Of a DNA stretch of 64,000 bases, positions 1-64,000 are shown one piece after another (within the stretch, counting starts at the first letter, position 1; each line of letters opens with the position of its first letter). Origin of the DNA: Vitis vinifera (lineage: Eukaryota > Streptophyta > Magnoliopsida > Vitales > Vitaceae). The stretch is from positions 3,051,001 through 3,115,000 of the forward strand of contig NC_081818.1 of assembly GCF_030704535.1 (NCBI RefSeq). The letters run 5' to 3'. Made by a program: the position numbers and the translations under genes. The notes under the pieces were generated by a model. That model ran no database searches. It had not been told where the DNA came from and saw only the letters and a program-made list of their open reading frames with translations.

Positions 1-57
1 GTATAGTCCAAGCTGGCACCTACTCTGTAATCTTCTATTTGCTTGTCCATACACTAC

Positions 58-391
58 TAAAAGAGCAGAAAGCTCTACTATATATGTAAACGTATGGATC
101 ATACAGATTGATATTAAATTGGACCTGCCTCCACCTGATTGTACATTGCTTTATATTCTGGTTAAGATCTGTATACTGACTAATCCTACGTAAATCAACA
201 TGTATTGGTGCAACCGCTTGTCCTCGAAAGTGAAAAAAGAAAGAAGAAAAAACTTCCCATTGAAGACTTGGTGAGTTTATGCAAAGACTAACTCACCGAC
301 TCTGGTCTATAAATTAACATCTTTTCCATGCTAAATTTCTTATCCCCGCCTAAAGATAAATATTGTGATTGTTGGAGACAGTACTCTAACA
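58..391 (+). promoter_or_regulatory. Promoter and 5' leader of the germin-like gene
   Basis: A TATA box (TATAAAT) lies at 308-314, about 80 bases before the start codon at 392. The stretch 58-313 is repeated almost unchanged at 13592-13846, about nine differences in 256 bases, and the repeat stops at the TATA box. This makes 58-313 a natural promoter unit. No binding sites were assigned with confidence. Confidence 0.6.
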
Positions 392-1171
392 ATGAAGAAA
401 AGCGTTAGTTTCCTGGTAACCGTGGCCTTCATGGCATTGGCTTCCTTTCTTGCCTCTGCCTATGATCCAAGCCCACTGGAAGACACCTGTGTTGCCGTTG
501 ATGAGCCCAAGAATGCTGGTATTTCTATAGTAACCAATGATCTTATAGCTATTTTCAGTACTTCTCTTTTTATTGATATGGTGAGTATGGTTCGATACTA
601 ATGATATATCTTTTCTTTTTTCCTTCTTCATGCAGTATTTGTAAATGGGAAGTTCTGCAAGAACCCAAACCTGACCGTGGCCGAGGATTTCTTGTATCAA
701 GGGCTGAATATTCCAGGAAACACATCAAATTATGTGGGCTCAATTGTCAATCTTATAAATGTTGATCAATTACCAGGAGAAAACGCTCTTGGGGTGTCAG
801 TGGCTCGTATCGATTATGAACCTAATGGTCAAAACCCTCCTCACTTTCACCCTCGTGCCAGTGAGATCCTCGTTGTCTTGGAGGGAACACTCTTTGTTGG
901 CTTTATCACATCCAACCCTGAACACCGCTTCGTTAGCAAAGTCCTGAACAAGGGGGATGTTTTTGTGTTCCCTTTCAGTCTCATTCACTTCCAAGTCAAC
1001 ATTGGGCACACTAATGCAGTAGCCATTGCCGCTTTTAACAGCCAAAATCCAGGTATAGTCACCATAGCCAGTTCAATGTTTGGATCAAATCCACCCATCA
1101 ATCCTGATTTCCTGGCAAGGGCCTTCCAGTTGGACAAGAGGGTGGTTGAATACCTTCAAGCACGATTCTAG
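392..1171 (+). CDS. Germin-like protein, cupin, secreted
   Basis: Two exons, 392-518 and 636-1171, give 220 residues, the usual family length. An N-terminal signal peptide ends near residue 23 (after SFLASA), pointing to the apoplast. Cysteines 33 and 50 fit the conserved germin disulfide pair. Germin box 1 is seen as [10 protein letters not shown], with metal ligands His112, His114 and Glu119. Box 2 contains GDVFVFP and the fourth ligand His160. The usual PxG of box 2 reads PFS, so the glycine is replaced by serine 157. Families of this kind bind manganese and act as superoxide dismutase, oxalate oxidase or wall proteins. Which activity applies cannot be told from sequence. The intron splits a valine codon (G|TA), as is typical for germin-like genes. 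Pieces of this locus recur at 13.6 kb and 22.9 kb. Confidence 0.93.
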
Positions 1172-2030
1172 TGGGGAAATATAGAAACAGAATAAGCTGT
1201 CAACCTTTGATTTCCTTGCTTGAATGACGATTCATGATGTTCAATTCCCTCATTGTAACAAACATGGTATAATAAGAGGGTCTGGTTGTAACTCTTCTGG
1301 TGTGGACTTTGGGCATATTACTGCAATAAAGCAGTCTGCAATAAAGCTTTTAGAAAAATTGGTACCATTTACATATTTATTTTTTAATTTGCAATTGTCC
1401 ACCAAAAAAGCTAGAAACGTTTCCTAAAACCACTGTTGTTATTTTTCAAGTATTAGAAAGATTAAAAACACTTCCTAAAATCATTATCTAGCGTAACCTA
1501 ATTATCAATGGTATTTTTATTTGTTTAAAAAGATTGTTTTGTAGTAAATGCACATTATAAATTTAAAAAAAAAAAAAAAGTTCCGAGAATGTTTTGGTAA
1601 TGTATAATATAACAAAAATGTGATTGTTGGAAGAATCACATCATTATTTAGATTTTTAAAAGTGATTTTCAACAATTTTTTTGAAGATTGCTTTCTAGTA
1701 TTAGGAAATGCTTTTAACCTCGTTCAAAATTCATCCTAAAGAGGAACCTAGTGTATTAGATTCATTAATGAATGTAGTCACTTTTAAAAATAATTTGAAA
1801 CTCAAATACTAATCCAATTTTATGAATTTATGAACAACGATTGATTCATTATTTCTCTTATGCACAGAATCATAATTATCCAAATTTTTTCATTCAACAA
1901 ATAAACTCCAAATCAAGAAAGAGTTAGTGTTTTTGTTTCATTAACAAATATTTAATTTTAAAAAATATTTCAGAATTAAAAAAATAAACCAATTATTGCC
2001 AGAAATTCAAGGAGTAAGATTTGCATCTCA
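1172..2030. other. Germin 3' flank, AT-rich intergenic
   Basis: No gene is seen. The first ~150 bases are probably 3' UTR. Bases 1343-1401 recur at 22918-22977. From 1420 to 1740 there are scattered fragments (CTTCCTAAAATCA and similar) of the same MITE family that forms the foldback at 15640-15788. The rest is AT-rich. Confidence 0.5.
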
Positions 2031-2034
2031 TCAT

Positions 2035-5000
2035 ATTGGATCTTCTCAGGGCTATTTTGTGAGCCTTCAAAAATGGGTATTGTGCAGAGAAATAGAAAGC
2101 TCAAATAGGGTTCAAAATCTCAGTCAAGATCAGTATGACTCGACCGAGTTATAACGGCCTCTGCTATGACCGATATCGGACCGATACCCGAGTTCAATAA
2201 TTGGTTGAGTTATGAATAACCTTGTTGAATCACAAAGAAAAATTGAGATAACCCTAATATTATGTCCAAACTAAGCTCTTAGGGTGATGGAAAAAAATGG
2301 TAATATCGAAGTGGAAATGGTGGATGAGAGAAAAATATCAAAACCCATGAAAGTGAAAAAATATAAAAAGTTCAGAGTCTTCAAACCCTTTGGATTTTCA
2401 TCCATTTATTTGCATCTCCATCATCTTGCATCTACGTAGGACTATTTAGTGAGACTTCAAAAATGGGTATTGTGTAGAGTACTAAAGAGCTCAAATAGGG
2501 TTCATAATCTCGGTTGAGACTCATACGACTTGATTGAGTCATATCTGCTTCAGCCATGATCGGTATCGGATCAATACCCGAGTCTAATATTTGATTAACT
2601 CATGAATAAACTTGTTGAATAAAAAAGAAACTTTGAGATAACTCTAAGATTATGTCCAAACTAAGCTTTTTGGGTGATGGATGATGGGTGATGGGTGATG
2701 GCAAAAATTGGTAATATTGGAGCAAAAATGGTGGATGAGAGAAGAAGATTGAAACCCATGAAAGTGAAAAAGTATAAAGAGTTTAGAGTCTTCAAACCCT
2801 TTTCATTTTCATTCCTATATTTGCATCTCAATCCTCTTGTATCTTCGTAGGGTTATTCTGTTAGCCTTAAAAAATGGGTATTGTGCAAATAAAATCTCGG
2901 TTAAGACTGGTACGACTGGTACGACTCAATCAAGGTTCAAAATCTCGGTTAAGACTGGTACGACTCGGCCAAGTCATATCTACCTCGGCCATGATCGATA
3001 CCGAACTGATACCCGAGTCCAATATTTGGTTGACTCATGAATAAACTTGTTGAATAAAAAAGAAACTTTGAGATAACCCTAAGATTATGTCGATGGGTGA
3101 TGGAAAAAATGGTAATATTGGAGCGTATATGGTGGATGAGAGAAGAAGATCAAAGCCCATGAGAGTGAAAAAATATGGAGGGCTCAAAGTCTTCAAACCC
3201 TTTGCATCTTCGTCCCTATATTTGCATCTTCATCCCTATATTTGCATCTTCATCATATTGTATCTTTGTAGGGCTATTTTGTGAGCCTTCAAAAATGGGT
3301 ATTGTGAAAAGAAATAGAAAGCTCAATTAGGATTCAAAATCTCGGTCGAGATCAATACGACTCGGCCAAGTAATATCCGCCTCGACCATGACTAGTACTA
3401 GACCAATACCCGAGTCTAATATTTGGTTAACTCATGAATAAACTTGTTGAATCACAAAAATAAAATAAAAAAAATTGAGATAACCCTAAGATTATGTCCT
3501 AAATAAGTTCTTCGAGTGATGCGTCATGGAAAAAAATTGTAATATTGGAGCTGAAATGACAGATGAGAGAAGAAGATCGAAACCTATGAAAGTGAAGAAG
3601 TATGGAGAGTTCAGAGTCTTCAAACCCTTTGCATCTTCATCCCTGTATTTGCATCTCTATCATGTTATATCTTTGTAGGGTTATTTTGTGAGCCTTCAAA
3701 AATGGGTATTGTGCAGAGAAACAGAGAGCTAAAAAGGGGTTCAAAATCTTGGCCATGACTATTATCGAACCGATACCCAAGTCCAATATTTAGTTGACTC
3801 ATGAATAAACTTGTTAAATCACAAAGAAACTTTGAGATAACCCTAAGATTATGTCCAAACTAAGCTCTTCGGGTAATGGGTGATGAAAAAAAATGGTAAT
3901 ATTGGAGGAAAAATGGTGGATGAGAGAAAAAGATCGAAACCCATGGTAGTGAAGAAGTATAGAGAGTTCAAACTCTTCAAACCCTTTGCATCTTCATCCT
4001 TGTATTTGCATCTCCATCCTCTTGTATCTTCGTAGGGTTATTTTATAAAAATTAGTATTGTGTAAAGAAATATAGAGCTCAAACAGGGTTCAAAATCTTG
4101 GTCGAAACCGGTAAGACTCAGCCGAGTCATATCTGTCCCAACCATGATCAGTATCAGACTGATACCCAAATCCAATATTTGATTGACTCATGAATAAACT
4201 TGCTAAATCACAAAGAAACTTTGAGATAACCTAAAGATTATGTCCAAGCTAAGCTCTTCAGGTGATGGGTGGTGAAAAAAAATGGTGACATTGGAGCAAA
4301 AATGGTTGATGAGAGAAGAAGATTGAAACCCATGAAAGCAAAGAAATATGGAGAGTTCAGAGTCTTCAAACCTTTTGCATCTTCATCCCTGTATTTGCAT
4401 CTTTATCATCTTGTATCTTCATAGGGTTATTTTGTGAGCCTTTAAAAATGGGTATTGTATAAAGAAATAGAGAGGTCAAACAAGGTTCAAAATCTCAATC
4501 GAGATTGGTATGACTCAACCGAGTCATATTTGCCTCGGCCATGACCAGTACCAGACCGATACTCAAGTCTAATATCTGGTTGACTCGCGAATAGACTTGC
4601 TAAATCACAAAGAAACTTTGAGATAACCTTAAGATTATGTCCAAACTAAGCTCTTTGGGTGATGGTTGATAGAAAAAAAATGGTAATATTGGAGTGAAAA
4701 TGGTGGATGAGAGAAGAAGATCGAAACCCATGAAAGTGTAGAAATATGGAAAGTTCAGAGTCTTCAAACCCTTTGGATTTTCATCCTTATTGTTGACAGA
4801 TCGGAGGGTTGGCCGCGTCCATTAACTCTCCTTGTGTTCGCCATGGGCACTTGGGTGAATGCACTATAAGGTTAAGGTATGCGCCTTTTCTAACAGCAAT
4901 TGCTTTTAGGAGAGTTGGTAGCACCTGAGGTCCTACAAGTGGTATCAGAGCTAAGTTCATGGATTCAAACCCCAGGGGTGTCGCTAGGGGGGAAGATTGT

Positions 5001-6180
5001 TGACAGATCGGAAGGTTGGCCACATCCATCAACTCCCCTTGTGTTCGCCATGGGCGCTTGGGTGAATGCACTATAAGGGTAAGGTATGCGCCTTTCCTAA
5101 CAGCAATTGCTTTTAGGAAAGTTGGTAGCGCCTAAGGACCTACACCTATATTTGGATCTCCATTATCTTGTATCTTCATAAGGCTATTTTGTGAGTCTTC
5201 AAAAATGGGTATTGTGTAGAGAAATAGAGAGCTCAAACAGGGTTCATAATCTTGATTGAGACTAGTATGACTCGACTGAGTCATATCTGCCTCAGCCATG
5301 ATCAATGTCGAACCGATACCTAAGTCCAATATTTGGTTGACTCATGAATAAACTTGTTAAATCACAAAGAAACTTTGAGCTAACCCCAAGATTATCTCCA
5401 AACTAAGCTCTTCAGGTGGTAGATGATGGAAAAAAATGGTAATATTGGAGTACAAATGGTGGATGAGAGAAAAAAATCGAAACCCATGAAAGTGAAAAAG
5501 TATGAAGAGTTCAGAGTCTTCAAACCCTTTTCATCCCCATTCTCTTGTATCTTCATAGGGCTATTTTGTGAGCCTTCAAAAATGGGCATTGTACGTGCAA
5601 AGAAATAGAGAGCTCAAATGGGGTTCAAAATCTTAGTCAATACTAGTACGACTTGACCGAGTTACATCCGCCTTGGCCATGACCGATATCAATTGATATC
5701 TGAGTCTAATATTTGGTTATCTAATGAAATAAACTTGTTGAATCGCATAGAAACTTTGAGATAACCTAAAGATTATGTCCAAACTAAGCTTTTAGAGTGA
5801 TGGGTAATGGAAAAAAATAGTAATATTGTAGCGAAAATGGTGGATGAGAGAAGAATATCGAAACCCATGAAAGTGAAGAAATATAAATAGTACAGAGTCT
5901 TCAAACACTTTGCATTTCATCCTTGTATTTGCATCTTCATCATCTTGTATCTTTGTAGGGTTGTGTTGTGAGCCTTCAAAAATGGGTGTTGTACAAATAA
6001 ATAAAGAGCTCATGACCCGTACTGGATCGATACCTGAGTCCAATATTTGGTTGACGCATGAATAAACTTTTTAAATCACAAAGAAACTTTGAGATAAGCC
6101 TAATATTATATTCAAACTAAGCTCTTTGGGTGATGGAAAAAAAAGGTAATATTGAAGCGAAAATGGTGGATGAGAGAAGA
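2035..6180. repeat. Tandem array of ~350-420 bp units, left part
   Basis: A long-period tandem repeat. The landmark AAATGGGTATTGTG, or a close variant, falls at 2071, 2461, 2872, 3293, 3700, ~4049, 4446, 5203, 5580 and 5980. The spacings are therefore 390, 411, 421, 407, 349, 397, 757, 377 and 400. The 757 step is one unit plus the 354-bp TRIM inserted at 4791. Each unit runs: gtgagccttcaaaaatgg, then a GC-richer part full of CTCGGTCGAGAC and ACCGATACCCGAG motifs, then TGAATAAACTTGTTGAATCA, a GGGTGATGG-rich stretch, GGTGGATGAGAGAAGAAG, and ATTTGCATCTCCATC. Units are diverged and interrupted in every frame, so no coding use is likely. The array resumes at 9393 after the CACTA insertion. Confidence 0.9.
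4791..5144 (+). mobile_element. TRIM (miniature non-coding LTR retrotransposon)
   Basis: Two 147-bp direct repeats, 4791-4937 and 4998-5144, both begin TGTTGACAGATCGG and end CCTACA, giving the TG...CA ends of LTRs. Three bases after the first LTR comes TGGTATCAGAGC (4940-4951), the primer-binding site complementary to initiator methionine tRNA. A purine run (AGGGGGGAAGA) sits just before the second LTR. The flanks CTTAT and CCTAT look like a 5-bp target duplication with one change. There is no coding capacity, as expected for TRIMs, so movement would have used proteins from another element. The LTRs are similar but not identical, so the insertion is old but younger than the array it entered. 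Confidence 0.88.
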
Positions 6181-7002
6181 CACTACTACAAAAATAGTTT
6201 ATGGTGTCACTATTTACGGTGTCACTTTTAAAATAATGACACCATAGGGTTTATAATTAATAAAGGTGACACATCATATAAAAAATCTTCAATTGAGGTA
6301 GTTAGATGATATTAATTTTATATTTATAGTGTCATTTTTTGGGAAGTGACATCATATAAAATAAATTTTTTTAAGTATTATAACTTAATGAGCCCACTTT
6401 TAGAATTAATAATGATGGGTACCATACAAAAATCCCATTGTTTCCATATCTCACCCACAATCCAAAAAATCTCAATATATAAATCCTATATATAAAATCA
6501 TGATCTTCTTCAACCTTTTCTCTCACCCATCCATAGTCAACACGCTCAAAACCGACATTCTTCACTTTGTGGACTCCTAGGTAACCCAAAATATCTTGGA
6601 TCTATCATTTTTTTTTCTTTTATTAATGTCATTATATTAATTGTTTCAACATCTTTGTATTATGGTTTTTGTGAATTGTGTTTTCTTGAGTTGTAGGGAA
6701 GAAAAATTTAGGTTTAATCTTCTAGCATGGAAGAAAAAACTATAGATTAATTGATTTTTTTAATCTAAACCAAACACATGATCAAGTCCTTAAAAAAAAA
6801 GTGAAAAACAGGAAAAAAAATGAATGATTTTTAATATGTATTTGTGTGAGAATGACAGGTACAAAATTTTTTTAAGATATACCATCACATAATCTTCATC
6901 CTTTCTAAAAAAAGAGAATGATTTTTCTGTTTGTATCTAAGTGGGAATGAGATATAGAATTTCGTTGAGAGTATCCAACCCCAAAAGGACCAATCCGGGA
7001 AG

Positions 7003-7720
7003 GCATGTGTGGTATTGACGGGAGATGATAAGATGGAAATCATAACCATAGCCATGTTCTCTCTGTGTCTTTCTATCCTCTTCAATTAATTCATGGGCAT
7101 ATATATTTTATTTAGTTTTTATATTTAGTTTATTTATAGTTTATTTAGTTTCTAAAATCCAATTAGTTAAATATTTTATTTGATTTTGTTTTTATATTTA
7201 AGTATTCGAGTTTTGGAAAGTTTTTATATTTTGTTAATAGAAATAGAAATTTTTATATTTTTTATCATTAGGAATTTCTATTTTGTTAAATTGTAAATAT
7301 CTATCTCAATAAGAGATTATTAATATTCAAATGAAAGTGATGAAAGAGAGTAAATATTTTAATGCTCAATTATATTTTAATGTTTTTTTTTTTTACATAA
7401 AGGTTTATTTATGTTTTCAATTTTGAAGTTCCCTTTCCAAGTCCAGCAGCAAAAGTAGTGTCCAACCTTAAAATGGGCATGTGTGGTATTGACGGGAGAT
7501 GATAAGATGGAAATCATAACCATAGCTATGTTCTCTCTGTGTCTTTCTATCATCTTCAATTAATTCATGGGCATAGATATTTTATTTACTTTTTATATTT
7601 AGTTTATTTATAGTTTATTTAGTTTCTAAAATCCAATTAGCTAGATATTTTATTTGATTTTGTTTTTATATTTAAGTAGTTGAGTTTTGGAAAGTTTTTA
7701 TATTTTGTTAATAGAAATAG
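7003..7720 (+). repeat. Internal direct duplication in the CACTA element
   Basis: Bases 7003-7246 and 7477-7720 are near-identical 244-bp direct repeats, both starting GCATGTGTGGTATTGACGGG and ending TTAATAGAAATAG. They are separated by about 230 bp of AT-rich DNA. The two copies differ at only a few positions. Confidence 0.85.
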
Positions 7721-7752
7721 ATATGAGGACTTAAAGGGTTTATATTTAGGCA

Positions 7753-8422
7753 GTGCTTGAGCCAAGGAAAATGATAGTCCACTATCTTGACCCTATGCAT
7801 CACAAACCATGTGAGGACTTAAAGGATATCGTAAACATGTAAGTTCTTCCTATTATTTTTCATAGTATTATTTTTAAATAAAAAAAAATACATTCACCTC
7901 AAACACATTTTTTTATATTTATATATATTAAAACATATAACATTTACCTATTTTAAAAATGTACCCATTGAACTTATTTACATAGGGCTCTTCGAATATC
8001 TGCAAAGAAAACATCTAAGAGGGAGCCATCTTAGCAACTAGTGCAGGTGACATCCAAAAATTTTTCTTTACACATTAGCTTATGCATTTGCACCATTTAT
8101 ATATGTGAGTACTAATGTTATTTTATAATTGATCGATTAGTGTCCAAGACAAGAAGGAGGGTTCGAATGTGGCTACTTTGTTATGAGATTCATTAAAGAG
8201 ATAATTTTTTATCCTACAATTATTGCTTCAAAGGTATTACTTATTTAATGAATTGTACATAGTTTTAGGCTTCCAAATGTTATGCATTTTAATGTTATTT
8301 TCTTATTTGATTTCAGTTTGGCAATAAAAAAACCATATTCTCAAGTAGAATTCGATGAAATTAGAGGAGAATGGGCTACTTTTGTGCTACAACTAATCAT
8401 GAATCATGTTGATGCATCATGA
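7753..8422 (+). pseudogene. Ulp1-like (peptidase C48) protease relic in the CACTA element
   Basis: Four short blocks read as the C-terminal part of plant transposon-carried Ulp1 proteases. Block 1 (7753-7838) includes VHYLDPMHHKPCEDLKD. Block 2 (about 7986-8035) reads MALRISAKKTSKREP. Block 3 (about 8142-8230) includes GGFECGYFVMRFIKEII, with the catalytic-type cysteine in ECGYF. Block 4 (about 8330-8422) includes YSQVEFDEIRGEWATFV and ends at a stop. Introns with GT/AG ends separate the first two blocks. Block 2 runs into a stop and no upstream catalytic histidine region is seen, so this is a decayed partial gene. Ulp1-like genes are known passengers of plant CACTA and Mutator-like elements. 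Confidence 0.72.
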
Positions 8423-9392
8423 TCACCATTCATGGTGAGTCCCTTAGCTACTACATGAATTTTTCCATAGGTATTGTATAGTAATGCTTATTCTTTGAAT
8501 AATGTTTCTATTTGAAAAAAAAAAAAAAATTCTTAGATTTGTTCATTTATGATAACATAGATCCATGTTTATTTTCTTCAATAAAAATCTCTAAAACTCA
8601 TTAAATTTTGAAATGCAGGTATACACTCTTGGGAGGGTGAAATGGAGAATAAAAAGAAAGAAGAAGGCAACAAGATTTTGGGTTTTAAATGCAACTCTTA
8701 TATCATACGTTGTAGGACATAAACGTTACTTTAATTGCAACTGAGAAATTTAGATTTTTAGATGGGACTTCTATGTCATTTTATGGTTAGCCGGTTTTAT
8801 GCTTATGAAATGGAGGTATACATGAATCTTGGGATCTTTAACATTTCTAAATCATGTTTTGGTATGTATTCACTCTTCTTTATTAGTTTTGATGGGTTTG
8901 ATATGTTGGACGTACTATCCTTTTGTGAACATTTGATATACAAATATTATTAGATGATCAATGTATTATGAGTTATTTCAGAAACATTACAGAAAAATGA
9001 GTTAAATATAATATGATTGTTATATTTATGGACAAAATATAAACAGGTTAATCTTATTAATTCATAAGCATTACAAAAATCAACAACTAAAACCAATCAT
9101 ATATTCCACAATAATTTACAATGATGTGATACCATAATTCAAAGGTGATGCATTTAATGTGACATCATAACTTAAAGATGATGTATTTAATGTGACACCC
9201 TATCATCACTAGAAATATATGGTGTCACTTCTGAATGGGTCACCATTTATCTACTTTGGTGTCACTTTCAAATACGTCACCAATTGGTACCCTCTATGGT
9301 GTCAGTGGAGAAGGTGACGCTATGTTGTAGCGACACCTTATGTTTATGGTGACTCGTTATAAATGTCACCATATACCTTTTTCCTTGTAGTG

Positions 9393-9575
9393 AGATTATC
9401 GAAACCCATGAAAGTGAAGAAGTATGGAGAGTTTCAAGTCTTCAAACCCTGTGCATCTTCATCCTTATATTTGCATCTCCATCCTCTTGTATCTTTGTGG
9501 GGTTATTTTTTCAACCTTCAAATATAGGTATTGTGCAAAGAAGTAGAGAGCTCAAACTGTTGTTTTAGAGGGGAA
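9393..9575. repeat. Tandem array resumed after the CACTA insertion
   Basis: The sequence continues the interrupted unit: ATCGAAACCCATGAAAGTG, AGTCTTCAAACCCTG, ATTTGCATCTCCATCCTC, then the next landmark at about 9520. It fades out near 9575, giving an eleventh partial unit. Confidence 0.85.
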
Positions 9576-11248
9576 ATGGGTATTGTGCAAAAAAAAGGAA
9601 ATATGTGTTTGCGAGGTGAATGGTTTATGGGTATTTGATAGGATTACAAATAAGTAGTTAATGAATATGTGGTGAATAATTGTATTTAAATGGATAATGC
9701 AAATTTGATGTGCTTAGGATTATGGCAAATTAATAATGAATATTTAGGTTTACATAAATAAAATAGAAAATAAATATTAATATAAAAATTCAATTCAAAT
9801 GAATAGATGTATAGAAAAAATATATTATATTCAAATATGCTCATTCAAATAAAAATTCTCCATTTTTATAATTGTTTTATTTAGAATACATTTGATAAGA
9901 AAAATGATGTTTATTTTTTTCAAAGATGATTCCTAGATGTATTTTTTTTAAGATTGAAAATATTTTTAAAAAATTCAAAATATTTAATTTTTAAAAAATT
10001 ATAAACAACAAATTCACTTTTTATTATTTTCATCTTTAATGATGCATATTTAATATTAAGTGCTTAAATTAATTTTTTTATATTTTTATAAATCATTATG
10101 AAGGTATGTTTTTATCATAATTTGAATAATTTTATATATAATAAAAGTTTATTTTATTAATTTTTAACTTTATTTATTTGTATTTATTTTTGTAATCTTT
10201 TTAAATTGTTTTGAGTTTTTAAACTATAATTTTTTGCGTATCACCCGATATCGATCCAAGATGTCGAGACCGATGTGCCTCGGGACTTACCGAGTTGGTG
10301 ACCGATACCATGACTTTGAACCATGGCCAACAACCTCATATAATCCTGTAATGGAAAGATGCCATTAATTTGCTTCTCTAAATTCTCCCATTATAACCCC
10401 CATCAACTGAGATCGAAAAAACTAATTAAGACGTCCGAGTAAAACCATATGAATGGTGGGAGAAGCATCAGTGTCATGAAATAGTGAGGAAAGAATGGAA
10501 ATGAAAGCCCAGAAATCTCATGACATCCACTGTGAACAAACCTCTAAATCCAACTTCTTATAAAGGTCTATTGGGTCATGACATTAATTCTTTTCACGAT
10601 GACTGCAACCACATTAATAATTTCAGCACTTACATACTCAACTCCACCAGACGGATTTGGAAATTCTACTACAAATGCTTCTTAGCACACCAGGTGGCCA
10701 TATTTGGTCTTAAAATAATGCCAAGCCACGCTGGACTTCCTATCGTTTATAGGAAATTTATTAAAACAACTTCTCATCCTAGGAAATTTATCGTTTGACA
10801 TTCAAGTCATTGTGCAATTTTGATGCTGAATATGTGAAAATGATTCGGTTCAAATTTCGGACATCATGGGTGTGTTTAGATGTCCAATGGTGTGGCCTGA
10901 TGGGTGTGTTTAGATATTATGATGTTAACGTGTGTGGTTATTACTTTTATACTTATCTTTTGTTTAATTCTTAATGCTGTCATTTTCTCTGCAAAATTAT
11001 TTCCCTTGTGCAGCGTAGTCAACAAATAAAGTGCAGGTTCTGCAATAAAGGACATGGGCTTTGCCAAATATATCAGAGAGCATGAGTACACTAACTCTGT
11101 TGAGTTAGATGCTTATTACATACAAGAAAGGTACATTTTAGGCTACCCTTTGATCAATGCATGATGCTTATTACCCAGAACCAGGAGCATACATTAATGA
11201 TAATACCAACAGAAGTGCATGTTGGTCTGCCTTCCAAGTAGACAAAAA
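9576..11248. other. Intergenic, AT-rich, with a degraded array-related fragment
   Basis: No gene is seen. Bases 10237-10325 contain CCGATATCGATCCAAG, CCGAGTTGGTGACCGATACC and a TTTGAACC block. These resemble the GC-richer core of the array unit in inverted sense, so they may be its distant relative. An open frame at 10520-10798 has no recognisable domain and is not called a gene. The segment 11090-11248 probably includes the 3' UTR of the GDSL gene. Confidence 0.45.
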
Positions 11249-12989
11249 TCAATATGAAGTGTTCCTATGACATGCCATTCTTAAGGGCAGAGGCGGATCT
11301 GAAAATGCTCCACTGGAGATTTGATCAAAAACAAATTTGTTAGCTGCCTCAGTGTAGTGAATTCCATCCCAATTCACTCGAAGTGAAGGGCGCTCACATG
11401 ATCCCACAAAAATTTGGCTACCATTAACAGTGATGGTACTACCACAGCCAGCATCATTGCCGTAGTTGTACTCACCTCCATAGCCACAGCAAGCCACAAG
11501 TGGAAGCTCAAACCCTGCAGATTATGAGAAAAGCATAATTTCTTAACAACATGGTGCATAAATGAGGTAAAGTTAGATGACACGAGCAACTATTTTCCTA
11601 TATATATATCATCATATGGCTTACCATATTTCTTGGGTTGGCTAAAGAGGGAATACTTGACAGAGTAGACATCGACATATGTAATTGCAGCTAAAGGAAA
11701 GTCCTTCCGGAGTTGGGAAACAGCCTCCTTCAACTTGTAGTTGAAGTACTGAGCCACTTCATTGTGAGGCTTTGAACAACCGGCACTGTCCCTTTGAGCT
11801 GCCTGAAAATTGGCCAAGATATAGGGGAGGCAGCCGATGGGTCCTGTGTTGTGAATCCAGAATGATCTTGCTCCCGACTTGTAAATACGCTGCATCATCA
11901 TGTGATTCATTCATGTACATAGTCTCAGTACCATGCAATAAGTTGTAACAGAGAGAAAAAAGCTATGAAAAAACGAGACCCAGAAAGGAAATGCTTCAAA
12001 ATATACATTAAATCGAAGTCCCTAATCTAAGGATTACCCTAACATTGGTGGAGAAACCATTGATTATATCAGGGACGGTTGCATTGACTTCCTGGATAGA
12101 CATGTTAGCAAAGAACCCTTCACCAAGATCATTCTGACCGATGTCCAACGTGTATAGAGCTTTGGGAAAATACTCTTCCTTGGGCATTAAGTCCTTGTAC
12201 ACCCCACCTAAAAATCATTAAAAGCCACTTAGAAAAATATCATTTATATTGCTATGCACTACAAAACGTCTATTAATGTTAAATTATCACCTCGTTTCCT
12301 TATCTTTAGTGTTCTGGACTTGAATTGCACAAACTGATCGTATTGCAAGCCCAGGTAGAATGGACTGAACCCACCTGCAGGTATTATTCTAGTCGGTAAT
12401 CGGATTGTAGCAGCAGCCGTGGCAAAGTTTGCACCATTTGTGTAATTGGACCCCAGAGAATTAAGATAAGCACTAAGAAATGGTAGACCAAAACTGTTGG
12501 CTGAAACCATGTAAATTTTGCCCAAATCAATAATGCTGCCAAGTTTTTGTTAGGCCTAGACTAAAACAGTACATTTGCTAGGCCTTTTTCTAATTTTGAT
12601 GGAAAATGAAATTAAAAATGAATGTCTGAATTTGGCTTTTCTTGTCCCCTGTACCGATTTTATAAACACTGGCTCTTGGCCAAGGAGAGGTAGATATGCA
12701 GAAAATAGGTTTAAAGAGAAGGTAAATCGTACCAATGAAATCAATCATGAGGCGACCATCTGAGAATCTGCCTGCTGGCATGCGAAAAAAGGTCCTCCCA
12801 TAAGGCCAGGGAGGTTGAGAGAAGGCAGCAGCATATCCGCCTGTGTCTGAATTGGAGTCTGCAAAGTTAAAGATTGCTGGAAATTTGCAATTTTCCAAAG
12901 CAACAACAGGGTTGATCACCGTGGCAGTAAAAGATAAAAGCACGCAAATACAGCAGAGAGAAGTGGCAAGTCTGATGGTGCTGGGAGAC

Positions 12990-12994
<5 letters not shown>
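11249..12994 (-). CDS. GDSL esterase/lipase, secreted
   Basis: Five exons on the minus strand: 12994-12733, 12500-12291, 12207-12038, 11889-11625 and 11514-11249. They give 390 residues, normal for the plant GDSL family. A hydrophobic signal peptide covers about residues 10-33. Block I reads FNFADSNSDTGG with the nucleophile Ser47. The family glycine just before the Asp-Ser pair is alanine here. Block III is DIGQND, and block V is DGIHYTE with Asp352 and His355 completing the triad. GPIGCLP in exon 4 is also typical. The likely role is hydrolysis of acyl esters of wall polymers or lipids in the apoplast; the substrate is unknown. All splice sites are GT/AG and frames join cleanly (phases 1, 1, 0, 1). 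The start is the first methionine before the signal peptide. Confidence 0.92.
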
Positions 12995-13033
<39 letters not shown>

Positions 13034-13062
13034 GAGGAGGAGGAGGAGGAGGAGGAGGAGGT
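12995..13062. repeat. GA and GGA microsatellite directly upstream of the GDSL start codon
   Basis: About 36 bases of (GA)n run into about 30 bases of (GGA)n, ending at the ATG of the minus-strand GDSL gene. In the sense of the gene this is a (TCC)n(TC)n pyrimidine tract in the 5' leader. Such tracts are length-variable and can influence transcription or start-site choice. Confidence 0.9.
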
Positions 13063-13591
13063 AGACTTTTGGATTACGTGATGAAGAAATTCAAAGTGTT
13101 TAATGGTTAAACCATATAATTCAAAGTCAGTGCGCTGCCCCATTACTGATTGTACTCGTATTGCACATTTGATTTTTAGTTAATTCTTTTGTGGTTGGAG
13201 ATGTAACAGGTACTGACCTCAGGACCCACTTCCATGTGAACTACGTGTTTGTGTAAAACTGGTCCAACAACATACAGGCCGGAGCTGATTAAAATTGACA
13301 ATGTTAGAAATAATCAGGATTAGATTATCTCATACAAGGTGTACTAGTTTATCACATATCTACAACGGTTTAAGATTTCAAAGTTCCCAGCTAATTTGTT
13401 TGAATAAGAATGGCCTGGCCTCCTTCCGCAACAAAATGAGTGGAAGAGGAGGGTTTCGTGTCTAAGGTAGCAAGACACTCGCAAGTAAAAGCATACTCAA
13501 CGCCCACGTCCGCATGCCTAATCCAATGACCTAATAAACATATTTTAATGACACTACTTTTACAGATTTTTCAGTGCTTGGGTACCGATAA
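13063..13591. other. GDSL promoter region, intergenic
   Basis: This is the space upstream of the GDSL gene. No coding sequence is seen, and no core promoter motif was placed with confidence. Confidence 0.4.
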
Positions 13592-13846
13592 TAAAAGAGC
13601 AGAAAACTCTACTATATATGTAAACGTATGGATCATGCAGATTGATATTAAATTGGACCTGCCTCCACCTGATTGTACATTTCTTTATAGTCTGGTTAAG
13701 ATCTGTATACTGACTAATCCTACGTAAATCAACATGTATTGGTGTAACCGCTTGTCCTCGAAAGCCAAAAAAAGAAAGAAGAAAAAACTACCCATTGAAG
13801 ACTTGGTGAGTTTATGCAAAGACTAACTCACCACTCTGGTCTATAA
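13592..13846 (+). repeat. Promoter-only copy of the germin-like gene
   Basis: This stretch matches 58-313 at about 96 percent by eye, from TAAAAGAGCAG to the TATA box TATAAA. After the TATA box the match ends in a run of about 24 A, and no germin coding sequence follows. The copy is in the same orientation as the original, 13.5 kb downstream. It is best read as the remains of a tandemly duplicated germin-like gene whose body was lost. Confidence 0.9.
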
Positions 13847-14638
13847 AAAAAAAAAAAAAAAAAAAACCCAAGACCCCAAATCAACCCAATCCATTGGACC
13901 TTGCAGTTCATGTCAAGGCTGGTCCGAACCGGGTGGTCAACTTAAGGCAAAGGGGATGAATTGGTCGGGTTTGATAAAACCCACCCAGTCTAGCGTTTGG
14001 ATGCTACACATGTAACTGCGCTAGACGCACGTCTTTTTGGTTGAAGTTTGGCTCGGGTTTAGATGAGGGTCAGACTAAGCTTTGACCTAAAAATTTCAGA
14101 CGAAGGAGTGTTCCTTTTTTTTAACTTAATTTTAAATAAAACTTAAAATTTAAATAGTGTTTAAAAGTATTAAATATCAAAATTTTTGTTTTTTTTAATA
14201 TTTTATTTTTATTAAGTACTAAAAAGTAAAAAAAAAAAAAGTCATTGATGTTTGTTTTTTGCTTAATTTTAAATAGAAACTTAATGTTTAATAGTATTAA
14301 ATATTAGATTGTTTGTTTTTGTAGTATTTTATTTCTATTAAGTATTAAAAAAATAAAGAAAAATCAATATATTATTTTTTCTATTTAAAAAAAATTAAAT
14401 ATTTTAGTTTTTTCTATTCAATAATAAGTTATGAAAAAGTAGAAAAACAAACAACCTAAATTTTGAAAACAATTTGACTTAAGCAAAAAGCAAATTAAAA
14501 AACAAACACCCTCTTACTTTTAGTATTTTAAAAAATCACATAAAGTGTATTCAATCAAACTTACAAGTAAACTGAAAGAGAGATGACGGCTATGATTGTT
14601 GTTTTCACTATCATAAAGAAAAAATTTAGGATCTTGAT
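13847..14638. other. Intergenic, poly(A) run then AT-rich DNA
   Basis: A poly(A) run (about 13843-13867) is followed by ~230 bp of moderate GC content (CCCAAGACCCCAAATCAACC onward) and then AT-rich DNA. No gene is seen. The GC-richer piece has no recognisable reading frame. Confidence 0.4.
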
Positions 14639-15167
14639 TAGGGATGACAATATACCAATTTTTTTTGCACTCGTCTTAACCTTAATGGGCTCGTTTTGAG
14701 ATAATAATAAATGAGTTTAGATAAATTTGAGAAAATTTTTAAAATCTAGGATGGATTTGAGGTAGTTTTGGATATGATTTTGTCTCATCTTGAATCTGAG
14801 AACTTTTTTAAAACCTGAGATTGATTCGGGGTGATTTTGGGTATGAGTTTGTCTCATCCTACCTCACCCTAATTATGTATAATGTTAAATAAAAATTTAT
14901 TTTAATTGATTTCGTTTTTCAATTTTCAATTTTTTTAACATATTTAAAATATTAATTTTCTTAAAATTTTAAAAATAAAAATTGAAAAGCAATTGAAAAA
15001 AGAAATAAATGGGATAGTATGAGGCAGGTATAAGAATTTCTTATACATGACTCATCCCATTTAATTTCCTTCTTTTTTTTTTTTGTAGGGATGATAACAT
15101 ATACGAATAAATATAATGGATTGAGATATGAGTAACCTATCTCAAGCATAGTGCGTTGCCATCCCTA
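14639..15167. mobile_element. hAT-like non-autonomous DNA element, 529 bp
   Basis: The left end reads TAGGGATGACAA and the right end is the inverted TAGGGATGGCAA, an 11 of 12 match. The flanks ATCTTGAT (14631-14638) and ATCTCAAT (15168-15175) agree at six of eight bases, suggesting the 8-bp target duplication of hAT elements. A further TAGGGATGATAAC copy lies inside at about 15086, so the element may contain a nested or duplicated end. No transposase is present. Confidence 0.62.
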
Positions 15168-15639
15168 ATCTCAATCAATACAGATCTTGCAATGTCAGTT
15201 AAATATATAAATATATGAAATCTAAACATTGAATAAAGATACAAATATATAAAATCAAGGTACATAAAAGAGAATAAAAGAAAAATGAAATTAAAGTATA
15301 AAATAATCACATACAAGTTATAATTAATAAATTATTTTTATATACTTTTTCAAACTCGTTTAATTTATTCTCCTTTATTATATAAATATTAAATAATTTT
15401 AAAATACATTATTTTTAATTAATTATAATTACATTTTATTTTATTTTCTCATTTTTCATAATAAAACTAAATATAAGAAAAATATTTTTCATAATATTTT
15501 CTTTTCTTAGTGTTTTTTGAAACCAAACATAATGGAAGGGTATTCATGTTTCAATGTATGTCTTCTTGCTATTATGGATAAGGATTATAGGCAATGGCAA
15601 AGGAAATCAATCTTAACATCCACATCAAGTGGTAGATAA
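15168..15639. other. AT-rich intergenic
   Basis: No gene or clear element is seen. The stretch is dominated by short A/T runs. Confidence 0.4.
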
Positions 15640-15788
15640 AGCAAATTACGTTAAGAGTGTGTTTGGCATTGATTTTAGGAAGTGTTTCTAACCTTTTTAA
15701 TACTTGAAAATTTTTATTTTTTAAGTATTAAAAAAATTAAAAATACTTCCTAAAATCACTGTCAAACGCTCTCTTAATGTAATTTGCT
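15640..15788. mobile_element. Foldback MITE, 149 bp
   Basis: A near-perfect inverted repeat. The left arm AGCAAATTACGTTAAGAG...TTTGGC...ATTTTAGGAAGTGTTT pairs with the right arm ending CTCTTAATGTAATTTGCT. The arms meet around an AT-rich centre at about 15715. Fragments with the same core (CTTCCTAAAATCA) occur at 1420-1740. The element could fold into a long hairpin. It has no coding capacity. Confidence 0.75.
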
Positions 15789-17567
15789 CTAAGAATTACA
15801 TTAAGGAGGTTGATTTCTTAAGGAGGTTGATTTCTTAGATTTAAAAGAGAAAAAGAAAATCAATTGTGTGCACTTTGATTTATATACATATTTAGATGAC
15901 TAGTAACTTTCCATGGCTGAGCTTTTCGACCCAAACCTTAGCAACTCACCTCACCTATTACAACCAGTATTGAGTAGTTCAAGATTCAATCAATGGCAGG
16001 ATTTATATTCAAATTATGCAACTTTATCATACATCTTGACATTGATCCCAATCAATTGGATGTCTATCGACCCTTATTTTTTGGTGTGTCTCCCCGACAA
16101 TGAGACTCAATTTTATTGTGAAAATTTGATTTTTTGAATAGATTAGGGTTGCCACATATTTTAGTTTATTTTTTAAAAGAAAAAACAAAATAAGAAAGAA
16201 AACTTTGTATAACTCCTTATTTAGAAAAGACATTTTTGTAAAATCAAGTCTAGATTTAAGGTTTAAGTTGCTTATCGTGAATGTACCATAATAAGTCGTA
16301 ATATCCCTCTAAGCATGTATACTAACAATCTTTACTAAACAAATAAAAGGAATTATGATAGTTAATTGATTAATCATGAATATAAAGATTAAAGACACAA
16401 ATTAATATATAAGAAAATAATTATAAAATTAAATTTAAAAAATAAAAAAAATAAATGACATTAGAATTATACAAATTGATTTATTAAATTGATTAAAAAA
16501 TATATTTTAAATATTACTTTTTTAATATTTTAATTTATTTATTTACAAAAATAAATGATTAGATTCAATTTTATTTGCATAGAATTTATTTAAAAAATTC
16601 TAATTTGACAATAAAAATGATTTTTACTTACTTTTACTAGAAAAATAATAAATTTTTTAACTTTATTTACAAAAGTATTTCAATTTGACAAAAAGAATAT
16701 GATTTCTATAACTTCAATTTGCAAAAAAGATTCTCATTCTATTATTATGAAAAGATTATTTAAGACATTAATTTACAAAAATTACTTTTTATCCCATTTT
16801 AATTAAGGAAATAGAGTTTAATTTAAATTTTCACTTTTTAAGATAATATTATTAAAAATTAACTTTTGGGACAATTTAATCGAAAAAACAATTTTTATTA
16901 AATAAATAATTTTTCAGGCAATTGTTCTTAAAAACAATTTTTTGAATTTCATTGAAACAATTTTTTGGATTTTCCTAAATTAAATATTCAATTATATAGA
17001 TATATACAAAAGAATTTGTACCCAATCAAACCCACAATAAGCTTCTCCCATTTATCATCTTTTCGACCCTTATTTTTTTTTCATGAAATTCAACCCTCCT
17101 CCCATGCGTTACAAATCTATGTTCGACCAACAAAATAAAATTAAAATAAAAAAAAGGGGGAAAGTAAAAAATAAAATAAATAATAACTAATAATAATAAA
17201 GAAAAATAAATAAATACAAAATATAAAATATGAAAATAATAATAAATAAAATAAACATGAGAATGGGTTTGGAGCAAATTTTGGGAAACTCCATAGCTAT
17301 TAATTCTGTCATGGAAGAAAATGTCAAACAGCATTGAAGGGATTGAATGTAGTTAAGAGACTGGGGGGCCCAGACAGGTGATGGCTATACCTAATCTATG
17401 GTCCCAGTGATAAATGAGGGCTCACCACCTGCCCCTCACTAGGCCAAGTTGTCTGAACCATTTGAACAACTGAGCCCATCTATTTAAACTACTACCTAAC
17501 AAGTGAGAAAAAAATCCTGGCCTAAAATCTAACATCTTCTTCCAAAAGTTGTACACACACACAGTGA
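15789..17567. other. AT-rich intergenic and receptor-kinase promoter
   Basis: No gene is recognised. A 74-codon frame at 15913-16137 lacks any family signature. From 16140 to 17000 the DNA is extremely AT-rich. The last ~200 bases are the likely promoter of the receptor kinase, with a TATA-like CTATTTAAAC near 17480. Confidence 0.45.
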
Positions 17568-17585
17568 GAGAGAGAGAGAGAGAGA
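17568..17585. repeat. GA microsatellite just before the receptor-kinase start codon
   Basis: An uninterrupted (GA)n run ends immediately before the ATG at 17586, with a short (CA)n just upstream. It lies in the predicted 5' leader. Confidence 0.85.
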
Positions 17586-20500
17586 ATGGCATACAATCAG
17601 AACAATCCCGTTGCTGTGGCAGTATTTTTCTCTCTTAGTTTTCTTGCTCTACTATCAACTTCCACATTCCTCTGCAAAAACTCCACTGATTGTCAATCTC
17701 TGCTCAAATTCAAACAAGGCATAACAGGTGATCCAGATGGTCATCTCCAAGATTGGAATGAAACCATGTTCTTCTGCAACTGGACAGGGATTACATGCCA
17801 CCAGCAGCTTAAGAACCGGGTCATAGCCATTGAGCTCATAAACATGCGCTTAGAGGGAGTTATCTCACCATACATATCCAATCTATCCCATCTCACCACC
17901 CTCTCTTTGCAAGCCAACAGCTTGTACGGAGGGATTCCAGCTACCATTGGAGAGCTTTCTGAGTTAACATTCATAAACATGAGTCGTAATAAGCTTGGGG
18001 GCAATATTCCAGCCTCAATAAAAGGCTGCTGGAGCCTGGAGACAATAGACTTGGACTATACCAATCTGACTGGAAGCATTCCTGCTGTACTGGGCCAAAT
18101 GACAAACTTGACATACCTATGTCTCTCTCAGAACAGCCTCACTGGAGCTATACCATCGTTTCTTTCGAATCTAACCAAGCTGAAAGATTTAGAATTGCAG
18201 GTTAATTACTTCACAGGAAGGATTCCAGAGGAGCTAGGAGCATTAACAAAGCTGGAGATATTGTACCTCCACATGAACTTTTTGGAAGAAAGCATACCTG
18301 CATCCATCAGTAATTGCACTGCCCTGCGTCACATTACACTGTTTGAGAATCGGTTAACGGGAACAATCCCTTTAGAATTGGGGTCAAAGCTCCATAACTT
18401 GCAGAGATTGTACTTCCAACAAAACCAACTTTCTGGGAAAATTCCAGTGACCCTGTCCAATCTTTCTCAGCTGACACTGCTTGATCTTAGCCTCAACCAG
18501 TTAGAGGGGGAAGTCCCTCCTGAGTTGGGGAAGTTGAAGAAACTTGAGAGACTTTACCTTCATAGCAATAACCTGGTGAGCGGTTCCAACAACTCTTCCC
18601 TCAGTTTTCTAACTCCTCTCACTAATTGTTCACGTCTACAGAAACTGCACTTAGGGGCATGTCTGTTTGCAGGAAGTTTACCGGCTTCAATTGGCAGTCT
18701 TTCCAAAGACCTCTACTACTTGAATCTTCGAAACAACAAATTAACAGGAGACCTACCAGCTGAAATTGGAAATCTAAGCGGCCTTGTGACTCTAGACCTG
18801 TGGTATAATTTTTTGAATGGAGTTCCTGCAACAATTGGGAAGCTTAGGCAGTTGCAGAGATTACACTTGGGAAGAAACAAACTTCTTGGGCCAATTCCAG
18901 ATGAACTTGGGCAGATGGCTAACCTTGGTTTACTGGAACTTAGTGATAATTTGATTAGTGGGACAATCCCATCTTCTCTTGGTAACCTGTCACAGTTGAG
19001 ATATCTTTACTTGTCTCACAACCACCTCACAGGGAAAATTCCCATCCAACTCACCCAATGTTCTCTTCTAATGCTTCTTGACTTGTCTTTTAACAACTTA
19101 CAAGGGTCTCTTCCCACAGAAATTGGTCATTTCTCAAACCTAGCTCTTTCACTCAACCTTTCGAACAACAATCTTCAAGGAGAACTACCTGCTAGTATTG
19201 GAAATCTGGCATCTGTGCTGGCAATTGACTTGTCAGCGAATAAATTCTTCGGAGTGATACCAAGTTCGATTGGAAGATGCATTTCAATGGAGTATCTGAA
19301 CCTCTCTCACAACATGCTTGAAGCTACAATCCCAGAGTCCCTGAAGCAAATCATTGATCTAGGATATCTGGACTTGGCTTTCAATAATTTAACAGGAAAT
19401 GTTCCAATCTGGATTGGTGACAGCCAGAAGATCAAGAATCTCAATTTATCGTATAACAGATTAACAGGAGAGGTTCCAAATAGTGGGAGGTATAAAAATC
19501 TAGGAAGCGGCTCATTCATGGGGAATATGGGGCTCTGTGGTGGCACCAAACTTATGGGTCTCCATCCATGTGAAATTCAGAAACAAAAGCACAAGAAAAG
19601 GAAATGGATTTATTACTTGTTTGCAATAATAACTTGTTCTCTGCTTCTCTTTGTGCTGATCGCCCTCACTGTTCGTCGTTTCTTCTTCAAAAATAGGAGT
19701 GCAGGTGCGGAGACTGCAATTCTAATGTGTTCCCCAACCCATCATGGAACCCAAACTTTAACTGAAAGGGAAATCGAAATTGCAACTGGCGGTTTTGATG
19801 AGGCTAATCTGTTAGGGAAAGGAAGTTTTGGTAGGGTGTATAAAGCTATCATCAATGATGGAAAAACTGTTGTGGCAGTTAAGGTTCTGCAAGAAGAGTG
19901 TGTTCAGGGTTACAGAAGTTTTAAAAGGGAGTGTCAAATACTGTCTGAAATTAGACATAGGAATCTGGTTAGAATGATAGGATCGACCTGGAATTCAGGA
20001 TTCAAGGCTATTGTTCTCGAATATATAGGCAATGGGAACTTGGAACAGCATCTTTACCCTGGTGGGTCAGATGAAGGAGGTAGTGAATTAAAATTGAGGG
20101 AAAGAATGGGAATAGCAATAGATGTTGCAAATGGCTTGGAGTATCTTCATGAGGGTTGTCCTGTTCAAGTTGTACACTGTGACCTGAAACCACAAAATGT
20201 TCTTTTGGACAATGATATGGTGGCTCATGTAGCAGATTTTGGTATTGGAAAGCTCATTTCAGGTGACAAACCAAGAGGACATGTTACTACCACAACTGCT
20301 TTTCTACGAGGATCTGTCGGGTATATCCCCCCAGGTATGCATTTGATTACCTTATATAAATCTTCAATCCTATGCTTCATAATCCCTTTGAATGTTCTTG
20401 GAACAGTTAGTGACCTACCTTCAAATCTGAGAAGTAAATGATAAGTTATCAGACTAGATAATTACTTTTAATCATGAATGCCAATCTGTCATCTCACATG

Positions 20501-21315
20501 AACTTCAAACTAGTCTAGTTTCCATTCATTTGACTGCCTACCCAATGGTCATATATTCTAGAGAACTAACTGTGAATAATAGGATAGAAATACAGAAGAA
20601 AAAATAGGGTTTTGTGTGTTTCCTCATATACCATTATGATAAATTTGTTTAACATGGTATGTCTTGTTGCTTATTCTCCCGCTTTGCTTTAAGTACAGGA
20701 TCCATTCCCTAATCTCTTTTCCAATGAGAAGCATTTAAAAAGAAGGATGCTTGCCCTCTTGTGATATTCAGATAGTTAATATGAACCAACTGCATCTATC
20801 CATGTCTCTTTCATTAAATGTCTCTTTCATTAAACTATCCTAATTTGAAGGGCTATAAATAAAAGTATAGTGATTCAGCTAATAGTTCCTATTGCTTGTA
20901 CACAGAATATGGGCAGGGGATCGATGTCTCAACAAGAGGAGATGTATACAGTTTTGGAGTGATGATGTTAGAGATGATAACACGGAAGAGACCAACGAAT
21001 GAAATGTTTTCAGATGGACTTGATCTAAGGAAATGGGTGTGTTCTGCTTTTCCAAATCAAGTTTTGGATATTGTAGACATCTCACTGAAGCACGAAGCAT
21101 ATTTGGAAGAGGGGAGTGGTGCTTTACATAAGCTTGAGCAATGCTGTATCCACATGCTTGATGCAGGGATGATGTGTACAGAAGAGAACCCCCAAAAGCG
21201 TCCCCTTATCTCTTCGGTTGCTCAAAGGCTAAAGAATGTCTGGAAAGAAATGGGATTTGGAACACTTTATATGGCAAAGGAAGAAAATGTGGACATGTCA
21301 CTGAACTCAAAATAG
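17586..21315 (+). CDS. LRR receptor-like kinase, non-RD, At2g24130-like
   Basis: Two exons, 17586-20334 and 20906-21315, give 1052 residues. Order of parts: signal peptide (about 1-30), LRR N-terminal cap with the CNWTGITC motif (about 35-71), roughly 20 or more LRRs of the plant LxxLxLxxNxLTGxIP type, one membrane segment (about 672-694), then a cytosolic kinase. The kinase shows the glycine loop GKGSFGRVY (about 743), the VAVKVL lysine, HCDLKPQN (about 863) and DFG (about 884). Cysteine replaces the arginine of the usual HRD, so this is a non-RD kinase, the class linked to innate immune receptors. The intron falls after GYIPP and exon 2 opens with EYGQG, restoring the conserved activation-segment end. 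The ligand is unknown. A broken, inverted relative lies at 54.4-55.2 kb. Confidence 0.94.
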
Positions 21316-22917
21316 TAAACCTCCATCACTCTCAGTCTATGTAAGAAGAAGAGCTCTCTATTTACAACTATAAATGATCGTGTTGCTTGTGTGTAGTAAG
21401 AAAGCAGAATAACAGATTGCTCCCATTTGTACAGAAAAAACCAGTGAGTCCTTTGCCAGTGTTTTTCCCTTTCATCATAAGCAGCTATAATTATACACTC
21501 AAAACCATAATTTCATTTGTGGAAGATGGTAAGCAAATTTATCGACAAATGCTTGTTAATGACAAAAAAATTTCAAAGTCTTTACATAGATGGTAATCAT
21601 ACCATTCCACCCTTGAGGGCCAGGATTGATGGCTTCTATCTGAAATCTCCTACTAAGCCAAATGAAACCAATAATTCACCCTAGATGGAAGGGTTTGTTT
21701 GGAAAACTTCAATAAGGAGAAAAATGTCTTCAGCATGATAACTCCCCAGTTTTCCAGATGATCTGCTTCACAATAAGTATGAATAAACTTTCAAGCATCT
21801 GCCTAAACCTCTTAAATCCCTAGTACAAAAGATAAAGTGATCTGCTTCCACCCTGAATACTGCAAAAATTTCTTGAATTAGAATTCAATATACCCTAATA
21901 GGAGGAACACACGGGGCATTATTTTCGAGTTACTAAGTTAGCATATCATTTCATCCATTATCTTAGCAGATACATCTATTCTGATCTTTCGGAGTTACCA
22001 ATCGAACAACCATCAGAGCCAGTTTAAGATGACCGAAAAGGGGAAAGAACCCACATGATGGAGCCCCAAAAGGATGCAAACTGGATAGAATTGAGTCTTA
22101 CAAACATCTAGGATCTAATTATCCCCACAGTAAATCCATCTTGTGTATGAGGAACATCCTCCCCTTACAGCGAGTTTTTCGGACAGATTTATGGTTGGGT
22201 AACTCCAATTTTTGCACTTATATCTTGCATTTCTAGTCCCCCAAGCCCTAAAAGTCCCTCCATTGGAAATCCGGGTTGCCCTCTTCATTTTCATCATGTG
22301 AAATTACAATATCTTCTGTAAACTGATGTGCTAAAACTAAGAAATCATTTTGCTCCTCCATATTTCACAAATGCTTAATTTTCTTCTACTTTCAATATTC
22401 TTTGAAAAATCATAATTTCCATTGATCCCTATGAAAATAGTTAGGTTGAAAACACATACGCAGAACAAAGAGTAGGAAATCAAAGAAAAAGAAGTCAGCA
22501 TAGAGTTAAGATTTGGTAAGAAGACTGACCCATAAAGCAACTATCTCCTGCAATACTAGGGTTCCGGATGAAAAAGAAATCCTCCATTTAGCACATATAG
22601 AAATGAGCAACACAAGAACTAGACTGCACAAACATACATATAATCAAATTGTAAATCAGATAAAATGCAATTCAGGTAACACATGAATCCCTCTTTTACC
22701 TTGGGCTGCACAAGAATTCTTCAACTCCCATGCCAGCCATGGAAAGTGTTTTCCATGAGAATCCCTACACCCTGAAATGCATATGAGTAAAAAGCATTTT
22801 ATCGGGTGACTTTTCTCGCGTTTGAAAATTTAAAATTGTTTTATTTGACATGAAACAAAAGCAAGAATATTATTAATAACATGATACACATTATAACCCA
22901 AAATAGAAAAAAATTTA
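21316..22917. other. Receptor-kinase 3' flank and intergenic
   Basis: The first few hundred bases are probably 3' UTR. Beyond about 21600 the base composition is less AT-rich than the surrounding intergenic DNA, but no reading frame with a recognisable family is seen on either strand. Confidence 0.4.
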
Positions 22918-22977
22918 AAAGCTTTTAGAAAAAGTGGTACCCATTTACATATTTATTTCCTAATTTGCAATTGTCCA
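22918..22977 (+). repeat. Copy of the germin-like 3' flank
   Basis: AAAGCTTTTAGAAAAA, then TGGTACC, ATTTACATATTTATT and TAATTTGCAATTGTCCA match 1343-1401 with a few small differences. It is an isolated ~60-bp fragment. It may be a relic of the germin cluster or a small unrecognised repeat. Confidence 0.6.
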
Positions 22978-23390
22978 TTACAATATCTGAAAGTTATGTG
23001 ATATAATATGAGAAACACCCTCAGGGTGTAGATGGATGTTTTTAAAGATTTTAATACAAGAGTTGAGATGTTCAATTTATTTGAGAAAGTGGACAATATA
23101 AAAAACAAATAAACACGCGTGAGACAAAAGAGTTTTATGTGAAAAACCTTCATACAATGTGCCAAGATAAAAAATAAAAATTAAAAATTAAAAAACCATC
23201 TTAAGACATTTTAACTTAATTTTAAAATTTTCGACCCAACTATACCTTGTTTAAAAACTAGCTTATTTTAACTTTAATCTTTTCAAGCTTACCTGTGACA
23301 GTACGCTTAATTAAACGACAGCCTCAAATCTTCAATAAAGAGTAAGTCATTGTCTAAAAAACCCTATACTAGAACGAAAATAAATAAAAT
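22978..23390. other. AT-rich intergenic
   Basis: No gene or element is recognised. Confidence 0.4.
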
Positions 23391-23784
23391 TATAATGACC
23401 AATATCCAACAATGAAGATATTGTTCCCTTTAAACCCAAATGGGTCCTCATAACTTAAAAATGCGCTTATAGGGTTAAAAGAAGCCTATCTAATATGGGA
23501 CATCACAATCACTCTTTCATATAAACATAACATCTTCGTTATATATTATGGGATTGTAAGGTCAAATAGACATATATCTCCCATGGGGTCAAACAAACCC
23601 CCACATCGAAGTCAATGATCGGTTCTGATACCATTTGTAATGACTCATACCTGACTATATAAATATTATCCATTTTAGGCTCAAAGGAACTCTTATGACT
23701 TTAAAATGCATCTACAAGGTTAAGAGGAGTTTATACTTATATATCATCATGAATTTTCTCACTTATCTAATGTGGGACATCACA
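23391..23784 (-). mobile_element. TRIM copy A, minus strand
   Basis: Read on the minus strand, the 5' LTR is 23784-23636 (TGTGATGTCCCACATT...CATTACA), followed two bases later by the primer-binding site TGGTATCAGAA (23633-23623), a short internal region, and a second LTR at 23507-23391. It is non-coding and an old, diverged copy. Confidence 0.75.
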
Positions 23785-23839
23785 ATCATACCCCCTATAC
23801 AGACACAACGAGGACGTTGTGTCTGCATGAGAGAATATT

Positions 23840-24258
23840 TGTGATATCTCATATCGAATAAGAGAGAAAGTTTCTAATGCTATATAAGTATGAACTTTTT
23901 TAACCTTATAGACACGTTTTAAAGTTGTAGGAGCCCTTTTGGTCTTAGAGCAGACAATATTTACATAGTTATGTGCAAGTCATTACAAATGGTATCAGAG
24001 TCAATCCTCGACTTTAGTGTGGGGGTTTGTTTGATCCCATGAGGGGTGTTTGTTTGTTTGGCTCCATAATCTCGTGGGACACAATGAAGACATTATGTCG
24101 ACATGAGGGGATGATTGTAATGCCCAACATCGGATAGAAGAGGAAGTTCATAATACTATATATGTATAGACTCTTTTTAATCTTGTCTATGCGTTTGAAA
24201 GTTGTGAGCCTCATTGGTTCTAAAGCGAACAATATCTACATGGTTGGGTGCAATCACA
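23840..24258 (+). mobile_element. TRIM copy B, plus strand
   Basis: The 5' LTR is 23840-23987, the primer-binding site TGGTATCAGAG is at 23990-24000, and the internal region opens with the same motif as copy A (GTGGGGGTTTGTTTGA). A purine-rich CATGAGGGGATGA lies before the 3' LTR (24116-24258). The element belongs to the same family as copy A but is oriented head-to-head with it. It is non-coding. Confidence 0.78.
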
Positions 24259-24310
24259 CAAACACTAATGCATCAGATCACATCAAAACTTCTTAGTTAA
24301 ATGTGCTTAT

Positions 24311-24637
24311 CGTGATGTCTCATATCGGATAGGGGAGAAAGTTTTTATTGTTATATATGTATGGACTCTTCTCAACCTTGTAAATGTGTTTTAAAGTCAT
24401 GATGACCCCTTTAGACCTAAAACATATAATATTTATAAAGTTAGGTATAAGTTGTTACAAATCAATATGAAGGTTTGTTTGATGTATTTGTGATATTCCA
24501 CATTAAATAAGAGGAAAAGTTCCTAACATTATACAAGTATAGACTCTTTTTAACCTTGTACATACGTTTTAAAGGCATGAAGACCCCTTCAGACCTAAAA
24601 TTAACAATATTTACATGATTGAGTGTAAGTTGTTACA
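24311..24637 (+). mobile_element. TRIM copy C, plus strand, incomplete
   Basis: Two further LTRs of the same family, 24311-24459 and 24489-24637, each about 149 bp and ending GTTGTTACA. The segment between them is very short compared with copy B, so the copy looks incomplete. It is old by the divergence of its LTRs. Confidence 0.72.
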
Positions 24638-24781
24638 AAAATTGCAAACAATGGTGCTAACAATATATATTGTGAATCCAAATCAAACAAGTTTAAGTTT
24701 TTAGTAAAGTTGATAGTTTATTTAAAAGTGGTGCCAAAAGCCCAAAAAGACAATGAAATTAATCCTTACTCATCCTTCAAA

Positions 24782-24791
24782 ACGACGTCGT
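24782..24791. promoter_or_regulatory. ACGACGTCGT palindrome upstream of the J-domain gene
   Basis: A perfect palindrome containing the bZIP C-box GACGTC, about 85 bases before the start codon. Palindromes of this kind are common in plant core promoters. A role here is inferred only from position. Confidence 0.45.
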
Positions 24792-24875
24792 CCTCCTTTA
24801 AAACGCATCGTTTTAAGTCTGGCGTTTGGAGCCCACTCTGTGTGGGGATGAAGCAGCAGAGCCAGAGAGAGGGAG

Positions 24876-27825
24876 ATGATGGGGTGTTTGGTTCTCTACA
24901 ATTCAACCCTTCCGATCAATACCGTTTCAAAATCGGTTACCAATCTTAACGGCTTCAATTTTCCTGCCACCTTCAAGACTTCGTTATCGTTTTCTTCAAG
25001 TTCAACGTCTCGATTTACAGTGAATTGTAGAGACAGAACTGGAGAAGAACCGAAACTCTCTGATTCTTCGGCTTACGCTGTCCTTGGGGTCGACCCCAGT
25101 TGCTCAGCTCCCGAGCTTAAGGCCGCTTTCAGAGCCAAAGTATGAAAAAAAATTCAAGAATTGTTTGATTTATTTTGTTTGGCTCCCGGGAAAATGGAAG
25201 AAAAGAAAATAAAATTTTGAATTTTATGCATGTTTTTTTTTGCCTTCTAGGCCAAACGGTGGTATTCCACTTTTGGGTTGGGGTTTGTTCTTTTGTTTTT
25301 TTTCCCATTCTTTCATTGGGTTCCGAACGGTGAATATTATGTGATTCGAAGTTTAGTTTATTTTCTTTTCCTGCATTTTCTCAGATACCAAACAGAGAAT
25401 TGATACCTTTTGTGAGCAAATGAAAAATCAACTAAGCAAAGGAGAAGTAATAGGCACAACAGAGTGATGTTTCTGGGATAAAGTAATAAAGAATCTGCAG
25501 TTTCCACTATAAATTCTTTTCTTTTCCTACATTTTCTCAAGAATCAAACAAGAAATTAATGTTTCTCTGGCATTAAAATTCGAACATGAAAGAAATGGGG
25601 ATTGACGCCTTTTTTGGTTTTTAGTACAGGTCAAGCAGTTTCACCCCGATGTAAATAAAGAAGGGGGAGATTCAGACAAGATGATTCGCCTTGTAATTCA
25701 AGCATACGAGGTACAATCATATATAAAACTAGAACAATTTATTTCGTTCGATTTCTTTAGTAAAGATTCAAAGGAAGACACAGGACCACCATGGAGTGAT
25801 TCATTCTTCTTTGTTTGGTTTCAAGGAAAAAAAACCTGAAAACCTAATAGTTGTAATAGGCTTGATTCAGTTGTCATATTAGTTTTTTCTATTGAGCTCA
25901 CATGTATAATGTTTGTACTTCTATAACTAGTCGCCATTGATAGAAATTGTTGACTCTAGCGGTTTAATATTGTATGCAGCTGTTATCCTGTTGCAGCCGA
26001 TCAGAGATCATTGAGAGGTAAACTGAGTGTTCAAGTTCTTGGAATCTAGTAATGGAATGTTTCTGTTGTTTCTTAGCCATATGGTATTGCCATTTCTGTT
26101 CTATCTTGCTTCATCCAAAACTTTTGTTATTTTCAAGTTTCTAATGGACATATCGGGTTATTGAAAAATTCAGAAGCCACTCACAATAATTTGTATTCAT
26201 TCCGTGATTGCATGCTCCAAAATCTATTTGCAGATTTCGATAAATTATTCACAAATGAACCTCTGAATTATTCTGGGAAGGAAGCTCCATCTTCTGTCCT
26301 TTTTACATGTAATGCCCTTCTGCAGTTTTGTACTCATTATCTTCCAACCTTTGAATAATTCCTTGAACTGGAGTTTTCCCAGATCCTGAATTTGTAATGT
26401 TAATCTCTGATGTCAACTGTGCTACTCCTGAATCATTTGAAGGAACTTAGTATGTTTTTAGTTCGTTATTTACGTATCAGTTAAGTTATATATTTATGAT
26501 CCCCACCATTCTTTGAAAATTTTTTGTTCTTAGTGTCGTTCTTAATGTTGGACATGTATATTTGTAGGGAATGTTTAGATCCATTTGATGAGCCGGAATG
26601 CGAGGCATTTGATCTCTTTGTTAATGAAGTTCTTTGTGTTGGCAAAGGTATGGTGGCTTCACTCTAACTTCTACCTTAAACCCTGAACTGTTGATGAGCT
26701 AGTAGTTCAATGAATTTTGAAAGCATCGGATAGTAGAACTTAGGTATTGAGCTTTCTTCATCTTGCCTGGTCTACTAAGAAACAAAAACCCTGAACTGTT
26801 GGTGATACACTCCCTTTCAGGAGTTGTGTGGCTGCAATAGCTAGAAATTGTCTTGCAAGTCCAAAACCCCTCAATTACAGAAAATCATTGCCTGCAGTTC
26901 TACATAAAGAGTGAGCATATAGCTTTGTATATCTCATATCGTTATTGAATTCCAGGGATGAAAATAATATTTGTGACAAGCAACAGGGATCTCTGTTCTT
27001 GCCCTCTGTTGTGAAGAGGACTCCCTTAAGTAACATCGTGTTGATTGAACCCTTGGATTGTTCTGTTGTCATGTACCTGAAGTTCATGAGTTATCCTCAT
27101 TCAAATTTCTGAGAAGCCTGCAAAAGCATAAATTTGTACATGGATCTCTTCTCACCAACCTTCCAAAATATCTGCAGGCTGTCCGTATTCGTGTGTAAAT
27201 AAAGCACCTCATGCCTTCACATTTGTTTCTTCAACCGGAACCGCACGAGCAACTTCTCAAGGTCAGCCTAATCTCTATTAAACTCCTGGCCTATCAAACT
27301 ACAATGAAGAGGATTTTAAAGCCACTATGAACTCTAATCAGGACATGGTGAAGATTACCAAGTTCAGCTTGCAGTTGGCCAGTGCCCAAGAAGCTGTATT
27401 CATTATGTTACACCTTCACAGAGAATCGTTCTGGAGGAGCTTCTGGACAGGTAGACACATCTCATCCTTTCTGAAAATCCATGTTAAAAAAGTATAGAGA
27501 TTTATACTAATCTAGAGCAACCAGTAAATTAAAACAATGGAGCTTGTCTACATTCCTTAGACTCATGTGAGAGCTTGTCTACTTATGTTAATCCCAGTCC
27601 AGTTAACGGATAATCTGGGATCAGCTTATATGTTAAGAGCTTTATCATTAACTTCTGTGTTTATGGTTCATTTTGATTTGCAGCATCTTGGACACACCTT
27701 ATGATACTTCAGCTGAGGCAGACTTGCTTTATTCGCTTATCGTTAAAGCCAGGTTTGAGAACAACCGGTATCAGAAGCCGAAGAATCAACCAAAGGGCTC
27801 AACCCAACACGTAGATTGGTTTTGA
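24876..27825 (+). CDS. Chloroplast-type J-domain protein with ferredoxin-like domain
   Basis: Seven exons: 24876-25139, 25630-25710, 25980-26017, 26568-26647, 27178-27261, 27342-27450 and 27684-27825. They give 265 residues in one clean frame. The N-terminus (about 1-55) is rich in serine, threonine and basic residues with few acids, fitting a plastid transit peptide. The J-domain starts near residue 65 (YAVLGVDPSCSAPELKAAF) and keeps the HPD motif at 93-95 that stimulates Hsp70. A second part has clustered cysteines (CVGKGCPYSC, then GQCPRSCIHYV), the 4Fe-4S ferredoxin-like domain found in Arabidopsis J-proteins of the DJC76/DJC77/DJC82 group. The tail DTPYDTSAEADLLY fits that group. The start could equally be the second in-frame ATG at 24879. 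The likely role is an Hsp70 co-chaperone in plastids. Confidence 0.88.
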
Positions 27826-28118
27826 TATTTGGATTTCCAGGCTTCATCCCAGAGGCAAAGCATAACCAGCCACTATGCTGATACTGCAACATATGCTAAT
27901 GCTCCTTGTCATGTAATGAGATGAAATTCAAGTAACAGAAATGCTCTATTGAGTTGCCCAGTGTGTGCCTTAACTTTAATCCATGGAGATTAGTATATAG
28001 GTACTGGAGAGTAAGCCTTGCGGGTAATATCGGATTCTGGTGTTTGTATGATCAATAAAGAAAATATTACACTCCATTTGACCATTCTTGATCCGGATCA
28101 TTGGAAGGCAAACAATGA
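27826..28118. other. 3' UTR of the J-domain gene
   Basis: Non-coding. An AATAAA-type signal (CAATAAAGAAAAT) lies near 28051. Confidence 0.5.
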
Positions 28119-28458
28119 GTTTGGTAACTGTTTTTTAAAACAGTTTTCTATTCTCACAAAAAAAAAAAAAAAAAAAAAACATATTTGATAATAAAAAAGT
28201 TATTGTTTCTAGAGAACATTTTTTTACTTGTTTTCACTTATTTTAGAAAATAATTATATAAATATGTAAAATAATTAAAAATAAAGTACTGGATATAAAA
28301 ATTATTTTTTAAATATATTTAAAAATATTAAATACAAGTTAAAAACATTTCAGTTGTTAAATAGATTTTTTTTTTTCTACAAAATATCATAGAATAGTTT
28401 TAAAAAATGTTTTCAAAAACTATTTCTTAGAACCGTTTTAAAAAAACAGCTACCAAAC
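28119..28458. mobile_element. MITE with GTTTGGTA-type inverted ends, 340 bp
   Basis: The left end GTTTGGTAACTGTTTTTTAA is matched by the inverted right end GTTTGGTAGCTGTTTTTTTA. The interior is AT-rich and non-coding. Related sequences lie in introns at 39259-39700 and 44280-44620. No clear target duplication could be fixed. Confidence 0.65.
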
Positions 28459-28919
28459 AATAGCTTGTGAATGTTTGATACTTGAAAAATTTGAGAAAAA
28501 GAAAATACATAGAAAAAATGCACGAAAAAAAAAACTCTTATAAAATCATCTTAAAAGAACAATAATTTAAAAAATGGTTAAAAAAATTAAAAGAATTAAT
28601 ATATTTTTATTATCTTAAATTTTAAAAAATTTAAAAGTAATTTTTAATATCACAAAGTGCATTTTTTTTAAAGTTGAATATATTTTATATAGAAATTATT
28701 ATTATTTATAGTATATTTTTTATTTTTCCTTTAAATTCTAATATTATAAGATAAGGTGGAGAGGTTGTTTAATGAGATCAACCCGAAGCGTCGGGTCGGA
28801 TGAAGCAAATCGGGTCAAGTTTCACCCGTTGAAACGTATGATCCAGAAATCAGGATCCGCCCGTTGATTTTCTCATATAAGATGCCCTCACAGCAGCCGA
28901 ACCGTACCCTAATAACCGA
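28459..28919. other. AT-rich intergenic, then eIF3j promoter
   Basis: Bases 28500-28740 are AT-rich. From 28755 the composition rises to normal promoter values. No gene is seen before the eIF3j leader. Confidence 0.4.
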
Positions 28920-28996
28920 TTCGGTCATTTCTGTCTTGCGTTACCACTCACTCTTTTCGTCGGAATCCGAATCGATCTCAACGTTTCTTCTTCCTA

Positions 28997-29062
28997 TTAG
29001 GGTTTTTCTTCTTCCGTGTTAGAAGGCTCGATATTAGGGTTTCTCCTTCTTCGCTAGGGTTT
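28997..29062. promoter_or_regulatory. Three telo-box motifs in the eIF3j leader
   Basis: TTAGGGTTT at 28997-29005 and 29034-29042, and TAGGGTTT at 29055-29062. Telo-boxes (AAACCCTAA) are known from 5' regions of plant genes for ribosomal proteins and translation factors, which fits the downstream gene. Confidence 0.6.
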
Positions 29063-29977
29063 CGGTTTGTTGACGCCCTTGAGTTGAAGAAGAGAAGGTT
29101 TTTTTTAGATTAATTTAGGTAATCACAATGATTCTTTTTCTCTCAATTAATTTCCGTTCTTGGTTTTATACGGGGGAAACGCGGGGCAGAAATTTGTTTG
29201 GTCCTGTCATTGTTTTGGGGTGCTCTTTGTTTAATATGTTTGGTTGCTGAGCAGATGGTGGCATTAAGGGTTTGAATTTTGGAGTTTTGTGGTTTGGGAC
29301 CCGAGAAAATTAGAGCCTCTCATGAGGCTCAACTGAATTGGTATAAGTCAATAGTTGGGTTTTAAATTTCCTGGAACCCCCACGAGGGAGTGGTGCTGGT
29401 TTTTCAGCTAGGTTTTTTATTTTCTTGGAAAAATATGGGATTGACACTGGTTCTTGAGTCGGGGTTTGCATTTTATTGGAAAAATATGATAGATTGGCTC
29501 TGATTTTAGGTAGAATCTTGCGGTTTCTTGCAACCCTACAAGAATAGAGTAGATTTTTGAGTTGGGTTTTGGATTTTCTCCAAACCCTGGAAGATGGTGG
29601 CACTGATTCTGTTTTTGACATTATTTACAAGTTTTGTTTGCAAATAATCTTGAAAGTTTATTCACTGAAATTTCTGGTTTTGAGATTAATGTGGAGTCAT
29701 TAATCATGACTGTTGGAAACTGTATCTCTCAGTTTTTATGGTGGATGATTTCTTTGAACTTCTTGTTGCTTGTTATCGTTATTGTTTTCAGTGACAGTTG
29801 AATACTGTTAATTCCATTTTCTTTCTTGTACCTTTTAATGTTGCTGTTTACACTATTCTAATTACTAATGTAAAATCTTTTCCATGTTTGTGTCCTTCAA
29901 TATGCAGGGTCATCCATTTATTCTTGACTTAAGGAGATCTTGAACAAAAAAAACTTTGTCCAAATCGGAAAACAGAG

Positions 29978-32900
29978 ATGGAAGACTGGGGTAACATGCC
30001 TTTGCTATATAAAGTTTTGATTATCTTTGTGATAATCATAATTTCTTTAGCATAAGCATATTGCTGAATTTTATATTTTAATGACAAGCAACTACTTGAA
30101 GTTGTTAGATATTTTGACATGTCAAAAATGATTGTTTGTGACAAATATGATTCAGATGAAATGTTTTTTCTTTTTATTTTTCTTTTTTTGATAGGCTAAT
30201 CTTTAGTATTATGCAAGTCCAAGATTTTGAAATACACAGAGATTGACATATTTGATTCATATCCTTTTCTAGGAAAAGGCTGTCAATTTCCTGAAACTAA
30301 ATAAGTCCATTAGATTGGCTCAACTTGGTAACTACTAGCAAGAGGCAGTCGGGGCCATGGGGGTGGTGGTGGTTTGGTAAATGAAAAGTTTCTGATGTAA
30401 AGTTAGGTTTTGATATCATTTCAATTACCACCATTTCCTTTGAAAATAATTGTTGTATTGAGGGCCAGATCTGCTTTGGTCATATGTTATAACTATTAAC
30501 TCCATAGGCAAAGTAATTATTTCCAAGTGGTGATGTTTGCATAGAGGTAGGTAGTTTAGGCTACATTAGAGCACAAGATAAGGTCGGTGGTCTTTTCTGG
30601 AATCAGAAGAAAAATATTAAGATAATCTTTCTAATTAAAAGATTACAACCTTTTAAGCTTTGCAGTGAGTTTGTTCTTTACTTTGTGTTGTATTCAATTT
30701 ATAAAGTCTAATGCTATTGTTTCAGAGGATGAGCCAATTACACCTCTTGGAAAAAAAGAGGAACCTAAGAATAAGTGGGATGATGAAGATTTGGATGACG
30801 ATAATGTGAAGGAGTCATGGGAGGATGAAGATGAGCCTGCTCCGGTATTATTAAATTCTATTTATGTTCTTCAATTAGATATTGTGGCTGAAGTCTGTTT
30901 TCATCTGTTCCTTTAATCATATTTATGATAAGCTTTGACTAGATATATATATACACTCTGCAAACATCCTGTATACCTTGGTGTATAGCATCCTTGTTTG
31001 TTATTCACAAAATTTACCCTTTTAAATCACTAGCCATATGTTGTTTTACACATCAACTGGCGAATGAGACTATATTTTTCAGTGATATGCCCTTTGGAAT
31101 GTGTATTAGCTAATAAATCGGGCAAAATGGTTGTGTTTATTCATCTACTGAATTTGAGTGCTTGAACGTTTTGTTGAATTATAATTATGTCATTGTCGTC
31201 GTATCTTTCAAACAAACCACACAATCATTTTCGACCATATACTCTGCCACCTGTGGTCCTGTGTCTCACTTCTATCTGAATGAGTTTGGGATTTAGACAA
31301 TTAAGAATGAGAATAGAAAACCCCAGTTGTGTGTGGAGCTGTTTCAGATTTGGATTTTTGTTATTTGTTTGATTTTATCCTCTTGTTGAAAGTTTTTGGA
31401 TGCATGTAGTCAGTTTAAATTACATATGGGCGGTTTCAGGATAGTTTGAGTTGGATGTGGGATGAGGCCAGGTTTAATATGTTCAATTAGGGTTGGGAAC
31501 ATGGATTAGAGAATTCTATATTGCAGTTCTGGTGTTTGGCCTCTTTTTTCACTCATGATGGAGTAACATCCTTGTTAATTATGGTTCTCTAAAGTCGATT
31601 TTAATTCATGTGATGTGATCAGGCACCTGTAATACAACCTCCTGCTGAAAAGCCTCCCAAGAAACCTGTGGAAAAAGCTACTGAGAAGAAAGGAAAAGCT
31701 GTTGAAGCAGTAACAGAAGTCACACTAGATCCTGTAGCAGAGAAAATTAGACAGCAGAGGTATGAATTTGATGCATTCATTTCTTCTTGTATACAGCTAG
31801 TTTTTACAACTTGTGGTTTTACATTTATATCACTTGATGCTTTAGGTGCACATGAGTACTTGTACATGGAAAGCTGCTGCATTGCATATACATCATATGG
31901 TTGTTCCATATTTTGATAGATAACAATTTAGCAGAAAAAAACCATGAGTATGGTGGTCCATACTCATGCAAGCATACAATGCTATGAGCTTAGACACAAC
32001 CACTTGCCCCAAGTGGGTACATGCAGGTTTATCTCATGTCAATTAAAATGTTTAAAAGCTGGACTTGGCTGTTCTACCCTAGGGTCAGTTGAATGCGAGA
32101 CCTGTACAGTTGAATGTGAAAACTGAAAGAGCATTATCACTTGGAGGGTATACTGACCATTATGTCCTCCCAAAGGGGAAAAAAAATTGGGGGTTTGTTG
32201 CAATGTATTTATGTCAGATTAAGAATTTGAAATTCAGCCCCGATGCAAAGATCATCAGATTCTTAGTATTCAATAGACTATGTATAGGAACTCTATCCAC
32301 TCATACATTAACAATATTTACATAACATGGATTTGCTTTGATGGTATTTGCACCCTAAGAGGTAGCTAAAGATGTTACTTTTGCACTTCTGGTTGTACTG
32401 TTTTAGCCTTATAGTTAGGCTATGCAAGGGCTTCAGATGAGTCTTGGTCCTAAAGCGTTCCCTCAGCTAGCCTATTTTTTTTTTTGATAAATAAGCACAG
32501 AATATATTAAGGGGCAAAAAGCCACAAAGCATACATGGAGTATACATAGCAGCTTGAAAAAAAAAAACGTAAAAAACACCTCACCAGCCCTTAAGTGGCC
32601 GCTAGCCACTCCAAAAAGCCTAAGAGCAAAGAGGACTCCCCTTCAATATACACCCTAGTCCAACTCCACAAATTACATACAAAAGAATTTTTGAGTTTCT
32701 GTATAGTTAAAGAACCCCCCCTAAAAGCTAATCTATTCATTTCCTTCCATACCATCCAAAAAATACACAACGGAATGGAATTCCAAATCTTTTTCCTTTT
32801 TTTCCCCACAAAAAGGCCCCTCCAACTAATTAACACCTCTTTGACTGTCTCTGGGAATATCCACTGAACCCCGAACAAGGCAAGGACGATCTCCCAGAGG

Positions 32901-35900
32901 ACCCTGGCCATTATACAGTGTAAAAGAATGTGATTTACATTTTCCTCTTCACAACCACACAAAAAACAGCAATTAGGGAGCTGCCACCCCCGTTTTTGAA
33001 GTCTATCCAAGGTGAGAATCTTCCCCCATGTGGCCTCCCAAGCAAAAAAAGCAACTTTGGTTGGGACCTTATCCACCCAAATGCACTTATTCGAGAAGGC
33101 AAAGGCGTTGGGAGCAACCAGCAGAAAATAAGCGTCCCTAACCCCAAAAGTGCCATGACCCCCTCCTTTCCATAACACTGAGTCCTCCTCTGAAGATATT
33201 CTGAAGCCTCTCAGCATATTAAGCAAATCTCCTATCAAGTCCAGCTCCCAATCATTAAAATCTCTAGAAAATTTGAGATTCCAACCTCCTTGACCAAGGC
33301 TTGAGTCCCACACTTCATTGACCGTTGCATTCCTATGGACCGCCAAGGCGAATAATTGGGGGAAGTTTTGGGACAGCGTCGCATTGCCACACCAATGATC
33401 AGTCTAGAACTTAACTCTAGTCCCATTAGCCACCTTAAACTCTATGTTATTCCAACACCAATTTGCCTCATTCAGAATCTCCTTCCAAACCCCCACTCCA
33501 AACGTCCCGCGAGCTTCATTAGTCCTCCACCCAAAGCCCTCTTGGCCATACTTCACCCCAATCACCTTTTTCCAAAGATTTTCCTTTTCAAAGGCAAATC
33601 TCCATATCCATTTACCCAGCAAGACCTTGTTCAAGAGATCAATCTTCCGTATGCCTAGACCAACCTTCTCCTTTTGAGTACACACTACCTCCCAATTGAT
33701 CAAGTGGATTTTCCTTTCCAAGCTTCCTCCTTCCCAAAGAAAGTCTCGTTGTAATTTTTCAAGCCTTTTTGCAACAATCTTGGGCATTCGAAAGAGGGAT
33801 AATTGGTAAATAGGCATGCTAGCCAGTGTGCTCTTAATGAGGGTGATTCTCCCGCCCTTAGAAATATATTGTCTTTTCCACAGGGCTAATCTTCTCCTCA
33901 TTCTCTCTTCCACCCCATCCCACATAGACATAGCCTTGTGATGGGCTCCAAGGGGCAGCCCCAAGTAAACATTGGGCAGAGACCCCATTCTACACCCTAG
34001 CTCCACTGCCATTTTCTCAATCTCTTCTACCTCCCCAACAGGAATTAATTCGCTTTTAGCTAGGTTTATTCTTAGGCCGGAGGCTGCCTCAAACCAATCC
34101 AAAATCCAGCTTAAAAAGGTAAGATGCTCTTTCCTTGCTTCGTAGAAAATGATTGTATCGTCAGCAAAAAGTAAATGGGAGACATTCGTCTCCATCCTCC
34201 CTCTCCCCCGAAGTCTACAGCCTGAAATGAAGCCCCCATCAGCAGCCCTTCTTATTAGAGTACTTAGCACTTCCATACCCAAGACAAAAAGGTAAGGAGA
34301 AAGAGGATCTCTTTGACGCAACCCCTTGGTGTTCGAGAAGAAACTTGCTGACACCCCATTGATCAGGACATAAAATTTGGCGTTGAAATACACCACCAAA
34401 TCCACTCCATCCACCGAGACCCAAAGCCCATCTTATGCAAAACCTTCATGAGAAAATTCCAATTGATGCTATCATAGGCTTTTTCAATGTCCAATTTACA
34501 AATCAGCTCTTTCTCTTTACGTTTATGTCAGAAGTCAATCACCTCATTAGCGATAGGCGAAACATCCAAAATCTGTCTGCCCCTTACAAAGACATTTTGA
34601 TCCACATAAACCACCTTTCCTAAAACCTTCTTCAGCCTATTCGCCAGCACCTTGGCTAAAAGCTTGTACAGTCCCCCTAAAAGGCTGATGGGTCGAAAAT
34701 CCCCAAGGTCCAAAACTTTTGGCAAAGGATCTTTGATCATAAAACTCCTTAAACAAATCCACAATCTCCTCCTTCACAAAGTCCCAGCAAGCTTGTCAAA
34801 AAGCGACTGTGAACCTATCCGGGCCTGGAGCTTTATCACCATTCATTTCCATCAAGGCAGAGTGGATTTTTTCCTCAGTGAAAGGCAGCTCCAAAACTTC
34901 AGCTTCACGGAAATTTAGATGTTGAAGGTGTAGCCCCTCAATGTCAACTCTCTAGCTTGGCTATTCTGAGAGCAATTGTTGATAAGCATTCACAATCCCC
35001 TCCCTCACCCCCTGATCCTCAGTCATCCACACCTCGTTAATCTTAATTTTATTCAGGGAATTATTTCTTCAATTGGCATTTGCCATCCATTGAAAGAAGC
35101 CTGTATTCCTATCCCCTTCCTTTAGCCGCAACTCCCTTGACAATTGTCTCCAATGGGTTTCTTCCAGTAAAACCCACTTTTTATAGGTTTCCTTAGCTTC
35201 TTTTTTCAGCTCTGTTTCTCCTTCTGAAAGGCTCCTTTCACTTCCCACCCCATGCTAGTACTCAACTTGTTGTAGAGTTGAGTTTTTATTAACTTCCAGC
35301 CTTCCAAACACGTCCCTATTCCAAACTTTGATTTTTTGCTTCATCTCCTTCAACTTAGTGGCCAGTCTAAAACTGGCCCTCCCTCTCACCCCAGACCCCT
35401 GCCATCATCCTCGAAGAAGGTCCTTAAAACCATCAACTTTAAGCCACATGTTTTCAAACCTAAACGGGGAGGGGCCCCGCCTTAACCCACCACCCTTCAG
35501 CAAGATGGGAAAGTGGTCTGAAGTGGGTTTAGGCTGCCTACTTTGGACAACCCCACTAAATTGATCAAGCTAGTTCTGGGTCACTAGGAATCTATCCAGT
35601 CTAGCCCAAGACTGATTATTCCTACCCCCACTCCAGGTAAGCACACCCCCTTGTAAAGGAAGATCAAGTAGCTCTAGCTCGTCAACAATCTAGGAAAACC
35701 TTCTCATTACACCAGTTAGCCTTCCCTAGCTACTCCTTTCCCTTTGGGAGAGGATGACATTGAAGTCACCCCCTAAACACCAGGGATCATCCCAAATGCC
35801 TCTGATCGCCCCTAACTCCTCCCACAAACAATCCCTAACCTCTCTAGAGAAAGGCCCGTACACACCTGTGAAAATCCAAACTAGCCCATCTTCCACATTC

Positions 35901-38900
35901 CTAAGCCTACAGGAAGTTGAGAAGTGTCCCACCTCCATCTCAAGCACATCCAGGGTCCTTTTATCCCAACAGATTAATATCCCTCCCGCAGAGCCATAAG
36001 CATTCAGGGTACCCCAGTCTAGAAATCTACCAGTGCACAAACTCCTCACCACACCCTCTGACATTGCCTGAATTTTCGTCTCCTGAAGACAGAACAAGTC
36101 CACCCTCTGACTTCTAATCAGGGCCTTAATCACCTTTCTTTTAAAGCTATCGTTAGCTCCACGCATATTCCAACTCAAAAGCCTTAACTTTATTGGACTT
36201 CCATAATTTGACACCCTCTTCCTTGCATACCACATTTCTACTTCCCCCCCCCCCCCCCCCCCTCATAGGTAATGGAGCACTCTAGTCTTTTTAATTCCCT
36301 TTCGAATTTGGATTTCTCTAGAAGAGTTTTGCTATGAACTCTCTCCCTTCTCTTTCTGATTTTAACCAAAAAATCCAAAATTTCTTTCTCCAATCCCTCT
36401 GTCGGAAACCCCAAGAATTTACTGAACCTAACTAGATTGCTTTCCTTCCAACTGACCTCCTCCCAACCTTTTACTTCTTGTGGCATAGTTTGAACTAAGC
36501 ACAACTCCTCTCTACTTTCTTTATTGCTGCCATTGTTAACCTCCATCAACTCCCAACGAGTAATGGTCTCATCCTCTGTAGCCCCCGGAGCATTGACCAA
36601 GCGAAGCGGGGTTTCCCCCTAGACTTTCTCCCAACCAGCCCCAGAAAAGTCGTAATACTCCCCCATTGGAGTCTGATCAGAAAAAAAGAAGGGAGAAAAA
36701 GAGAACCTAGAAGCCAACATTCCATTAAAAGCGTTCCCATACCTCAATGCTTCCTCAATTAGTGCAAGGTCAGTCTTCGATCTCTCCTCAGAATGGTGCT
36801 CTTCCTCAATTTGCTTCCGCAGGCCATCCTTCACCCGAAAAATAGAGATTCCAGGGTTTGGACCCCTCAATGAGTTTGGGCCAGACAAAACCAAGGGGCG
36901 GGCCACACCAACTTGGGCTGGGGCGGGCCTCTGCAAACATCGACCCAGGGGCCACAAAGGACTCCTTTGCCTTGGCCCACCCAGGGTCCTTCACAGTTGT
37001 CAGCCCAAAAATAAGCAACCCAGCCTCAATTGAGGTAGACGAAACTGGATCTGGCCCAGAGGGCCCAGAAACCAGATTAGTACACCGTGGGTCCTTTGCT
37101 GGGCCTAGCTTAGAGGGCCCACCCAAAAGCTGCAGTCCTCCATGGGGCCTATCTGACAACCCGTCAAGGCTTCGAAGACGATCCAAAGGGCGCCCCGACC
37201 CGCTTGTCTGCCCCCGCATCCCATCGGCAGACTACAACTGGGCCTCGAGCCTTTTGAGTTATGAATGTTAACTTGATTACTGAGCTTGACCTTCATAAAA
37301 GGTTGAGCATTTGACTCCACATGAAGACACTCACCTCCAGATATCTACACCCTCAGCCCAAAAAGGAGTGGGGGCATGGGTAGGATGTAATGGGATAAGG
37401 TGTAGGGCTCCTTGTTTGTGTACTGACATTTATCCTTTTCTTCAATCTATAAAAGAGACCTAAAATACGAATCTTCTTGTCATCAATAAGGTGATATTAG
37501 AACTCTTTTCTTCTTTCTTCCTGTAGTCCTTTTGGAACTTAGAAACATTCAGTATAAACTTGTGTAGTTGTACATTTATGCATTTTGTCTGGGAAACCAC
37601 TGGTGTAGAGAATCTGGTGCATAGTAAAGAGGTTACTCGCATATGTGAGATTTGGTTGGTAAGTTAGTGACCTGTATGCATATCTTGTGCAGTATTCCAT
37701 TATGAATGGTGGACAAGGCTTGGGTATATTTTCTCACATTAAAGGAGGTTTGTTTTAGATATTAGATCAATGAAAATGCTCCATACCATTTGAATGATGA
37801 TGATGTCTTATTCTTTCTACTGCACCAGTATGGAAAATATGTCAAATGTTGTTTAAACTAGTTGATTTGATATTAGATGGTATTACTTGAGGAGTTGTGA
37901 GTTGACCATGGGGAACTAGAACGAAATGTGTTGAACTTGTTAGATGATTTTTGACACATGGGTTTATAAAACTCTTTTTCCCTCTTTGAAGAGAGAAAAA
38001 GGAAATATTATGAATGGAGAAAGGAGTACAGTGGAGGATGAGTAATCCTTCAGAAATGTTTTGGTTTAATAATGGTAATTTTTTTTTTGGGTCCTGTAAC
38101 AGGCTTATTGAGGAAGCGGATTATAAATCCACGACAGAATTGTTTGCTAAGAGAGGTGATGAGAAGACTCTTGATAGTTTCATTCCTAAATCTGAAAGTG
38201 ACTTCGTAGAATATGCGGAGCTCATTTCTCATAAGCTGCGATCGTATGAGGTGTGTTTGATATGTTTGATTATCTGGTGTTTGGTGATACAGCTGGACAG
38301 AATTATGACATGGCTATGATTTATGCTTCATAATGCAGAAAAGTTTCCACTATATTGGATTGCTCAAGGCTGTAATGAGACTGTCAATGGCTTCCTTAAA
38401 AGCAGCTGATGCAAAAGAAATAGCCTCATCTGTCACAGCAATTGCAAATGAGAAGCTGAAAGCGGAAAAGGAAGCCAATACTGGTAAAAAGAAAATTGGT
38501 ATGTATCTGTTGATATGCCTCTTCTTATTTGAGTAGAAAGTATTGCTGTCTTGCAAATTTATGTTCTAGAGGTGATTGTTTAATCCCTTTAAAAATAAAA
38601 TAAAATCAAAACCTCCTTTAAATGCAGAGATAGGTAACAAGATTTATAAATGTTGTAAAAAGCCATCATGGATACCCATAACCTTATTTGTAAATTTGTT
38701 TGCCCCAAAACAGAGGTGCAGATTATATCACGTATAAGATTTTTAAAAAAAAGTATAAGCCCCTGTTTATATTATGATACCTCCAACACATGTGATGGCT
38801 AATTTTAACCGTTATTTATAATTTTTTGGTTTGGAAAATTCCTTATGTATTGTCAATCATTAGTGTAGAAAATTTATGCATGCACACAAAGCCATCTCAC

Positions 38901-40494
38901 CTATATTTAAGACAGTAAATACTAATTAACACTTTTTATCATCCTGTTTCTATTTTTGTTTATCATCTCATGCTGACTTCTTATGGGAACATCCTCCCTT
39001 CCATGCAGGAAGTGGTGTGATTAAGAGGAATCTTTTGTTTCTTGTTGTTTGCCTTTTGTTTCTTTTTTCCTTCTTTTGCTGGGGTCAAAATTAAAGTAAA
39101 AAAAATATATATAATTAGTAAATTTTGTCATACCATGATAGTAGTGTGGCACAGTAACAAGGCCACATATCAGAGCCGATCAGTAACAGGTTTTATTATA
39201 AAATTTGGACACTTCACATTCTTTAAACTGGACCCAAAACAAAACATGAGGATTTTAGGCCATGTTTGGCAATTGTTTTTGAAAACACTCTCTTCTGTTC
39301 TTTAGAACATGAAACAGTTGTATAACTCGCAAAACATGGTTAGCAAAACAGAAAACAGTTTTCTGAGAATTTGTTCTAAAAATGAGTTGTTTTTTAGAAC
39401 AAATTTTAAGTGTTTTCAGTTGTTTTTTGTAGAATGATCTCAGCAATGAATGAAGACATGAATAATACTTTGTAAACTTCTATATCGTACATAAGCACAT
39501 AGTACCTTCTTGGAGAATAAGTGGGAAAAACTATTTTTCATATTTGAATTTCCAAACAGAATTTTATTCTTAAAAACAATTAAAATTTGTTTTGAGGAAA
39601 AAACAGATTTTATTCTTAAAAACAATTCAAAATTGTTTTTAAGAACTGTTATCAAAAACTGTTTTTGAAGAAGACCTCAAAACATTCCCTTATTTCATAA
39701 TGTAATGGAAAATTTTGAACAAATTTTATTGATCCGTGAAATTATTTACTTGAGGTAATTTATCTCATGCTTTTACAAAAAGGAAAAAGGCAGCCATTTG
39801 ATATGCCAATGTGATTAAGGGCATGGACTGGTGGCGAGTGTGATAACCATTGGGAGAGTGAAAAATCAATTTCTAGTTATGACTGGATTACATCAATGGT
39901 TTTTGCATTGATATGGACAATTTTGCTATGTATATGTGGATTGTGGAGTGAAGTGAGATACTACATTTTGTTTTCTGATGATAACCATAATCCCTTGGGC
40001 AAGGATTAGTTCTAAGCCCAATCTTTTGGAGAAAAAAACTTTTGAACCTCAGTGTTTGACGACTATAATATGGTATATATCAGAAGGGTATTTTATTGTA
40101 ATTGCCCTTCCCAAAGCACTTTGGCTGAGTAAGGGCCAAATGATCAGTTTGAGAATTGTGGAAGATTCATTTGATCACCATTCCAAAAGTCAAGAGCTGC
40201 TTGTAATTTTGCAGCTTATTTCTATGGACGTCTTATCTCGGGAAACAACCTCTTTTGTGCCTGATATATATATATCTGAGCATGACGCATTAACTGTGGC
40301 AGATTTCTTACTCGTTTATTGGGACAATTTGTTTAGAATGAGGGCTTATGAATTGCAAACTAACAAGTGACTCTGAATTGCTCTTTTGGTGGTTGTGTCC
40401 AGGTGCAAAGAAGAAGCAACTTCATGTTGATAAGCCGGATGACGACGTAGTTGTTAATGCTTATGATGATATCGATGACTATGATTTTATGTGA
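29978..40494 (+). CDS. eIF3j: Translation initiation factor eIF3 subunit J
   Basis: Six coding exons: 29978-29990, 30726-30844, 31623-31759, 38103-38250, 38339-38498 and 40403-40494. They give 222 residues, the usual plant length. The first coding exon is only 13 bases (MEDW plus one base). The leader contains its own intron, about 29118-29907. The N-terminus is very acidic with WDDEDLDDD and SWEDEDEP motifs, followed by a lysine-rich middle. A helical region ([18 protein letters not shown]) comes next, and the acidic tail is DDIDDYDFM, as in yeast HCR1 and human eIF3j. The protein sits loosely on the 40S subunit near the decoding centre and aids eIF3 binding and recycling. Intron 3 is about 6.3 kb because a LINE lies inside it in antisense. 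Intron 5 holds a degraded MITE. Confidence 0.92.
32591..33346 (-). pseudogene. LINE zinc-binding (zf-RVT) C-terminal region
   Basis: An open frame of 251 codons containing [19 protein letters not shown], the CxxC...HxxxHC-type cluster that follows reverse transcriptase in plant LINEs. It includes the [15 protein letters not shown] stretch typical of this region. It continues the reverse-transcriptase frame across a stop codon. Confidence 0.85.
33404..34764 (-). pseudogene. LINE reverse transcriptase region
   Basis: Two frames cover the domain. 34764-34528 has [20 protein letters not shown], the N-terminal RT motif. 34414-33404 has [15 protein letters not shown], the catalytic FADD box in [12 protein letters not shown], and the SKSELI-like [10 protein letters not shown]. 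The two are not in one frame, so at least one shift lies between them. Confidence 0.88.
35726..36235 (-). pseudogene. LINE APE-type endonuclease region
   Basis: A 169-codon frame with [21 protein letters not shown] (the metal-binding glutamate), FTGVYGPF and [11 protein letters not shown], the conserved blocks of AP-endonuclease domains in plant L1 LINEs. The downstream part of the domain, below 35726, is out of frame. Confidence 0.87.
36238..37350 (-). pseudogene. 5' part of the LINE (ORF2 leader and remnant of ORF1)
   Basis: The frame 36600-36238 has [20 protein letters not shown] and [15 protein letters not shown], the conserved stretch that precedes the endonuclease in many plant LINEs. 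It ends in a poly(G) run, seen as poly(C) at 36243-36262. Upstream frames (37219-36619) are proline-rich linker-like sequence. 37320-37105 has a short [16 protein letters not shown]-like piece. These parts are in several frames and are decayed. Confidence 0.65.
39259..39700. repeat. Degraded MITE-like repeat in eIF3j intron 5
   Basis: The segment starts GTTTGGCAATTGTTTTTGAAAA and contains many GTTTTTAAGAAC and AAAACAATT inverted motifs, like the elements at 28119 and 44280. The right border is not clear. Confidence 0.5.
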
Positions 40495-41694
40495 GGGCTC
40501 GGAAATTCTGTATCATCTTGTTTTACCCATTTATCCAAAAAAAGGACCAAAAAAAAAAAAAAAAAAAATCTTGGATCCTGTGTCTTGAACTTTTGAAGAA
40601 GAGATACCCAATTGTCTGCGAATTCTCTGCAAATGTTGGAGATGATTTGAGTGTGTGTCAATATTGCGGTTTGTTGAATAAGAGGATGTTTGAGCTGGTC
40701 CCATATCCGTATTTTTGTTATATGATTAATGATCACACTCTAGTTTCAGATGCTTCTTCTGTCCACATGTTTGTCCGCACACCAATTATTATGATGCATT
40801 GGATCATTCAATATATATGATTTATTGACTTGAGAATTACACTGTCTTCTCCCTTTGTGTTCATTGTTCCCTTTTCTTTTTTCTTTGTTCCTTCTCATTT
40901 AAATGCTTGTTATTCGGAGCTGAGGAATCCAAATCATCTTGACATGAATAACCCTTTGTTTTGCTATCAAGAAAACTAACTTATGCATGGGAGGGTCTTT
41001 GTATTGTTCACAAAAATCACCTCAAACAATTGGTACTGTGGGAACAAAGGGGTATGGTGAACGTTTACACTGAGCACAATTTCCCTTAATGATGATTGTT
41101 CTCTGTGGAAGAAACAAGGAGCAAAGGGATTCAAGCATTCAATCATCCGTAGAGTCTGAAATGATCCTACCATGAGGGTAGCTGAAGTTGAGATTCATTT
41201 CACTCTACTTCAACTTTGCTTTAATGAATTGGAATCAAGGCATTGGAATGAGACCAATTGTTGGGTTAGTCACATATGTGAATAGAATATAAAGAGGCAA
41301 TGGCTTAGTCTCACCCTACAAGGTCCAAGCAAGAGCCTCACACTCATGAGGGTGGAAATTCTCTATTATGTGTTAGGAAAATGCTGTAGTACCATAATGG
41401 TACCTATCGAATAAAAGATCCAAACCGTTGAATATGTATGACAAAATTTAGATTACTGAACAAGGTAAGTTTTTGTTAGGAACCGAAAAAGTATAGTTCT
41501 ATGTTGTAACAAGCCCATTTGTATTACAATGTAAGGGCATATGCTGATAAAAGTATGGCATAACCTCCATATTTCAGCAGAAAAAGGGAAAGGAAAATGA
41601 AAGAAAACCAAGACAAAAATAAAGGAAACCAAATCTTGTTGGATTAGAGTTAAAATTGTGATACATACAACCAAAACAGAGAGACAACGAAAGA
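40495..41694. other. eIF3j 3' UTR and convergent intergenic space
   Basis: The eIF3j and LPA3 genes converge here. No reading frame of interest is seen. Two poly(A)-like runs occur near 40537-40568. Confidence 0.45.
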
Positions 41695-44600
41695 CTACTT
41701 TGAAATCACTTTCATGAATCGATTTAGTGAGGAAAAGATACTGGCTGCTTGGCCAAAAAAGGAAGGGCCCTTCTCGGACTTATCTTGTACATCTCCGAAT
41801 ATTATCTGCAAAAGATTCATAAGAAAATCCTTAAATTACATGTAACATTTTAAAACTGGCTTCAATAGCATTTATAAAGCCATTAGCAACCTGATCTTTC
41901 TACCATATATGAAGCTTTTAGAGCCTATCTGTTTATAGATTTGTTGTTTCTTTAAAAACCCTTTTCCCCTGATGCCAAGTGAGTCTTTAATACAAAATCA
42001 GAGGGAGCGAAAAAGTTGCTACTCTACTGGAAAATTGTGAATTCTCTGTGCATTGATCATATGACTAACCACTTCTTGTGACTCAATCATAGAAATTTGG
42101 CAACCACTAACCTCAAGTTCTTCAGCATCAGGACGGCTTATTTGTTCTTTGGCTAGCAGGTAACGGTTTGGCCTGTCCTTATCATCATAGAACACCTTCC
42201 ATGATCTGGTAAACAATCAGAAATAGAAAATCAGATGGGGGGTTTTTCCAAATGGGCTCAACAACAGCACATAGATTATGGCTGAAGATTTCAGAATCTT
42301 GGTCTAACTGTCCAAGCTAGCCCGAGGTGAATGAAGATTGGGCTAGGTCAGAAATACATATTAAAGAAACCCAGCATGAAATCATATTCAGGTTCATTCT
42401 TATACATCATGTGAATTATACTCAGATAAAGGCATTCTCATACATAAATGAGATATTGTGACCTTCATTCAGCAGAGTCTAACAGAAATAGCCCTACAAG
42501 CCCAGGATATATTGGCAATCCAATAAGACCAGAAAAAACAAAGTGGAGATGGTTCCTTACCCTGGATAACACCTAAAGACAGCACCAGCAGGCAGAGGTC
42601 TCATGGAGTAAACCACAGTAAAAGTGCTGCACAACAAATGAGATATGGTTTAGCATTTAACTGTGATCATAGAGATAACAATTCTATAATGAAACTAGCT
42701 TAAGATATGCATCAAACAATTTAATACGCTTAAGAAATGCATATTAAAAAAATGTAAACTACCGCTTTAATGTAATATTGAACTTAAAACTATCAAATTC
42801 AGGTTGCTTTTTAAATAATTTGACATGCCCATGAAATGAAAAAACAAGGGCAAGAGAAAGATTAAAATGAAGTTGGCCATTGTTGCAAGAAGCACCATAA
42901 TGATAGTTTATTTGACCTAAGTTATGACAAATGGCAGTAAAGTTTTGGTCTAAATAACCCAACTGATTGAGACAAGAGATTGCTGGATTGAGCTGAGCTT
43001 GGATTTAGAAAGGGGAAAAAAGGAAAAGAAACAAGATGCAAACAGATAAAGGATAATAGCATACATAAGAATGAAAAGATTACCTTAAAAAAGAACGCCG
43101 TAACTTCCGCACATTGAACCCAACCCCAACATCCTCACTGATCAGACGGGGGTTCCACATGATGAGAGGCCTTGGCTAGCAATAAATCAGCAATAAGAAA
43201 ATAATAATAACAATAAACCAAAAGCAAATATTAGGAGATAATGATGACCAGATCCTCCACTTTGACCTTTCGTTTTCTTATTATGTATCCTTCTTTAGAT
43301 AAGCATATGAGACACAATCAGAATTATAGCGTATAAAAGGATACAGTGCAACAAAAGCTCTGTAAGTGTTCTTCTTTTAACTGCTAAGAGCCTAAAAAAT
43401 ATCCAATATTGGGTAGTGCGCTTTCTAAGTAATTCCTAATGGACTAAATTAATGCAGTCAAGATGATAAAAATAAATAAATTAATAATGCTATTCTACAA
43501 ATGAAAATTAGAGATGGGCGGGATTTCTTTAGAGTTAGACATTAATACATTTCATCACTAAGTTCCAGAAGGCATGAGAGTGCTATCCACTAACAAAAGA
43601 AACAAATCTTGAGTATTGTTTCTGATAAGGACTGAGGATAGGTTGATACCGGATCATCCGAAAGATTAGATGCAATTCGCTCTACATATGCCAACATCTG
43701 ATAGTCAGGAACAACCATGACAACAAGCTCATCTTCAGCCTCTACAGGCTTCCGGTCACTCAAACTGTCAGTGAAATGAGGCAGAAGAATTACATAACAG
43801 TAGGCAAGAAAACTTAAACATTAAACACAATCCAAAACATCTTTTACATTTTGCATATCAATATCCTACTATCTTAGAACACATCCACAGACCGGGGCTA
43901 ACTATGGAATATCATAACCACAATGACCCAGTGGTATGGTTGATTCCACTTTGGTAGGAAATGTACCATACCATACAACCTGACACATTTGAAGAATACT
44001 TTCCCAAATTAGATGCTTATAGGAATTTTATTTACCTGGCGAATCCAAATGCAGCATCGCCCCAGCGATACTTTAGAAGTGCGGCAGCACCAGCATCGGG
44101 AAATATGGCTTTCACTCTCTAGCAAAAAAGTAAATCATGAAACATAGCAACCAAGGTTGAATAAAGTATAGGTAAAAAATAAAGTCTGTAATGGCATGGC
44201 AACAAAGAGAAGTGAAGTTTATTATTCAACAAGAAATTATAGGATCCATGACAATTGATAAAACAATTTAAAAGCTAAGGGTTTGATTGGGAACTGTTTT
44301 TAAAAACACTTTTTTGAAAACTTATTCTGAAAATAGGGTGTTTTTTAATAACATATTTTAATTATTTTCAGTTGTTTTCTAAGAGCTATTTTAAAAGATA
44401 ATCATACAAATATGAAAAATGATTGAGAATAAAGCACTACAGACAAAAATTATGTTTAAGAAATAGTTGAAAACACAGAAAACTGGTTGAGAATATTGTA
44501 AATTCCCAACTAGACTTTTGTTATAAAAAGCATCAGAGAACCATTTTAGGAAACTATCCCCAAAAACTGTTTTTTGAGACCTATTCTTGAAAAAGTTCCT

Positions 44601-46666
44601 AAATAAACCCTAAGACATCTCAGAAAACAAAAGACTTCTAGAGGGCTAGTTGTATGAATATGGAAGCATTGCCAGTTTGCTACCCGGGGGCCTCTCTATT
44701 GAAAAACCTCATATTTCAGAATACTAAAAAAATTTAACCTAAAGCAACATTCTAGCTAACCTGACATCCTGTTTCTTCAATTAGCGTATCTATGAAAATC
44801 CTCGACAGTTCCCAGAGCTCAGCTTGGGCCCCTTCATCATCAAGAAACTGCAATTGTGGTATCAAGAGTTCAACCTGTAGAAAGGGGGAAAAGAAGGAAG
44901 GTTTAAAAGATGCAAATGAATGAAATTAATTCCAGATTGAGACTAAGTCATATCTTACACAGTTCCATCATAACAAGTTTAAATTTAATTTTTCAAGTGT
45001 TAGGAAACAAGGTAATGTTAGCCAAACATTTGACAAATACAAGCTGAAAACTCATTTCCCGGTTATCCCATACTCTGAACTTAAACAAGAGCATCTCATT
45101 TCAGCACCAATATGCCTTCTGATATCAAAGACATGTTCCAACTATCCCACTCCCTAAGGCTTCTAATACCAGGTCTGCAAAAACAAAAAAGAAAACAGAA
45201 GGAAAAAAAAAAGAAGACGTTATATGATAGAACTTGTTTGGGTAGGCCAGATTTGTGAATCACATAGTCTTGCTGTCCTATACCATTTTCTTTCAAATTT
45301 ACTCAATTAGGCCTCCCAAAGTTGTTTACAATGACACCGAACATGGAAGAATGAAAATTGATTCACTTTCTAACAAAGAGACTGTTTATTTTTTACACAT
45401 ACTATGGCTCTCATTCCTCCTGAAGATACAAACGAGGCACTTGCTTGACCTGATTGCCGGACTGCACCCTCCAAGTCAGAAGGCAAGCAGCTGAAACATA
45501 AATGAATCCCGTCAAATGCCTTAGGCTACATAACATGAGGAGAAAGCATCTAAACATAATCTATCTGCCCATCTACCCTATCATACATAAATTATAATTT
45601 ATGTAATTGACTTGAGGCAATGTTGAAACTAGCGATTATGCATTTAGGAAGCATACTTTCCCTATAAACCATATAAATCTAAAATATTAATAAATTAGTA
45701 ACTCTATGCACAACCTAAATGTTGAACCAACCTCTGGAATAAACAAATATAATGGCAAATAGAAACACCCATCAAAACATGATAAAACTAAAAAAATTTC
45801 CCATTATCCATTCATGGGAATTATGTTGAGATATACTTTGTTCAAAAGTCTAATCCTGCCCAGTTCAATCTTGCTCAAGCACACTCAAGGTAGGCTCAAT
45901 AGCCCTCTGGTGAGATACCCAGCCAGTCTACCGGCTAGATTGCAAACAAATTGAAACATTTGGTCACGCAAAATAGTGCTTGATTTGTAATAACTATCAA
46001 AATTGAAAACCTTGATTCTACTATATGGAGTTGTCCTTGTGGATTTGGCATTTGTGGACCTGAATGCATAGGTATGTAAAGCACAAAAAAAGGGAACCAG
46101 ACAGCCATTGGGCTCAAACAAATTGCATAGTAAAGATGTTTCACTAACTTTAAATGTTGGGGAAACAACAATTGGATAATTAAATTTCCATTAAAGTGAT
46201 GAAATATCCAACCAAACACCCTCTCTTCCCTGAGCTTTCACAAATGGGTACCTCTCCTTCCCCTCCAATTCTCAATATCCAGCCTCCATCCCATACACCG
46301 ACAAACCAATTAGCCTCAATCAATCAAAAGAGTGTAAAAAAATTAATCAAAAAAAAAAAAAAATCACCTGTCATCTTCCTCTACTTCTTCTTGAATTGCT
46401 TGCTGCTGTGACTCCAAAGGGGATGAAGATTGAGATGGAGCTGCGGAGAACTGAAGATCATCAGCTTGAGGAGGGTCATCTTGGAATTTCTCAAACTTGG
46501 CACGAGTGGTTGGGTGAGAGCGAGTTGTGTGGAGGGAAACAGCACCAGACCCACCAAGGATAGAGGCAGGAAAAGATAAAGAAAAGTGGGTGGGTGAGGT
46601 TGAATTGGGGAGTGGCGCTTTGCAGAAGCAGCTAAAGCTTGGAAAGGAAGAAGAAGAAGAAGCCAT
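41695..46666 (-). CDS. LPA3: LOW PSII ACCUMULATION 3 (DUF1995), chloroplastic
   Basis: Nine minus-strand exons: 46666-46368, 45490-45403, 44874-44761, 44118-44036, 43764-43650, 43175-43084, 42626-42561, 42205-42112 and 41805-41695. They join in frame to 353 residues, close to Arabidopsis LPA3. The first ~60 residues are serine-rich and basic, a plastid transit peptide. DUF1995 follows: LPSDLEGAVRQSGQAS, VELLIPQLQFLDDEGAQAE, RVKAIFPDAGAAALLKYRWG, MVVPDYQML, RPLIMWNPRLISEDVGVGFN and FRCYPGSWKVFYDDKDRPNR. LPA3 works with LPA2 and Alb3 in inserting and assembling PSII core subunits such as CP43. The seventh exon is only 66 bases. All introns are GT/AG. Intron 3, between exons 3 and 4, carries a MITE. 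Confidence 0.92.
44280..44620. mobile_element. MITE in an LPA3 intron, 341 bp
   Basis: Left end GGTTTGATTGGGAACT and inverted right end GGTTTATTTAGGAACT agree at 13 of 16 bases. CTAAG flanks both sides (44275-44279 and 44621-44625), a candidate target duplication. The interior is AT-rich, non-coding, and related in style to the elements at 28119 and 39259. Confidence 0.68.
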
Positions 46667-46732
46667 GATACTGCTGTTGAGCTACCCCCACACCGTTACA
46701 TTGATTGTTGGGATTGGGTGACTGGGTCTGAC

Positions 46733-46738
46733 CACGTG
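46733..46738. promoter_or_regulatory. G-box CACGTG upstream of LPA3
   Basis: CACGTG in the context ACCACGTGTC lies 67 bases upstream of the LPA3 start. A CCAAT motif (ATTGG on the plus strand) is at about 46749. G-boxes bind bZIP and PIF factors and are common in light-regulated photosynthesis genes, which fits LPA3. Confidence 0.55.
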
Positions 46739-46749
46739 TCTCCTCTTAT

Positions 46750-47640
46750 TGGAATATTCAATCATATCTTTTATATATATAATTTGAAAAATGAAAAGAT
46801 GTAAATATAAATACAATTTATTTCCTATTGAAATTCATTTTTAATTAATAAGGGGTGTTTAATAAACTAATAAGTAACTTAATAACTTAATTTAAATTAT
46901 TAAATAAATTAAATATATTTAATAAAATAAATTAATAATATGATTTAAAATAAAAAATAATTTTAAATAATAAATTAAAATAATTAACTTATTTTAAAAC
47001 TCATATTTTATTTTATCTTTTTATCTTATTTGTTTTATTTATCTCCAACATATTTTTTACTATTCCACAAACATTTCTTATTCCTCAATTAATTTATAAG
47101 AATAAATATATCAATATGATAATTTAGAATAAGTTTTAAGCTAATTTTATCTGATAACTTAAATTAAAAATTAAATGATAATTTTTAAATTAATAATTTA
47201 AATATAATTTAACTTAAAATCAATTTAAATTATTTAGTAACAAATATTAAGTTTTACCGACATTGCAAAAAATTTGAACTTATTCTTTTAATAACAACTT
47301 CAAAATTTAAAATTTATATCGAAATCATTTTTTAAGTGACAACTTTTTATCATAATTTCATAAATTATTGTAAATTTATGTCAAATTATCATGGCTCATA
47401 AATATTTTACTAAAAAAAATTAAAAATCTAATTAAATATAAAGAAATAAAATTACTATAATATTCAAATAATAAAATTTTATGTCAAATTCGTCCTTCAA
47501 CGGGAACCGCATCTTCAAAATGTGATTTCATATTATATTAAAATCGCGTTTGGAAATTGTAATTTCAAAATATTATTTAATAAAAGAAATTTAAAAGATA
47601 AAGTACGTGGAAAAAAATAATAATTTTTTTTTCCGAACTT
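46750..47640. other. AT-rich space between divergent LPA3 and kinesin copy 1
   Basis: No gene is seen. The stretch is strongly AT-rich. The region of similarity to the copy 2 promoter begins only at about 47640. Confidence 0.5.
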
Positions 47641-47645
47641 GCAAA

Positions 47646-47839
47646 TGACGTGGCATCACTGGGAAATTACCATATCCAATGAAGGGATAGTGAAGTCAAT
47701 GCAGCCAAATACGTTCAAATCCCACGAGAAAACGCTCCAAAGCTTATAGCCGTTAGGACTAGCTCTCTCGATCCAACGGCTCACATTCATTTCAATTCAA
47801 ACTTCAAAAATCTAATAAAAACCCTATGTGACCGTTCGA
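47646..47839 (+). promoter_or_regulatory. Kinesin copy 1 promoter: one TGACGTGGCATC site and MSA-type elements
   Basis: TGACGTGGCATC occurs once, at 47646-47657, followed by sequence alignable to the copy 2 promoter (GGGAAATTACCATATCCAATG). Downstream are three AACGG-core motifs. 47747-47757 read on the minus strand is CCTAACGGCTA, a perfect match to the MSA consensus YCYAACGGYYA. 47772-47782 (TCCAACGGCTC) and 47829-47839 (minus TCGAACGGTCA) each miss one base. MSA elements drive G2/M expression through three-repeat MYBs. Confidence 0.6.
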
Positions 47840-48522
47840 GATTCCACTGTTCTCTGCTTTTTCTCTTCATACAATTCTTCTTTCTCTCGCTTCTTCCAAC
47901 CCGTCGATCTGCAAAACGTCGTCGTTTTTTTTTTTTTCGTTCGGGTCCGATCGCATTGCTCTCGGATCACATAGCGCAGGCCTTCTTCAACCTCTCAATA
48001 AGGTTTCTGCTTTTATATTTTTGTTTGTTTTGATTTTTCTTCTTTGATTCAGGAATGATTCAAGAAACATAAACCCTAGAAACTGTAATCTTTTGGGTTT
48101 TCTTGGATTTTTGAGTTCGAAACTATGTTTGGGTGTTCGAAATCTTGAGTTCTTGAGTTTTTTGTTCTTTCATTTGGTTGTTTTATGCACTGTTTGGATG
48201 CTAAGAAAGTGGGGGAGAAATGGGAGGAGCTTTTTTTTTTTTGTTTTTTTTTTTTTGTGGTTTCAAGAAATGAAGGAAAGGTCGACTTGAGTCAGTCAGG
48301 TTGTTGTGTTAGGTGCAGTTGAGTGGTGGGTTTTGCGTTCTTGGGTCTTAACTTTTAAGTGATGGTAATTTGAAATTTTAATTTGTTGTTTTTGAACTCC
48401 ATTTTCTCTGTGACCAAACGAATGTAGCGGTTTTAGGGTTTGTTTTGGGGTTCTGTGATGTGCCTGTTGATGAAGGGTTTTGGGTGTTGCTTCAGGAAAA
48501 AACTGAACTCAATTCTGACAAG

Positions 48523-51500
48523 ATGGATGAGAATGATGTTTCCACGGAAATCCAAGAGATTTCTTTGGATCAGGAGCAGAGACTTCCAGTTTCTCAGAAA
48601 ATTGATGATTTAAGCACCAAGATTCAGGTACAATTTTGATAACTATAGCCTAGCCATGCTTTGTTTAGATGCTGAGAAAGCTCAAATAGGGAACCTAAAA
48701 GAAAATTTTGAACTTGTCAAAAGAAAAAAATGAACTACGCATTTCAAGTAAGCAGAACAGTTGAATTAGATTAACTCTAAGCGGAGGATTTTTGTTTTCT
48801 CAAGAGTAATGTGAAATTGAACATTAGGAAATTTTCTTGTCTTTTCCTGCCTTTTCTATGCAACCAATCAGAGCTTTGGATGTTTTGTCTCAAAAGAAAA
48901 TCCATCCTCATTTACTTTTCATTGGCTTTGCATCTTCATTTGTCAGAATTTGAAGGGGGAGCACATAATTCTATGTAATGAAGTTAAGAGCATGAATACT
49001 GATTCCTTTCCTGGCCCCGAGGTTTCCAATGCTCTTCAGCTTCTCGGTTTGCCTTCTTCACTGACCAAATCTAATGTTGTATACCCTTCTTTTTTGGGGG
49101 GTCTGATTGATTGGTTTATTGTTTTCTTTGTTTGGTCTTTTAGGTATAGAACATGAAAATTTGAAGAAGAAATATACGGAAGACAGTCAGCTTCTGAAGA
49201 AGAAGTACCTAGAAGAATGCTTGGAACGGAAGCGGCTGTACAACGAAGTGATTGAACTCAAAGGCAACATCAGGGTCTTCTGCAGATGTAGACCCTTAAA
49301 TCAGGATGAAATTGCAAATGGATCCACTTCTATAGTTGACTTTGACTCATCTCAAGAGAATGAGCTTCAAATCATTTGCTCTGATTCTTCGAAAAAGCAA
49401 TTTAAGTTTGACCATGTGTTTAGGCCTGAGAGTGACCAAGGTAACCTCAAGAAACACATAATTGATTTTGGGTCTTGAATTCTTTACAAGTTTTTAATTC
49501 TGGGTTTGTTGAATATGCAGAGGCTGTTTTTGCACAAACTTCACCAATTGTGACTTCGGTGTTGGATGGGTACAATGTTTGTATATTTGCCTATGGACAG
49601 ACTGGAACTGGAAAGACCTTTACAATGGAAGGAACTCCTGAACATAGGGGAGTCAACTACAGGACTTTGGAGGAGTTGTTTCGAATTTCAAAGCAGAGAA
49701 GCAACATAATGAACTATGAATTGTTTGTTAGCATGCTGGAGGTTTACAATGAGAAGATAAGGGACCTTTTGGTAGAAAACTCCAACCAGCCTGCTAAGAA
49801 GTAGGTCTTCTGAACTTAATTCTTTACTATAGCTGTATCATTTGAAGTTTGGTGTTAAAATCAAACATGCAACTTATAGTCTGTTTTGATGAGCAGTGGG
49901 AAAACCATATGGGTATATTTTACTACTGGAAAGGAAAATGAGAACCATGATCATAAGCAAGATAACTAGTGTCATGCTCATGGCAATTTTTTCAAGGGAT
50001 AATTTAGTATTTAATGGGAGCTTTCATGTAGATTAGATGATAGAATTCACCTCTAAATTGCAGTTCTCGCTTCACAACTACACAGACATTAAAATGATGT
50101 TTGAATTTTGAAGCAAAAAAGATACTGCTAACAAAGAGAGAAAATTTATTTATTGGTGATTATTGTTTATTGATAAACACAAGTAGCTCTGGGTTGATTG
50201 TTAAATCTCCAACTGAGAATCTTTACATATGCTTGCTTTGCTTAAAAACCTAGAGAAGTTGAATTTCAGTTGAATCTTCCTATATTGATGGCCAAATTTC
50301 AATCGATTTTGGGCTTGGCATGTTAGGTTTTATTCCACTATTTCAAAACAGTTCCATTTGGGAAGTGGTGATGGCGGTTTTATTTCATTATCAACTCACA
50401 AAAATCGATTATTAAATTAAATTTAAGGTCAAATTTGATGCTAAATACATTATAATGATTTTTATTTGGTTTAATATGCCTTAAAATAGATCTAAATAGA
50501 CTATGTTATGTGGATTAAGGTTGGAGATCAAACAAGCAGCTGAGGGAACCCAAGAAGTCCCAGGACTAGTTGAAGCTCGCGTTTATGGCACAAATGAAGT
50601 GTGGGAACTGCTTAAATCTGGAAGCCGAATTAGGTCTGTTGGATCGACTAATGCCAATGAGCTCAGCAGCCGCTCTCACTGGTAATTTTCTGCTCTCTGA
50701 ATAATTTATTTACATAAACAAAATCAAGGCAGTTCATTAATTTTGCGGATCATAGTCTGTTTAAACTAGATTTGATATATGAGGTTGACCAAATATCCCA
50801 TTTATTGTGGTAATGATCAAATAACTTGAGTGCAGCTTGTTGAGAGTGACTGTTAAGGGGGAGAATTTAGTGAATGGGGAGAAGACAAGAAGCCACCTCT
50901 GGCTAGTGGACTTGGCTGGAAGTGAGCGGGTGGGCAGGATTGAAGTTGAAGGTGAAAGGTTGAAGGAATCTCAATTTATAAATAAATCGCTCTCAGCACT
51001 TGGCGATGTCATCTCTGCCCTTGCTTCTAAAACAGCCCACATTCCTTACAGGCACATCTCTCTCCCTCTCTCTCTCCACCCCCCCTTCTCTATGTCTCTC
51101 TCTCTCATCTTTGTGTGAATCTATCTTTCATTTTATTTAACTAAATATGTTTTATTTCTTTCTCTCCAAATCCAGGAACTCCAAGCTCACTCATATGCTA
51201 CAGAGCTCTCTAGGTGAGCTTCTCCTGTCTTTATATTTCAACATTTTATTTGATTGGGAGATGATCCCATATAGCTGGATTTCCTGCAAATTCTCTAGTT
51301 CTCCTGGTTACAATGTGCCCACTCCCCTGCACTTCGAGTAAGTGCAGTGGTGGTCATACTTTACTTTCTGCAACTTTGTATTCTGGGATTTGTAACTGCA
51401 GTAGTTTTTGAGGTTTAGCTGCAGATAATCCAAATCCAAATTTTGTGCTGCCATAAAGCAAAAGCTAAAATGTTCATATTTTTTTTCCTCAACTCAAAAA

Positions 51501-52891
51501 AATACTAATCAAAACTTAAAATACAGGAGGAGATTGCAAAACCCTAATGTTTGTCCAGATCAGCCCAAGTGCTGCAGATTTAGGAGAGACCCTTTGCTCA
51601 CTGAACTTTGCCAGCAGAGTCCGGGGAATTGAGTGTGGTCCTGTTCGTAAACAAGCAGATCTCACCGAAATTTTCAAGTATAAGCAACTGGTATGTGAAA
51701 ATAAGAATAAACTTTTCCAAAATAATTCTGTGCAGTTTCAAGCTGGGCTGAACTTCAGGTCTTATTTATGAACAGGCAGAAAAGCTAAAGCACGATGAGA
51801 AGGAAACCAAAAAATTGCAGGATAACTTGCAGTCACTGCAATTAAAACTTGCAGCCAGAGAACATATCTGCAGAAGTCTTCAAGAGAAGGTAACCACTCA
51901 TTTTTCTCCTTCAAAAATGGCATCTGAAATGCAACAAAAGATTTCACAATCTTTCTAACAGATGCCTAAAGTTATGCTTTTCAAGTTTTATGCAAACACA
52001 AAATAAGTAGCCGACTTTTGTCGGTTTCTTATTAGTTTTCATGCCATTGAAACAGATAGTTGATTGTAATTTTTTCAACAGGTTCGAGACCTTGAAAATC
52101 AATTAGCAGAGGAAAGGAAAACCAGATTAAAACAGGAAACTAGGGCCATTGCTGCTGCTTGTCCAAAACCTCCTGCCTCATCATCTTTATTAAAACAACC
52201 ACTGAAGACCATAGCAGAGAAAAAGCCACCTTTACCCTCAAAACCGAGGATGCCCTTGAGAAGAATCTCCAATTTCTTACCCCCACCATCTCCAATCCCA
52301 CCCCACAAAACCATGAGTTCCTCTTCCATTCATCCAGCTTCAACAGATGACAAAGAAAACATGCTCAGAACAACAGCTGCAGCAACCAATACAAAATCCT
52401 TTTTGCAACCAAGACGGACCTCCTTTGCTGTCAGACTTCCTCCAACATCAACAGCTCAGGTTCTTCAGCCGAAGAGACGAGTCTCCATTGCAACATTCCG
52501 CCCTGAATCGAACTCACACATGACCACTCCCCTCAACACTCAATTAAAGAGTAGAGGTGCAGTCGGCAGGCAATCCTTTGTGAGGGACCCACATAGGATA
52601 CGGCGTATATCAAGGATTTTCTCTCCATTGAGGAGGGCATCTGGTGCAACAGTTCAGGCAACACCAACTGCCATGAGAAGCAGTAGTAGATTCATGGGCC
52701 CATCGATGCAGGCAACACCAACTGCCATGAGGAGCAGTAGTAAATTCATGGGTAGTCCTCCTATGGAAGCAGGTTCATTGAGGTCAAAGCACCCAGCAGT
52801 AATTGCACTGCAAAGGAAACAGTTAGTGTGGAGTCCACTGACCATGAGGGGCGGCATGAGAAATTACAGAAGGTCATTAGTACCTTCTTGA
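48523..52891 (+). CDS. KIN14S: Kinesin-14 (KIN14S type), copy 1, intact
   Basis: Ten exons: 48523-48627, 48947-49046, 49144-49440, 49521-49800, 50520-50681, 50836-51051, 51176-51213, 51527-51690, 51776-51889 and 52082-52891. They give 761 residues. Order: short N-terminal region ([18 protein letters not shown]), coiled coil (about 68-107), motor (about 109-450), second coiled coil, basic serine/threonine-rich tail. Motor motifs: P-loop GQTGTGKT (about 193), switch I NELSSRSH, switch II DLAGSE. The internal motor with neck helix before it marks a minus-end-directed kinesin-14. The tail repeats [11 protein letters not shown] twice. The intron after exon 6 has a GC donor (TACAG|GCACAT). A leader intron probably ends at the TTCAG near 48494. 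An upstream in-frame ATG at 48445 lies before that acceptor and is not favoured. Confidence 0.92.
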
Positions 52892-54100
52892 TCACCCACT
52901 GGGGTATGAATGAAGTCTCAGCCTGTATCATCAATTACACTAAAATGACAAACCCTTTCTCTCCCATCCATTTTTCAATTTTTTGTTCTTTTGGATTTTA
53001 TTGCCATTGTATGCTTACTAAAATCAACAGTTCCTTGTTGAAATCTAGTCTCGGTTTCTTCGTTTCCCATAAACAAGTGTTTCTAACATTTGCGCTCTAT
53101 CTTCATTCTATAATACATAGTTCCATTTATATTTTCTTATAAGAAGATTGGAAATAGCAGCCCCCTTGTGTTGCTTTCTTGATGCGAACCTTAATCGACA
53201 CGCTTTGAGACCCAACAAACAATATTGGAATAATTGCCCAAGAAAGCTACAATACAAATTTTTGATGTTTATAAGTGAAACGCGAACCAAAAGTAATAAG
53301 TAATAGACCAAGACCCAATGATTACAATGGAATCACGAACCGAAGGTATAAAGTTTGAACGCCACAAGGAAGAATCCTTGATAAGTTTACAGAAGAACCA
53401 AAAGAAAAGCAAAGCCTCACATTTTCTGATTTTTTTATTCAATAAAAATTATCCCCTTTTCTGATTTTTTTTATTCAATAAAAATTATCCCAGTGTGTAC
53501 TATTTATATGTCATGAAAAAAAACTTACTAAATATTAAAATCCTAAACTAAAAAAGATACTATATATTAAAATCCTAAATAAAGGTTGATTTGGTTTGAA
53601 ATTAGCAGATCCAAAATAGGAAAATAGCTAAAAAACGTTTTAAATAATAAAAGCCTAAAATTAAGGTAGATTTGGTCTGGATTTAGAAGCTCTAGAATAG
53701 GAAATAATTGATATGAAGCTGGAAAGTCAATCAGTCATTAATCCATGCCATAAATCACGCCCAATCAAGTTAGATTAGCCCTCAATAGATTGGATTAAAT
53801 TTATTACACATTCATCTTCCTTTGGGCCAAACTTGGAATGTCCTACGTCAGAATCAGCCCAAATATCTTGAATTAGCCCATTAAGTGCTTATTTGATCTT
53901 CTTAGATCTTGCTTTAGTAATAAGCCCAACTGGAACATGCAATGGATCCTTGAATGCTTGTTGATTCTCATCATTTCCCCTCCACACCTTACAATGCCAA
54001 AAATGGTGATATTTTAAATGCTAATCTACAACAAAGTGCTTTGGAAAGTGCTTTCAAAGGCACAAGGAAGAGTAGCAAAGTTGTCTTCTATGCTGCTAAA
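52892..54100. other. 3' flank of kinesin copy 1 with unclassified repeat-like DNA
   Basis: About 280 bases are probably 3' UTR. From about 53180 to 54100 the sequence is absent from the equivalent place in the second duplicated unit. It includes a 34-bp direct repeat at about 53423-53493 (TTTTCTGATTTTTT...AAAAATTATCCC). No reading frame of a known family is seen. It may be an insertion in unit 1 or DNA deleted from unit 2. Confidence 0.45.
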
Positions 54101-54109
54101 AGAGTCTTG

Positions 54110-54440
54110 ATGAAACTATCTTTGATCCTACCCTTATTAAAGAACTTAAAAACGTCAATGTACATTATATGGGATTGTGGAATATAGCAAATCTTGATGG
54201 GTGTTCGTTTTCATGAACTTTGATGATAATTTTGGTCTCAGTTGTTTCATGAGACTGTGGAGCTTCTCTCTTGTGACAGTTTTCTTACCTTCTTGTTGGA
54301 TCCCTTCATCAAGAATGGCTATGTGAATACCTCAATAGTCAATACACATATAGAGTACTGTGGTAGTCCCTAAGAATGCAGAGTGCCTAGCCATTTCTGG
54401 GGTTGAGTTGAGAAGCCTTCATCAGCTTCTCAATTCACAT
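54110..54440. repeat. Flank shared by both duplicated units
   Basis: CTATTAAAGAACTTAAA-type sequence, then TTTTGGT, TCATGAGA, TTCTCTCTTGTGACAG and AGAATGGCTATGTGAATACCTCAAT recur at 62085-62340 with moderate divergence. It is the tail of the receptor-kinase pseudogene or its flank. Confidence 0.65.
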
Positions 54441-55157
54441 ATAGATTTTGCACTTTCAGGTCACAATGTACAACCTGAATAGGACATAACAGCCCCCATG
54501 GAGATACATACTCCAAGCCATGAGCAATATCTATTGCTATTCCCATTCTTTCCCTCAATTTCAATTCACCAGCTCCTCCACCTGACCCCCCAGTATAATA
54601 CTGATGTTGTTCCAAGTTCCAAGTTCCAAGTTCCCATTTCCCATTTCCCACAAACTCCAAAAAAAAAAATATACCTTTGAGTTCTCGTCTCTGGATTGAT
54701 CCTACCATTCTGACAAGATTTGAATGTCCAATTCCAGAGGCTATTTGGAACTCCCTTTTGAAACCTCTGTAACCCTGGCTGCACTGTTCTTCTACAACCT
54801 TAACAGCTAAAACAGTTCCCCCCCCAAAATATTAGCCTCATCAGAGCTTTTGAGTAAAAGGTCAACTTCCACCATGGTTCAGGAAAAGCCATTAGAATTG
54901 GATCCAGTAGCTCCTGCACTTCTCCTTTTGAAGAAGAAGAAGAAGAAGAAGAAGAATCCAGTTAAGACAGCAGCAGAAACAAAGAGCAATAAAACAGTAC
55001 CACAAATCTAGATTCATGAATCAGCTTTAAGTATCCAATTTCATCTAGTAGCTCTCCTGTTATTTCATTGTTTCAAAGATTCAAGTAATAGGTAAAATCT
55101 TTGGAAAAACTTCCATTCCTGCAAATAGACATGGCCCCAAGTGCAACTTCTGTAGAT
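54441..55157 (-). pseudogene. LRR receptor-kinase pseudogene fragment
   Basis: On the minus strand the pieces match the intact receptor kinase at 17.6 kb in order. LQKLHLGPCLFAG (from 55157) matches the LRR region, with NNEITGELLDEIG next. Then LLLFVSAAV plus FFFKRRSAGA is the membrane and juxtamembrane part, DEANILG and VLAVKVVEEQC come from the N-lobe, GYRGFKREF and SNLVRMVGSI follow, then ELKLRERMGIAIDIAHGLEY and VVHCDLK. The frame changes several times, the LRRs between LQKLHL and the membrane segment are mostly missing, a (TTC)n expansion sits after the membrane segment, and the DFG end is lost. It cannot code for a receptor. Confidence 0.88.
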
Positions 55158-55429
55158 GTAACTACTCACAAAGTGTTTTTAAAAGAATAAAAACATTTTT
55201 TAAGCTAAAAACGTTTTTTAAAATCACAGCTAAGCAGACTCTAAATTTTATCATATATTTTAATAGTTTTGATAAAAAAATTTAATATGACCCGGAATTG
55301 GTAAGATAATATTTCTCAATCTAATGCATCAATGAATCTATCATAAAAAGACAAATACAAAAATTTCTTCCCTCGTATAATTAATTTCCCATTTTAACAA
55401 TAAGATTTGAGGTCTTCGTAAGGGTAAGA

Positions 55430-55776
55430 TTTTTCAAATTAATCTACATCTCGACCACACTATGCACGCCACGTGTCTGATGAGAGGATCATACGGCGGT
55501 GAATCAATGGCTATGGGCTCTCATCACTTGGGTCTCACTTCCCTCTAAAATTTTTTTTGAAAACTAGCCGTTTGGATGAGGCGAATGGTGGGATAGAATC
55601 TAACGTTTTGACTTTGACTTTCACTTCCAGTTTGGTTCTAGAGAAAGAGACAGAAAAAGAAAATGCAAATAATTTAGAGAGAGAAACTGCGTATTTTAGA
55701 GAGACAAAGTGATGAATGTTGTGTTGAGAGTTTGAGACCCACCATTTGTGAATTGTTTTCTCTGGGGAAAAAAGAA
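55430..55776 (+). promoter_or_regulatory. Promoter and leader of the truncated gene at 55.8 kb
   Basis: CTCGACCACAC, GCCACGTGT, GAGGATC, CGGTGAATCAA and ACTAGCCGTTTGGATGA recur in order at 63720-64000. The element GCCACGTGT (about 55469) is a G-box/ABRE-type site kept in both copies. The recurrence shows that this region is part of the duplicated unit. Confidence 0.6.
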
Positions 55777-56324
55777 ATGGTTGTAAGAACCCCGCCAAAG
55801 CAGAAGAAAATTGATGCCCCTCTCAACCCCATTCTTCTCAGAGAACCTGTAAAGAAGGTGGCTACTTCATGCCTTTTCCTAGGAACCTTTTTCCGTCTCT
55901 TCTGTTTGGTTGCTGAGAAAAACTGCAGAACAGGAAAGAAAAAAGTTCGTGGTTTTTGAATCTTTCGTTTTTGATGTTCAATGGTTGTACTGGGTTGGAT
56001 GTTTCTATAATTTTGAGCATTTCTCATTAATGGGGTTTGAGCAACTGTCGTCTAGTGCACTGCCTTCTCTGGGGCTTTCTTGCCTTAATTTTCTCAGCAA
56101 CCAAACGGAGATTTGCATTCAGATCTCTCTCTCCCCAACTTCTGGGTCTGTGGTTTTATGTTTTTTCTGGGTGAAATTCAGGTGGATCAATGCATGGCTC
56201 GATTACAAGATCTTCAGTACACAGTTGCAGGTGGAACAAAGGTCGTATCTGGGGAGACACTGAGCCCTCGGAGTACCAGAGTCTATCTCAGAACGAGTCT
56301 CAGATGCAAGCAAGAGTCTCTCAG
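55777..56324 (+). pseudogene. First two exons of an unrecognised gene, probably truncated
   Basis: Exons 55777-55848 and 56182-56324 join in frame to 71 codons plus two bases. The product starts MVVRTPPKQKKIDAP and continues with [29 protein letters not shown] and CKQESLR. It reads like a genuine conserved plant protein, but I cannot name the family. After the GT donor at 56325 no convincing third exon is found. The second duplicated unit, starting with the repeat array at 56765, follows within 450 bases. The gene is therefore probably cut off by the duplication junction. A second copy of its promoter lies at the right edge of the window, and its exons would be outside. Confidence 0.55.
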
Positions 56325-56764
56325 GTATCTCTCACCACTTCTCTCAGTTTCTTCCCTTTTCCCTCCACTGTTTGGTTCCTGGGAAAATGAATATTATATT
56401 ATATATCAGTTCATTTACCTACCTTTTCCTCTCAACCAAACAGAACCATACGTTCCACTATAAAATCAGTGCTTCTTGTTTATTTTTCTCAGTCAGTTTG
56501 TAACATTCAAATGAGGTTTTGGAGGACAATAGATGCTGCCCGGAAAAAATTGCCAACTAACTCGATGTCAATAGGCATGGGATTCTAAATTTTACTCCTC
56601 TAGTTTTCCACAATTTTCTCCTCAGCCAAACAGACCTTTTTTTTTCTCTTTTTTTTTTTTTTGGTCTAGAGTTCCTCCCATTTATACTTTGTGGATTAGT
56701 GATCAATTGTTTCATATGAATTAATAATAATAATAATAATATAATAGTAATTTTTCCAAACATT

Positions 56765-56982
56765 AGGTGACGTGGCATCCCAACGAGGTGACGTGGTATC
56801 CCAAATAGATGACGTGGCATCCAATTAGGCGACGTGGCATTCAATTAGGTGACGTGACCTCCTAATTTAGGTGACGTGGCATCCTATTTTAGGTGACGTG
56901 GCATCCTAATTTTAGGTGACGTGGCATCCTAATTTTAGGTGACGTGGCATCATAGTTTAGGTGACGTGGCATCCCCAATTTA
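56765..56982. repeat. Ten tandem ~21-bp units with TGACGTGGC (ABRE/bZIP) sites
   Basis: Units start at 56765, 56786, 56807, 56827, 56847, 56869, 56891, 56914, 56937 and 56959. Consensus: AGGTGACGTGGCATCCTAAT plus one to three T. Seven units hold TGACGTGGCAT exactly. Eight hold ACGTGGC, the ABRE core. Units 2, 4 and 5 each carry small changes. The array ends about 140 bases before the TGACCGTTGAG element, inside the promoter of kinesin copy 2. Kinesin copy 1 has a single matching site at 47646. Confidence 0.95.
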
Positions 56983-57042
56983 GAAACAATATGAAATTAC
57001 CGTATCCAATGAAAATTTTCCAAAAAAAGGCTCCTAAGTTTA

Positions 57043-57122
57043 GAGCCGTTGGCGCAATCTCTCCCGGTCCAACAGCCCACATTCATTTAATTCAAACTTA
57101 TAAACCCTATGTGACCGTTGAG
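57043..57122 (+). promoter_or_regulatory. Kinesin copy 2 core promoter with weakened MSA elements
   Basis: The three MSA positions of copy 1 align here. 57043-57053 (minus GCCAACGGCTC) misses two consensus bases. 57068-57078 (TCCAACAGCCC) has lost the AACGG core. 57112-57122 (minus CTCAACGGTCA) misses one. Compare one perfect and two near-perfect elements in copy 1. Confidence 0.55.
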
Positions 57123-57684
57123 GAATCCACTGTCTTCTCTGTTTTTCCTCTTCATCAATTCCTTTCTCTCTTCCTCCAACTATTCGACCTGCAAAACGTC
57201 GTCGTTTTTTCCGATCGCATTGCTCTCAGATCACACGGCTTTGTTCAATTTCTGAATAAGGTTTCTGCTTTTATGTTTTTGTTTTTCTTTCTTTGATTTA
57301 AGAAGCATGAACCCTAGAAACGGTAATTGTTTTGGTCTTCTTGGATTTTTGAGTTCGAGAAGATGTTTGGGTGTCTGCAGTCTTGAGTTCTTGAGTAGTT
57401 TGTTCTTTCATTTGGTTGTTTTTTTGGGTGTCTGAGAATGTGGAGGTGACATCCGAGGAACTTATTTTTTTGGGTTCAAGAAGTTGAGAAAAGGTCGGTT
57501 TTAGTCAGTCAGGTGGTTGTGTTAGGTGCAGTTGAGTGGTTGTTTTTGTTTCATTGGGTCTTAACTCTGAAGTGATGGGAATTTGAAATTCTAGTTTGTC
57601 GTTTTTGTGGTTCTGTGATGTGTGTGTGTTGATCAAGGGTTTTGGATGTTGCTTCAGGAAAAAGTTGAACCAAATTGGGACAAG

Positions 57685-60258
57685 ATGGATGAGAATGATG
57701 TTTCCATGGAAATCCAAGAAATTTCTTTGGATCATAACCAGAGACTTCCGGTTTCTCAGAAAATTGATGAGTTGAGCACCGAGACTCAGGTACGGTTTTG
57801 GTAATTATAGCCTAACCATAATCTTTAGATGCTGAGAAAGCTCAGGTTAGGGCGACCTAAGAGAAAATTTTGAATCTTATATTTTACATGATTTAGGTTT
57901 GTCAAAAAATATGAACAACACATTTTAAGTAAGCGGAGGATTAATGCAAAATTGAAGATTCAGAATTTTACTTATCTTTTCCTGCCTTTTCTTAGCAACC
58001 AATCAGAGCCTTGGACGTTTTGTCTTGTAAGAAAGTTCATCTTCATTTATTTGTCATCGACTTTGAATCTTCATGTGACAGAATTTGAAGGTGCACACAG
58101 TTTTATGTAATGAAGTGAAGAACATTGATGCAGATTCCATTCCTGGCCCTGAAGTTTATGATGCCCTTCTGTTTCTCGGTATGTCGTCTTCACTAACTAC
58201 TACTGATATTCTATATTCTTCTTGTCCGGGTTTTGATTGGTTTGTTACTTGCTTTATTTGATTTTAGGTATTGAGTATGAAACTTTGAAGAAGAAATATT
58301 TGGAAGAGAGTGAGCTTCTGAAGAAGAAGTACCTTGAAGAGTGCTTGGAACGGAAGCGGCTGCACAATGAAGTTATTGAACTCAAAGGCAGCATCAGGGT
58401 CTTCTGCAGGTGTAGACCCTTAAATCAAGCTGAAATTGCTAATGGATCTACTTCTATAGTCGACTTTGACTCATCTCGAGAAAATGAGCTTCAAATCATT
58501 TGCTCTGATTCTTCAAAGAAGCAATTTAAGTTTGACCATGTGTTCAGGCCTGGGAGTGACCAAGGTAACCTGAACATTCTCATATTTGATTTTGTTACTC
58601 TGGAGTAATTAGTTAATGGGTCTTGCACTGTTTACAAGTTTTTAATTCTAGGTTTGTTAAATATGCAGAGGCTGTTTTTGCACAAACTTCAGCAATTGTG
58701 ACTTCTGTGCTGGATGGGTACAATGTCTGTGTATTTGCCTATGGACAAACTGGAACTGGAAAGACCTTTACAATGGAAGGAACTCCTGAAAATAGGGGAG
58801 TCAACTACAGGACTCTGGAGGAGTTGTTCCGAATTTCAAGGGAGCGAAGCAACATAATAAATTATGAATTGTTTGTTAGCATGTTGGAGGTTTACAATGA
58901 GAAGATCAGAGACCTTTTGGTAGAAAAATCCAACCAGCCTCCTAAGAAGTAGGTCCCCTGAACTGAATTCTTTACTATAGCTGTACCATTTCAAGTATGG
59001 TATTCTGTCAAACATGCAACTTATACAAATATTCTGATTCTGATAACAAGTGGAAAAACCGAATGGTTTATTTTACCAATAGAAAAAATAAAAAATAATA
59101 AAAGAGAGAGAACCATGATCATAAGCAAGATTAAGTAGTGTCATGCTTATGGAAAAATTTTTGAAACAGAATTTATTTTCTATTGAGAGCTTACATGTAG
59201 ATTGGATGATAGAATGCACTGTAGTTGTGTAGTTCTCACTTTGCAACTTGCACGAACATTACACTTTTTTCTGTGTAAAATGATCTTTGAATTTTGGACC
59301 AAAAAAAGATGCTGCAAACAAAGAGAAAATACTTTATTTATTGGTGATTATATTTATTAATAAACACAGCATCAGTAGCTCTGGATTAGTTGGCCTCTGT
59401 ACATATCCTTGCTTCACTCAAACCCTAGAAAAGTTGAACTTCAATTGAATCACTCAAAACAAAGCATATTTAAAACAACTTGTTACCCACTGAAAATTCA
59501 ATCAAATTTGGGCTTGGCTTGTTGGGTTTTGTTCTAGTGTTTCAATTAGTTGTGGTTTTCTTCAGTAACAAACAACAAAACTCAGTAATTGAATTAAGTT
59601 TGAGGTCATATTTGGTCCTAACCATTATGCATTGTTGAATGTTATCTTAAAATAGATCTAAATAGAATGTGTTATGTGGATCTAGGTTGGAGGTCAAACA
59701 AGCAGCAGAAGGAACCCAAGAAGTCCCAGGACTAGTTGAAGCCCGTGTTTATGGCACAGATGAAGTGTGGGGACTGCTTCAATCTGGAAGCCGAAATAGA
59801 TCTGTTGGATCCACTAATGCTAATGAGCTCAGCAGCCGCTCTCACTGGTAATTTGCTGCTTCTGGTTGACAAATTAGATAATGTGTTATATTCATTTGTA
59901 AACATACATAACCAAAATCAAGGCAGTTCATTAATTTTGTGGTTCATAGTATGTTAAAACTATATTTGATGATATTATGAGGTTGGCCAAAATATCCCTT
60001 TTATATTGTGGTAATGATCAAATAATCTTGTGTGTGCAGCTTGTTGAGAGTGACTGTTAAGGGGGAGAATTTAGTGAATGGGGAGAGGACAAGTAGCCAC
60101 CTCTGGCTAGTGGACTTGGCTGGAAGTGAGCGGGTGGGGAGGATTGAAGCTGAAGGTGAAAGGTTGAAGGAATCTCAATTTATAAACAAATCGCTCTCAG
60201 CACTAGGTGATGTTATCTCTGCCCTTGCATCTAAAACAGCCCACATTCCTTACAGGCA

Positions 60259-60294
<36 letters not shown>

Positions 60295-61559
60295 TCTCTC
60301 TCTCATTGTTGTGTGAATTTATTCTTCTTTTATTTTACTAAATATGTTTTATTTCATCTCTCCAAATCCAGGAACTCCAAGCTCACTCATATTCTACAAA
60401 GCTCTCTAGGTGAGTCTCCTGTCTTTGTATTTTAACATTTTATTTCATTTGGAAACAATCCTATATAGCTGGATTTCCTGTCCTGCAAATTCTCTAGCTC
60501 CTGATTACAATGTGCCACTCCACTGCACTTACTTGAAGTGCAGTGGTGGTCATTATGAACTACATGGGTGATTTGTTAATTGCCTTGAGCCATATTTTAC
60601 TTTATGCATCTTGGTATGCTGGGATTTGTAACTGCAGCAAATTCCAAGGTTTAGCTGCAGGCAACCCAAGTCCAAATTTTTTGTAGCCATAAAGCATAAG
60701 TTAAATGGTATATTCCTTTTTCTCAAATAAAGAAAAACACTAACCAAAACTTCAAAAACAGGAGGGGATTGCAAAACCCTAATGTTTGTCCAGATCAGCC
60801 CAAGTGCTGCAGACTTAGGAGAGACCCTTTGCTCACTCAACTTTGCCAGCAGAGTCCGGGGAATTGGGTGTGGTCCTGTTCGTAAACAGGCTGATCTCAC
60901 CGAGCTTTTCAAGTATAAGCAACTGGTATGTGAACGTTAAGAATAAAGCTTTTCCAAAACAATTCTTTCAGTTTCTGGTTGGCTGAACTTAGGTTTGATT
61001 TATAAACAGGCAGAAAAGCTAAAGCATGAAGAAAAGGAAACCAAAAAATTACAGGATGTCTGCAGAAGTCTTCAAGAGAAGGTAATTATCATCACTTAGT
61101 GTGTGCTTTTTGACATAGATCAAATAATTAAATAATATTAGACTGATTCTTTGACCTTTGGAGGAGGTTGATATTCTATCCAAATCACCTGAAGTGGCAT
61201 CTGATTAGTTTTTGTCAGCTTTTGATTAGTCTTCATGCCAATGAAACAGATAGTTGATAGCAAATTTTTCTCAACAGGTTCGGGACCTTGAAAATCAATT
61301 AGCAGTGGAAAGGAAAACCAGATTAAAACAACCCCTGAAGACCATTGCAGAGAAGAAGCCGCCTTTGGGTCCTTCAAAGCTGAAGATGCCTCTGAAAGAA
61401 ATCTCTAATTTCTTGCCCCCACCATCTCCAATCCCACCCCACAAAACCATGAGTTACTCTTCATCCTTCCTGCTTCAACAGATAACAAAGAAAACATGCT
61501 CAGACCATCAGCTGCAGCAACCAAAACAAAATCCCTTTTGCAACCAAGACGGACCATAG
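57685..61559 (+). CDS. Kinesin-14 (KIN14S type), copy 2, tail truncated by frameshift
   Basis: Ten exons: 57685-57789, 58082-58178, 58268-58564, 58669-58948, 59686-59847, 60040-60255, 60372-60409, 60762-60925, 61010-61081 and 61278-61559. They give 570 residues against 761 in copy 1. The motor is complete ([22 protein letters not shown]) and very similar to copy 1. Exon 2 is one codon shorter. Exon 9 lacks 14 codons of the coiled coil found in copy 1. In exon 10, shortly after KTMSYSSS, one base is missing relative to copy 1. The frame then runs to a TAG at 61557. The old tail frame stays readable to 62098. The same GC-AG intron follows exon 6. The product, if made, would be a motor without its basic tail. 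Confidence 0.82.
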
Positions 61560-62098
61560 CGAAGAACAAGCCATCTTTGGGTCCTTCAAAACTGAGGATG
61601 ATGCCTGTCAGAAGAATTTCCTATCTCTTGCCCCCACCATCTCCAATCCTTCCAGCTTCAACAGATGACAGAGTAAACATGCCCAGACCAACAGCTGCAG
61701 CAACCAACACAAAATCCTTTTTGCAACCAAGACGGACCTCCATTTCTCTCAGACTTCCTCAAACATCAACAGCACAGGTTCTTCAGCCCAAGAGACGGGT
61801 CTCAATTGAAACCCTTCTCCCTGAATTTAACTCACACATGATCACACCCCTTACCGCTGAACTAAAGAGTAGAGGTGCAATGGGCAGTCAGTCCTTCGTG
61901 AGGAACCCATATAGGATACAGCGTATATCAAGGATTTTCTCTCCACTGCCAGGGTCGAGGACAGCATCAGGTGCAACAGTGCAGGCAACACCAACTGCCA
62001 TGAGGAGCTGTAGTAAATTCATGGAAGCAGGTTCATTGAGGCCAAAGCTTTCCTTCGTGAGGGACCCAAAAAAAATTCTGTACTATACCCCCTATTAA
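61496..62098 (+). pseudogene. Detached C-terminal tail frame of kinesin copy 2
   Basis: An open frame of 200 codons continues the tail of copy 1 ([30 protein letters not shown]). It contains an internal direct duplication: the block [17 protein letters not shown]...[15 protein letters not shown] at about 61365-61550 is repeated as LGPSKLRMMPVRRISYLLPPPSP...[15 protein letters not shown] at about 61575-61738. Copy 1 has it once. The final residues (DPKKILYYTPY) come from flanking DNA, so the original end and 3' UTR were lost by a deletion. Confidence 0.8.
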
Positions 62099-63700
62099 AG
62101 AACTTAAACAACATCAAAATTCTGTAATATCAATATAGAACATAAGTGTATATCAAATGTTGTAGGGTCATGATGATTTTGGTTTCATTAGCTTCATGAG
62201 ATTGTGGATTTTCTCTCTTGTTACAGTTCATTAAATTCTTACTTACATTCCAACAAGAATAGCTATCTGACTACCTCAATCCACAGATATACCCAACTGA
62301 TCCCTGTAGAAAAGCTACTGTAAAGTGAGAATTCCACTATCACCAAGACTTCAAAATCAAAGTCTTCAACATCTTATACTTCGATTGTAAAGTTCTAATG
62401 GACTTTCTCAACCTCTTCAGGTAATAATACACACAACTTGAAGACTTTTTTCTAAAAATGAGTAGATAAAAAATGAATTTAATATTTTCAACCCTAAAAA
62501 GAACTTGACTCACGATAGAAATAAAGTTATGATAGATTTTGTGGTGCATGTTTATAGAAAATAACTTTAAACACCTAAAAACACAAAAAGTACCATGAAC
62601 GAGTTTTGAAGCATTTAATGCTCTATAAGTGACTACTGGAACCTTATACTTGAAGAGATTGAGAAAGCCCATTGGAATCGACAACCAAAACCTCGGTTGA
62701 TAGCACACTTAATCAGTCCTTGATCGATCGAGTCAAATCAATCAAGTCAATTTTCAACTAATTCAACTGCTCAAGTTAACATCAACTAGTTGCACCCAAA
62801 AGTACATAAAAACTACTTTGAAGTTTCAACTTTCCAACAACTTTTGTAACCCTTTTAAAACCATTTTGGGTCAATTTAAAAAGAATTTGGCACAATGTTT
62901 TGAATTAAACAATGGATTCATCCATTTTCATGATAAAACATCGTTTTTAAACTCAAGTATAGATGAAGAAATTAGTTTTGAAGTACGTGAAAAAGGTTTT
63001 AAATCGAAGTGCACCGTAGAATACCATCTTATAAATTTTTTAAGTCTTCAAAAGACCCAAATCTTCATGCCGTTAATTTTCTTTTAATGTTATTTGAGAT
63101 TTCTTTAGAATTTTTCATTCAAACTTTAACTCTTAACTTAATTTAAAATGTTGATAAACTTAATTTTATTTTAAAATCATCAAAACTTAATTAAGAAAAC
63201 TCTGAAACTAACATATACTAAGACTATTATGTTTAATTATAATCATTGTTATTATTTTGAATTTTTTAGTATTTTATTAACACAATAAAAGATATATCAA
63301 TATTTTTAATCTATATCATCATCATCATCATTATTATTATTAATAAAATATTATGAATAATGGTATTAATATTACCATATTTAATATTATTATTATCATA
63401 TAAATATTATCATTCTTATTATTATAAATAATTATTTATTATTAAAAATAATATAAATAATATTTGTATTAATATTATAAATAATAAAGTGAATAACAAA
63501 AGAAAAGAAAAAAAATCTTAGGGTCTTTTCGGTAACTATTTGATAATATTAATATTGTTAAATTTTTTTTTATATTTTTTGTTTTAGAGAATAAAAAAAT
63601 GTTATTAAAAACAGTTCAAATAAAAGAAATTACAAAATCAATCAATATTTCACAATTCTTAATTAACGTTGACGTTAACAATATTTTATGAATTTGCTCA
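62099..63700. other. Flank of unit 2: shared remnant, then AT-rich DNA
   Basis: 62085-62340 matches 54110-54400 of unit 1. The receptor-kinase pseudogene body is missing here. 62340-63060 is unclassified, with no domain in its open frames. 63220-63520 is AT-rich with (ATC)n and (ATT)n runs. No gene is seen. Confidence 0.45.
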
Positions 63701-63707
63701 AGCACAA

Positions 63708-64000
63708 GATTTTCAAATTACCTAAATCTCGACCACACAATACAAGCCACGTGTAAACCCCATATTCTTCATGCTCTTCACGAGGTCCCTATTAGCCACA
63801 CGCCGTCGATGCAATATCCCTAGAGGATCGCACGGTGGTGAATCAACGGCCTTCCATCACTGGGGTGGGTCTCACTTTTTCCTTGAAAACATGAGAACTA
63901 GCCGTTTGGATGACGTGTACAGTGAGATAGAATCGACCGTTGAAACCAGAGATCCGTTAGCACTTAAGTCTGTCTTTTTGACTTTCAGATTCGCCTCCAA
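63708..64000 (+). promoter_or_regulatory. Second copy of the 55.4-kb promoter, running off the window
   Basis: CTCGACCACAC, GCCACGTGT, GAGGATCGCACGGTGGTGAATCAA and ACTAGCCGTTTGGATGACG match 55440-55640, with an extra ~50 bp after GCCACGTGT. The start codon of the associated gene is expected about 60 bases beyond the window end. Confidence 0.6.

Follow-up and report, generated by a model that had tools for sequence, protein, structure and literature searches.

The promoter of a kinesin-14-like gene in grape carries a minisatellite in which a bZIP-type site is repeated ten times in tandem, and shorter arrays of the same units occur in three related promoters elsewhere in the genome. Our preferred explanation would be a promoter minisatellite of G/C-hybrid ACGT elements (TGACGTGGC), derived from a single bZIP-type site that is still found upstream of the neighbouring paralogue, kinesin copy 1. 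The structural part of this explanation is very probably correct. The best single reading of the function, to which we give slightly less than even chances, is that the array provides multi-site bZIP input to the mitotic-type promoter of kinesin copy 2; an array without such a function is nearly as likely. The array, the copy-1 site and the two genes lie as follows in the window, by which we mean the entire 64-kb stretch of DNA analysed:

56763-56983, + strand: bZIP-site minisatellite, ten units at a spacing of 20-23 bp, all with the ACGT core
47646-47657, + strand: lone TGACGTGGCATC in front of kinesin copy 1, at the position of the array
57685-61559, + strand: kinesin-14-like copy 2, ATG at 57685 set by similarity to copy 1
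48523-52891, + strand: kinesin-14-like copy 1, ATG at 48523 set by eye, last exon open

TRF delimited the array at 56763-56983, with a period of 22, 10.2 copies and 85% matches. Its near-identical units lie head to tail and fall within the range of roughly 10-100 bp that is characteristic of minisatellites. ACGTG starts at 56770, 56791, 56812, 56832, 56852, 56874, 56896, 56919, 56942 and 56964, and the modal unit reads TTAGG-TGACGTGGCATC-CTAA. The ACGT core is present in all ten units, [CT]GACGTGG in nine, intact TGACGTGG in eight and TGACGTGGC in seven; units 7 and 8 are identical in sequence. A preliminary description had reported ten bZIP-type units in front of kinesin copy 2, and the TRF result, the ACGTG positions and the motif counts confirm that this array is real and tandemly multiplied. 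Across the whole window, TGACGTGG was found nine times on the + strand (eight times in the array and once at 47646) and never on the - strand. A first-order Markov model of the window gave an expectation of 0.0006 occurrences of TGACGTGG per 220 bp, with a maximum of 1 in 20,000 simulations, and the simulated maximum was 2 when the array's own composition served as the model. A chance origin of the site density in the array is excluded. Elsewhere in the window, TRF also reported a 389-bp tandem repeat at 3751-4786, with 2.6 copies and 85% matches.

The unit length had also been taken to place all sites on the same face of the DNA. Counted by hand from the ACGTG positions, eight of the ten sites lie within ~2 bp of a 10.5-bp phase, and the last two deviate from it by 4-5 bp. 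The phasing statistic R was 0.47 at 10.5 bp and reached its highest value, 0.63, at 10.7 bp, among periods of 10.0-11.1 bp tried without a simulated null. Phasing appears to be partial: in strict form it is not borne out for all ten sites, and eight of them lie roughly on one face.

The single site of copy 1 was found as described before: TGACGTGGCATC is present once, at 47646, in a place that aligns with the array, and GAAATTACCATATCCAATGA comes shortly after it. A search of the genome (495.6 Mb in 21 contigs) gave five matches, namely the window, three paralogous promoters and one place on C4, which proved to be an AT-rich simple repeat and was set aside. The three paralogous promoters, located on C8 and C18 of the same genome and absent from the preliminary description, carry shorter arrays with four units on C8, four at C18:35.94M and three at C18:32.36M. 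The unit numbers of the five promoters are 10, 4, 4, 3 and 1.

A search with the kinesin exon gave 11 matches, six of which are close kin at 80-100% identity: the two genes in the window and the copies at C8:20.63M, C18:32.36M, C18:35.92M and C18:35.94M. All four dispersed copies contain stops and are broken and truncated, and the stretches examined around them yielded no exon 6, 7 or 8. Three of the four have kept the promoter with its array; at C18:35.92M, similarity to copy 2 starts only at window position 57589, in the part of the leader that directly precedes the ATG. Downstream of the array, the three dispersed promoters are 91-94% identical to copy 2. All three are without ~320 bp (about 56428-56750) between the TANGLED-like part described below and the array. 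Because copy 2 matches the TANGLED-like gene across much of this stretch, the absence looks like one deletion in the common ancestor of the three. At the other end, the similarity of C18:35.924M, C18:35.937M and C18:32.364M to copy 2 stops at one common point, window position 59393, which suggests that the three C18 kinesin fragments descend from one truncated copy. The match of the C8 fragment stops earlier, at about 58740. This fragment (C8:20.622M) is interrupted just behind the leader by ~4.5 kb, which by eye we take to be a Copia-type element, and its two kinesin parts overlap by ~8 bp.

An exact paired-site pattern had 12 matches in the whole genome, nine of them in this kinesin promoter family, and its reversed control had one. 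All four matches of another exact pair pattern fell in copy 2, and the array DNA itself was found in four places, all within the same promoter family. These searches, which covered exact patterns only or best-scoring candidates only and could therefore miss diverged arrays elsewhere, do not support the array as a widespread grape repeat or transposon family. The remaining three exact GACGTGGCA pairs, with a spacing of 6-14 bp, are located at C4:16461782, C13:6752317 and C19:1969053, and those on C13 and C19 are almost one sequence. In the titles and abstract beginnings of the literature matches listed for grape kinesins and kinesin promoter minisatellites, this array or kinesin locus was not found.

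Two further features lie immediately upstream of the array:

55606-56634, + strand: 5' part of a TANGLED-like gene, by eye comprising exons 1 and 2, the intron between them and part of the next intron
56635-56762, + strand: AT-rich stretch from the TANGLED-like fragment to the array, inferred junction, largely absent in the copies on C8 and C18

The fragment is 76-88% identical to C14:3114976-3116032, a stretch that overlaps the right end of the window by 25 bases, continues beyond it and belongs to a gene that, from its resemblance, is presumably TANGLED-like. For two readings of this gene, Pfam gave no family up to an E value of 0.1, and nothing useful was found for it among the literature matches listed. 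Exon 2 of the fragment is still open. The fragment points into the promoter of kinesin copy 2 and possibly has a promoter of its own. The arrangement of the genes (kinesin 1, TANGLED-like fragment, kinesin 2, TANGLED-like gene) points to a tandem duplication of a block of kinesin plus TANGLED-like gene, in which the first TANGLED-like copy would have lost its 3' part. The array adjoins the inferred duplication junction, directly behind it.

It had been proposed that a single site was amplified tenfold after gene duplication. The multiplication at copy 2 and the single site at copy 1 agree with this proposal; the copies on C8 and C18 do not, since promoters copied from copy 2 with 4, 4 and 3 units imply that a multi-unit array predates their spread. 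The dispersed arrays have unit variants in common, GCACC in the first unit and CGACG in the second, the latter also found in unit 4 of copy 2, and from these we infer that at least three units were present before the dispersed copies spread. The outer flanks of the first and last units are the same in all four arrays. A collinear, unit-by-unit history of copy 2 and the dispersed arrays was rejected, as the CGACG and TGGTATC variants occur in differing order, and the ancestral number can thus be taken no further than at least three. The identity of units 7 and 8 suggests later growth at copy 2, and part of the growth to ten units may be later than the dispersal. Judged by these comparisons, the array goes back further than first assumed and is present at more places in its gene family. 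The single site of copy 1 may be ancestral or the remnant of a collapsed array, although collapse to one site would be the less simple alternative.

The joined two-exon reading of copy 2 matched the Pfam Kinesin family at E 8.5e-42, and its best relatives among solved structures were chains of Ncd, which is a kinesin-14. In a comparison of four motor segments, copies 1 and 2 were 90-96% identical. Six exon segments delimited by eye, which did not include exon 5 and the last exon, gave a dS of 0.227 and a dN of 0.054, a ratio of 0.24; copy 2 is free of stops in these segments, as it is in the compared motor exons. The last exon of copy 2 has 182 nt more than that of copy 1. Reading on in the starting frame leads to a first stop codon that ends at 61559, and the later part of the exon resembles copy 1 in a different frame (the frames starting at 61275 and 61502 differ). 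Given this out-of-frame last exon, copy 2 may be decaying. The 182-nt stretch in this exon (61275-62098) is apparently an internal duplication, and the exon is also without 63 nt present in copy 1.

The array precedes a promoter of cell-cycle type:

57046-57119, + strand: mitotic-type proximal promoter of copy 2

Patterns of the TTGGCGC type are E2F-like, and one is found here at 57049, together with CCGTT, the MSA core read from the - strand, at 57046 and 57115 and with TATAAA at 57099. AACGG is the MSA core as given in PMC8964727. The promoter of copy 1 has three MSA cores and is without the E2F-like site and TATAAA. The array ends ~115 bp upstream of the TATAAA at 57099, and CCAAT boxes are present at 56821, 56975 and 57006.

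Asking whether the core of the unit has been under selection, we tallied 22 units from the five promoters. In ACGTGG, 2/132 letters are non-modal, compared with 56/286 in the five bases before and eight bases after the octamer; the first two letters of the octamer, which belong to neither group, have 7/44. A Fisher test of ACGTGG against the flanks gave 3e-8, a value inflated by the common descent of the units. With the 21 columns as replicates, and the first two letters of the octamer counted as flank, p was 0.0003 by cells and 0.001 by states, and 0.012 for copy 2 alone; these p values overstate the case, as ACGTGG was picked as the core after the tally had been inspected and the units share a common descent. 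The core served to divide the arrays into units, but all units measure 20-26 bp, which means that none was missed through a broken core. The low variation of ACGTGG compared with its flanks suggests past selection.

With K1 set aside, 20 of 21 units have retained the core CpG, and in none has it turned into TG or CA. In the 300 bp behind the array, 48/72 CpG cells are kept and 13 are TG/CA (Fisher p = 0.01 against the core), a weak comparison because a position outside the array entered the count as soon as one copy had CpG, a choice that biases the outside positions towards loss. Farther downstream, CpG in common with copy 2 amounts to 20/42 and 20/46 in the C18 copies and 10/16 in the shorter C8 stretch. 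The pseudogene promoters, on which recent selection would not be expected, have ACGT in 10/11 units, with 1/66 non-modal letters in ACGTGG versus 29/143 in the flanks. Since they also keep the core, most of its constraint must, unless due to chance, predate the spread of the pseudogene copies.

The preliminary description had also raised the possibility that the minisatellite is neutral. In this view it was generated by slippage and unequal exchange at the duplication junction and with no regulatory effect beyond that of one ancestral site. Such an array should diverge evenly along the unit, but ACGTGG varies less than the spacers and the core CpG shows no deamination in the 22 units. A neutral origin would, on the other hand, account for an array length that varies over the five promoters, for identical units 7 and 8, which point to recent slippage, for arrays that persist in front of pseudogenes and for a copy 2 with an out-of-frame tail. 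We regard it as a strong contender, if not quite an even chance. If the array is neutral, it warns that counts of promoter motifs can arise by slippage.

Under the preferred reading of multi-site bZIP input, several bZIP dimers would bind the array and would add to or modify the activity of the cell-cycle-type promoter with its MSA and E2F-like sites, and how strong a bZIP input copy 2 receives would be set by unit number. The array, the copies with their unit numbers and the conserved core are seen in the sequence; the binding, the direction of its effect and the bZIP concerned are predictions. We counted in favour of this reading the ten units with ACGT in every one, the core conservation, the retained core CpG (a weak point), the concentration of the pair pattern in one family, the dN/dS of 0.24 with no stops in copy 2 and the published links of the motif to bZIP factors, and against it the core conservation in pseudogenes, the out-of-frame tail of copy 2 and the incomplete phasing. 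It is rather unlikely that, after duplication beside a broken division-plane gene, one G/C-hybrid site multiplied under selection and gave copy 2 a dose-tuned bZIP input, lacking in copy 1, in addition to MYB3R/E2F control. If true, this reading of the multiplied site would mean that a promoter minisatellite drives the divergence of cell-division paralogues. Few routes retune a gene as fast as a promoter minisatellite in which one transcription-factor site is multiplied, and the graded natural series of 10, 4, 4, 3 and 1 units of the same promoter in one genome would make the effect of unit number directly measurable.

Which bZIP could read the site depends on the letters around ACGT. GACGTG, present in all ten units of copy 2, has been named a GC-hybrid bZIP element (PMC10163045). 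PLACE entries link TGACGTGG to TGA1 and GBF1, and CCACGTCA is listed as UPR motif I of Arabidopsis (PMC1832190); TGACGTGR corresponds to the mammalian-type mUPRE bound by XBP1 (PMC3676789). The array site is a G/C-hybrid element with several bZIP groups as possible readers, among which the sequence alone offers no choice. ABREs have a strict form, YACGTGGC, and a relaxed form, ACGTGKC, and an ABA response commonly requires several of them together. The preliminary description had proposed an ABA- or drought-responsive ABRE cluster, and the relaxed core does occur eight times in the array, in line with such a requirement. However, G precedes ACGT in all ten units, which leaves no strict ABRE (0/10) and no G-box CACGTG, and the promoter context of copy 2 is mitotic-type. 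With nine UPR-type TGACGTGR and nine TGACGT in the same array, the label ABRE is a weak one, and we consider an ABRE cluster very improbable. Least probable of all is UPR input, in which the units would be UPRE-type elements (TGACGTGR; reverse complement CCACGTCA) read by ER-stress bZIPs: TGACGTGR is found nine times and TGACGTGG (CCACGTCA reversed) eight times in the array, but kinesins are not known as typical targets of the UPR.

Promoter minisatellites of the same kind as the grape array have been described in citrus, apple and orchid, and the repeat unit of the apple MYB10 R6 promoter is reportedly near 23 bp. The citrus CsLCYb1 promoter has a 20-bp tandem repeat whose copy number varies between citrus species, and loss of one or two copies reduces activity to 55% and about 23% (PMC5020073); the repeat is given as three copies in PMC5996158. 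Both this repeat and the grape array are short tandem repeats in a plant promoter. The citrus unit differs in being without an ACGT bZIP core, in its lower copy number and in having a demonstrated function, whereas the grape array is known from sequence. The R6 minisatellite of apple MYB10, with five repeats, likewise is a tandem promoter repeat and reportedly causes autoregulation of MYB10 itself (PMC11321683, PMC5996158); the grape array, by contrast, carries a bZIP-type site and is without sign of autoregulation. The link to bZIP factors proposed for the grape array has a counterpart in the minisatellite-like dual repeat of the Phalaenopsis GDPS promoter, to which a bZIP factor binds in one-hybrid and transactivation tests, although that repeat consists of two 75-bp units in which its authors found no known bZIP element (PMC5996158).
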